Below are positions 1 through 38,581 of a stretch of DNA of 38,581 nucleotides, in pieces. The stretch covers positions 1-38,581 of the IMG/VR virus record IMGVR_UViG_3300028571_000052, one strand, 5' to 3'. Every line of letters starts with the position of its first letter. Positions within the stretch are counted from its first letter, which is position 1. The DNA is from a virus. Both the position numbers and the translations under genes were made by a program. A model generated the notes under the pieces. That model did no database searches. It saw only the letters and a program-made list of their open reading frames with translations, and was not told where the DNA came from.

Positions 1-215
1 CGGCGGTACTTGCTGCCACCCCGAACCCGGCTGCGCTTAACCTCGCGGCGGCTACCATACCGTTAAGGGCTATCTCTAATTTATTATTCGCTAATCGGTT
101 TACACTTTCCGAAAGGTCGTCTTGTGTTTCTTTTAGCCGTGCCGCCTTTTGTATGCTATCGGTATATACCTTGTTTAGCTTTTGGTATTCAGCAGAACCG
201 GCTTTACCCGCCGCC
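1..215. repeat. Terminal direct repeat, left copy (circular or redundant contig end)
   Basis: Positions 1-215 match 38367-38581 with a single difference (C at 89, T at 38455). The repeat lies inside the tape measure gene, and the reading frame continues correctly across the join. This is the signature of an assembly of a circular or terminally redundant phage genome. The one difference is a third-position change (GCG versus GCA, both Ala), as expected of natural variation in the phage population. Confidence 0.97.
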
Positions 216-580
216 TCCAACTCTCCCATACTAATTGCCGCCTGCCCGGCTGCTTTGCGTAGCTCTAATATTTGGGCTTTTAGGCTTAATGTTTTTTTAT
301 CGGTATCAACAGTTGCCTTACCTAAGTCGGCTAAGTCTTTAGCACCCTGCTTCATTGCCCCACTTGACAAAGTCTTATTTAGGTCGTTAAAGCCTTTAGA
401 TAACTTAACCACTTCCGGGTTGTTAGCGGCTACTGATTTGGATAGTTTTATTACCTTTCCGTCAGCATCAACAATAGTATTCTCAAGGGTATCAAATGAC
501 TTATTAAGGTTATTCACCTCTTTAGTAGCCGGTGTTAACCCGGTTGCATCGGCTGTTATTTCGAGTATTACCTGTGCCAC
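1..580 (-). CDS. Tail tape measure protein, N-terminal part (gene crosses contig ends)
   Basis: This is the 5' part of the gene that continues at 38581-36286. Joined through the terminal repeat, the frame stays open for 2661 nt, giving about 886 residues. I choose a GTG start at 580-578: the in-frame stop TAA at 587-589 lies only two codons upstream, and the protein begins MAQVILEITADATGL, typical of tape measure N-termini. That upstream TAA is also the stop of the frameshifted chaperone product, so the two genes are nearly contiguous and in the same frame. The N-terminal third is Lys/Asp/Leu-rich and helical, as expected for a rod-like protein that sets tail length and is coated by the chaperones during assembly. 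Confidence 0.9.
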   Translation of the reverse strand, partial: MAQVILEITADATGLTPATKEVNNLNKSFDTLENTIVDADGKVIKLSKSVAANNPEVVKLSKGFNDLNKTLSSGAMKQGAKDLADLGKATVDTDKKTLSLKAQILELRKAAGQAAISMGELEAAGKAGSAEYQKLNKVYTDSIQKAARLKETQDDLSESVNRLANNKLEIALNGMVAAARLSAAGFGVAASTA

Positions 581-586
581 TTTATA

Positions 587-1359
587 TTATTCAGTCGTTT
601 GCTTGTTACTTTTCGCGGCCTGTATGGCTTTATCAAGTCGCCCCGAAAACGCTATAATGCCCCATGAATAAGTTTGGGGTAATTTTGTTGCATCGCCTTG
701 ACAAATATAGTGAATTACTAATTGCTCTATATTATCTATTCTACGCCCTGCCCACTCAAATAGGTGTTCAGGTAATTGTTCATTTCGCTCTCCATCCCCT
801 CCACCAACTCCCCATAGTTCCGGATATCGTGCGGCGAGAAGTTTAAAAAGGGTATCAACCTCTGTACGGGTTCCTTCAAAAAAAAAGTATCAAGGCCGTT
901 TTTTTTCCAGCTTTCAATCTTTTTTTTGTTGATACCCTCTTCGTATTTTTCCGGGCTTTCATTCTCGGTCATAAATACTACACTGGCTACCTTATACACA
1001 AGGTCAGGGGTAAATATAAATGCAAGGCGCTCACTAAGCATATTATTTAGCTTAGTAAGGTGTTGCAAGTCGTCAAAATCAAACTTGCGCTTTGGCTTCT
1101 CTTTAGTACCACGTATTGCTAAATCAACAGCTTTAGTATGCCTTTCCAAATAGTCGCGGTCAACTTTCATGCGTAACTCCTCATAGTATTGGTGAAGTGT
1201 CAATGCACGATACCAAGGCAAAATAGTAACACCGCCGCTATCGGGGTCGGGTTCAAAGTAGTCCACCCCATCGCAGGTAAAAGCATACTTCATTGGTAAT
1301 TTAGAGCCTTGAAAGCGTGTAGGCTTGGTAACGTATTTGCGCCAAAGTTTTTTAAGCAT
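587..1359 (-). CDS. Tail assembly chaperone, long -1 frameshift product (gpGT-like)
   Basis: Predicted product of a -1 ribosomal frameshift at the slippery heptamer at 841-847. Ribosomes that slip leave the short frame after residue 173 and read 84 further codons, giving about 257 residues ending at TAA 587-589. The extension begins LLAARYPELWG and reads like genuine protein (balanced composition, aromatic residues, KAIQAAK near the end), although it has no start codon of its own. In lambda-like phages the G and GT products bind the tape measure protein and recruit tail tube subunits; the tape measure gene starts seven bases downstream here, as that model requires. No homology search was run, so the call rests on the slippery site, the extension and the position. 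Confidence 0.8.
736..1359 (-). CDS. Tail assembly chaperone, short product (gpG-like)
   Basis: 207-residue zero-frame product directly upstream of the tape measure gene, where siphoviruses encode their tail chaperone. The N-terminus is basic (MLKKLWRKYVTKPTRFQGSK), followed by an acidic segment around a GVDYFEPDPDSGG motif and a helical C-terminal half. It contains the in-frame slippery sequence at codons 172-173, about 35 codons before its stop. Its start overlaps the end of a 25-codon membrane-peptide frame, suggesting translational coupling. I do not recognise the family by sequence alone; the role comes from position and the frameshift architecture. Confidence 0.8.
   Translation of the reverse strand: MLKKLWRKYVTKPTRFQGSKLPMKYAFTCDGVDYFEPDPDSGGVTILPWYRALTLHQYYEELRMKVDRDYLERHTKAVDLAIRGTKEKPKRKFDFDDLQHLTKLNNMLSERLAFIFTPDLVYKVASVVFMTENESPEKYEEGINKKKIESWKKNGLDTFFLKEPVQRLIPFLNFSPHDIRNYGELVEGMESEMNNYLNTYLSGQGVE
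841..847 (-). promoter_or_regulatory. Programmed -1 frameshift slippery heptamer T_TTA_AAC
   Basis: On the minus strand the heptamer TTTAAAC is read in the zero frame as T TTA AAC (Leu172, Asn173). This is the classical X_XXY_YYZ arrangement and the same heptamer used by coronaviruses. After slipping, the codons TTT AAA keep good pairing. The -1 frame is then open for 84 codons to 587. The GC-rich stretch just downstream on the minus strand could form a stimulatory structure, which I did not fold. Confidence 0.85.
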
Positions 1360-1429
1360 AAATAGATATTGTTAAAATCAGTTTTATTAAAACCAAAGCC
1401 ATTAAGGCACACAGCGCGTAATCAACCAT
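1352..1429 (-). CDS. Putative 25-residue membrane peptide
   Basis: Small frame starting ATG at 1429. The product is almost entirely hydrophobic (MVDYALCALMALVL, then IKLILTISIYA), one potential membrane helix. Its stop overlaps the start region of the tail chaperone gene, a typical phage coupling arrangement. It could equally be a leader frame that only serves translation of the chaperone. Function unknown. Confidence 0.4.
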   Translation of the reverse strand: MVDYALCALMALVLIKLILTISIYA

Positions 1430-1499
1430 CTTAAATAATGTAAATATGCTTAGTTTACGCATAGGTAAAACAGTATTAGTTCAACTTCTTTTTGGTACA

Positions 1500-1694
1500 T
1501 TATATGTAATTTTCAATTTCATTTACCGCACCTGTTGCAACCTCTTTGCCGCTTTCATACTTCATAAATCGCAATTCTTTATTTACGCTGTTAATAGTAA
1601 ATTTAATTTTGCCTTTAGTATATCGGTTGCCTGTACCGTTGCAAGTGCAGCCCCTTTTATACCCGGCGTTTTGTAGCGTTTGTGTGTAGTTCAT
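1500..1694 (-). CDS. Small hypothetical protein
   Basis: 64 residues, lysine-rich with a CTCNGTGNRYTKGK motif near residues 16-29 that resembles half of a zinc-knuckle or glycine-rich turn. Its ATG overlaps the TAA of the upstream gene (TAATG), so the pair is probably co-translated. It lies in the string of small genes between terminase and the tail chaperone. I do not recognise the family. Confidence 0.6.
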   Translation of the reverse strand: MNYTQTLQNAGYKRGCTCNGTGNRYTKGKIKFTINSVNKELRFMKYESGKEVATGAVNEIENYI

Positions 1695-1888
1695 TAATTT
1701 TTTATCCTGTAAAAATTAATATTGTTTGCTGGGACTTTTGTCCAAGGCGAATTTTCGTTTTGAATACAATTTAAATCAAACATTGCCTTAATCACCCTAT
1801 TATTTAATACTGCAGTTCCTATTTTGCCTCTTTCTGTAAAGCAAGGAAACGTCCAAAACTCTTTAGGATAAATTGTCTTATTGCTCAT
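1694..1888 (-). CDS. Small hypothetical protein
   Basis: About 64 residues if it starts at the ATG at 1888 (MSNKTIYPKEFW). An alternative ATG at 1909 would add seven residues and overlap the upstream gene by about 30 nt, so the shorter form is preferred. The sequence is aromatic-rich at its start (FWTFPCF) with no recognisable domain. It overlaps the next gene by one base. Confidence 0.55.
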   Translation of the reverse strand: MSNKTIYPKEFWTFPCFTERGKIGTAVLNNRVIKAMFDLNCIQNENSPWTKVPANNINFYRIKN

Positions 1889-2294
1889 TCCTAAAATATT
1901 GTATAGCACTAAACAACACTACTACTATTCCCATTGTGCAAAGCATTGATGGGAAAATCATTAACGTTAAGGGCTTGCCAGTAGCCCAATAGGCCGCCAA
2001 AGTCCACACGCTACTCATACAGTAGGGGCAAGTAAATAAGGGCTTACAGATGTAGGGAAATGCCTTTGATTGCTTAGTATCTTCACGCTTTCCCATATCG
2101 TGCGCCTTGCTACTTTTAAGTACTTTAATGTAGCCATGTGTATGCAAATTCTTTAGTGTTATCGGTTTTGTAAGTTTGCTTTCAATCCAATCGTAAGCCT
2201 TCCGTATCGGGTAAAGCAACATACCATCCCAGTTAATTACGCAGTAAGCCCCGATAATTATTAAAGCTATTGTAAAGTTGAATAGTGGGTTCAT
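1878..2294 (-). CDS. Integral membrane protein with a CPYC motif
   Basis: 138 residues. Hydrophobic helices near residues 5-22 and in the 94-131 region flank a basic, cytoplasmic-looking segment (about 30-80). A C89-P-Y-C92 motif followed by MSSVW sits just before the C-terminal helices. Phage membrane proteins of the DUF1360 type carry a comparable Cys-Pro-x-Cys-x-S turn before a membrane helix, but this link is from memory. A lysis or membrane-remodelling role is possible and not shown. Confidence 0.6.
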   Translation of the reverse strand: MNPLFNFTIALIIIGAYCVINWDGMLLYPIRKAYDWIESKLTKPITLKNLHTHGYIKVLKSSKAHDMGKREDTKQSKAFPYICKPLFTCPYCMSSVWTLAAYWATGKPLTLMIFPSMLCTMGIVVVLFSAIQYFRNEQ

Positions 2295-2295
2295 A

Positions 2296-2478
2296 CTACT
2301 GTTTTAGTTTTACTGTTATGGGTTCGGTCTTTAGTGGGCAGTTGTCGGGCGGTGTTATTTGGTACGCGGTAAACTGCAATTCGGGTTTTGCGCCGCAAAT
2401 TGGAAAGTATTTAAAACCAGCCCAATCATTAAAGAAGGGACATTTAAAGCAATCGCCTTTTTCTACCTCTATATTCAT
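2296..2478 (-). CDS. Small cysteine-containing protein, possible metal binder
   Basis: 60 residues with cysteines at C10-x-x-C13, C28 and C47 and a CPFF/CPL pattern, which would suit one zinc site. It ends one base before the following membrane protein gene and its start overlaps the stop of the preceding gene. Family not recognised. Confidence 0.55.
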   Translation of the reverse strand: MNIEVEKGDCFKCPFFNDWAGFKYFPICGAKPELQFTAYQITPPDNCPLKTEPITVKLKQ

Positions 2479-2825
2479 TATTCACATGGTATTGTTACAT
2501 TGGTTTCTCCACCAACAGTATTGTTAACAGTCATATCTATACAGGTGTATTCGCCGTAAGCATAAATCAATTCAACGGGGCTGCAATCGGTCCCGGCATA
2601 AAACTGTACTTTAAACGCCCCGCCGTATGGGCTCAATAAATAAGGGGGTAAATCAGTTGCTTGCAGGGTTAAATCCCCATCGGTAGCCGTTGCACTGGTT
2701 ACAAATACGTTAGAGTGCCTATCAGTTACAGTTATGGTATAATCGCCATCGGGAAAATTAAACGCAAAGGCAACGCTTTCTACGCAATTTGGTATTGTTG
2801 CTTCATAACAGGTTGTACACTCCAT
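2478..2825 (-). CDS. Hypothetical beta-rich protein, possible virion component
   Basis: 115 residues dominated by alternating beta-strand patterns (DGDYTITVTDRHSNVF, GAFKVQFYAG), like an Ig-like or tail-tube-like sandwich. Cysteines occur near the start (MECTTC) and end (TIPCE). It is the first gene after terminase and follows a non-coding stretch with a promoter-like sequence, so it may open the tail transcription unit. I cannot assign it to a named family. Confidence 0.6.
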   Translation of the reverse strand: MECTTCYEATIPNCVESVAFAFNFPDGDYTITVTDRHSNVFVTSATATDGDLTLQATDLPPYLLSPYGGAFKVQFYAGTDCSPVELIYAYGEYTCIDMTVNNTVGGETNVTIPCE

Positions 2826-2856
2826 ACATCAAAAGTATAAATAGTTTTTAATTGTG

Positions 2857-2864
2857 CAAAATTA
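2857..2864 (-). promoter_or_regulatory. Candidate promoter -7 box (TAATTTTG)
   Basis: Exact match to the Bacteroidetes TAnnTTTG element, about 32 bases upstream of the ATG at 2825. No good -33 TTTG is visible at the usual spacing, so this is a weak call. It could open transcription of the small-gene and tail block beyond terminase. Confidence 0.35.
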
Positions 2865-2911
2865 TTTATATGTTTGTTCAGGTTTTGACTTATTGTGTTT
2901 TTAAGGTAATC

Positions 2912-2936
2912 AGCCCCGCTTCGTGTGGGGCTTTTT
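2912..2936 (+). terminator. Hairpin plus T-run, plus-strand orientation
   Basis: AGCCCCGC / GTGGGGCT hairpin with a TTCGT loop, followed by TTTTT on the plus strand. It looks like an intrinsic terminator, but for plus-strand transcription, and no plus-strand gene reads into it. On the minus strand the hairpin is preceded by an A-run and lacks a T-tail. It lies in the 196-base non-coding stretch 2826-3021, and may stop antisense transcripts or act as a processing hairpin after terminase. Confidence 0.55.
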
Positions 2937-3021
2937 GTTTAAAATCTTACATCGGTATTCACACTTTGTCTCCAAAATACCCAGTAAAACACCCCGTTTT
3001 AAGCAAAAAAGGGCTAAAATC

Positions 3022-4323
3022 TTACACGCTGCTAATCCCATTCATTGCATTAGCCCCAACAATATTAAACAGATATCTTGCCCCGTCCAAAAAGTCGGCA
3101 TTCCGGGTATCTTTCGTCCTATCCTTTACTAAGTCGCCGGTGTTGTTAGTTTCGCAATAGGTAAGGTCGTAAATCATATTGCTACATTTCGGGTCAATCT
3201 TAATATCCCAGTTTTGAAACATAAAGTTCATTAATAACTGATTACGCTTTATAGGCGGGTTGGCAAGCGGTATGTATAAATCCCTATTGTGCAGCCCTAA
3301 CTTAGCTTTAATAATTGTATAGTGATGTATGCCGTCCGAGGCTATCGCATTATGGTTGGCTCCGCTTGCATCGCCCGTAACCTGCCAAAGTGCATTAGGG
3401 TATTTAACTAAAAGTAAATCACATAGTGCGCCGGTATCGCTATTTGGCAACCTTATATCTTCAATACAATGTGCGTATTGCTGATATTCGTCAGCGTGCC
3501 ATACACTACAGGTCATAGGGTTATAATTGAAGTCAAATGTTACCCAAGTTACTTCCCCCGGCTTATACTCCACCGGCTGTACGTGCTTGTTCTTATCAAA
3601 AGCCCAAACAAATTTATTGGTTTTGTCGTCAATCCCCCATTCGCCTAAAGCATACACACGGTGAAAGTTCTCGCTAACTAAGGCGGTTCGCTCTATGGCC
3701 TGGCGGTCATGGTAAGTTAAAAATGGGTTGTCGTGGTAGGTAAAAACGTACTCTTCTGTATCGTCCGTATATGCGCCCCCGTCATCGCATAGCTGCGTTT
3801 TAATCCAATGGTTCTCACTTACGGGATTTAATATAAGGAATAGCTGACTATCGCCAAAACCCCTCGGTCGAAGGGTAAGCTGGTCAAAGTCGGATTGTTC
3901 AAGTTGATTAGCCTCTTCGCATAGTATATGCCTGATTTTGGTTATTGATTTTATTTTATCGGGGTCGTCTAGGCCTTTAAAAACAAATGCGCACCCGTTG
4001 GGCTTGTAGGTTATGCGCCGGTTGTCAGCTGATTTGTTGAATACAAACCAACCGGCAATACCCCAACTTTCAATAATGCTTTTAAATAGCTTATAGGTAC
4101 TCTCCCTATGGTCGCCCCCAAACTTACGTATAATCAGTATGTCGCCCTTATCGTGCAGCATCAATCTAATTAACAGTAGTTGATGTACCGAATAGCTTTT
4201 AGCTGAACCAGCCCCACCCCTTACTACTATAAACCGCTTTCGGGCTTGCCGTAGTTTAAAGTAAGTGGGCGCAAATAGTTTATCAGCGTAGGTATTAAGG
4301 TCGAGTTTTGGCCCATTAGTCAT
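3022..4323 (-). CDS. terL: Terminase large subunit
   Basis: 433 residues, ATPase and nuclease of the DNA-packaging motor. The N-terminal ATPase has Walker A GGAGSAKS at 36-43 and Walker B HILCEEA at 132-138. The C-terminal RNase H-like nuclease shows D264 in VTFDFNYNP, D318 in TGDASG and D410 or D413 in the NADFLDGARY segment. The layout matches the PBSX-like (Terminase_3) group by memory. Its start overlaps the small subunit by 8 bases. The 3' end carries a 12-bp sequence repeated about 75 bp downstream. Confidence 0.96.
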   Translation of the reverse strand: MTNGPKLDLNTYADKLFAPTYFKLRQARKRFIVVRGGAGSAKSYSVHQLLLIRLMLHDKGDILIIRKFGGDHRESTYKLFKSIIESWGIAGWFVFNKSADNRRITYKPNGCAFVFKGLDDPDKIKSITKIRHILCEEANQLEQSDFDQLTLRPRGFGDSQLFLILNPVSENHWIKTQLCDDGGAYTDDTEEYVFTYHDNPFLTYHDRQAIERTALVSENFHRVYALGEWGIDDKTNKFVWAFDKNKHVQPVEYKPGEVTWVTFDFNYNPMTCSVWHADEYQQYAHCIEDIRLPNSDTGALCDLLLVKYPNALWQVTGDASGANHNAIASDGIHHYTIIKAKLGLHNRDLYIPLANPPIKRNQLLMNFMFQNWDIKIDPKCSNMIYDLTYCETNNTGDLVKDRTKDTRNADFLDGARYLFNIVGANAMNGISSV

Positions 4324-4663
4324 GCTGCAATGCGCCCGGCTGTATTATGTCTAACTCACCAATAGTTTGTAACTCTTGCCTTTCAATGAAGCCGCGTTGC
4401 TTGCCTTTTGTTTTAAGGTAGAATATTATAGCCGATACCTCTCCTTTCTCCATTAGCTTATGTAAAGCATTCTCGGCAAAGTCTAAGGCAACATTATCCA
4501 AATCTTTAACCTCGGCTTTGTATTCTGCATCTTCTTTTAGCCAACGGTAATGTGTATCGCGGTTAATACCAACTGATTTGCAGGCAACAGTTACCACCCC
4601 CAACGCTTTTGTTAGGGCTTGAATCATTAACTTTTTTTTATTGTCGGTTTTGTCGTTTGCCAT
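4316..4663 (-). CDS. terS: Terminase small subunit
   Basis: 115 residues. An N-terminal helix-turn-helix (about residues 19-46, VVTVACKSVGINRDTHYRWLK) resembles those of terminase small subunits and would recognise the packaging site. A helical middle (VALDFAENALHKLMEKGEVSAIIFYLKTKGKQRGF) fits the oligomerisation region. It sits directly before the large subunit with an 8-base overlap, the expected pairing. Confidence 0.88.
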   Translation of the reverse strand: MANDKTDNKKKLMIQALTKALGVVTVACKSVGINRDTHYRWLKEDAEYKAEVKDLDNVALDFAENALHKLMEKGEVSAIIFYLKTKGKQRGFIERQELQTIGELDIIQPGALQHD

Positions 4664-4706
4664 AATTATTTATATTTGCCTTGCGTTGGTAGCTTAAAAT
4701 AAAGCG

Positions 4707-5477
4707 CTAATCTCCCAGATTAGAGACGGGGTCTGTAACCACCTCAACGCTCAAAGCCTTGCGTTCTGCGAGGCTTATTTTTTTACCCTTATACATACCA
4801 GCGTTTAATTCGTCTATTTTGCTAAATGGTAATATTGGGACTGTTATTTTAAAGGTTTTGTCTATTAGGTATATGTAGCGTAGTTGATAGCCAATTAATA
4901 TTTTACCATTAACCTCATTTACATATTTATTAAAATCATATTTACCTTTTGTTAAATCATAATATGACCTACCATTTAATTCATTTCGTTTTAATAGCGG
5001 GTTACTTTCCAAAGTCATTTTATGAATTACATCACCGTTTGGCAATGCGCAGGTATTTGAATTTTTTACAATGCCTGATAAATAAAACCCACTCGCCCTA
5101 TATATTGTACCGTCCCCACACTGTGTGCCATCGCTAAAACTTAAAATCCATTTAATATGCGGGGCGTTTTTTTTAATTAGCTTAATCGCAATAGATATGC
5201 AACGGCTTTCTGAGTACTTTGGTAAATATTCATCAAATGCCATTCTGTTAAGTTCCAACATTTCATTCCATAGGCTTGGTTGAACTAATCCTAAAACCTT
5301 TGATTTATCCAACGGGCTGCCAAAACTCATTACCCCGTGCAACATATTATCCAAAAAGCAGCCAAAATGCAAACGACTATTGTTTACTACCTTGCCGCTG
5401 TAATGATGCCTTTTTACAAACTCATTAGCAATCTTAGCCGGTATAACCTTTACTATTATTTCCTTTGCCCTGCCCAT
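4707..5477 (-). CDS. Mom-like GNAT-fold DNA-modification protein
   Basis: 256 residues resembling the phage Mom family, GNAT-like enzymes that convert adenine in DNA to N6-carbamoylmethyl-adenine and protect from restriction. Visible signatures: HHYSG at 24-28, GVMSFG near 48-53, ELNRMAF near 75-81, SESR at 89-92, and the family hallmark FSDGTQCGDGTIYRASGF at 114-131. The gene overlaps the ParB-like gene by 22 bases and precedes terminase, a common phage neighbourhood for this family. Family identity is remembered, not searched; the exact chemistry in this phage is inferred. Confidence 0.8.
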   Translation of the reverse strand: MGRAKEIIVKVIPAKIANEFVKRHHYSGKVVNNSRLHFGCFLDNMLHGVMSFGSPLDKSKVLGLVQPSLWNEMLELNRMAFDEYLPKYSESRCISIAIKLIKKNAPHIKWILSFSDGTQCGDGTIYRASGFYLSGIVKNSNTCALPNGDVIHKMTLESNPLLKRNELNGRSYYDLTKGKYDFNKYVNEVNGKILIGYQLRYIYLIDKTFKITVPILPFSKIDELNAGMYKGKKISLAERKALSVEVVTDPVSNLGD

Positions 5478-6043
5478 TGCATAATTATTAAGTATAGTGC
5501 ATTGCCATTGCTGTTTTCATTTCCCATTGTTTCAGCATACTTGTACTCGTCCGTTTGCTTAATATCCGATAAAGCGTTTTCTATTTGCACGGCCTGTTCA
5601 TTTGCCAACGTGAACGTCATTTGTTGAAACGGGGCTTTATCTCCATCGGGCAAACTAAAATCAGTTCCAAAAACATCGGCCCACACAGGTAACTCCAATC
5701 CCCATTCTTGCAGCTTTTCACCATCCCATTGATTAGCCAAAATATCCCAATCCCACTCACCAAATCCTACATTATCCTTTACAATAAACTCTTGCTTTTG
5801 GGCTTCTGTTAACTCACTGGCTTGCTTTACCCACTCGCTAGGTAGTTCTTTATAGCCTAAATGTTTAAGAGCGTTAAAACGCATATTACCGCCTAAAATT
5901 ATATTGCCCTCATCAATTATGATAGGTCGCAATACCATCATTTGGGGAAAGTCTTTAATGCTTTTGCATAGCTTCTCAAACTGATTGTCTTTTATTAATC
6001 GCGGGTTTGCCGGGTTTGGCTTTAAGGTATTTATTTTAACCAT
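5456..6043 (-). CDS. ParB/Srx-fold N-terminal domain protein
   Basis: 195 residues. The N-terminal 70 residues have the ParB-like layout: INTLKPNPANPR at 4-15 followed by NIILGGNMRFNALKHLGY at 47-64, in which GGNMR replaces the usual GGHRR-type box. In phages such proteins often sit next to DNA-modifying enzymes and may be nucleases or DNA-binding adaptors; here the partner is the overlapping Mom-like gene. The C-terminal half is Trp- and acid-rich and not recognised. Two promoter-like boxes lie just upstream. Confidence 0.8.
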   Translation of the reverse strand: MVKINTLKPNPANPRLIKDNQFEKLCKSIKDFPQMMVLRPIIIDEGNIILGGNMRFNALKHLGYKELPSEWVKQASELTEAQKQEFIVKDNVGFGEWDWDILANQWDGEKLQEWGLELPVWADVFGTDFSLPDGDKAPFQQMTFTLANEQAVQIENALSDIKQTDEYKYAETMGNENSNGNALYLIIMQWAGQRK

Positions 6044-6047
6044 ACTC

Positions 6048-6063
6048 CAAAGTTACAAAATTA
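6048..6063 (-). promoter_or_regulatory. Two overlapping -7-like boxes upstream of the ParB-like gene
   Basis: The minus strand holds TAATTTTG (6063-6056) directly followed by TAACTTTG (6055-6048), both exact TAnnTTTG matches, ending 5 bases before the ATG at 6043. A TTG lies 17 bases upstream of the second box. They may drive the ParB-Mom-terminase block, although a start at the second box would leave almost no leader. Confidence 0.45.
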
Positions 6064-6084
6064 TATCAATATCAATAAAACTGG

Positions 6085-6333
6085 CTACTCTTCAATAATA
6101 TTTCTACTTAGTTTAGTCATTATTAATGGTTGCCCTGCGGCCTGCTTGTTTACCCTGTTTAGCCATGCCAGATAATCGGGGTGGTCTTGTAAATGCTTTG
6201 TTTTCTTTCCAAAGTGCGAGCGGGGTACTATGTGTTGAATATCAACAGCCGGTTGCCCGCACTCGCACTCTATATAGTCTCCAAAGTCTAATCCAAAATG
6301 GGTGTGGTAAATTACTATGTGAGGTTTTGGCAT
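6085..6333 (-). CDS. HNH endonuclease-like protein
   Basis: About 82 residues from the ATG at 6333 (MPKPHIVIYHTHFG); an earlier ATG at 6372 is less likely because the added residues are unlike the family. It contains CECGQPAVDIQHIVPRSHFG, the cysteine knuckle and DIxHIxPRS signature of HNH nucleases. The second Cys pair usual in phage members is missing, and the C-terminus (WLNRVNKQAAGQPLIM) diverges. HNH proteins near terminase often assist DNA packaging; whether this one is active is uncertain. Confidence 0.65.
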   Translation of the reverse strand: MPKPHIVIYHTHFGLDFGDYIECECGQPAVDIQHIVPRSHFGKKTKHLQDHPDYLAWLNRVNKQAAGQPLIMTKLSRNIIEE

Positions 6334-6364
6334 TTGTCTACTATAATATCGGATAATAATGCAC

Positions 6365-6424
6365 CTACGCAATAATGTTACCTATTCTTAAATCTTTTGC
6401 TTCAATTTTTTCTGTAAGTTCCAT
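6365..6424 (-). pseudogene. Short remnant of an LRIGN-type phage gene
   Basis: 19-codon frame starting two bases after the stop of the upstream gene and ending at TAG. Its C-terminal EAKDLRIGNIIA resembles the beginning of a small protein family seen in Bacteroidetes phages (remembered pattern KANELRIGN). The stop at 6365-6367 cuts it short, suggesting a decayed gene whose start site survives. Confidence 0.35.
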
Positions 6425-6426
6425 AG

Positions 6427-6906
6427 CTATTGGTTTAAAAGGTGTAGTTCTTTTTTAACATCATTCCAGTAGTCTTTTCCCGCCTGTGTAGTTGTCGGCT
6501 CGTATTCGTAAACATTAAGTATGCCCTTAATCTTCCACTCGCAAGCCAAAATAGCCATTCTTTTATTTGCGGTTAAGCCCATGGCCTCCACAAGCATACT
6601 TTTTGCCATTTGGGTTGGTGAGTATTCGTGATGGTCGTTGTAATCATTGTTTACCTGTACTGATAAATCGGGTTCAAAAAAATCGCTCAATGGTGTTGGT
6701 ATCATTCCTTCGGGTAGCGTGTCGGCGCAATAAACAGAGCTTCTTAACACAAACCAATACCTTAAATTGCCTTGTATAGCCGTCGAGCCAAATGATTTTA
6801 TTTCTTCAAATATGGCTTTCAATTGCGCTAATTCGCCTTTTTTCGTGTGTTCTACCGCCCTTCTTCCCTCCTTTAGGTCAGTAAGGTATTGTTGGTTTAT
6901 TTTCAT
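6427..6906 (-). CDS. Hypothetical protein
   Basis: 159 residues, mixed alpha/beta. A lysine-rich helical start (EGRRAVEHTKKGELAQLKAIFEEIKSFG) is followed by YWFVLRSSVYCADTLPEG and an aspartate-rich middle (DLSVQVNNDYNDHHEY). It has no recognised motif. The start overlaps the stop of the upstream 43-residue membrane protein (ATGA), so the two are probably co-translated. Confidence 0.7.
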   Translation of the reverse strand: MKINQQYLTDLKEGRRAVEHTKKGELAQLKAIFEEIKSFGSTAIQGNLRYWFVLRSSVYCADTLPEGMIPTPLSDFFEPDLSVQVNNDYNDHHEYSPTQMAKSMLVEAMGLTANKRMAILACEWKIKGILNVYEYEPTTTQAGKDYWNDVKKELHLLNQ

Positions 6907-7034
6907 AACAGTTCTCCGTCTTTGTATAGTTTATAAATTCCATAGGCGACAATAAGCCAACCTGATAGTTCTACTTTATTGGTAAAGTAAAGTTCGGCTA
7001 TGCCTAATATTATTAATTTTGTTAGAGTACTCAT
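6903..7034 (-). CDS. Small membrane protein, 43 residues
   Basis: ATG at 7034, stop TGA overlapping the next ATG by 4 bases (ATGA). The product has two hydrophobic stretches (LTKLIILGIAELYF and SGWLIVAYGIYKLY) separated by TNKVEL, a compact hairpin-like membrane protein. Tight coupling to its neighbour supports a real gene. Function unknown. Confidence 0.6.
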   Translation of the reverse strand: MSTLTKLIILGIAELYFTNKVELSGWLIVAYGIYKLYKDGELL

Positions 7035-7045
7035 CTTTTAGTTAT

Positions 7046-7186
7046 TTACCCGCAAACATTGTCGGTATTTTCAATTAGTTTTTTTATTGTTTTTTGGCTA
7101 ATTTTTTCTCTTTCGCCCATGTGTTCAAACTCATCTATGGCCACTTGCTTTTGTTTCTCACACATAGCTTTAGCAAAGCCTATCAT
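7046..7186 (-). CDS. Small helical protein, 46 residues
   Basis: ATG at 7186, stop at 7046. Lys/Glu-rich and helical (FAKAMCEKQKQVAIDEFEHMGE), ending in a Cys-Gly. An in-frame TAA eight codons upstream limits the start. It lies 5 bases after the preceding gene and 11 before the next. I do not recognise the family; regular spacing and codon sense support it. Confidence 0.6.
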   Translation of the reverse strand: MIGFAKAMCEKQKQVAIDEFEHMGEREKISQKTIKKLIENTDNVCG

Positions 7187-7190
7187 ATCT

Positions 7191-7508
7191 TTAATTTGTA
7201 GGGGTGTTTAGTGTTTTTACAATACTGTCGGCTTTTAATATTTTTGGCTTTAATAGCAATAGTTGCCTATATTTTGCGTTGGCTGTATCGTTTGATTGAT
7301 GCCAACCAATCGTCCAGTCTATAAGCCTTACATTAACCGGCAAACGCTGGCCTACAAAAATCCACGTATCAACACAATAGGTAGTGTCGTGCATTTTGGT
7401 TACATGTTGCTGTATATCAACCTCCCATTTTTTATTTATTTCTTTAAAATGCGCCCATGCAATTATAAACATTGCAAACAGGCAAAACGGTATTAGCATT
7501 GCTTTCAT
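7191..7508 (-). CDS. Hypothetical protein with N-terminal membrane anchor
   Basis: 105 residues with one hydrophobic segment at about 4-20 (MLIPFCLFAMFIIAWAHF), then a soluble domain containing a single-Cys TTYCVDTWIFVGQRLPVNVR strand pattern. A strong Shine-Dalgarno AAGGAG lies about 7 bases before the ATG, unusual in this genome and a sign of good expression. It could be an exported or membrane-anchored protein; no family recognised. Confidence 0.65.
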   Translation of the reverse strand: MKAMLIPFCLFAMFIIAWAHFKEINKKWEVDIQQHVTKMHDTTYCVDTWIFVGQRLPVNVRLIDWTIGWHQSNDTANAKYRQLLLLKPKILKADSIVKTLNTPTN

Positions 7509-7566
7509 TATTTCTCCTTTTTATTGGTGTATAGTGTTTTACCATCAATAGCAAAGCCATTGGGTA

Positions 7567-7815
7567 TTAAAAATTCTCGTTCAAAATTGGAGTGCCTTTA
7601 TCGTAAACTTTCATAAGGTCTTTTTTCTTCCCGTTATAATCACTAAGCGGAAAACATCCGTCGGGCGAGCCTGATTTTTCAACGTACATATCCTCCTCGA
7701 GTGCAGAGGCTGATATATCGTTAATAGCTTCATATTCGCGCCAAAGCCTTATTTTTTCTTCAAGTTGCACCTCATTTAATGAGTTACAAAATTCTTTTAA
7801 CTCTTTCCATTTCAT
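7567..7815 (-). CDS. Hypothetical protein
   Basis: 82 residues, acidic. It begins MKWKELKEFCNSLNEVQLEEKIRLW and holds a GCFPLSDYNGKK motif at about 53-64. The pattern resembles small proteins I remember from Bacteroidetes phages and bacteria, with no known function. A 24-29 codon frame with protein-like content but no start codon follows its stop in the -1 frame. Confidence 0.65.
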   Translation of the reverse strand: MKWKELKEFCNSLNEVQLEEKIRLWREYEAINDISASALEEDMYVEKSGSPDGCFPLSDYNGKKKDLMKVYDKGTPILNENF

Positions 7816-7835
7816 ATTTCTATTTTTTAGTTTGG

Positions 7836-8081
7836 TTAATCAATATCAATATCTTGCTCTTTAGCAAGAATTTTTACTTGGTTGGCATAGTCCAAAAGCA
7901 GGGCTATGGTTGTGGTTTTGGTGGGGCCGTTAGCTTTGTAAATGCGGCTCCACGTAGGCAGGCTAATGCCAGCATGTTTACAAGCGCGGCTGATGTTTCC
8001 TGTACGAACAATAATACTTAACCTATCAAGTTCGTGCTTAGTAAGGTGGCGGTGTAATATAGCCGTAGTTTCGTCTTTCAT
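7836..8081 (-). CDS. Small helix-turn-helix DNA-binding protein
   Basis: 81 residues. A helix-turn-helix is visible around 28-50 (GNISRACKHAGISLPTWSRIYKA), similar to Fis/TyrR-type or XRE-type turns. The remainder is a short helix rich in Lys and Asp. It is the first gene after a strong promoter and is preceded by an inverted repeat that it may bind, so autoregulation is plausible. It is the only clear regulator-like gene of the early region. Confidence 0.7.
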   Translation of the reverse strand: MKDETTAILHRHLTKHELDRLSIIVRTGNISRACKHAGISLPTWSRIYKANGPTKTTTIALLLDYANQVKILAKEQDIDID

Positions 8082-8098
8082 TGTTTTGTTTTATAAAT

Positions 8099-8134
8099 TT
8101 TATGCAAATATATACTAATTTTTACATAAACAAA
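8099..8134 (-). promoter_or_regulatory. Bacteroidetes-type promoter with dyad
   Basis: The minus strand carries TTTG at 8134-8131, an 18-base spacer and TATATTTG at 8112-8105, an excellent match to the TTTG / TAnnTTTG consensus. An inverted repeat TTTATG (8130-8125) and CATAAA (8104-8099) brackets the -7 box and could be an operator for the HTH protein encoded just downstream. Confidence 0.7.
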
Positions 8135-8151
8135 TAAAAATGCAACTATTT

Positions 8152-9015
8152 TTAAAATAGCTGTTCGTACAATTCTATTATCTTAAATATCTCATATGGT
8201 ATTTGAGGTACAACTGCGTTACCGTAGCTTTTTATGCTTTCTGTTCTCCATTTAGGAAAGGTAATAGCGTCCAGTTCGCGGGAAATCCCATCATTTCCTC
8301 CGCAAACTGCGGGTTTAGTTGGGAATTTGTACCATGTTGCAATATCTCCCCCAAATTGCTTTTCCCCCGGTCTGTTTTCGCTGCTCTGCTGTCTTGGGCT
8401 TTTAGTGTTGGCAGTAGCCCATTCAAAGCCATGTCTATAATATTTAAACTGTGTGAAGTTCCATTTTTGGCTATCCTCCGGTTGGTTTCTGTTAGCACTA
8501 CTTTTGAGTGTGGCGTTTCGTGAGTTGTTGGAGTAGGCAACAAACCAAACTCTGTCGCGGCGATGCGGTGCGTCTTTGGCACAAGCTGGAAGTATATACG
8601 CCTGTACTTCGTACCCTTGGTTTTCCAAGTCAGTTTGCACCTCGTTGAAAACCAATCCCCCGTTCCAATTAACAAGCCCGTAAACGTTTTCGCCCACAAC
8701 CCAACGTGGTTTAATTTCTCTAATTGCTCTAAGCATTTCGGGCCACAAGTGGCGCTCATCTTCTTTGCCTTTGCGTTTGCCGGCAAGTGAGTAGGGTTGG
8801 CAAGGAAATCCCCCTGTAAGGATGTCAATTCGTCCGTTCCAAATAGTAAAGTCTGTTTTTGTGATGTCTCCATAGCTTTCGGCTTTTGGCCAGTAGTATT
8901 TTAAAATACGTTGATTAAATTCTCCCCATTCACAATGAAACATATTATCCCATCCCATCCACTCGGCGGCTAGGTCAAAACCACCAATACCTGAAAATAA
9001 ACTTGCGTGTGTCAT
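8152..9015 (-). CDS. dcm: Dcm-type DNA (cytosine-5) methyltransferase
   Basis: 287 residues with the C5-methyltransferase motifs in order: motif I SLFSGIGGFDLA at 5-16, motif IV GGFPCQPYS at 68-76 with catalytic Cys72, motif VI ENV at 109-111, motif VIII HRRDRVWF at 151-158 and motif X GNAVVPQ at 265-271. Residues 160-260, the target-recognition region, are Asn/Ser-rich. It probably methylates the phage genome against restriction. Almost the whole gene (codons 48-261) is overlapped by a second 213-codon frame with protein-like content. It follows DnaB by three bases. Confidence 0.93.
   Translation of the reverse strand: MTHASLFSGIGGFDLAAEWMGWDNMFHCEWGEFNQRILKYYWPKAESYGDITKTDFTIWNGRIDILTGGFPCQPYSLAGKRKGKEDERHLWPEMLRAIREIKPRWVVGENVYGLVNWNGGLVFNEVQTDLENQGYEVQAYILPACAKDAPHRRDRVWFVAYSNNSRNATLKSSANRNQPEDSQKWNFTQFKYYRHGFEWATANTKSPRQQSSENRPGEKQFGGDIATWYKFPTKPAVCGGNDGISRELDAITFPKWRTESIKSYGNAVVPQIPYEIFKIIELYEQLF
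8232..8873 (-). CDS. Nested ORF inside the methyltransferase gene (LPTP / MMGFP protein)
   Basis: 213 codons, ATG to stop, wholly inside the dcm gene on the same strand in the +1 frame. The translation looks real: LLFGTDELTSLQ at 9-20, GLLPTPTTHETPHSK near 112, and LNPQFAEEMMGFPANWTLLP near the C-terminus. The closing motif LNPxFxxEMMGFPxxWT matches a phage protein type I remember being found with Dcm enzymes. The conserved methyltransferase motifs lie in the other frame, so both strands of evidence point to dual coding. Expression is unproven, no ribosome site is obvious, and the frame could be a database-propagated overlap. Confidence 0.5.
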   Translation of the reverse strand: METSQKQTLLFGTDELTSLQGDFLANPTHLPANAKAKKMSATCGPKCLEQLEKLNHVGLWAKTFTGLLIGTGDWFSTRCKLTWKTKGTKYRRIYFQLVPKTHRIAATEFGLLPTPTTHETPHSKVVLTETNRRIAKNGTSHSLNIIDMALNGLLPTLKAQDSRAAKTDRGKSNLGEILQHGTNSQLNPQFAEEMMGFPANWTLLPFLNGEQKA

Positions 9016-9018
9016 AAT

Positions 9019-10473
9019 TTAAAATGGTACATTTTTAGTTAGTTTATGCTGGTAGTCGACATCAAAATTAGTATAAGGTGTAATAGCCCCGGTGCTTGGT
9101 ATATCATTTAAGCCAGTAAAACGTTGGTTGGCCCCGTTGAATAGTAACTCTATTATTCCTGTTTGCCCCATCCTGTATTTAGCAACTATCAATTCAGTAT
9201 AGCCCGCAGGGTACGCTATGCCATTTTCGTCCAATTGTATGTGGTAATAGTCAGGCCGGTATAAAAAGCACACCATGTCAGCATCCTGTTCAATAGCCCC
9301 CGAACCTCTTAAATCGGATAGCATAGGCCGTTTGTCGGTTCGGCTTTCTAAGGCCCTGCTAAGTTGACTAAGTGCTATAACAGGCACTTCCAAATCTTTG
9401 GCCATTAGTTTTAATATTCGGCTGATGTACTCAAGGCGAGAGTTCTCAAGTGAGTTAGCGGGCAACTCAGGGGCAGGCATTAGTTGTAGGTAGTCAATAA
9501 CAACCATGCCTATACCTATTGTACTTTTTAGCCGGTTGCATTTGGCCCATATCTGCCGGGGGCTGTTGGTGGCTTTATCGTCAATAAACAGCCCGATGTT
9601 TGCCAACGCCCCCATGTGGTTATTTTTAAGAGTTATTTGCTCATCCGTTAATTTGCCTTTGATAATATCCTCTAGGTTTATGTTGCACTCATCAGCGATA
9701 AGACATTGCATAACCTCAATGTCGCTCATTTCTAAACTAAAGAACGGAACATTGTGTTTTAGCTTTGCAGCACCCTTGGCTATCCCCCTTGCCAAAACTG
9801 ATTTACCCATACCGGGGCGGGCGGCTATGTATGTTAAAGTTCCCGGCTTAAATCCGTTAATTACCCTATCTATTGAACCGATGCCACACATTACCCCGGT
9901 AGTTCCCCCGTTAGCCAATAATTCCGAAGCATCGTATTCCTGTTTAACAAGTTCGGCAAACCTCATCATTTCATTTTCGCTCTCGATGGCAGTTGATAAA
10001 ATTGATTTTAAGGCCGCTTCCGCTTCTTCTACCGCTTCAAAACAATCTTTAAGGTCGTTATACCCATTCCTTACCATATCGTAGCCTATGGCTATCAATT
10101 TTCGCTGAAATGATTTTTGATGTAAAATAAGGGTGTGGTATTTAATATTGGCAGACGAACCCACCCTGTTAGTTAGAGATGCCACATATACCGAACCCCC
10201 AGCAGTCGTTAACTCCTTATCAGCCCTTAATTGATTTGGTACGGTAAGTATATCAACCTTTGCCCTATCAGCGTGTAATTTCAATATTGCCTTGCATATT
10301 TCAACATGGGCCGGGGCCGAGAATATATCGGGCGATAATAACGAGCCAATCTCAAGCAGGCACTTATCCTCAAGCATTACAGCCCCTAGTACAACCTTTT
10401 CAAGTTCTACATCAGCCGGCGCAACATTGCCCTCAAACTCAGCAAAGTTTATGTATTTAGTATCTTTTCTCAT
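9019..10473 (-). CDS. dnaB: Replicative DNA helicase, DnaB family
   Basis: 484 residues, near the usual DnaB length. An N-terminal helical domain (about 15-115) is followed by the RecA-like motor: Walker A RPGMGKS at 219-225, Walker B MVVIDYLQLM at 323-332, ALSQLSR at 367-373 and SDLRGSGAIEQDAD at 386-399. It would unwind the phage origin. The ATG overlaps the end of the replication protein gene, which carries the iteron array, so initiator, origin and helicase are together as in lambda O-P. No phage polymerase is present, so host replication enzymes are presumably recruited. Confidence 0.96.
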   Translation of the reverse strand: MRKDTKYINFAEFEGNVAPADVELEKVVLGAVMLEDKCLLEIGSLLSPDIFSAPAHVEICKAILKLHADRAKVDILTVPNQLRADKELTTAGGSVYVASLTNRVGSSANIKYHTLILHQKSFQRKLIAIGYDMVRNGYNDLKDCFEAVEEAEAALKSILSTAIESENEMMRFAELVKQEYDASELLANGGTTGVMCGIGSIDRVINGFKPGTLTYIAARPGMGKSVLARGIAKGAAKLKHNVPFFSLEMSDIEVMQCLIADECNINLEDIIKGKLTDEQITLKNNHMGALANIGLFIDDKATNSPRQIWAKCNRLKSTIGIGMVVIDYLQLMPAPELPANSLENSRLEYISRILKLMAKDLEVPVIALSQLSRALESRTDKRPMLSDLRGSGAIEQDADMVCFLYRPDYYHIQLDENGIAYPAGYTELIVAKYRMGQTGIIELLFNGANQRFTGLNDIPSTGAITPYTNFDVDYQHKLTKNVPF

Positions 10474-11180
10474 TAGCCTAGCTTTCTTACCTCTCGTTTA
10501 ACACTCACCTGCTGGTTAAAGCCTTCCAACTGTTCTTTTTTGTTTAGTTTAATCCAGTTGGTACAGTGCGTTACCAAGTCCTCATAGTCTATAAAAGTTT
10601 TTGTTATAGCTTTGTAGGTAATAAACTGACCAATCAAATATTCAACCTCGTTTGGTTTTAGGCGGTGTAGCATACCGATACGTTCGTGGGTAATTTTAGC
10701 AGCCATTAATTCAGCAAACCATTTTTCGGCCTGACTTTTTGTTTCCCCCACACCCCCTTCTATATTACTTATATTTTTATCTTTATTTATATCTTTAGGT
10801 AGGTTACCCATTAGGTTATCCTTTAGGTTAACCGATAGGTTATTGTTAGCTTTCTCATTTTTTGGTGGCCTACCTCCTAAACTTCCATTGTTTTTGCGGC
10901 TTCCAATAAATTTAGCCCTTGCAAAAATCTCTTCTTCAAGCCTTGAATTAAAATAATTGCCATTTTCATCAATATCAAATTTTGCAAGTAGCTTAACCGA
11001 AACAGAACCTAATGGTAAACCTATAGCTTTCTCAAAACTTTCTTGGTCTAATCTGCCGTGTTGGTGCATTAAACACAGTACTGTTATATACCTACCCCTA
11101 TCTTCTAAAGATAAGAAGGTACACCCCCCTAAAAATGCGTCAGGGTAAAATAAAAATGCTGGGTCTTTACCTTTAGCCAT
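10473..11180 (-). CDS. Replication initiation protein (Lin1244/Lin1753-like N-terminus)
   Basis: 235 residues. The N-terminal 90 residues (KDPAFLFYPDAFLGGCTFLSLEDRGRYI and onward) resemble the Lin1244/Lin1753-like winged-helix domain (DUF4373 type) found in phage replication initiators. A low-complexity linker at about 106-140 has NL every four residues and is encoded by the 12-bp iterons. The C-terminal part (about 145-235) is helical and DnaD-like in feel. Position directly before DnaB supports an initiator or helicase-loading role, comparable to lambda O. Start chosen at MAKGKDPAF, which follows a structured leader. Confidence 0.8.
   Translation of the reverse strand: MAKGKDPAFLFYPDAFLGGCTFLSLEDRGRYITVLCLMHQHGRLDQESFEKAIGLPLGSVSVKLLAKFDIDENGNYFNSRLEEEIFARAKFIGSRKNNGSLGGRPPKNEKANNNLSVNLKDNLMGNLPKDINKDKNISNIEGGVGETKSQAEKWFAELMAAKITHERIGMLHRLKPNEVEYLIGQFITYKAITKTFIDYEDLVTHCTNWIKLNKKEQLEGFNQQVSVKREVRKLG
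10760..10799. other. AT-rich tract next to the iterons (putative DNA-unwinding element)
   Basis: From about 10760 to 10796 the plus strand has no G and only a few C, reading TATATTACTTATATTTTT and similar. It abuts the four iterons directly. In lambda the origin consists of iterons beside an AT-rich segment inside the initiator gene, and this layout is the same. Confidence 0.6.
10800..10847. repeat. ori: Four 12-bp iterons inside the initiator gene (putative origin)
   Basis: The plus-strand heptamer TAGGTTA occurs at 10800, 10812, 10824 and 10836, exactly 12 bp apart, with variable 5-base spacers. A partial extra TTAGGT precedes the first copy. On the minus strand it is TAACCTA, encoding the xNLx tetrapeptide repeat of the initiator. 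Evenly phased iterons beside an AT-rich tract inside an initiator gene, next to a helicase gene, are the hallmark of a theta-type phage origin. Binding by the encoded protein is inferred. Confidence 0.75.
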
Positions 11181-11182
11181 TA

Positions 11183-11287
11183 TTATAAATTATAAACCCC
11201 GGCTGTACTTTGGGGCGCAACAGGTGGTCGAATACCTATAGCCTTACTCATACAGCCGGGGCTGCTTATTTCTATTCCTATAATCAT
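11183..11287 (-). CDS. Possible 34-residue leader peptide upstream of the initiator
   Basis: ATG at 11287 to TAA at 11183, ending just before the initiator start. The product (MIIGIEISSPGCMSKAIGIR, then PPVAPQSTAGVYNL) has no recognised motif. The frame runs through an 11-bp inverted repeat, so the same DNA may instead be a structured RNA. If translated, it could act as a leader coupling to the initiator gene. Confidence 0.3.
   Translation of the reverse strand: MIIGIEISSPGCMSKAIGIRPPVAPQSTAGVYNL
11197..11261 (-). promoter_or_regulatory. Long nested hairpin in the initiator leader
   Basis: CCCCGGCTGTA (11197-11207) and TACAGCCGGGG (11251-11261) form a perfect 11-bp stem. Inside lie smaller pairs (AGGT / ACCT and GGC / GCC), giving one long branched or bulged stem-loop. 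It ends about 15 bases before the initiator ATG and is much richer in GC than its surroundings. It may be a translational operator, a small RNA or a single-strand initiation signal. Confidence 0.55.
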
Positions 11288-11363
11288 GTTCGACAGCTTT
11301 GTTGCTTGGTGCAATATGGGAATTGTTTACGGACTATAAAAATAAAACGTATCTAGTTGTTAG

Positions 11364-11783
11364 CTAATTATCAACAGTTATTAGTTTCGGGTTTTCGTAC
11401 AAATTGCCAATTTTACTAAAAAACTTAGCAATCGAGCCAAGTCCTACAACACTTGCTACACGGCTGCTACGTTGCCTATATGGCTTTATAAACCGTATTT
11501 TCCAAGTACCGTTCTTAAATTCGACTACCCCTATATTTTTTGACTGGTCTTCGATTAATATATCCTTATCGAATATCTTATTTTTTCGTTTGTCGAGAAT
11601 GTTGGTAAACTGCAATAAAACTCCATGTTCAACAGGGCCATTAATGCTTAGGTATTGTATTTCGCTTTGTGGAATATTATTAGCCCACACCTCAACACTA
11701 CCATTCCAACTAGGGAACGCTATATCGTGCATTATTTTTTCTTCAACATTCCAGCACTTAAATTCAATTTCTTTCATATCCAA
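11364..11783 (-). CDS. YopX-like protein
   Basis: 139 residues. It matches the YopX pattern of phage and mobile-element proteins: a starting EIEFKCWNVEEKIMHD segment, a central LLQFTNILDKRKNKIFDKDILIEDQ stretch (in place of the usual [21 protein letters not shown]) and a closing IGNLYENPKL. The family function is unknown. The start is MDMKEIEF at 11783 or the second Met six bases in. A small GC hairpin lies just upstream (about 11794-11807). Confidence 0.8.
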   Translation of the reverse strand: MDMKEIEFKCWNVEEKIMHDIAFPSWNGSVEVWANNIPQSEIQYLSINGPVEHGVLLQFTNILDKRKNKIFDKDILIEDQSKNIGVVEFKNGTWKIRFIKPYRQRSSRVASVVGLGSIAKFFSKIGNLYENPKLITVDN

Positions 11784-11842
11784 TAATGTTTATCCCCTTA
11801 TAGGGGGTGGTTAAAATAATGGTAACTATATATTTATTTAAC

Positions 11843-12448
11843 CTAATTTTTATTTATTAAAATACTAAATGAGATAGGGAAATTTCCTTTTAATCCCCAC
11901 GACTTTGATGGAGTAAGGAACATTTTATTTGTCATTTCAAAAATTGGTATGTCCCGCCTAAATTGTTGTTGAGATGAGGCTTGAAATAAATCTAACTTGC
12001 TAAAAGTACATATCAGTATTGGCTTGATTTCATTAACTATTCTATAAATAAAAAGTGCTGTTGAATCGTTTGATTTGTACATATTTTTAGCCAAGCAATC
12101 GGGTGTTGACTTCAAATACGGCGGATTTGTTAAAACAATAATTCTATGTGCATTTTCTCTTAAATAATGGAGCTTAGATATATCGCCATTCAGAAAGTCA
12201 AATTGATTGGCAATTATTCCTTTGTCTCTTAATATAGTAACATCTTCACGCTCTAAAGTAGTTGCATATTTTTCAACATTTGATGGCAAAGCCTCTAACA
12301 ATGCACCCTCACCCGCTGCGGGGTCATAAAACAAATAATCTTGCATATTAGGTACTATTTCAGCAATGTATTGAACAGCTTTATCTGCCCATATTTTTGG
12401 GGTGTAAAACGCGCCGGTTGACTTCTGCCTTTCTAATGTTAATTCCAC
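11843..12448 (-). CDS. N6-adenine DNA methyltransferase
   Basis: 201 residues. An N-terminal TGAFYTPKIWADKAVQYI at 11-28 is the helix typical of TaqI/Eco57I-type gamma-class enzymes. Motif I is YDPAAGEGALLEAL at 41-54 and the catalytic motif IV is NPPY at 108-111. It is short: the separate target-recognition domain of full-length enzymes is absent, so it may recognise a short site or act with a partner. It probably protects phage DNA alongside the Dcm-like and Mom-like enzymes. Confidence 0.85.
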   Translation of the reverse strand: MELTLERQKSTGAFYTPKIWADKAVQYIAEIVPNMQDYLFYDPAAGEGALLEALPSNVEKYATTLEREDVTILRDKGIIANQFDFLNGDISKLHYLRENAHRIIVLTNPPYLKSTPDCLAKNMYKSNDSTALFIYRIVNEIKPILICTFSKLDLFQASSQQQFRRDIPIFEMTNKMFLTPSKSWGLKGNFPISFSILINKN

Positions 12449-12480
12449 TGGGTTAAATAGCTATATAGTTACCTTTTATT

Positions 12481-12744
12481 TTAACAAGATTTACCATCGC
12501 CATATACCCGACCATTGCCATATACCCAACCATCGCCATATACCTCACCATTGCCAAATACCTGACCATTATCATATACCCAACCATTGCCAAATACCCT
12601 GTCATTGTCAGATACCCAACCACCCAAATCCCCTACTTTAATATCTTTAAACGCTTTGGTACACCTAATTATGAATAACTTTACTCCGAAAATATTTATT
12701 TTTGTCTCTTCGGTTAGTTCATAATTTCTTTCTTCTGTTTTCAT
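12481..12744 (-). CDS. Hexapeptide-repeat (left-handed beta-helix-like) protein
   Basis: 87 residues. After an N-terminal domain (about 1-45, ending KVGDLGGWVSDN) it carries six or seven consecutive six-residue repeats V-[FY]-[GD]-[ND]-G-x, as in VFGNGW, VYDNGQ, VFGNGE and VYGDGW. This fits a left-handed beta-helix, seen in phage proteins with GGWVSxxAxVxGNA repeats. The array runs almost to the C-terminus (GKSC). Function unknown. Its frame is open further upstream to about 12800 without an ATG. Confidence 0.7.
   Translation of the reverse strand: MKTEERNYELTEETKINIFGVKLFIIRCTKAFKDIKVGDLGGWVSDNDRVFGNGWVYDNGQVFGNGEVYGDGWVYGNGRVYGDGKSC
12493..12621. repeat. 18-bp tandem repeat, about seven copies
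   Basis: Plus-strand units of the form CCATxGCCATATACCCxx recur every 18 bp and encode the hexapeptide repeat above. Units differ at only a few positions (ATCG or ATTG; CATATA or CAAATA), so copy number could change by slippage or recombination. Confidence 0.8.
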
Positions 12745-12800
12745 GCTTATACCTTTAAAAGGTTTTTGTTCATCAATTGGCGGCAGATAATATTCATGCC

Positions 12801-12944
12801 TTATTTATTTTTTTGTTGGCAGACATGAACTGCCCGTTCGCATATTTTAAGTTGATTGTCAAGCCATTCATAAGCATTATTCCTTGCCTCTGCTTTCTTT
12901 ACGCCTTTGTCAACATCGGCTTGGCATATAGGCTCATTTTGCAA
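12801..12944 (-). CDS. Small protein with probable TTG start
   Basis: 47 residues from TTG at 12944 to TAA at 12801. The product begins MQNEPICQADVDKGVKKAEA and contains YEWLDNQLKICERAVHVCQQ, with amphipathic helices and three Cys. An in-frame TAA two codons upstream of the TTG rules out an earlier start. It overlaps the end of the upstream gene by 11 bases. The reading is clearly protein-like and fills an otherwise empty interval. No family recognised. Confidence 0.6.
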   Translation of the reverse strand: MQNEPICQADVDKGVKKAEARNNAYEWLDNQLKICERAVHVCQQKNK

Positions 12945-13407
12945 ACGTTACTTTAGGGCTGGTAGTATTTACTTTTTGCGGGGCGTATACTTTTACCATT
13001 TCCCCCGTAGCCTCGATTGTAATTTCTAATCCGGCATAAGGCACCGATTTTAAAAATGTTTCGCGCTCTTTAACCTTTGCTGTTAGCTTTTCTAACTCCG
13101 CTTTAAGGTCATTATACACCGGGTCGTTACATTCGCTGTAATTCAATTCCGAACGGTTTGAAGTTTCAATTTTTACCCCGTTGTAAGTAGCACCGCCTTT
13201 CCCGTGTTTTTCTATATCAGAAAGTACAGCGCTTTTAATATTTTCGTCTTTTAAAAAGCGTTCACATACATCGGCAAGGGCTTTAACTTGCACCCATTGT
13301 TCAATCGGATTGATGTTACCTTCAAGTACCGGCTCTATAAATGAATAGGCAAGGTTGTCAAGGTCGCTTTTATTTAGTGTTGGGCTTTCTATGCTAAATT
13401 TTAACAT
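12934..13407 (-). CDS. Hypothetical protein next to ERF recombinase
   Basis: 157 residues, helical. It contains an IEQWVQVKALADVCERFLKDENIK helix at about 40-63 and a coiled-coil-like DLKAELEKLTAKVKERETFL at about 100-119. It lies 3 bases downstream of the ERF gene, so it may assist recombination or protect DNA ends. I do not recognise a named family. Confidence 0.7.
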   Translation of the reverse strand: MLKFSIESPTLNKSDLDNLAYSFIEPVLEGNINPIEQWVQVKALADVCERFLKDENIKSAVLSDIEKHGKGGATYNGVKIETSNRSELNYSECNDPVYNDLKAELEKLTAKVKERETFLKSVPYAGLEITIEATGEMVKVYAPQKVNTTSPKVTFAK

Positions 13408-13410
13408 GGC

Positions 13411-13998
13411 TTAGTTTTTTACGTAGGTTAATAGTTCTGTTTGATTATCTTTTGATACCCTGTAATACTTTTTAATATCCTCAATACCTACCCCGCCGCC
13501 TTGTAATTTTAGCACGGCATTATTCCACTCTTTAGATAATATTGTTTTTTTAGGATCTGAAAATTTATTTAGCCATGGCAATTCAGTTTTATTTTCGGCT
13601 GCTGGTTGGCTTGCAGCGTTACCGTCATCATCCTCATCAATATTAAGGTTAAGGATTGCACCTATTGAGTACCGGCGTTGGTAGGTAATAGCACTACCCA
13701 TGCTTTGCGGGTCGCTTTTAGTAGGGTGCATATTGCTGCTAGCCATTAAATACTCACCACTTTCGGCGTGTATAAGCATCGTTATTAAGCCATCGCCTTC
13801 TGGCAACTGAGTAATAACTAAACCGCTTTCTTGTAACGGGTCGGCTATTGCATCTAAAATATTAGGTAGGCTTGCATACTTAGATTTAAAAAACGGGTTA
13901 TTAGCCTCTTTTTTAATCTTGCCCACCTTCACGCTAAACACCATAAGCGCCGCGCTTAATTTGGCAATACTTTCTGATTTTTTAAATGTACATTCCAT
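13411..13998 (-). CDS. erf: ERF-family single-strand annealing recombinase
   Basis: 195 residues. Visible ERF features: SIAKLSAALMVFSVKVGKIKKEANNPFFKSKYASL (about 10-44), an LPNILDAIADPLQESGLVITQLP segment, and MGSAITYQRRYSIGAILNL (about 99-117), the family hallmark. Residues 120-140 are acidic and Ala/Gln-rich, a typical linker to a C-terminal tail. ERF proteins anneal homologous strands in phage recombination and genome circularisation. The gene lies among early replication genes and is preceded by a hairpin leader. Confidence 0.92.
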   Translation of the reverse strand: MECTFKKSESIAKLSAALMVFSVKVGKIKKEANNPFFKSKYASLPNILDAIADPLQESGLVITQLPEGDGLITMLIHAESGEYLMASSNMHPTKSDPQSMGSAITYQRRYSIGAILNLNIDEDDDGNAASQPAAENKTELPWLNKFSDPKKTILSKEWNNAVLKLQGGGVGIEDIKKYYRVSKDNQTELLTYVKN

Positions 13999-14031
13999 TT
14001 CAGTTATTTTTTATATTTGCAATTCCATTTC

Positions 14032-14066
14032 AACACCGCTTAGACTGTCGTTAGTCGGGCGGTGTT
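14032..14066 (-). promoter_or_regulatory. Nested hairpin upstream of the ERF gene
   Basis: AACACCGC (14032-14039) pairs with GCGGTGTT (14059-14066), and GACT (14043-14046) with AGTC (14053-14056), giving a two-part stem-loop. It begins 5 bases after the preceding gene and ends about 34 bases before the ERF ATG. The plus strand has T-rich sequence after the hairpin; the minus strand does not, so it is not a simple terminator for this operon. It may be a processing or translation-control hairpin. Confidence 0.45.
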
Positions 14067-14071
14067 TTGTG

Positions 14072-14386
14072 TTAATCTATTCCTAAAAATTTTAATTCGT
14101 TTTGGGTTGGCTCTTTGTGCTTATAGTTGTAGTTAAGCCGCTTTCGGTAGTTCCTGTATTTAAAAGCCTCTTGCCTTAGTAAGGCTTTTTCTTTTGCTGA
14201 TAATGGCACCCTGTAGCTTAAATCATGTTCAATAATTTCTTTAACCCCTATATCTGCCATATCCTCCAATCTTTCAGCTAACTCTTCAAACCAACCGTAG
14301 CTTCCGTTCTTTTTAAAGTAGTAACTTATTTGGTTGCGCTTGTTTACCTTAACCTTACGCATCATTGTTAAATCTCCTAATGCCAT
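14072..14386 (-). CDS. Hypothetical basic protein
   Basis: 104 residues, lysine- and arginine-rich (MMRKVKVNKRNQISYYFKKNG; RNYRKRLNYNYKHK), suggesting nucleic-acid binding. The start may be MALGDL at 14386 or MMRKVKVNK about 21 bases in. It has no known motif. It follows a 42-residue gene and precedes ERF. Confidence 0.6.
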   Translation of the reverse strand: MALGDLTMMRKVKVNKRNQISYYFKKNGSYGWFEELAERLEDMADIGVKEIIEHDLSYRVPLSAKEKALLRQEAFKYRNYRKRLNYNYKHKEPTQNELKFLGID

Positions 14387-14404
14387 TATGCTGCTTCTTT
14401 TAGT

Positions 14405-14533
14405 TTAAATAATTCCGGTGGCTGCTTTCTCCTCTTCCATGCAACGCTTCATGTCAGCCATAGCTGGCTTATTTTTCACGTAAAACATATTAAGCGGTAC
14501 TTTAATGGGGCTGCTGTCGTTATAAATAATCAT
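14405..14533 (-). CDS. Small hypothetical protein, 42 residues
   Basis: ATG at 14533, TAA at 14405. It overlaps the last 14 bases of the cysteine-repeat gene. The product (MIIYNDSSPIKVPLNMFYVK and then KPAMADMKRCMEEEKAATGII) begins like a beta-strand domain and ends in a charged helix. Overlap coupling and sensible composition support a real gene. Unknown function. Confidence 0.55.
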   Translation of the reverse strand: MIIYNDSSPIKVPLNMFYVKNKPAMADMKRCMEEEKAATGII

Positions 14534-15116
14534 TGCGGCAAAAGACGTGCCTGTTAGCCGCTTTTGCAGCTTTCGCAGCTACGCACCTTACGCAGCTTTC
14601 GCAGCTTTCGCAGTCTACGCAGCTTACGCAGCTTTCGCAGCTTACGCAGCTTACGCAGCTTTCGCAGCTTACGCAGCTTTCGCAGCTTTCGCAGCTTTCA
14701 CAGCTTTCGCACCTTACGCACCTTTCGCAGCTTACGCACCTTACGCAGCTTTCGCAGCTTTCGCAGTCTACGCAGCTTACGCAGCTTTCGCAGTCTACGC
14801 AGCTTACGCAGCTTTCGCAGTCTACGGAGCTTTCGCAGCTTTCGCACCTTTCACAGCTTACGCACCTTACGCAGCTTTCGCACCTTTCACAGCTTACGCA
14901 CCTTTCGCACCTTACGCAGCTTACGCACCTTACGCACCTTTCGCACCTTACGCAGCTTACGCAATTCCAACAACCTACGTTAGTGCTGTTATCGGCTTTA
15001 AAGTCAGGGTTTTCTGTCGCAAACTTTTGACTTACGCCGTTAACCGCTTTATCTTTCCGATTAATAAAGTCGCGGTAATTTTTAAAAATTTCTGTTTGAT
15101 TGTTCATTATTTCCAT
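14520..15116 (-). CDS. Cysteine tripeptide-repeat (CxxCxx) protein
   Basis: 198 residues. Residues 1-48 are ordinary (MEIMNNQTEIFKNYRDFI). From about 49 to 178 there is a Cys every third residue, about 43 in all, with the two residues between them drawn almost only from VS, VR, VD, ES and ER. One unit has lost its Cys (ESS). Similar Cys-x-x proteins are known in phages and bacteria from memory and might stack as a Cys-lined solenoid or bind metal. The last 20 residues (AAKAAKAANRHVFC) result from a one-base slip in the repeat frame. The DNA is a 9-bp tandem array. Confidence 0.75.
   Translation of the reverse strand: MEIMNNQTEIFKNYRDFINRKDKAVNGVSQKFATENPDFKADNSTNVGCWNCVSCVRCERCVRCVSCVRCERCVSCERCESCVRCVSCERCESCESSVDCESCVSCVDCESCVSCVDCESCESCVRCVSCERCVRCESCESCESCESCVSCESCVSCVSCESCVSCVDCESCESCVRCVAAKAAKAANRHVFCRNDYL
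14566..14962. repeat. 9-bp tandem repeat array, about 43 copies
   Basis: Minus-strand units are TGC-G(A/T)A-(AGC/AGG/GAC). Only two variable positions exist: A/T in the second codon and three choices for the third. The array keeps three plus-strand frames open as well, so long plus-strand frames here are artefacts. Such arrays slip and recombine easily. Confidence 0.95.
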
Positions 15117-15129
15117 AAGGTATGGGTGG

Positions 15130-15426
15130 TTAGTTTAGTGCGTAGTTTAACTCCTTAATTTCTATTGGCTTCATAAACGGTTTGAATTTTACCGCTAAAT
15201 CAGGGTTGTCAATTATCAAATCAATGTAGCCGCTATCTTCGCTGCCGGGGTTATTGCTAATCATAGCCAACCAACATCCCTCAAGGGCGGTTTCGTTATC
15301 GGGGCCCGTAACTCCAAAAAGGTTTTGCCAATCTTGGTTTGAGGTGCAAAGGCTATGTATTACCCCGTCTTTAAAGTAATAGCAGGTAGCGTAGCGTTTT
15401 TCTTTTACTATGTGTATTATTTGCAT
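15130..15426 (-). CDS. Hypothetical protein
   Basis: 98 residues, mixed alpha/beta with a central GCWLAMISNNPGSEDSGYIDL. Contains MQIIHIVKEKRYATCYYFKDGVIHSL at the start, a beta-hairpin-like pattern. Lies in the early small-gene operon, 2 bases after its upstream neighbour and 13 bases before the Cys-repeat gene. No family recognised. Confidence 0.65.
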   Translation of the reverse strand: MQIIHIVKEKRYATCYYFKDGVIHSLCTSNQDWQNLFGVTGPDNETALEGCWLAMISNNPGSEDSGYIDLIIDNPDLAVKFKPFMKPIEIKELNYALN

Positions 15427-15428
15427 GG

Positions 15429-15707
15429 CTATGCGTTAACAGGTTCAACAAAATCAGTAGCCTTTACATCTCCGCTACTTTCAATAACAGGGGTATTATT
15501 CATAGCGTCAATACATACACGTATACGTATTTGAATAGTATTTATTCGGCTCTTAACCATATCAATCATAGCTAAGTTTTGCTCCTTATAAAATTTGCCA
15601 ATATTCTTATCAATTAGCCCAAATGCAAACTCAAAGTCTTTTGGTTCGTGCAAGGACTGGCATATTTTCTCAAAATCCTTCATGTAATTTTGTTGCCATT
15701 TTTCCAT
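15429..15707 (-). CDS. Hypothetical helical protein
   Basis: 92 residues, mostly amphipathic helix (MKDFEKICQSLHEPKDFEFAF; KSRINTIQIRIRVCIDAMNN) with a flexible acidic tail (SSGDVKATDFVEPVNA). Its ATG overlaps the upstream stop by one base. Unknown function. Confidence 0.65.
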   Translation of the reverse strand: MEKWQQNYMKDFEKICQSLHEPKDFEFAFGLIDKNIGKFYKEQNLAMIDMVKSRINTIQIRIRVCIDAMNNTPVIESSGDVKATDFVEPVNA

Positions 15708-15898
15708 TATAATTTAGATTGAAGGGTTTTTACACGCTTATTAAATAGCTCAAGCAAAGTATTAGTCTGATTGGTAGTAAGCCCAACGCCCGGCTCAAAA
15801 CAGACTAAATTGACTGTTTGAGATGCAACCTGAATATGTTGCTCATTAGTACAGCTATTTATTATAGACGTTACTTTTTGTACTATTAGTTCGTTCAT
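15707..15898 (-). CDS. Small hypothetical protein
   Basis: 63 residues, helical (MNELIVQKVTSIINSCTNEQ; TNQTNTLLELFNKRVKTLQSKL). It is coupled to both neighbours, 3 bases after the upstream 46-residue gene and overlapping the next. Unknown function. Confidence 0.6.
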   Translation of the reverse strand: MNELIVQKVTSIINSCTNEQHIQVASQTVNLVCFEPGVGLTTNQTNTLLELFNKRVKTLQSKL

Positions 15899-15901
15899 AG
15901 C

Positions 15902-16042
15902 TTAGGCGTTTAATTCGTTTTGAACACTATACCACAAATCGCGCTTTGCGTCTGTGTTGGGGTGCGCTATAAAATCTACAACCGCCTCAAAAAGCGCGTA
16001 TTCTGTTTTAGAAGACAGCACTCGTTTTTTACCTTTTTTCAT
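15902..16042 (-). CDS. Small basic protein, 46 residues
   Basis: ATG at 16042, TAA at 15902. Begins MKKGKKRVLSSKTEYALFEA and contains AHPNTDAKRDLWYSVQNELNA. It has a basic start and an amphipathic body. Spacing of 3 bases to the next gene and clear coding sense support it. Unknown function. Confidence 0.6.
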   Translation of the reverse strand: MKKGKKRVLSSKTEYALFEAVVDFIAHPNTDAKRDLWYSVQNELNA

Positions 16043-16113
16043 TTTCACTTTTTTAGTATGTTTGTACTTTTACTTTTTACCGTCTTGGCTTCCTTACAGC
16101 TAGGTCTGTTTTT

Positions 16114-16371
16114 TTATAAGCTGAATATTGCTTTGTAATTAGTATCGTAAAGGCCGGGTATTAGTTGGGCCATAGCCTCGGCATTGTTTTTTAAAAAGGC
16201 TACCAAGCGTTCCTCTTTCCAGTTTTGGTTAATCGCATCTTTAGCATAGGCCCGTACCGATTTTAAATACCCTACGTTGATGTTGCGGCGGTTTTGGCTC
16301 AGTAGTATATCTCCTACTTTTGATGCCCTTAAAACCATGCTTTTAGCTGCTGACTGTTTACTTGTTGCCAT
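16114..16371 (-). CDS. Hypothetical early protein
   Basis: 85 residues, helical and basic in its first half (MATSKQSAAKSMVLRASKVG; NRRNINVGYLKSVRAYAKD). Second gene of the early operon; overlaps the first by 14 bases. Early position suggests host takeover or regulation, but no motif supports a specific role. Confidence 0.6.
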   Translation of the reverse strand: MATSKQSAAKSMVLRASKVGDILLSQNRRNINVGYLKSVRAYAKDAINQNWKEERLVAFLKNNAEAMAQLIPGLYDTNYKAIFSL

Positions 16372-16498
16372 TCTCCAGTGCGTTTTTAGCTATTGCTTTT
16401 GCTTTTGCCATACCGCCCACGCCTTTTATTACACTCTCCTTTACATAGGTGGTTACTGGCTTTACTTTGTCTGCTATTGTTTTTCTGCCTCGTTTCAT
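16358..16498 (-). CDS. First gene of the early operon, small basic protein
   Basis: 46 residues from ATG 16498. Strongly basic (MKRGRKTIADKVKPVTTYVK; GMAKAKAIAKNALENGNK) and thus a likely nucleic-acid binder. Its ATG lies 5 bases downstream of the -7 box of a strong promoter, so its mRNA would be nearly leaderless. The first position in the early operon often belongs to a regulator or host-inhibitory protein; not shown here. Confidence 0.6.
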   Translation of the reverse strand: MKRGRKTIADKVKPVTTYVKESVIKGVGGMAKAKAIAKNALENGNK

Positions 16499-16502
16499 AT
16501 TG

Positions 16503-16533
16503 CAATATTATATCTTATTTTATAATATACAAA
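16503..16533 (-). promoter_or_regulatory. Early promoter with embedded inverted repeat
   Basis: TTTG (16533-16530), a 19-base spacer and TAATATTG (16510-16503), one base from the TAnnTTTG consensus. A perfect inverted repeat ATATTATA / TATAATAT (16505-16512 and 16521-16528) spans the spacer and -7 box and could be an operator, although it is made only of A and T. Confidence 0.65.
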
Positions 16534-16715
16534 ATAAAATGTAAAGTATTTTTAATTATTGCCGTAACTGTTTGATTGTGAAACATAATAATTACTCAAC
16601 TATTTTTACCCTATTATAAAACAGGAAATCAGATAATCAAATAACCGTCAAATAAGAAACGCTTAGATATGCGGGGCATTCAGGTAATTAAATATTAAAT
16701 TTGGGGAGTTGTATC

Positions 16716-16742
16716 AAACAAAAAGCCCCGCTATTGCGAGGC
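16716..16742 (-). terminator. Intrinsic terminator (second copy)
   Basis: On the minus strand GCCTCGC, loop AATA, GCGGGGC, then TTTTTG. The seven-base stem contains one G-T pair. It shares a 20-bp sequence exactly with the terminator at 16896. It lies about 180 bp after that terminator and would end any transcript started in between. Confidence 0.85.
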
Positions 16743-16880
16743 GATTTGCGAAAGACCGATGGGCAGTTCTTATGGTATGCAACTCGGTACATAATCCCGC
16801 CGAGGTGCGCATGAGCGTTGCGGGAATTGTTATAGTAAAGATACAAAGGTTAAATAAGAAACCAGCTATTTAACTTTGGG
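16743..16880 (-). ncRNA. Candidate structured small RNA between two terminators
   Basis: The segment is GC-richer than its surroundings and full of short complementary pairs on the minus strand: AATTCCCGC with GCGGGATT, and CTCGG with CCGAG as an alternative. A -7-like TATCTTTA occurs upstream. Two overlapping frames of 32-34 codons also exist but have no supporting features. The rest of 16499-16953 holds the early promoter, the two terminators and AT-rich sequence with nothing else visible. Confidence 0.4.
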
Positions 16881-16895
16881 CTGTATAAGGTTAAA

Positions 16896-16921
16896 CAAAA
16901 AGCCCCGCTATTAACGAGGCT
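16896..16921 (-). terminator. Late-operon terminator after the spanin-like gene
   Basis: Minus strand AGCCTCG, loop TTAATA, CGGGGCT (with a G-T pair), then TTTTTGTTT. It lies 33 bases after the stop of the spanin-like gene at 16954 and closes the structural-lysis operon. Confidence 0.88.
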
Positions 16922-16953
16922 ATCGATTAAAAAATTACTCTACTATGATAAGA

Positions 16954-17682
16954 TTATTTAGCCAACAACCCGCCAACCAACCCTGCGGCTATGCCTGAAA
17001 ATAACCACAAACCGCGTTTGGGTTTGCGTTTGTCTTGCACAATTATATTATTGGCGGTATGGGCGTACATATTAGGGTTTTCAAACATTAGGCTAATAGT
17101 AGGTTGGCTGCGCTTTAAAAAGCCGCTTTTTTTGTTGCCTATAATTACTTTCATCGTGCCGGGGTAAAAGCCTGTACTGTCAATTAAAATATTTTCAGCG
17201 CCTAAAGTACCCCCAATGTAAAACCATTTATCGTTATAGGCAAAGGTTGTGCCTACGGGAATGGTATTCATTTGCATATATGACAATAAACTGTCATATT
17301 CGCTAATATTTTGCAAATTTGAACTATCCGGAATTTCCGGTGTGTTGGGCAAAGGCTTTGTATATTCTGCTACTATATTAGTTTTACCAGCCCCTACTTT
17401 AGCCTTTACAACCGCTAAAATCGATTTGTATTTCTTGGCCTCATCGCCGGCAACTATTGCAGCATCTTTGTAAGTACCGATTTTTTGCTCCATTTCGTAA
17501 CGGGTAATGCTATCTTTTTGGGTTGCAAGTTTATTAAGTCGGACGGTATCATTTGCCCACGCCGAGCGCATATCATTAATGCGCTTTTGGTGGCAGTTTT
17601 GCAAAAGGAGTAAAACAATAGCTATAACACCCAATATAACGGCTGTTGTTGATTTATTGATTTGAAATTTAGGTAGTTTCAT
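16954..17682 (-). CDS. Spanin-like membrane protein (late lysis region)
   Basis: 242 residues. A hydrophobic anchor at about 13-28 (TAVILGVIAIVLLLLQ) precedes a charged coiled-coil-like region (about 33-110). Then comes a beta-rich domain (FAYNDKWFYIGGTLGAE) and a second hydrophobic stretch at the C-terminus (GLWLFSGIAAGLVGGLLAK). Last gene of the lysis cluster, after endolysin and metallophosphoesterase, where spanins sit. Two membrane ends connected by a periplasmic rod fit a unimolecular spanin-like function. That is inferred from topology; no homology checked. Confidence 0.55.
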   Translation of the reverse strand: MKLPKFQINKSTTAVILGVIAIVLLLLQNCHQKRINDMRSAWANDTVRLNKLATQKDSITRYEMEQKIGTYKDAAIVAGDEAKKYKSILAVVKAKVGAGKTNIVAEYTKPLPNTPEIPDSSNLQNISEYDSLLSYMQMNTIPVGTTFAYNDKWFYIGGTLGAENILIDSTGFYPGTMKVIIGNKKSGFLKRSQPTISLMFENPNMYAHTANNIIVQDKRKPKRGLWLFSGIAAGLVGGLLAK

Positions 17683-17712
17683 AAGTCAAAGATACATTTT
17701 TTATATAAAAGT

Positions 17713-17919
17713 TTAGTTACCTGTGTCTTTTAGTATATACTCGGCAAATTTAATAAGCCCTTCCCTTGCATCGGGTTCTGTTTCGTAAAGGTCAATAAGC
17801 AAGTTAGCTAAAATATCTTCACTATAATACCCCGCAAATTCAATCATACCATCAATTTCTCCAATGTAAAACCATTCTACATAGCCTTCACTCTCAAATA
17901 TGTTCTCTATAGCAAACAT
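17713..17919 (-). CDS. Small acidic hypothetical protein
   Basis: 68 residues, Glu/Asp/aromatic-rich (FESEGYVEWFYIGEIDGMIEFAGYYSE). Its ATG overlaps the stop of the metallophosphoesterase gene by one base. Acidic phage proteins of this size often inhibit host enzymes or mimic DNA, but nothing specific is seen here. Confidence 0.6.
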   Translation of the reverse strand: MFAIENIFESEGYVEWFYIGEIDGMIEFAGYYSEDILANLLIDLYETEPDAREGLIKFAEYILKDTGN

Positions 17920-19121
17920 TAATGGTGTTTATACTCCCATTTTTCGTAATAAGCATTATCATAGAAAGGAATAAACTCGGTTTTGAATTTTGTTATAGCC
18001 CCGTTGCTATCAGTAGAAAACTCTAAAACCCAACCGCCCAAATGTGCGGCAAGCCGTTTCTTTCTCATAAAAGGACTTTGGTCGCAAACGCACCCGCCCT
18101 GTACAATATGAACGCCCCTGTTGTATAGATATTCGGCTTTGTGGTAATGCCCAACTAACAAAATATCGGGCTTCTCTCCGCTTGTATAGCTTTCTACAAT
18201 CTTTTGGGCTGTATATGAAACGGCATAAGACGACCCGCCGCCCGGATGCAATAGCCTAATCCGTGTTTGTCCATTTTCGGCGGGGATTAATATATCAGCT
18301 TCCATGTAGCCCATATATTCCAAATCTGTTCTGCCCTCGTTGTTGGCAATCATAGCCGCATACTTACCGGGCATAATGCCCTCACGCTGCAAGTACCAAC
18401 CCTCATGGTCGTCTCCGTCAATAAATTTAGTTTGTATGCCTTCTCTTTTGGGATAGGTGTTTAGAAAGTGGCGCACCTGACCGTCTAAGCCATGTACCTT
18501 TATTTCTTGCTTGTTAAAACGAGCCTCCCCATCTATCCAGTTGCCTGTGTGCAATACCGTTTTTATGCCTATTTCTTCATAATAATCATAGAGTGCGTTT
18601 AAAACATCAAGCCTTTCGTATTTACTTGCTGCGTGGTTATCTGTAAGATACCCAAACCTGTAAAAGCCTGTACTCATTTTAGATACGTTCAGCACGTTAA
18701 CAGATGCCTTTGCACCCATAGTGGAAGTGGTTACAATGCTGCCCTCTATTTGGATATTATACCCTAATTCAATAAGTTCGGATAAAGCCGTTCTGATAGT
18801 GATGGGGGAGGTGTTCACCTTGTCGGATAACTCCTCTACCGAAAAATGCAAATTAGGTTTTAATAGTTTCTTTAAGCTATCTTTTATATCAATAACAGGT
18901 TCGGAAACTATTAACGGAACTGCTTTTTGCTCTACCGCCATACCGTCTAAGTTAAGTTGGTGTCGGTAATTGCTAAACTGCTTTGCCAAAACACCCCTAC
19001 TAATATTACCACATAAAGGAATAATACGGTTGTAATAGGCCGTCATCCCCTCTTTTGTACTTAATTCGGCTTGAGTGGGTAGGTTAGCTTTGAAAAAATC
19101 TAACCATTTAGCTACTGCCAT
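17919..19121 (-). CDS. Metallophosphoesterase with N-terminal winged helix
   Basis: 400 residues. Residues about 85-135 look like a winged helix (LHFSVEELSDKVNTSPITIRTALSELIELGYNI). The phosphoesterase domain follows: YLTDNH at 159-163 (usual D-x-H), HTGNW at 191-195 (usual GD), DGDDHEG at 235-241 (usual GNHE) and GHYH at 324-327. So the metal-binding set is largely kept, with one Asp replaced by Asn194. It may cleave nucleic acid, nucleotides or a host signal. Sitting in the lysis block is unusual. Start at 19121 follows a small membrane peptide gene. Confidence 0.8.
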   Translation of the reverse strand: MAVAKWLDFFKANLPTQAELSTKEGMTAYYNRIIPLCGNISRGVLAKQFSNYRHQLNLDGMAVEQKAVPLIVSEPVIDIKDSLKKLLKPNLHFSVEELSDKVNTSPITIRTALSELIELGYNIQIEGSIVTTSTMGAKASVNVLNVSKMSTGFYRFGYLTDNHAASKYERLDVLNALYDYYEEIGIKTVLHTGNWIDGEARFNKQEIKVHGLDGQVRHFLNTYPKREGIQTKFIDGDDHEGWYLQREGIMPGKYAAMIANNEGRTDLEYMGYMEADILIPAENGQTRIRLLHPGGGSSYAVSYTAQKIVESYTSGEKPDILLVGHYHKAEYLYNRGVHIVQGGCVCDQSPFMRKKRLAAHLGGWVLEFSTDSNGAITKFKTEFIPFYDNAYYEKWEYKHH

Positions 19122-19122
19122 A

Positions 19123-19197
19123 TTATAGGTTATTATCGTTTTTTGTTGAACTCGCTACGGCAATAATAATTAATATCACCATAACGAAGGCTATCAT
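19123..19197 (-). CDS. Membrane micropeptide between endolysin and phosphoesterase
   Basis: 24 residues: MIAFVMVILIIIAVASSTKN, followed by DNNL. A single membrane helix. Its ATG overlaps the endolysin stop (ATGA) and its TAA is one base before the phosphoesterase ATG. Coupling on both sides in the lysis cluster suggests a holin-like or antiholin-like peptide, or a coupling device. Confidence 0.5.
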   Translation of the reverse strand: MIAFVMVILIIIAVASSTKNDNNL

Positions 19198-19724
19198 TTG
19201 AATAGCTGATATATCTCGTATGGTTTTCGCTGTGCTTTGCGTAACACTATGCTGCGTTGTGGTCCGTTTAATTTGCAGCTAATATGTACCCAAGAAGGGT
19301 TTAATGTAGAGCCAAACTCAAGAATAATTTGGTCAAACACCAATAAGCCTTCACGTTCCATTTCTTGTAGACATTTAACGTATAAATCATTACGCTCTAC
19401 GCCGTCAACTATTAAGTCGGTATCGGCAGCCTCGCCTTTTTTATGCTGGCTTGATGTAGCTCCGCCAATAGCTTTGTTAACCCAAGCGCAACGGAAGCCA
19501 CTACTTATTTTAATATACGAATTAGGGTACTTATCTTTAGTATAATTACTTATAGGTTGAAGTGTTTTAACACAAAGATTGGTTAAAGCATCAACAACTG
19601 CTTGCGGTGGATTGTATTGCTCATTATACTTATCTACATCACGCCTTTGCATTGCATCAGCCGTAGCCGAGCGTAACATTTCGCCAAGGGTAAAGTTGGG
19701 GGATAGCTTAGTGGTTAACTCCAT
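19194..19724 (-). CDS. Endolysin, M15-family peptidase
   Basis: 176 residues. The M15 signature is clear: SSGFRCAWVNKAIGGATSSQHKKGEAAD at 74-101, with zinc ligands H94 and D101, and WVH at 145-147 giving H147. The catalytic Glu is likely E136 in ILEFG. M15A enzymes cut peptidoglycan peptides (D-Ala-D-Ala or related). No signal peptide, so release needs the holin candidates encoded just upstream. Coupled by one base to the upstream membrane protein. Confidence 0.88.
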   Translation of the reverse strand: MELTTKLSPNFTLGEMLRSATADAMQRRDVDKYNEQYNPPQAVVDALTNLCVKTLQPISNYTKDKYPNSYIKISSGFRCAWVNKAIGGATSSQHKKGEAADTDLIVDGVERNDLYVKCLQEMEREGLLVFDQIILEFGSTLNPSWVHISCKLNGPQRSIVLRKAQRKPYEIYQLFK

Positions 19725-20059
19725 TATTCTTTTTTATTAAGGAAAGAGAAAATAGGCAACTTTGGTAAGTACATTATAGCCCTTATACAAAGGTCGGAGC
19801 CAACACCAAGCCCAAAGGCAATGAATAGCAATGTTTCTTCGCTTGCTATTTGTTGGTACTGCTGCAAAAAGCGCATGATAATAGCGGCGCAAACAAAGCC
19901 TACAACAGATTTGGCCCAACGGGTTTTATAAATAAAGTTGTACCAAATAAAGTTGGCTTTTATCAGCGATATAAGCACAACGCCAATAGCCATAAACACC
20001 GCCCCTGCAATTACAATAGGGTAGTTGTCAGTTCCGATAATAAGGTTAATTGTTTCCAT
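19724..20059 (-). CDS. Holin-like membrane protein
   Basis: 111 residues with about three membrane helices: IVIAGAVFMAIGVVLISLI (15-33), WAKSVVGFVCAAIIMRFL (about 48-65) and ETLLFIAFGLGVGSDLCIRAI (about 74-94), and a basic C-terminus (LNKKE). It lies directly before endolysin and overlaps it by one base. Most likely the phage holin or a partner of the 62-residue protein upstream. No family recognised. Confidence 0.6.
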   Translation of the reverse strand: METINLIIGTDNYPIVIAGAVFMAIGVVLISLIKANFIWYNFIYKTRWAKSVVGFVCAAIIMRFLQQYQQIASEETLLFIAFGLGVGSDLCIRAIMYLPKLPIFSFLNKKE

Positions 20060-20234
20060 TTTTTTTTCGGTTGTTTTTAACGGTGTAATAAATAGTAGTA
20101 CCCGATGCGGCTATTGCGGCTACTGCTGCCAAACCTTTTAAGGCTAATTCAACCTCTGTAAATGTTATAAGGGCAATAATTACAGTTAGTAATGTTCCCG
20201 CCAATGTGTTATCGTAGTTATGTTCTACGTGCAT
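20046..20234 (-). CDS. Small membrane protein, possible holin partner
   Basis: About 62 residues from ATG 20234 (MHVEHNYDNTL), chosen because it lies two bases after the upstream stop. An earlier in-frame ATG at 20255 would overlap the fiber gene. Two hydrophobic helices (LAGTLLTVIIALITF and LALKGLAAVAAIAASGTTIYY) and a basic tail (KNNRKKNGNN). Overlaps the 111-residue membrane protein by 14 bases. Two-helix plus basic tail fits a class II holin. Confidence 0.55.
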   Translation of the reverse strand: MHVEHNYDNTLAGTLLTVIIALITFTEVELALKGLAAVAAIAASGTTIYYTVKNNRKKNGNN

Positions 20235-20236
20235 TT

Positions 20237-21469
20237 TTATTGATTTTTGCGCCAAAAACCACCCGAATAGTATAGCTTAACAGTAGTGTTGGCATCTAAA
20301 CTTGTAGGGGGTGTATAACCACCCACAAAAAAGTTGCCGTTAAGGTTAAGGGTTAAAGCTGTAATAGGTGAGCCGTTTTCGCTGTAAATGTCAAGTTCCT
20401 GACCGTCTTTAGGGTTGGCGGGTAGAATAATTGTAGCACTTGCCGTACTACCCCCTAAGTCAACAACTACCTTGCTTATATTATCGGGAATGGCTGCCGT
20501 AGTGTCGGTTAAAAAATAATCTGATATAATTAATGCACTATCAAGTTTAACCGAGCCGTTAATGTCTAATTTCTCTGACGGATTTGTATATCCTACACCT
20601 ACGTTGCCATTTAGCCTAAATACAACCAGTTCATCATATAAGCTGTCTGTTATAGCTAATACGGTGGCATCTGTATAGCCATTAGCAATAATATAATTAT
20701 TTGTTACACTTAAACCAAACCTATATCTGTTGTCTAAACCATACCCTAATTGGCTTATATTTTCGTTTACATACACCGAATGTTCGGGTATTCCGGGGGC
20801 GTTTAAATTTTGATAACCTAAAACAGAAGAGCTACTTGTTTGGTCTTGAAATAAACCAAAAATAGCACCGCTAAATGGGTTGTAAGTAAACATTCCCTGA
20901 TTTTTACCAAACGGGCTAGTAGCGCCATTATGCAAATAATAAATAGTACTATCAATAGCAAGGCTATCCTTAAATGATTTTCCTTTTATATCAAACCCCG
21001 CCGTTGGTGTTGCTGTGCCTATGCCTACGTTGCCTGTATCGGGCTGTATAATTAAATTTGTATTATCAGTAGTACCAATAAAGTCAGTAGCGGGGTTAGT
21101 ACCTGCATTGCCTGTAAGAGACCAAGATGAACCGCTTACGCTACCCGTTGGGCCGGTTACACCAGTAGGCCCTGTTAAGCCAGTCGGCCCCGTGGCCCCT
21201 TGCAAACCTGTTGGGCCGGTTGCACCTGTTGCCCCGCCGGTTGGTGTTTGCCATGTTAAAAAACCGTTTGCATCGCTTGTGGCAACCTTGCCTGCGCCTG
21301 CGCCCGTTTTAATACGAATACGACCATCCTCATAAAATTTAATAAGGCTGCTATCTGAACTCCAATAGCAGGTTTTTTTAAACCATTGGGCTGTACCAAC
21401 GGGTGTTACATATTGGGCGCTTACTGTAAATGAAACAATAAAGGCAAAAAATAATAATAGCTTTTTCAT
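20237..21469 (-). CDS. Secreted collagen-like fiber protein
   Basis: 410 residues. A signal peptide at 1-19 (MKKLLLFFAFIVSFTVSAQ, cut after SAQ). Collagen-like G-x-T triplets at about 78-110 (GATGATGPTGLQGATGPTG). Then an NVGIGTATPTAGFDIKG motif and a second NVGVGYTNPSEKLDINGS, both common in Bacteroidetes fiber-like proteins. The C-terminus is beta-rich. The domain set fits a tail fiber or adhesin, but a Sec signal on a virion protein is unexpected; see findings. Codes from ATG 21469; the next gene's ATG lies two bases after its stop. Confidence 0.75.
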   Translation of the reverse strand: MKKLLLFFAFIVSFTVSAQYVTPVGTAQWFKKTCYWSSDSSLIKFYEDGRIRIKTGAGAGKVATSDANGFLTWQTPTGGATGATGPTGLQGATGPTGLTGPTGVTGPTGSVSGSSWSLTGNAGTNPATDFIGTTDNTNLIIQPDTGNVGIGTATPTAGFDIKGKSFKDSLAIDSTIYYLHNGATSPFGKNQGMFTYNPFSGAIFGLFQDQTSSSSVLGYQNLNAPGIPEHSVYVNENISQLGYGLDNRYRFGLSVTNNYIIANGYTDATVLAITDSLYDELVVFRLNGNVGVGYTNPSEKLDINGSVKLDSALIISDYFLTDTTAAIPDNISKVVVDLGGSTASATIILPANPKDGQELDIYSENGSPITALTLNLNGNFFVGGYTPPTSLDANTTVKLYYSGGFWRKNQ

Positions 21470-21470
21470 G

Positions 21471-21827
21471 TTAAATAAAGTTTTTGCGGCAATGAATAGT
21501 TACCTCTATGCCTGTAGGTATTGGCTGGTCAAATACTATTTGCCCTGTATTATCGTCAAACGTAATAATGCCACTACTTAGCATACGGTTTGCATCAATA
21601 AATTGGTCTTGGATAGTAACACCTATAAGGCCAGTAACGGTATATGTATCGGTGTTTGTTCCTATAATAGTTACTACTTTAAATAGGTAATCAGCCAAAA
21701 CGGACGGGGCTACTGTATAGGCATCCCCGCCCTGTATAATTAATAGTTGGCCCGTACTCTCAATTTCGGTAGCCTCGGGCAAAGCCGCTAAATAATCTAT
21801 TAGCGATATGGTAGTACATTCAGCCAT
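21471..21827 (-). CDS. Hypothetical virion-region protein
   Basis: 118 residues. Begins MAECTTISLIDYLAALPEAT and ends in beta-strands (IVFDQPIPTGIEVTIHCRKN). Pattern resembles fiber or receptor-binding accessory proteins of Bacteroidetes phages (DxxTGQIVFxxPxxxG). It lies one base after the small reading frame at 21829. Exact role unknown. Confidence 0.6.
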   Translation of the reverse strand: MAECTTISLIDYLAALPEATEIESTGQLLIIQGGDAYTVAPSVLADYLFKVVTIIGTNTDTYTVTGLIGVTIQDQFIDANRMLSSGIITFDDNTGQIVFDQPIPTGIEVTIHCRKNFI

Positions 21828-21828
21828 T

Positions 21829-21930
21829 TTATGTAGTTAAATTGCCTAAAGGCGTTGATAAACATAAATCTCCCACCGTAAGCAGGGTTTGCAACTCGGG
21901 GCATTCACAAACCCCTATTGAAAATCGCAG
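21829..21930 (-). CDS. Coding-like extension in the -1 frame after the tail gene
   Basis: A 33-codon frame ending one base before the next ATG. Its sense half reads GVCECPELQTLLTVGDLCLS and then TPLGNLTT, clearly protein-like, but no ATG or GTG start fits and the frame begins inside the previous gene after a TGA at 21931-21933. It overlaps that gene's end in the -1 frame. A slip on TTT (GATTTTC) could fuse it to the tail protein. Otherwise it is a small gene with a rare start codon. Confidence 0.45.
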   Translation of the reverse strand: MRFSIGVCECPELQTLLTVGDLCLSTPLGNLTT

Positions 21931-22457
21931 TCAAATACATCGGCTGGGCGTGCTACAGGGCAAACTAAATTTTGCTGTGTAAAACGGGCCGTTACCTCTG
22001 TATAGGCTGTTTCCTTGTAGTTTTCAGGCACTACCGGCTTTGGCATTACAACCGCAGGTTTATCGCTTAAGTGTACAAAGTTTTTGGTAACATAGGCAAA
22101 GCGGTAGTTACCGTTACGCATTAGTGCGCTGTAGGTGTCGCAGTTATTGCTGTAGTTACGGTCGCGGTAGGTTATTTCGTACGTTAATGACGAAATTTGA
22201 CCTTCAGTATCGCCATAACCGTCCTCCTCTGTAAATGAGGGGGCAGCTAATGAACCGCGCACGTCAGGTACAAGAATAATTTGTCCTAAAGTTACCCCAC
22301 GCTGCCACTCGGTTGCATCGGTAATATCATCGTTTGCAAATACAAAGTCTTTGCGTACAAAGGCAGCCGCGCGTATCCGCCCCGGCTCTTCATCAATGCA
22401 GCAATCGGTTATGTATGCTGGTACATCAACGCAACCTGTTAAATAAGATACTGACAT
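21915..22457 (-). CDS. Putative tail protein (tail tube or neck)
   Basis: 180 residues with several Cys near both ends (TGCVDVPAYITDCCIDEE and VCPVARPADVFDCDFQ). Beta-rich with a conserved-looking RFAYVTKNFVHLSDKP. It lies after the capsid connector genes, where a major tail protein is expected. No tail-tube motif can be named, so the role is inferred. Ends near the -1-frame extension described separately. Confidence 0.5.
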   Translation of the reverse strand: MSVSYLTGCVDVPAYITDCCIDEEPGRIRAAAFVRKDFVFANDDITDATEWQRGVTLGQIILVPDVRGSLAAPSFTEEDGYGDTEGQISSLTYEITYRDRNYSNNCDTYSALMRNGNYRFAYVTKNFVHLSDKPAVVMPKPVVPENYKETAYTEVTARFTQQNLVCPVARPADVFDCDFQ

Positions 22458-22468
22458 AGTTTATTTTT

Positions 22469-23029
22469 TTAATTGGTTAAACAAATTTTAAAACACCCCT
22501 TTCTGTAGGTGCTGGTTATTGTGTAATTGAAACTTAGCATACAATGCTGTGGGCCCAACTGATAATCTGTGTTTTGGTACTCTTTTTTAAAAATAGCCTC
22601 TTTATCGCTTGTTACATCCGTTAATTCAACACCCTCAATATTTATTATTGGTAGTGTTGTTTGTTGAGGAAAGCTAGCTACCACTATAGTGCCTATTGCC
22701 TCACTATCCAAGTTTAAAAAGTCTAAATCGGCAAAAACTACCATTTGCATACGGTCAACTACCCGGCGTATATCTAAATCCGCATCGGTAAATGTGCTAC
22801 CTAAATGCTTATGGTAAACGATTATAGGGTAGTTGTCATTCAGCCCTATGTACTTGTATTCTTTATTACAGTAAACAACAGGCATATACTGCACTTTGTC
22901 TACTCCCTGCATAGCGGTTATTTCGGCAACCTCGTTTTCAAAAAGTCCATTGAAAAAACGGCTATCAAAAAACCCATCGGTTTTAAGCACGTTATTTATA
23001 GCGGTTATTTTATCCTTTAAATAAAGCAT
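22469..23029 (-). CDS. Hypothetical head-tail connector region protein
   Basis: 186 residues, mixed (LKDKITAINNVLKTDGFFDSRFFNGLF; VFADLDFLNLDSEAIGTIVVASF). Ends with CFKICLTN. Position between the morphogenesis protein and the tail protein matches connector or tail-completion genes. No family recognised. Confidence 0.6.
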   Translation of the reverse strand: MLYLKDKITAINNVLKTDGFFDSRFFNGLFENEVAEITAMQGVDKVQYMPVVYCNKEYKYIGLNDNYPIIVYHKHLGSTFTDADLDIRRVVDRMQMVVFADLDFLNLDSEAIGTIVVASFPQQTTLPIINIEGVELTDVTSDKEAIFKKEYQNTDYQLGPQHCMLSFNYTITSTYRKGCFKICLTN

Positions 23030-23552
23030 CTATAAACGTGTTAGCTGTTTCTTCAATCTGTTCTACTTCCTTCGGGGTTACTCCCCATATCAGCTTAAAA
23101 AAATGCTTTTCTAAGCCTTTGGCGCGTTTAAAAAGTATATCGCTATCCCAACCCAAACCGCCGGGCAAAACCTTAAATTGGTTTGCTGTTTGGCCTGTTT
23201 CAAATAGCCTTACCTGCGTAGTGCCTTGTGTATCGGATTTATACTGTTTGTACCCGCTTGCAAAGTATGTGGTCTTATGCGGTTGCCCGTTGTCAAACTT
23301 ACTTTTGCCTGTTTTGCCTACCGGCGGCAAAGCCTTTCTTGCTGTTTTGGTAGTATTTATGTAAAGTGGTTTGGTAGAGTAAGTGCCTATCGCTGTGCCG
23401 TCCGATGCCAACCCGTTAGTGTGTATGCGGGTACGCATTTCCGGCAACAGGTCGCTAGCAATAGTTTGTTCAAGTTGCTGTTGGCTTTCCTGTAATAGCT
23501 TAATTCCATTCAGTATATTATCCAACCCATTAACTTTTACAACTAACTTCAC
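23010..23552 (-). CDS. Phage virion morphogenesis / gp10-like neck protein
   Basis: 180 residues. The first 50 residues are helical with a KLLQESQQQLEQTIASDLLPEMRTRI motif. Then comes GLASDGTAIGTYSTKPLYI and RKALPPVGKTGKSKFDNGQPHKT, typical of virion morphogenesis or HK97 gp10-like proteins, whose conserved core begins with G-x-x-DGxxxG. Position after the capsid genes agrees. Overlaps neighbours by a few bases on both sides. Confidence 0.65.
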   Translation of the reverse strand: MKLVVKVNGLDNILNGIKLLQESQQQLEQTIASDLLPEMRTRIHTNGLASDGTAIGTYSTKPLYINTTKTARKALPPVGKTGKSKFDNGQPHKTTYFASGYKQYKSDTQGTTQVRLFETGQTANQFKVLPGGLGWDSDILFKRAKGLEKHFFKLIWGVTPKEVEQIEETANTFIDALFKG

Positions 23553-24508
23553 GGCCTACGGTCTTTATACGTTACTTGAGCATTACACTCTATACAGCAA
23601 TCTTGATTAAAACTTATACTTTCAAAAACACTAATCATTTCGGTTTGGTACTGTGCAATCAATTCATCCCGTAGTTCCTTTGCTTTGTCTACTCCAAACA
23701 TCGTGTACTGATTAAGGCGTTGGCTATGTATGCGCTCACTCATTAATTCAATACCGTGTAATAAAAGTAGGCTTTGGGTAAATATACTTTTATTGTTGCA
23801 AATAAAAGCCTCCCATGAGCATCGTGAACCAAAAACCAAAGAAAGCCCAAATGTGTTAGTGCCTTTTTGTATGGTAGTAAAGTCCGTTGTTGCCCCGCTA
23901 ATATTCATATCGCAACATCCTAAGCCGCAACAATTATTTTGCAGTAACAATTCCGGCGCTACTATACCTGTACAATCATAACCAAAGAATAGTTTTTCAG
24001 CAGTAAAATTTTCACCTATGTAAAAGTTATTCCACCCGGCCACTAAGTCAATTACTTTCGTGTAAAGCGTGTACCAAATATTTTTATTTGATAACTCCTT
24101 AACAACAAATGTTACATTACTTTCATTGGCTAATAAGTAAATGTTTATTTCTTGTAGGTGCGTTTGCTGTAACTGCGAACCATAAAGTGTTTCGCTATAT
24201 ACCCCCCTAAACTTATTGTCTCCCGGCGTTGTTTCGGTTATGTTGACACCTGTACCAATATTTACAGTTTCAAGGGGGGTGTTTAGCTTATACTCTTTAC
24301 TTAAATAGTTACGTGTATCGGTTGTAAACTTTCGCAGGGCGCGGGTCTGTACATCTTGCCATACTCCCAAAAAATTAATTTGTTCAGCACTGGCAATGTT
24401 GTCAATGGTTTTTAAAGATACCCCCGGCAACTCATTAATATAAGCTGCACTATCGGGGGTATTTATACCACATCCCTTTAACCCTATAAAATCTACAAGG
24501 CAATTCAC
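23549..24508 (-). CDS. Hypothetical structural protein after the capsid gene
   Basis: 319 residues. Cys-rich centre (NNCCGLGCCDMN, near residues 191-202) and C-terminus (QDCCIECNAQ). The rest is beta-rich with helices at 245-290. Its start overlaps the capsid gene stop by one base. Head-tail connector or decoration protein by position. No family recognised. Confidence 0.6.
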   Translation of the reverse strand: MNCLVDFIGLKGCGINTPDSAAYINELPGVSLKTIDNIASAEQINFLGVWQDVQTRALRKFTTDTRNYLSKEYKLNTPLETVNIGTGVNITETTPGDNKFRGVYSETLYGSQLQQTHLQEINIYLLANESNVTFVVKELSNKNIWYTLYTKVIDLVAGWNNFYIGENFTAEKLFFGYDCTGIVAPELLLQNNCCGLGCCDMNISGATTDFTTIQKGTNTFGLSLVFGSRCSWEAFICNNKSIFTQSLLLLHGIELMSERIHSQRLNQYTMFGVDKAKELRDELIAQYQTEMISVFESISFNQDCCIECNAQVTYKDRRP

Positions 24509-25635
24509 TATACTACAGGCTCACAAGGGTCGCAATCATTTGTAATTTCGTACTTCATTGCGCCATTATAGCCTTCAAGTACATCGCCTGTGCCATATAC
24601 GTTTGTAGGCCATTGAAACAAACCAAAAGTTTTAGATAAAATTAGTTTGTAGCCGGGGTTGTAAGTAACAAGGTTGCCGTAATTGTTAATATCTTCAAAT
24701 TTACAGTCATAATATTTTAACTGTGCATCAAAAATCATATCAACCATACGGCCATTAACTATAACAGGTATGGTAAGCTGAAAAAACTCAGACGTGCCTT
24801 TTTTTCCGGCACGGAAACCTGTGTATATGTTGCCGTCTACAAAGCCAACAGAGCCTTTTTCAAAAACTCCAACAATGTTAGTACCCCAGCCTGTAGCTGT
24901 AGATGCTTTGTTGTCGTTATACCATTTGTAACCCGAAAAACGGGAAGTATCAATACCGTTTAAGGCGGCAACGGCTGCTATGTTTTGCAACTCATAACGG
25001 TTCATATTACCTGAGCCTGCAATTAGCAACTGGCCATAAATTTCGGCTACGCTGGCATCTTGCAAAATATCAACAATACCATCGGTAAGTTTATTAACCG
25101 ATTTGTCAGAATTAATATTTACAACTTTAGCTGTGTTTACACCTGTATTAGGGTTAATACCCCAAACAATAGCCTCTAAAAGCCTTTTGTCAACACGCGA
25201 AACAAGGGCGTTTGCTAAACGCACAATAGAGTACGTGTGTTCGGCCATTAAAGACGTAGCCGGTTTGCCTACGCTAACTGTACGTGAGGCATCTTCGCAA
25301 AACTTAGCAATTTCGCTATCTTCAATATAAATATTGGCCGCCACCTCATAAGGGTTGGTTATAGAGGCTTCTAAATATTGAGTGGTTACACCGCCATCGC
25401 AGGATTTTTCGTCTGTAACAACACTATCGCTGTAACGTGGCTGGTATTTATAGGTAATTACTTTTTTGTGTCCTTCTGCGGTTGTAGTGGTTAAACCACT
25501 TATTACCTGTAGTGAAGGGTTGTTTTCCATTAAAAGCCCGGTAAAGCCGGGAGGGGTAATTTTAGCTTGAGGGTCGTTTTCTCCTGCTAATTGAGCAAGA
25601 GTGTCAAGCAATGGGGGGCAATATCCGTCTGCCAT
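24508..25635 (-). CDS. Major capsid protein
   Basis: 375 residues, expected size for an HK97-fold capsid protein. Features: an N-terminal arm (MADGYCPPLLDTLAQLAGEN), an ANIYIEDSEIAKFCEDASRT segment, and a beta-rich core with IPVIVNGRMVDMIFDAQLKYYD near 300. It follows the scaffold gene by 33 bases. No protease domain is visible, so a separate scaffold is used. Family is inferred from length, context and composition. Confidence 0.8.
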   Translation of the reverse strand: MADGYCPPLLDTLAQLAGENDPQAKITPPGFTGLLMENNPSLQVISGLTTTTAEGHKKVITYKYQPRYSDSVVTDEKSCDGGVTTQYLEASITNPYEVAANIYIEDSEIAKFCEDASRTVSVGKPATSLMAEHTYSIVRLANALVSRVDKRLLEAIVWGINPNTGVNTAKVVNINSDKSVNKLTDGIVDILQDASVAEIYGQLLIAGSGNMNRYELQNIAAVAALNGIDTSRFSGYKWYNDNKASTATGWGTNIVGVFEKGSVGFVDGNIYTGFRAGKKGTSEFFQLTIPVIVNGRMVDMIFDAQLKYYDCKFEDINNYGNLVTYNPGYKLILSKTFGLFQWPTNVYGTGDVLEGYNGAMKYEITNDCDPCEPVV

Positions 25636-25668
25636 TTTTTTAAATTTTTAAGGCAAACTGTCAACTAC

Positions 25669-26523
25669 TTATGCAGATAAAAATTCCTGCTTTAGCCTTT
25701 GGGTAGTGCTTAATATTTGTTCAGCACCGGGCGCATCAGTAGTTGTAACAGTTTTATTTGTTTCTTTTTTCTCTCCACCCGCAGGGGCAGACACTACTAA
25801 CCAATCTTTCTGTGCCTTAATGGCCGCCACTTTTGCTTCAATCGAAACGCCGGTGCCTCCCTCGGAGTATTCAACATCAGGTGCATGTTTAGAATACAAA
25901 CCAAAGTTACCGTCTTTGTTAAGAACAATAGCCTTTTCATCTTCCAACCACTGCTTCATCTGCTGGCGGCGAATTTGCGGGGACATACTTTTTACATAGC
26001 CCGGCAAATCACCATCTTCAATTAACTTATCTAAAAACGCGTTTTCCTCTCGCGTTAAAAATTCATTTTTTACTTTTTCAACCTCGGCGGCTTTTTCTTG
26101 TTCTAAAAGCTGGTATTTTTCGCGCAGTTCTTTTAGTTCGTTTTGTACCTTTTCGGGCGCCCCAGTTGTTTTTGCCTCTTCTGCTTTTTCAGCTAACTTA
26201 CGCGTTAGCAAGTCAAGTCGATTGTTAGTACCAAAGTTTTCGTCAAACTTAAAATCTTCGATAGGAAAGCCGTTAGCTATTGCCACGTCTTTTATTTTTT
26301 TATCGAATATGCTAAACGCCACACCAAAATAATGCTGTTTAGTACCGGGCAAGCGCGAAGGGTCTGTTGTTTGTTCAAAAGTATGTAGCTTAGTATTTAA
26401 GGCCGTATCTGCCTCTTCAGGCACTTCAACCTGTACACCTACTATTTCTTTGTAAGCCTCACCTGTAACGTCAATACCTGCGCGTTCAAGTTGCTTTGCA
26501 AACACTTCACCTAATTTAGCCAT
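25669..26523 (-). CDS. Capsid scaffolding protein
   Basis: 284 residues. A long charged coiled coil at about 100-160 (LTRKLAEKAEEAKTTGAP; NELKELREKYQLLEQEKAAE) followed by a helical PQIRRQQMKQWLEDEKAI region and a Thr/Lys-rich flexible tail, ending LKQEFLSA. Composition, coiled coil and position just before the capsid gene are typical of scaffolding proteins. The C-terminal helix would contact the capsid protein. Confidence 0.75.
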   Translation of the reverse strand: MAKLGEVFAKQLERAGIDVTGEAYKEIVGVQVEVPEEADTALNTKLHTFEQTTDPSRLPGTKQHYFGVAFSIFDKKIKDVAIANGFPIEDFKFDENFGTNNRLDLLTRKLAEKAEEAKTTGAPEKVQNELKELREKYQLLEQEKAAEVEKVKNEFLTREENAFLDKLIEDGDLPGYVKSMSPQIRRQQMKQWLEDEKAIVLNKDGNFGLYSKHAPDVEYSEGGTGVSIEAKVAAIKAQKDWLVVSAPAGGEKKETNKTVTTTDAPGAEQILSTTQRLKQEFLSA

Positions 26524-26532
26524 AAGTTTTTT

Positions 26533-26601
26533 TTATTTACCGCCGCAGCCGCAGCCACCTTTACCTTTGTTCATGGTAATTTTTTTATCAAAAATAATCA
26601 T
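26533..26601 (-). CDS. Micropeptide with a GCGCGG tail
   Basis: 22 codons from ATG 26601, or 13 from ATG 26574. Ends KGKGGCGCGGK. Lies 9 bases before the scaffold ATG. Glycine-cysteine short peptides like this are seen in similar phages from memory. It may be real or only a leader frame. Confidence 0.35.
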   Translation of the reverse strand: MIIFDKKITMNKGKGGCGCGGK

Positions 26602-26605
26602 AGGT

Positions 26606-26637
26606 TTTGTATTGTAACCGTCCTTTGCATATATTTG
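26606..26637 (+). promoter_or_regulatory. Strong plus-strand promoter
   Basis: TTTG at 26606-26609, a 20-base spacer and TATATTTG at 26630-26637: an exact match to the Bacteroidetes consensus. It is the clearest plus-strand promoter in the window and faces the single plus-strand gene. A -7-like box also exists on the minus strand at 26596-26589, without a good -33 box. Confidence 0.75.
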
Positions 26638-26654
26638 TAATGAACATAATGAAC

Positions 26655-26822
26655 ATGGCAAAGCAAAAACCGTTTCAAATTCGGGATTTACCCGAAGATG
26701 TTAATGATATTTTGATTAACGAAATGATTGAAAAAACCAAGCTAACTAAACGCCCTGTATCTAAAACCCAAGCGGCTTTAACGTTAATACGCAAAGGGGC
26801 TAAATGCGATAAGACTAATTAG
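26655..26822 (+). CDS. Only plus-strand gene: small basic, ribbon-helix-helix-like protein
   Basis: 55 residues from ATG 26655 (MAKQKPFQIRDLPEDVND), chosen because the promoter's predicted start site is about ten bases upstream and earlier in-frame ATGs lie at or before it; ATG 26649 is the alternative. Pattern: PFQIRDLPEDVNDILINEMIEK then LTKRPVSKTQAALTLIRKG, like small ribbon-helix-helix or antitoxin-like DNA binders. It is divergent from scaffold and convergent with the methyltransferase, overlapping its 3' end by 8 bases. A regulator or moron gene is the likely reading. Confidence 0.7.
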   Translation: MAKQKPFQIRDLPEDVNDILINEMIEKTKLTKRPVSKTQAALTLIRKGAKCDKTN

Positions 26823-27357
26823 GTCGGTCAAATACCATCAACGTATTCTTAAACCACCAAAGGGTTGCCGCGTTGCGCAGATTGGTTTCTTTTTCTAAAG
26901 TATTAGTGTAGCCCAACTCTTTAAAAATAGCTTTTATATCCTCATTAGGTAACTCGTTAAAATGCCCATCGCCACCCTGACCGGGTATAGCCCAACTAAT
27001 TATTACACCCTTTTTATTTAGTCGGTGTACATTGTTAATAAATCCCTGCATTAAGTGTGGCGGTATATGCTCTCCTACCTCAAGGCTTAATACATAATCA
27101 GCCGCCGGTACGTTTAAAGGTGTTGTTAAATCGTGTACTTTACAGTTAGGCAACACCCCTGTTACGGGGTTTCCATCGCACCCAACCGCCCGTATGCCTT
27201 TACGGTTAAATATGTTTACATAGCGCCCTTGACCACAGCCCAAATCAATAACAGTATTGCCTTTAAATATAGCCGCTAAAGCATTGGCTAAGTTTAAATC
27301 AAACGCGTGTAATTCGTTTGCGTTACCATGCCATGCGCCTGTTTCTGCAATATTCAT
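26815..27357 (-). CDS. SAM-dependent class I methyltransferase
   Basis: 180 residues. Motif I VIDLGCGQGRYVNIF at about 36-50, then AVGCDGNP (acidic motif II, 57-64) and ADYVLSLEVGEHIPP (about 85-99), typical of class I small-molecule or sugar methyltransferases. No DNA-methyltransferase motif is present. It overlaps a glycosyltransferase gene by 35 bases and probably methylates a sugar made or transferred by its neighbours. Confidence 0.78.
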   Translation of the reverse strand: MNIAETGAWHGNANELHAFDLNLANALAAIFKGNTVIDLGCGQGRYVNIFNRKGIRAVGCDGNPVTGVLPNCKVHDLTTPLNVPAADYVLSLEVGEHIPPHLMQGFINNVHRLNKKGVIISWAIPGQGGDGHFNELPNEDIKAIFKELGYTNTLEKETNLRNAATLWWFKNTLMVFDRPN

Positions 27358-28009
27358 AAATTTTATTTATTCGTTCAGTTTGTTCTATATCTCGCCCGTA
27401 GTTACGGCTGTACCATGTATGGGTGCAAAATTTCACCTCGTTAAAAATCAACTCGGTAGTCAAACCATCTTTCCAAACATAAGGCTGCAAGTTTAGGGGG
27501 TTGCCTTTAGCGTGCAGGTAGTAAAACAGTCCGTTAAATGGCTCTGTATTATTATTGTCAAAGGCATATTTTGTTCGCGGCTTAGTAGTTTTTTTAATGT
27601 TAACAAACGTAAACGCATCAATATCTTCGCGGGTTGAAAGCCCTATGGCATAGGTACACATTGCAACATTAAACACATTGAAAAATGGGTTATGTACCGC
27701 CCAACTATGGGTACGTCCCGGGTGTACTCCCCCATCAGGCATACCCGCATGGCTAATTGAATTTTGCTTAACGTATTCTACTAACTCCAATACCTTGCCC
27801 CAATCTCTTATAAAGCAATCCTCATCCAAATTAATAGCATACGTTACGCCGTTATCTTTGGCGTGTTGTAACATCCAATACAGGTAGTCTGCGGATTGCA
27901 CAAAACCATCAAAGCCGGTAGCCCGGTACTTAGTAACCTCATAGGGTATAAACTCGCACATACGCTCCCACAAGTCAGCGTTGGCACTCCGCGTATATAC
28001 TGCTATCAT
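27323..28009 (-). CDS. GT-A-type glycosyltransferase-like protein
   Basis: 228 residues. A DxD-like motif YAINLDEDCFIRD at 58-69 (D62-E-D64), preceded by an AVYTRSANADLWERM start. Contains YLYWMLQHAKDNGVTY and an active-site-like FNGLFYYLHAKGNPL. It probably transfers a sugar from a nucleotide donor. Overlaps neighbours on both sides, so it belongs to one operon with the GT2-GT7 protein. Confidence 0.7.
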   Translation of the reverse strand: MIAVYTRSANADLWERMCEFIPYEVTKYRATGFDGFVQSADYLYWMLQHAKDNGVTYAINLDEDCFIRDWGKVLELVEYVKQNSISHAGMPDGGVHPGRTHSWAVHNPFFNVFNVAMCTYAIGLSTREDIDAFTFVNIKKTTKPRTKYAFDNNNTEPFNGLFYYLHAKGNPLNLQPYVWKDGLTTELIFNEVKFCTHTWYSRNYGRDIEQTERINKIYEYCRNRRMAW

Positions 28010-29301
28010 ATACTAACTGTAATTTTTAATGTGTTTAGGTATATCCACCTTTTCTTTATTACCTTGTACTCGCAGTTGCTTACCCCGTCTTTAGTAAAGT
28101 CTTTATCATTAGCCTTGGCCAGCAATTCGCGGTTTTTATCTAAATGCGAATACTCGCGCCCGTGAGCGAGGCTGTTAAACCTACATTCCCGCCTTAATAT
28201 GGCATGGCCAAACTTTTTAACCCTTAAAGCTATTTCGTCATCCTCGGCACCCCATCCCCAAAACTCGTTTGAATACCCATTGATGTTATAAAAAGTTTCT
28301 TTATTAAATATTGTTACTCCACCAAAATAATCAGGGTATGGCATTTTATTTTCAAACTGTGAGCATTGCGTAGCTATATGGCAAGGCTGCATACTGTATT
28401 TATAGTCTGCTGTTACCGGCAACATATCAACATCGTGAAAAATATAATAGTCGCAATCTAGGCCTTCTAAAAATCCTATATTTAACAGTTTGGCTCGGTT
28501 AAATGGTTTCCCTTTTTCTTGTTCTACTACTATTACTAAATAGTTGCTATAGCCTTGTTTTGATAAATAGTGCCTCAATGCAGGCATAAATTTATTTAGG
28601 TGTTGTTCCCTATCCCGGTATGGTATTACAAAGCAAGCGCGTTGCCTTTGTTCTTTTAGTGTATGGGATATGTTATGCGCGTTGCCTATATGCTTAACGT
28701 ACCCATCACCCGGAAGGCATACCGCTCTAAAGCCGTTTTCTTTATATGCTTTACCTATTTCCGCCTCTGCCGCTGCAAATGATTTGCCGGTTGAGTAGTT
28801 AGTATATAAGCCAATTTTTTTATAGTCTGCAAGCCTACGCAAGCCGGGGTTAAAAGTAAAGCCATGCCACCGCCCGGCATGATTTAATATTGGTGATTTA
28901 TAGCCTTTGTAATCCTCTAACGGGTGCCCGTTGGTATCATTTTCAGCCCTAATCCAAACCTGCATTATATTAGTTTCTGCCTCTAACACCTTAAGGCTTT
29001 CTTCAATAAACCCCCCATTGTAAAACTCCCAATCTTCCTCGCAATGGAATATATAAGGCGTTTCTGCCAATGAATAGGCTTTATCAATGCTGGGGGCTTG
29101 CCCAAGGTTGGTTTCGTTATCAAGCCAAACAATGTTTTTATCATGATACAGTTCTTTAAGTGCATCATTAACGCCGGGTATTCCACCATCTTCAACCACT
29201 ATTATTTTAGATATAGGGTAGGTATTAAATTCGAAAAAGCTGGTTAGGGTTTGTTGCAGCAACGCCGGGCGGTTACATGCGGTTATTACTACTGTTACCA
29301 T
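28006..29301 (-). CDS. Bifunctional glycosyltransferase (GT2 plus GT7 galactosyltransferase-like)
   Basis: 431 residues, two domains. Residues 1-215 are GT2-like: VVITACNRPALLQQTL at 4-19, VVEDGG at 35-40, HCEEDW at 86-91. Residues 222-390 resemble beta-1,4-galactosyltransferases (GT7): FVIPYRDRE at 224-232, FNRAKLLNIGF at 267-277, FHDVDMLP at 288-295 (DVD at 290-292), YFGGV at 325-329 and WGWGAEDDE at 348-356. These GT7 motifs are close to those of animal enzymes. It would build a branched or two-sugar glycan. Coupled to both neighbours. Confidence 0.85.
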   Translation of the reverse strand: MVTVVITACNRPALLQQTLTSFFEFNTYPISKIIVVEDGGIPGVNDALKELYHDKNIVWLDNETNLGQAPSIDKAYSLAETPYIFHCEEDWEFYNGGFIEESLKVLEAETNIMQVWIRAENDTNGHPLEDYKGYKSPILNHAGRWHGFTFNPGLRRLADYKKIGLYTNYSTGKSFAAAEAEIGKAYKENGFRAVCLPGDGYVKHIGNAHNISHTLKEQRQRACFVIPYRDREQHLNKFMPALRHYLSKQGYSNYLVIVVEQEKGKPFNRAKLLNIGFLEGLDCDYYIFHDVDMLPVTADYKYSMQPCHIATQCSQFENKMPYPDYFGGVTIFNKETFYNINGYSNEFWGWGAEDDEIALRVKKFGHAILRRECRFNSLAHGREYSHLDKNRELLAKANDKDFTKDGVSNCEYKVIKKRWIYLNTLKITVSI

Positions 29302-30260
29302 TATATCAATTTAGCTTTTTTTAATTTATTTAGCGAGGCTGTATTTAGCTTAATGCCGTCTTTGTATGCTGCAAATATAACATCCGACTGTACGCGTGCA
29401 ACAGATACTTGGTTGGCTTGGTGTTGGCATCCGTAACCGCCTAAGTTTTTGATAAAATTACTTGTATTCGTATCTTCTATCAACCCATAGGCTAATCCTG
29501 TTTTTTCGTATATCGGGCAACCTTCACCTTTAATAATTTCGGCAATTTGGCTTTTATGAAAAAAACGCCTTTTAACCATTTTGCGACAAAAGCATCGGCT
29601 TGTACCCATTATCGGGCCAGTATATTCATACCATTCAAACCCTAAGCTGTCTCCTATAATTTCACCGTATGCGCGCGCGTATTGGTTAAGACCATCTGTT
29701 GTCATTGTTTTAGAGTGGCGCAATAAAGCCCCCTCGCCAGCGCCAATAATTTCTTTTTGTACCGCTTGCAAAGCATCAACCCAATTAATACCGCCGTTAA
29801 TACTTGCGCGCAAAACTTTATCTATGCCAGTTGTAATTTCGGCTTTTGCCTTAGTACCCCTTATTGAATTTACAACATCCTTTATTGCCTCGTTTTGAAG
29901 TACCTTACTAAAGTCATCAGCGCTAAACTTTTGGCTTTGTTCAGCGTAGTATTGGTTCTGTAATTCGGTTACTTTTTCAAACGTTTTATTTAGCTTATTT
30001 AGTGCATCCGTATAGGTTTTTGAGGCTAATATATTAGCTACCTTTTTATTTATTTGGCGCAGTATGCCTATGTTTTTGGCTACTTTTTTAAGGCTACCAT
30101 CCGGCTTGCGTTCTAATTGCGATACTAATTCGCTAACATCATTAAATAGCTTTTGCGTAGGCGTTAAATTGCCATACGCTTTTACCGGCTTATCAATATC
30201 TTTATTGAAGTCGTCAACAGCTTTTTCTATTACGGATGTTAGCTTATCTAAGGTTGTCAT
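29301..30260 (-). CDS. MuF-like minor capsid (head morphogenesis) protein
   Basis: 319 residues. Helical N-terminal two thirds (KVTELQNQYYAEQSQKFSADDF), then WYEYTGPIMGTSRCFCRKMVKR (about 208-229) and GGYGCQHQANQVS (about 273-285), the Cys-containing C-terminal signature of MuF-type proteins in Bacteroidetes phages by memory. It follows portal by one overlapping base. MuF proteins aid head assembly or are injected. Confidence 0.72.
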   Translation of the reverse strand: MTTLDKLTSVIEKAVDDFNKDIDKPVKAYGNLTPTQKLFNDVSELVSQLERKPDGSLKKVAKNIGILRQINKKVANILASKTYTDALNKLNKTFEKVTELQNQYYAEQSQKFSADDFSKVLQNEAIKDVVNSIRGTKAKAEITTGIDKVLRASINGGINWVDALQAVQKEIIGAGEGALLRHSKTMTTDGLNQYARAYGEIIGDSLGFEWYEYTGPIMGTSRCFCRKMVKRRFFHKSQIAEIIKGEGCPIYEKTGLAYGLIEDTNTSNFIKNLGGYGCQHQANQVSVARVQSDVIFAAYKDGIKLNTASLNKLKKAKLI

Positions 30261-32200
30261 TAGGTAAGGGTTTGCACAATTTTAGCATCTTCTAAGTTAT
30301 TAATTTCGGGCGGGTTGCCGATTACTATTTCGGCCTCTTGTGCGCTGTAGCCAAAATTTAATTTTAATAATTCTATTGCGCTTTCTTTTGTCATCGTTCC
30401 GGCCTGTACTGCGGTAACAAGTGCTATTATGCCTGTAGTACCGCCTACTGTGTATCGAAGGTCGGCTGCACTTGGCTGGTCTCCCCCCCCGCCTATAACA
30501 GCTACATCAGTACCTGTATTGGTAGCAATAATTTCGTTGGCGTACTTTACTATAACAGCGCGTTTGGCTTTGTAGTCTTTATCTAAAAAGCCTTTATCTT
30601 CAATAATGGCACGCTGAACAAAGTATTCTATGTAGGTACTAATTACATAGTCAACATCCGATATTGCTTGCCCGTCCTTTAGTGTTACCTTTTGCTCGGG
30701 CGAATAGCCCTGTAGCGGGTCAAGTTCAAATACAGCATTAACCTCTTTTAATGTTTCGGGATACAAATTCAACTTTGCGGCGGCATACTGTCTTTGCATT
30801 TTAGCAATAATAGTTGTTGCAATACCCGCATCTTTTGCTTGCTTTATTTCGGCAACATAGCTATTTGCAATAAGCAAATCGTAGTTTTCAGGTACATTAA
30901 TATAGGGTAGCATTTTTTGCCTTTCGCTGTACTCAGGTACTGCTATACGGTAACGGTACTCGTTTATTAAAAAATATACCATATCCATTATGTACACAAT
31001 ATCCTCGGCTATTGAGTGTACAAAGTTGTTAAAGTCGTCCCTATCTTGTGCTTTAGCAACACCGCTTTCTGCCATTGGCACCTCTGCCAAATGCTCCATG
31101 TTAATAGCTGATAGCGCGTTGTACAAATGGCTATTTATTACCTCAACTTGAAACTTTGGTATTTCAACATTTTTTTCAATGTAGCCCGCCGGTGGTATCG
31201 GTGCTTGCTGCTCACCCATATTGGTTTTAACACCGCGTATTACCATACTGCTGTATGGCCCTGACTTAGTACCACTGCCCGTACCATTGCAACTTGTGCA
31301 GGTTTGGTAGTTGTTTTCTTTACCTAATCCGATAATCTTAACAAAGCCGGTACTACGTTTTTGGCTTGCATCCCAACACGTTTGGCAACTTTGCCCCTCA
31401 TACTCCCATCGCTCGGGGTAAACAAACATTCTCATACTTGCCTGAAAGTCGCTATACTCGGTGTTCGCCTCGTCAAAACTTGGCACTATAGGCATTATAC
31501 GGCTTTCAAAAAGGGTGTATTTGGGGCTATCTTCTACAATGTTGCCCTGCATTTTAAATACCGGCAATATTCCTAAATTGTGGTACTCTTCAAATTCCTT
31601 TACATACTCGTTCTTTTTAGTTTTTATATAATAGTAAAAATACTCTCGGTCAATAACCCAAAAATTATCCCCATCTTTTAAAATACAAATGTCATCTGTA
31701 AATTCAACAATAGTATCAGAGTGGTAAATGTAGGCTACGGGCGATAAATATTGTGTTGGTTCTACCTTAAAAGTTTTAGGCTTTACAACTACTACCCCGT
31801 TTGCATCAACAAGATAGCTTTTTAGCAATACTTTAAAAACCCAATTTGTTAGCGATGTGTAAACAGGGTATTTATACTCACAATAATCATTTAGGCGCTC
31901 GCCATCTTTAATTTTAGCAGGTACTTCTTTTAAATCGTACCTTATACTCCAATCAGGGCTACGGCGTATTTTTGATAGCGTGTTTACTATCTTGCCGTAT
32001 GGCCCAACGGTATTAGATTTAAAGTTATCTGTACGATACTTAAAAACCTCTGCGCTTTCATTTGGCCTGCGTTCTAACAATAGTTTATCAGGTACTTCAC
32101 CGTTAGCGTGTACCTTTAATGCTTTATAATACTCTACTGCTTTACCCTTACCGTAAAGTGGATGTGTTTTTTTGCCGGTAAAATAATCAACTAAACTCAT
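30260..32200 (-). CDS. Portal protein with a zinc-knuckle insertion
   Basis: About 646 residues from ATG 32200 (MSLVDYFTGKK), chosen because it overlaps the upstream stop as ATGA; an ATG at 32224 would add eight residues. Followed by MuF, which sets the role. Helical wing and stem regions dominate; residues about 275-330 contain CQTCWDAS and CTSCNGTGSG, two Cys pairs like a DnaJ-type zinc knuckle, and are an insertion into the portal fold. The last 60 residues are a helical barrel-like segment. Family not confirmed by search. Confidence 0.75.
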   Translation of the reverse strand: MSLVDYFTGKKTHPLYGKGKAVEYYKALKVHANGEVPDKLLLERRPNESAEVFKYRTDNFKSNTVGPYGKIVNTLSKIRRSPDWSIRYDLKEVPAKIKDGERLNDYCEYKYPVYTSLTNWVFKVLLKSYLVDANGVVVVKPKTFKVEPTQYLSPVAYIYHSDTIVEFTDDICILKDGDNFWVIDREYFYYYIKTKKNEYVKEFEEYHNLGILPVFKMQGNIVEDSPKYTLFESRIMPIVPSFDEANTEYSDFQASMRMFVYPERWEYEGQSCQTCWDASQKRSTGFVKIIGLGKENNYQTCTSCNGTGSGTKSGPYSSMVIRGVKTNMGEQQAPIPPAGYIEKNVEIPKFQVEVINSHLYNALSAINMEHLAEVPMAESGVAKAQDRDDFNNFVHSIAEDIVYIMDMVYFLINEYRYRIAVPEYSERQKMLPYINVPENYDLLIANSYVAEIKQAKDAGIATTIIAKMQRQYAAAKLNLYPETLKEVNAVFELDPLQGYSPEQKVTLKDGQAISDVDYVISTYIEYFVQRAIIEDKGFLDKDYKAKRAVIVKYANEIIATNTGTDVAVIGGGGDQPSAADLRYTVGGTTGIIALVTAVQAGTMTKESAIELLKLNFGYSAQEAEIVIGNPPEINNLEDAKIVQTLT

Positions 32201-33063
32201 ATTGTTGCCCTTTCTTTCAACCATTCTTTTTTAGAACGGAATTTGTAAAAATTATCTATGCCAGCTTTCTGCGCCGCATACTTTAAAATAATATTGTACT
32301 TATTTATAGTTTCGGGGTTATGCTTATTACCGGCCATTGATACACCTAATTTTTGGTTTACTACGTCAGCCCAAGGCATTTTCCTATCAGAGTTTACCCA
32401 CCAAAAAGGCCTCCACTTATCTTTATGGGGCTTTATGCCCAAAACAGATAGCGCCACGTTAAAGGCAAACTCATCGGGCACATCTCCGGCAAAGTTCCAC
32501 GTCTTTACTTTTGGGCTATCAAATATCTCTGTAGCCAGTTCAAATAGCTGTAGGTTCTCTTGTGTTTTTTTAAACCATATTACCTCACTATGGGTGGGGT
32601 TGTATGCCTTGCCCCATAAATCATAAGCATCGGCAACCTCCGTAGTCTTTGCCCACGCGTTATTATGCATCGGCTTTTTATCTTTTACCAATACCTCCTC
32701 TCCCCAGTTACCAATAGTAAAAGGTGCATTTTTTAATTCCTCAAGTAATGGCTTAATACCTAAATTAGGATTGTTAGCTGCAAAAAATAAAAGGTCAACA
32801 TCAAAATATAGTGTATTTTGATACGGGGTAATTTTATGCAGTTGGGTTTTGGCGCGAAACGGTTTTATCTCGCCATTTTTGGTAATATACTCTGTAGGTA
32901 TCTTTATAAAATTATCAAACAAGTGCGCTTTTTTATCGCCTATGGGGTTAAAGCCATGCCATGCCAAAGTAATATTTACACCCTTACCTATACTGATAGC
33001 AAGGTTGCAAGCCATTTCATAATAATTTTTATGCCCTATGGCTAATAGTAGTATGCCGGTCAT
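32197..33063 (-). CDS. Glycosyltransferase-like protein upstream of portal
   Basis: 288 residues. GT-A features: ILLLAIGHKNYYEMACNLAISI at 4-25, LYFDVDLLFF at 85-94 with D88-V-D90, and KTWNFAGDVPDEFAFNVAL near 190. Similar proteins are annotated as glycosyltransferases in Bacteroidetes phages by memory. It lies between tail genes and portal and overlaps both by 4 bases, so it is expressed with the virion genes. Confidence 0.7.
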   Translation of the reverse strand: MTGILLLAIGHKNYYEMACNLAISIGKGVNITLAWHGFNPIGDKKAHLFDNFIKIPTEYITKNGEIKPFRAKTQLHKITPYQNTLYFDVDLLFFAANNPNLGIKPLLEELKNAPFTIGNWGEEVLVKDKKPMHNNAWAKTTEVADAYDLWGKAYNPTHSEVIWFKKTQENLQLFELATEIFDSPKVKTWNFAGDVPDEFAFNVALSVLGIKPHKDKWRPFWWVNSDRKMPWADVVNQKLGVSMAGNKHNPETINKYNIILKYAAQKAGIDNFYKFRSKKEWLKERATI

Positions 33064-34007
33064 TTGCAGTTAAGGTTTCGTAAAGATACGGGATTTGAAG
33101 ATGTTAATGTACACTCGCCTTTGCCTAACAAAGATGGGCGTTTTTGCCATTCTACAGTATATTCAGCATCGGCTATTTTGCCTGTACTTAGCACTTTGGC
33201 ATTTTGGGCCTCGTTAAGATTATTTATAACTACACTATCGTGGGCAAGCATAACCTTTAGGCAACGGTGAAAGTCCCATGTATTAGCGTTGGTTTCCAAA
33301 GTCCATTCTTCAGTTATTACCTCATACAACTTAACAACCGATTGGTCGGATAATGTTATGCTGCTGCTATCGCTATTCATTTGCGGCTCTTTTAGGTAAA
33401 ATGGCAGTAAGCCCCTTAGTTGTATGTTATCTATTTCGGGTATGCCGGGGTCAACCCATATCTCGTCAAAAGCATTATCGCGATTTTGCCATTGCACTTT
33501 AGAAAGGTAGCACTCATCGCTAACTCGCATAAAGCAATCTGTACAACTTACATTAAAGCGGGCTTGTAACACACCCGAAAATATTAAGCTTACTTCCTCA
33601 TAAATAAATATCTTAAAGCAATCGCCGACTTCAATTCGCTCAAAACCGTTAGCTTCAAGTGTATCATTATATTCACCCCATTCTCTATCTGTAACACGAT
33701 AGAATTGAGCCAAGCCATCATAAGTGCTTTCAGTTAAAGTGTAAACATTAGCTACCCACGCATTAGGTACAGTTCCAGTTAATGGTAACTCACCACAATT
33801 CAACTTTAGTGCTGCGGCTTTAAATGTTCTTTGCAATTCAAGGCCGTCATCATCCCCAAACTCATCTATCTTTACCTGAAAAGCCCAGTCTGCAAAGTCG
33901 TTTACAGGGTAGCATATATCGGGCTTCTCCTCGCATAATGTAGGCTGATAAGTGTCTTTTACAAAAGCAAAGGGCGATATTAATGTTGTACTTGCTGTTA
34001 TTGCCAT
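33060..34007 (-). CDS. Putative tail or baseplate protein
   Basis: 315 residues, beta-rich, with Cys pairs (LCEEKPDICYP; SCTDCFMRVSDECYL). Its start overlaps the end of the larger tail protein by one base and its end overlaps the glycosyltransferase by 4. Position after tape measure and a 759-residue tail protein suggests distal tail or fiber. No family recognised. Confidence 0.6.
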   Translation of the reverse strand: MAITASTTLISPFAFVKDTYQPTLCEEKPDICYPVNDFADWAFQVKIDEFGDDDGLELQRTFKAAALKLNCGELPLTGTVPNAWVANVYTLTESTYDGLAQFYRVTDREWGEYNDTLEANGFERIEVGDCFKIFIYEEVSLIFSGVLQARFNVSCTDCFMRVSDECYLSKVQWQNRDNAFDEIWVDPGIPEIDNIQLRGLLPFYLKEPQMNSDSSSITLSDQSVVKLYEVITEEWTLETNANTWDFHRCLKVMLAHDSVVINNLNEAQNAKVLSTGKIADAEYTVEWQKRPSLLGKGECTLTSSNPVSLRNLNCK

Positions 34008-36286
34008 TATTCGTATGCTCTTATTAGTTGAAACGTAGCCTTGCCATCGGTAGGCTTATATGTAATTGATTTTATGTAACCGGTAATATTTTCTCCATTA
34101 TTACAGGAATATGTTAATTTCTTGTATTTATTTGCTATTAATAGCTGATAGTCAGCGTATGATAAAGGGTATTCAAATTCATCTAAAATATTATACATTA
34201 ATGGTGTTGGTAAAGTAGCAAAGGTAGTACTTTCTATATTTTGACTTTCACTTAATTGCGCTGCCTCAATGACACAATCGCCATTTTGTAAAGCCTCTGC
34301 TACATAATTGCCTTGCCCGGCAGCAAACGATAAAATATTGCCAGCCCAGTTTGGTAATAAACTTTGTGCTATCCTTTTAACCCATCGCATAGCGTTACGT
34401 GCGGGTGTAATAGCTATATTGTATGTAGTATTGGGGTCATAAATATTTCCTGACGTATCAATATTTGGTATATCAACCTCATAATTACCAGAGGCTCGCT
34501 TTACGCAAATAATAAAGGTATCATTATCAAATCGCCAGTCTTTATTATTGCTCCCAAATTGCCTACGCGTAACCTCTATTGAATACCCTGATGCAATAAA
34601 TTTACATATCCTATCTAATACGCTGTATATTGTTTTTAGGCTCGTTCTATACTCTCTTATACCGTGAAAATCTTGTTGCCCACCAAACTCCTCTGCCTGC
34701 CATTTTTGGTAGCCAGTCATAAATTTAGTAACGTACATTTCGGTAAGAACCGTGCTTTTTAAATTAGGCACGTTAGGTAAGTTTTTTACAACTGTATTAT
34801 CATAAAAATATTCAAATGGCTCTACCCTTATCCAATCCCCACCATCTACCGTATTATCTTCTATACCGTAACCTAAATTGTGAATAGCACTAAGGCCAGT
34901 TATTAAATCTTTAAATGATAGCGTGTAAATTGGTGGGTTGCCATTTTGCAATAATGCCTGACGTATAGAAAGACCATCGGTAATAACCTCAAGGCTACCA
35001 CACCCATCACTATCGCTTGTGTAAGGTTCACTGTCGGTTCGCCCAAAATAATCAGATTTAACACGTAAACAATCGTCTGTTATTATCTCGGTAATACGTG
35101 AAAGGCTTTCGTTAACAAGATTAACATTTGCCTCTGTAGCTTCACAATTGCTGACGGATGAAATGCTAATATCATAATCGTAAAAATCCCAAACTATCTG
35201 TGTAGGATTAGCAACTGCACCGCTTCCTGAACCTATATAAGTATATTGATTAACTACCAAGTGGCAATATATTCTATCGCCGGGGTTAACTTGAACGCTT
35301 GCAGCCAAATTAAAAGTAAAAGGTTTTGTAAATGATAAGCCACAAAATGGTGTGCAATGTTGTATGATATGCTCTGCCAATAACTCCGCCGGTTGCCCCG
35401 GCCTTTTTATTACTATTTGAGCCGATGCTCTGTAGCTTCTCGTTTCAGTAGTGAGGTCGGAAAAATCGCCCCCTCCTGAAAACAATATAGTTACTTGGTT
35501 GCTACAATTAAGGCTGTTGTACCCATCATATTGATATATGCCCGGACAATAGTCGTACCACCCTATAAATGGGCTTGTTAACTCATTGTGTAGCTGAAAT
35601 TCGCTATTTTCAATAACCTCTAAGCTGCTATCCGATACATTTAATATAGGGAATTGCCAAAAATGTTGATACCTGTGTATATCGCCACCAAAAGTATAAA
35701 GAGGGTTGTAACTTGCTTGTTCATCACATCCACTTGTAGGCGTGTTAAAATCGCAAAAGGTATTTTCAAAAGTTGATGTACCGCTAAAAGCAAATAAAGT
35801 CTTTTTGCCGGGCAACTCCATCATAAACCGCAGCCCTGCATATTCATTAAGGTCAACCCCCCCAAAAGTAGTAAGGCCACCTAAACTAACAGGCTGGTCT
35901 ATCCTATTGTTAAAAGCCATTAAGCAGTTTGATTTACTTATGGCTACATCCGCAAAGCACCCTTTAAGGCCACAGCTAAAAGTAGTGCGGTCAAAATCAA
36001 CTCTCCCTGTGTATAGTTCTTGCCAATCTTCGCAAAATATTTCTATCTTTATTTCTACAAAAGCCTCAATACCATAGTCATCAAAAGCTGCCTTTAAAAT
36101 ATCGTGAGCATCATTATAAAAGCTAAGGCCGCTTAGTTCATTTTCGCTATACTCAAAAAAGCCATGATACTCCCTATCCCTATCAATTTTTAGGATAAGG
36201 CCATCCCATCCTATAGGTTCTTGTACAACAGTACTTTCACCGTATGGGTTGGTAGTATAATCTATTATCGTGTACCTAAACTGCAT
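34007..36286 (-). CDS. Large distal tail protein
   Basis: 759 residues, beta-rich with tail-like repeats. The N-terminal YTIIDYTTNPYGESTVVQEPIGWDGLILKIDRD segment and a following DWQELYTGRVDFDRTTF region are like those of Bacteroidetes phage tail-tip proteins by memory. It directly follows the tape measure gene by one overlapping base, where distal tail and tail-associated proteins are encoded. Length suits a tip or baseplate hub. Confidence 0.7.
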   Translation of the reverse strand: MQFRYTIIDYTTNPYGESTVVQEPIGWDGLILKIDRDREYHGFFEYSENELSGLSFYNDAHDILKAAFDDYGIEAFVEIKIEIFCEDWQELYTGRVDFDRTTFSCGLKGCFADVAISKSNCLMAFNNRIDQPVSLGGLTTFGGVDLNEYAGLRFMMELPGKKTLFAFSGTSTFENTFCDFNTPTSGCDEQASYNPLYTFGGDIHRYQHFWQFPILNVSDSSLEVIENSEFQLHNELTSPFIGWYDYCPGIYQYDGYNSLNCSNQVTILFSGGGDFSDLTTETRSYRASAQIVIKRPGQPAELLAEHIIQHCTPFCGLSFTKPFTFNLAASVQVNPGDRIYCHLVVNQYTYIGSGSGAVANPTQIVWDFYDYDISISSVSNCEATEANVNLVNESLSRITEIITDDCLRVKSDYFGRTDSEPYTSDSDGCGSLEVITDGLSIRQALLQNGNPPIYTLSFKDLITGLSAIHNLGYGIEDNTVDGGDWIRVEPFEYFYDNTVVKNLPNVPNLKSTVLTEMYVTKFMTGYQKWQAEEFGGQQDFHGIREYRTSLKTIYSVLDRICKFIASGYSIEVTRRQFGSNNKDWRFDNDTFIICVKRASGNYEVDIPNIDTSGNIYDPNTTYNIAITPARNAMRWVKRIAQSLLPNWAGNILSFAAGQGNYVAEALQNGDCVIEAAQLSESQNIESTTFATLPTPLMYNILDEFEYPLSYADYQLLIANKYKKLTYSCNNGENITGYIKSITYKPTDGKATFQLIRAYE

Positions 36287-38581
36287 TAATGGTATCTAAA
36301 TTTATTGTTATTGTAGCTTTGGCGAGAGTTTGATTTAGCTACAACCTTAGTAAAGCCATTTTCGTCTAATGATATATTTACCTTTGTAGCCTCGGGCAAG
36401 TGCTTGGCTATACTCTTACCAATTTTATCGTAATCTAAATTAGGTGCTGATGTTGCCGTAGTTGTAATGGCTTCTGTATTGAATTTTGGTACTTTAAGTC
36501 CGGGTAAATTATATTTCTCAAATATATCCGCTATATGTGCGCTTTCTGGCGCTGTTATTATAGCATGGTTGCCGGGGGTATTAATAAGTTCGGGGCCTTG
36601 CTCGCCCACCCATTTAAAACCAGCAGGTGCTTTCTTAGTACCTTTAGCAAATGCTGGTATGGGAGTAGCTGCTATTTTGGCTACACTTGATGCGGTTGTT
36701 GCTAAAGTAAGTGCCAAAGCAAAAGGAAACTGTGGGCTTGCTACTCCCGGCTGTATTAATAGCCTTGTTAAGGCAAGTAAACCGTTGGTTGTCGCATCAG
36801 CTATTTTAGCATTTTTTTCCTGTATAAATTGCCTTTTACGCAAAGCGGCCATTTGGTTTTCATACTTAATCTGTATGGCTGTTTTTTGAGCCTCCGTAAG
36901 GTTTTCCGATGCTAATTCAGCATCTTTCTTTTTATTAATATCAGCTATGCTTTGGTCAAATTCTTTTTGCTGATACATAGATACAATCTCAAATACAGTA
37001 CTACTAACTACATTTGCTGTTTGAATTAAATATTCAGCTTTTTGATTATTGGCATCAATTACCTTTTGTGCCGCATCAATCTCGGCCTGTTTAGCAGCCT
37101 CAATTTGGGCTATGTTAGCATCAAAATATTTTTTACGTATTTCGGCGCGCTTTTTACCAAGCCCCTCTTCAAGGTCAATAATTACCTGATTGTTTTGAGC
37201 AATGCGTAACTGGGCTTGCAATTCTGTCAAACCAAGTTCTACATAGTTTTTATTTATGAGGTCGTTTTCGGCTTTGTAACGTTGCCTTAGTATCTCTAGC
37301 TCTGCCTGTGTGCCTTTCTCTATCCCAACTAATTTAAGGTCGTAAAACTCACCTATTATGCGTAGCCTTTCCTGTATATCCTTATTGTCGGCTTCGCGGG
37401 TTAATTTTAGCTGTTCTTCTTGATTTTCAATAAGTTTTTTATTGCGTTCAATTTTAATATTAGCAATTTTAATTTCTGCAATCTCTATATCATTTTCAAT
37501 GTCTAATCGCTGCTGCTTTAATTCTATTATATGATTTTCTTGCTTTATTCTGGCCTCGCCTCCTATTGTCATTTTATTGGCATATCTCTCATTTAAGCTA
37601 ATTTCTTTATCTAAAAACTCTACCCTTTTTTCATTAGCTAATATTTGCAAATCAATAATATCTAACTCATCTACCCCCTGTTCTTGCCTTAATTTTATAA
37701 GTCTTTCTATATCATTTATACCCCCTTTTTGGCTTTCTCCCAATAGCCGCATTACATCTAACTGTTCGTTTAATCTTTTATTTAGGCTTTCGGCGTTTTT
37801 ATCCCACCATGCAGCCGCAGCCGCTGCCCTATCTTGAGCCTGCGCTGTTTTGTAGGCATTTAACCCAATATTTGCAATATCTTCGCCATACTCTTGCAAA
37901 TCTTGCTGATATTTTAGGCTCATTTTATAGTTAGCCTCATCAAGAGCGGGTCCTAATCTTGCCCCTATTTGCTCGGCTGCATTTTCAGCACTACCAGCAA
38001 TTTCATTTAAACTAAAAGAGTAATCGTCTGCCTCATCACCGCTATCTGCTAAATAATTAGTTAGCGCAACTATACCTATTATTAATGCTCCTATCCCTAA
38101 TGTAGTTAACGCAGTAGTAGATAATAAAGCTGCATTTTTTGCAACTGTATTTGCTTGTGTGGCGGCAGTATTTGCTACCGTTGCTGTAGCCTCTGCGCTT
38201 TTAGCCGTTGCAAGGCCTCCTGTTAAAAATGTTTGACGAGCGGTATTTAGTGCATCCTCTTTCCTAAGTAATTGTTGAATTTCTTGCAGGGAGTTAACCA
38301 AGGTCATTACAGCCTGTAGCTTGACCATTGTGCGCTGTAGTTCCTCACTCTCATCGCCAAATAGCGCGGCGGTACTTGCTGCCACCCCGAACCCGGCTGC
38401 GCTTAACCTCGCGGCGGCTACCATACCGTTAAGGGCTATCTCTAATTTATTATTTGCTAATCGGTTTACACTTTCCGAAAGGTCGTCTTGTGTTTCTTTT
38501 AGCCGTGCCGCCTTTTGTATGCTATCGGTATATACCTTGTTTAGCTTTTGGTATTCAGCAGAACCGGCTTTACCCGCCGCC
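36286..38581 (-). CDS. Tail tape measure protein, main part (continues at 580-1)
   Basis: Residues about 122-886 of the tape measure protein. An ATG at 38424 (MVAAARLSAAG) is internal, because the frame continues through the contig end to the GTG at 580. It has long coiled coils (RLDIENDIEIAEIKIANIKI; EEQLKLTREADNKDIQERLR) and a hydrophobic segment (LTTLGIGALIIGIVALTNYL, likely membrane-inserting). A C-terminal FAKGTKKAPAGFKWVGEQGPELI is a typical tape measure ending. The gene follows the chaperone pair. Confidence 0.9.
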   Translation of the reverse strand, partial: AAGKAGSAEYQKLNKVYTDSIQKAARLKETQDDLSESVNRLANNKLEIALNGMVAAARLSAAGFGVAASTAALFGDESEELQRTMVKLQAVMTLVNSLQEIQQLLRKEDALNTARQTFLTGGLATAKSAEATATVANTAATQANTVAKNAALLSTTALTTLGIGALIIGIVALTNYLADSGDEADDYSFSLNEIAGSAENAAEQIGARLGPALDEANYKMSLKYQQDLQEYGEDIANIGLNAYKTAQAQDRAAAAAAWWDKNAESLNKRLNEQLDVMRLLGESQKGGINDIERLIKLRQEQGVDELDIIDLQILANEKRVEFLDKEISLNERYANKMTIGGEARIKQENHIIELKQQRLDIENDIEIAEIKIANIKIERNKKLIENQEEQLKLTREADNKDIQERLRIIGEFYDLKLVGIEKGTQAELEILRQRYKAENDLINKNYVELGLTELQAQLRIAQNNQVIIDLEEGLGKKRAEIRKKYFDANIAQIEAAKQAEIDAAQKVIDANNQKAEYLIQTANVVSSTVFEIVSMYQQKEFDQSIADINKKKDAELASENLTEAQKTAIQIKYENQMAALRKRQFIQEKNAKIADATTNGLLALTRLLIQPGVASPQFPFALALTLATTASSVAKIAATPIPAFAKGTKKAPAGFKWVGEQGPELINTPGNHAIITAPESAHIADIFEKYNLPGLKVPKFNTEAITTTATSAPNLDYDKIGKSIAKHLPEATKVNISLDENGFTKVVAKSNSRQSYNNNKFRYH
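38367..38581. repeat. Terminal direct repeat, right copy
   Basis: Same 215-bp sequence as 1-215 with one synonymous difference (T here at 38455). Joining the copies closes the genome at about 38,366 bp and restores the tape measure frame. Confidence 0.97.

Follow-up and report, generated by a model that had tools for sequence, protein, structure and literature searches.

A phage dcm gene with a second, selected reading frame: evidence for a C5-cytosine methyltransferase probably divided between two overlapping frames

Introduction

Can a phage gene for a cytosine methyltransferase encode a second protein in another frame, and if it does, what is that second protein for? The question is raised by the dcm gene of a virus record of 38,581 bases, analysed here over its whole length and called the window, in which dcm lies on the minus strand between a gene for a DnaB-like helicase (9019-10473) and small genes. 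The original prediction had pointed to a 213-codon frame on the same strand, in the +1 phase, over dcm codons 48-261; the frame is there exactly as described, with LNPQFAEEMMGFPANWT near its end (Table 1). We call alpha the product of the main frame and beta that of the nested one.

The reading that we favour, with a probability of roughly 0.84, is that this single gene specifies through two overlapping frames the two subunits of a C5 methyltransferase, the modules of beta reading the target. Alpha would bind S-adenosylmethionine and hold the catalytic cysteine, its catalytic domain comprising motifs I-VIII and X; beta would have its own start, an ATG at codon 48 inside dcm, and would provide the DNA-recognition domain, in which LPTPxAxD specificity modules precede motif IX. 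The two chains would then assemble and methylate specific sites in the phage DNA, presumably to counter host restriction. In this scheme the free beta polypeptide, the assembly of the subunits, the reading of the target by the modules and the evasion of restriction are what we infer.

Results

Two reading frames in one methyltransferase gene

Table 1. Features of dcm and of its nested frame, in window coordinates
Feature	Positions	Strand	Size, extent or basis
dcm, putative alpha subunit, C5-cytosine methyltransferase motifs I-VIII and X	8152..9015	-	287 aa
Putative beta subunit, nested +1 frame	8232..8873	-	213 aa; dcm codons 48-261; ATG within alpha codon 48
Beta N-terminal region, residues 1-110, over the alpha catalytic motifs	8544..8873	-	alpha-dominant, doubly constrained
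Alpha catalytic motif IV GGFPCQP, residues 68-74	8794..8814	-	sequence
Beta module 1, LLPTPTTHE..., beta residues 111-152	8418..8543	-	region conserved in beta frame; boundaries set by eye
Beta module 2, LLPTLKAQD..., beta residues 153-185	8319..8417	-	region conserved in beta frame; boundaries set by eye
Motif IX LNPQFAEEMMGFPANWT in beta frame, beta residues 186-202	8268..8318	-	
Alpha codons 161-260, open through modules and motif IX, largely predicted unfolded	8236..8535	-	
Alpha motif X SYGNAVVPQ, residues 263-271, directly after the beta stop	8203..8229	-	sequence; conserved in alignment

Alpha is a member of PF00145 (1.3e-44, over residues 1-180 only) and has its motifs I, IV (PCQ), VI (ENV), VIII and X; it also matches phrog_363 (4e-70), and its alignment with M.HhaI is confined to residues 5-164. 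Motif IV is invariant at almost every position among 60 aligned alphas. Motif IX is absent from the alpha polypeptide and present in the +1 frame: the claim that the C5-methyltransferase motifs are intact in the main frame thus fails for this motif, and the tie that the original prediction drew between the end of the nested protein and Dcm proteins is sound, this end being their motif IX. Beta matches phrog_1008 (9e-23), as do all 74 of 74 aligned betas.

Elsewhere in this genome, a Mom-like DNA modification protein (phrog_1384, 6e-47) is encoded at window positions 4707-5477 (-), adjoining a ParB-like gene (5456-6043), so that the phage may carry a second DNA modification. A glycosyltransferase-7-like protein (PF02709, PF13733) is found at 28006-29301 (-).

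Both frames are under selection

In the window gene the longest +1 frame has 222 codons, against a mean of 97 after synonymous codon shuffling, and the same stretch should contain 5.8 stops (p = 0.0025, the lowest value that 400 shuffles can give). The +1 frame goes beyond the synonymous shuffles at p<0.01 in 88 of 91 homologous genes, most of which were found with the nested protein as query, a choice that favours open frames; the +2 frame does so in two of them, both with frames that switch after an indel. The test was therefore redone on genes found through dcm, and in all the intact ones the +1 frame was open, for 187-296 codons.

The use of identical codons for the same amino acid gives an observed to expected ratio of 1.20 for codons 1-47, 1.75 for codons 48-260 and 1.20 for codons 262-287; the 19 genes found through dcm, taken by themselves, give 1.19, 1.50-2.13 and 1.22 for the same three segments. 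The edges of this synonymous constraint coincide with the start and stop of the nested frame (codons 48 and 260), and constraint is back at the one-frame level at the motif X segment of alpha. The original prediction thus survived both of the tests that it had named for its own refutation: the nested frame of the homologues, searched for stops, is kept open, and synonymous change in the main frame is reduced in the overlap and nowhere else. The dual coding is real and maintained, with selection acting on each of the two frames.

At a few loci both frames are shifted or alpha is broken. The alpha and beta frames shift jointly in mid-gene, as after an indel or a sequencing error, at three loci (L084, L110 and L111), and alpha-type genes of Bacteroides xylanisolvens (L268) and Parabacteroides massiliensis (L272) have two in-frame TGA codons.

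Motif IX lies in beta

Betas have a common layout: a conserved N-terminal half, one to six LPTPxAxD modules, and the end LNPxFVxEMMGFPxxWT, which we identify from its sequence as motif IX of C5 methyltransferases. Canonical C5 enzymes have this motif, as RRLTPRECARLQGYPDSY or RRISMREAARLQSFPDNF, in the main frame and are devoid of a long +1 frame. C5 genes were classified at 30 loci of 31 bacterial genomes, seven being left unclassified. Among the 23 others, the main frame supplies motif IX in nine, where there is no nested ORF, and lacks it in 13, where a nested ORF ends in this motif; one fits neither type. The genomes were chosen for holding the nested type, a choice that does not affect the contrast from gene to gene inside genomes. 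Beta matched nothing in Pfam, in NCBIfam or, by profile search, among PDB sequences. As the PDB offers no sequence match for beta, the identity of motif IX rests on the short motif, on its position and on the fused and contrasting relatives. These data show a division of the C5 motifs between the two frames, beta carrying motif IX and alpha lacking it.

With the nested protein as tblastn query, 70 phage records were recovered, chiefly of Paenibacillus, Lacticaseibacillus and Bacteroides phages, and at the seven loci examined among them (7/7) the protein is encoded +1 inside a dcm; some depositors annotated the nested frame, once as 'g62 internal gene'. Viral contigs contain at least 425 matching stretches, and bacterial and archaeal genomes 124, mainly in Bacteroidota. 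Nested frames of the same type occur in phage N15 (gene 58), phage epsilon15, a Klebsiella phage and a Microcystis phage, and on plasmids of Shinella and Methanomethylovorans; in a GC-rich Rhodoplanes case the nested frame is not significant taken alone. The dual-frame arrangement is kept by hundreds of related phages.

Other phages arrange the same parts differently. Backyardigan, Ryadel and Lilbooboo, actinophages of Mycobacterium and Streptomyces, have pairs of neighbouring genes that are both annotated 'DNA methylase'; modules, motif IX and motif X are all in the second one, and these pairs look like the alpha and beta of one C5 methyltransferase. In Cornucopia, ArcusAngelus, prophiT49-1 and Inspectinfecti, motifs I-VIII, the modules, motif IX and motif X follow each other in a single chain, which in the first three matches phrog_116, a methyltransferase family, over about 208-491 together with phrog_1008. 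A different C5 methyltransferase, that of Streptococcus phage Javan565 (L283:1486-2193), contains a 204-codon +1 frame (p=0.002) with LSDILEEQVDERYFLS and is perhaps a second kind of frame-split enzyme.

Each frame leads in its own part of the overlap

Outside the overlap, the ratio of third to first position differences in alpha is 2.9 and 2.15; it is 2.1 in codons 50-160, with third-position differences lowered from 0.380 outside the overlap to 0.263. The ratio flips to 0.59 over the segment of motif IX, where identity is 0.80 for beta versus 0.72 for alpha. Across the 1,073 matched pairs of the module region, alpha differs by 0.396, 0.138 and 0.103 at its codon positions 1, 2 and 3: alpha position 1 being the most variable, the free position is the third position of beta. 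Amino-acid identity in this region is 0.85 for beta, 0.51 for alpha and 0.56 for the unused third frame. In the catalytic half, substitutions therefore obey the main frame, and in the modules as in motif IX they obey the nested one.

All the matched module pairs are in phase (1,073/1,073) and 671 of them are displaced; therefore modules move between positions and genes. When 217 genes were shuffled synonymously for beta, 975 alpha stops were expected in the module region and none was observed, a count that partly leaves out genes with a broken alpha (alpha is short in only 8 of about 258); the same test on the unused third frame gave 2,108 stops observed versus 2,106 expected. It is the beta frame that codes for the modules, and alpha is held open through them, as it must be read to their far side to reach motif X. 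From this we draw a further proposal, to which we give an even chance: the modules would be dual-frame cassettes, specifying targets in the beta frame and free of stops in alpha, that are gained, lost and swapped, making a multispecific, recombining methyltransferase in which the overlap limits the cassettes that are acceptable.

These patterns also decide the fate of the simplest explanation, according to which the nested frame is non-coding, its lack of stops being accidental or a side effect of the Dcm protein sequence, with phrog_1008 an annotation artefact. The +1 translation of the conserved GFPCQPFS does yield a recurring peptide, so that part of the similarity between betas may be a by-product of alpha. 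Nevertheless the shuffling null is rejected in nearly all the genes, the edges of constraint match the ORF, the modules and motif IX evolve by the codon positions of the beta frame, and actinophages encode beta as a separate gene or as an in-frame fusion. The chance open frame is rejected on these grounds, and we leave the non-coding reading a negligible probability.

Start and predicted structure of beta

Of 223 genes, 170 have an ATG at codons 47-50, versus 94 expected, and seven have no ATG near the expected start of beta. The nested frame is mostly closed just upstream of this start, the last stop being at -10 codons in 93 genes and at -2 in 35, and in N15, epsilon15 and one further locus (L113) a beta ATG has a Shine-Dalgarno-like sequence ahead of it. 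The ATG enrichment, the upstream closure and the Shine-Dalgarno-like sequences together favour a beta made as its own polypeptide from a separate initiation. They bear directly on another way of expressing the nested frame, programmed frameshifting from alpha, which would yield an alpha-beta fusion and no free subunit. Such a product would resemble the single-chain fusions of the same parts in actinophages and would suit the seven genes deprived of a nearby ATG; on the other hand a frame usually closed a few codons upstream, a constraint that starts at the ATG, and the enrichment and Shine-Dalgarno-like sequences just mentioned make frameshifting improbable.

AlphaFold2 models the catalytic fold of alpha and its C-terminal helix region with confidence, the catalytic fold matching M.HhaI over 166 columns; residues 184-250 are predicted unfolded, with a pLDDT of about 37-50. 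Beta alone is modelled with a pLDDT of 62.5 and a pTM of 0.32, residues about 40-100 being the best (pLDDT about 70-85), and so poor a model of the single chain would be no surprise if beta needs its partner. A fold search of the PDB with the beta model found no match; in BFVD there was one match below 0.001, named 'putative cytosine-specific methyltransferase'.

The lack of a confident fold match, added to an N-terminal half that has no known homologue outside the family, could suit a beta that is a real protein but a separate one, a regulator or an anti-restriction protein overprinting dcm and not a subunit of the enzyme. Against this, motif IX sits in beta precisely where the main frame lacks it, several phages join the parts into a single chain, and alpha is predicted to have no folded recognition domain of its own; we regard a separate function as quite improbable and retain the two-subunit enzyme.

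A stop codon inside motif IV of related alphas

In 33 viral contigs (L324-L356, e.g. L324:6778-6837 (+)) alpha is interrupted in motif IV, which reads GGN TTY CCN, then TAA or TGA, then CTA or CCA, then TGY CAR, the stop and CYA standing directly before the catalytic cysteine codon TGY. The 32 contigs long enough to compare form 17 clusters below 85% identity, and no other insert was found at that site of motif IV among the loci examined. In nearly all the interrupted contigs a stem, usually of 10-17 bp, ends at the proline codon before the stop; the same measure in 248 normal genes gives 3-9 bp. The arms of the hairpin covary, with 12 cells changed on both sides versus 3.0 in shuffles, and a covariation score of 0.197 versus 0.079 in shuffles and at most 0.054 when slid. 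Downstream of the stop, alpha is still conserved in the alpha pattern.

A 2016 review considered a natural in-frame stop hop as not known (PMC5009743). The hairpin-CCN-stop-CYA element is a candidate for one: the ribosome would leave the proline codon, skip the stop and land on CYA (on CUA by a G-U pair), which would restore GGFP-CQPYS exactly. Alternatively the stop may be passed by readthrough, with two extra residues, or the element may act at the DNA level. The stop-CYA element is absent from the window gene.

Discussion

C5 methyltransferases split between frames are not without precedent, M.EcoHK31I being one enzyme of this kind already described. It targets YGGCCR, and M.AquI, another split enzyme, targets CYCGRG. 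Lee is said to have found in 1995 that the small subunit of M.EcoHK31I is nested in the gene of the large one, in another frame. A third comparison is with the multispecific C5 methyltransferases of SPbeta-group Bacillus phages, which hold several short recognition modules in a single chain and a single frame: the system of the window, which uses two frames, bears a resemblance to them in its several short modules.

In M.EcoHK31I the large subunit has motifs I-VIII and X and the small subunit motif IX (PMC3404938). The window repeats this division, with an alpha that has I-VIII and X without IX and a beta that has IX, nested at 8232-8873 in 8152-9015, and from this likeness of sequence it probably works like M.EcoHK31I and is of its kind. 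Nevertheless the target-recognition domain of M.EcoHK31I was assigned to the large subunit—a published prediction, not a demonstration (PMC3404938)—whereas the modules of the window are in the beta frame. By analogy with that assignment, the alpha segment could mainly read the target in a two-subunit enzyme where beta just gives motif IX. We hold this highly improbable: in the module region the identity of alpha is no better than that of the unused third frame and far from that of beta, and the alpha segment is predicted unfolded. Reading by the beta modules is thus preferred. Since these modules are conserved in beta and not in alpha, the window system is not a plain member of the M.EcoHK31I type; compared by description, its modules, presumed specificity arrays of one to six shuffled between phages, are unlike M.EcoHK31I.

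M.AquI also has its C5 motifs split between two polypeptides (PMC3404938). The alpha/beta gene pairs of actinophages are arranged like it, the second gene holding both IX and X; the window differs from it, as alpha keeps motif X and the whole of beta lies within the alpha gene, in another frame. PHROG 363 and PHROG 1008, both named 'DNA methyltransferase', are read here as two parts of one enzyme. In the open-access literature searched we found no earlier report of widespread nested C5 subunits.

Hundreds of phages keep this long overlap of two frames on one strand, and each frame leads in a part of its own, which makes it a clean natural case of dual coding. Besides, many phage 'Dcm' genes seem to lack motif IX and the recognition domain, and some phages have two entries named 'DNA methylase'. 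A two-frame enzyme would explain both, since half of it is lost when a gene caller accepts a single frame for each stretch of DNA. For anyone cloning such a gene to determine its specificity, both frames would be needed; and the swappable modules would offer a route to reading the methylation specificities of phages.
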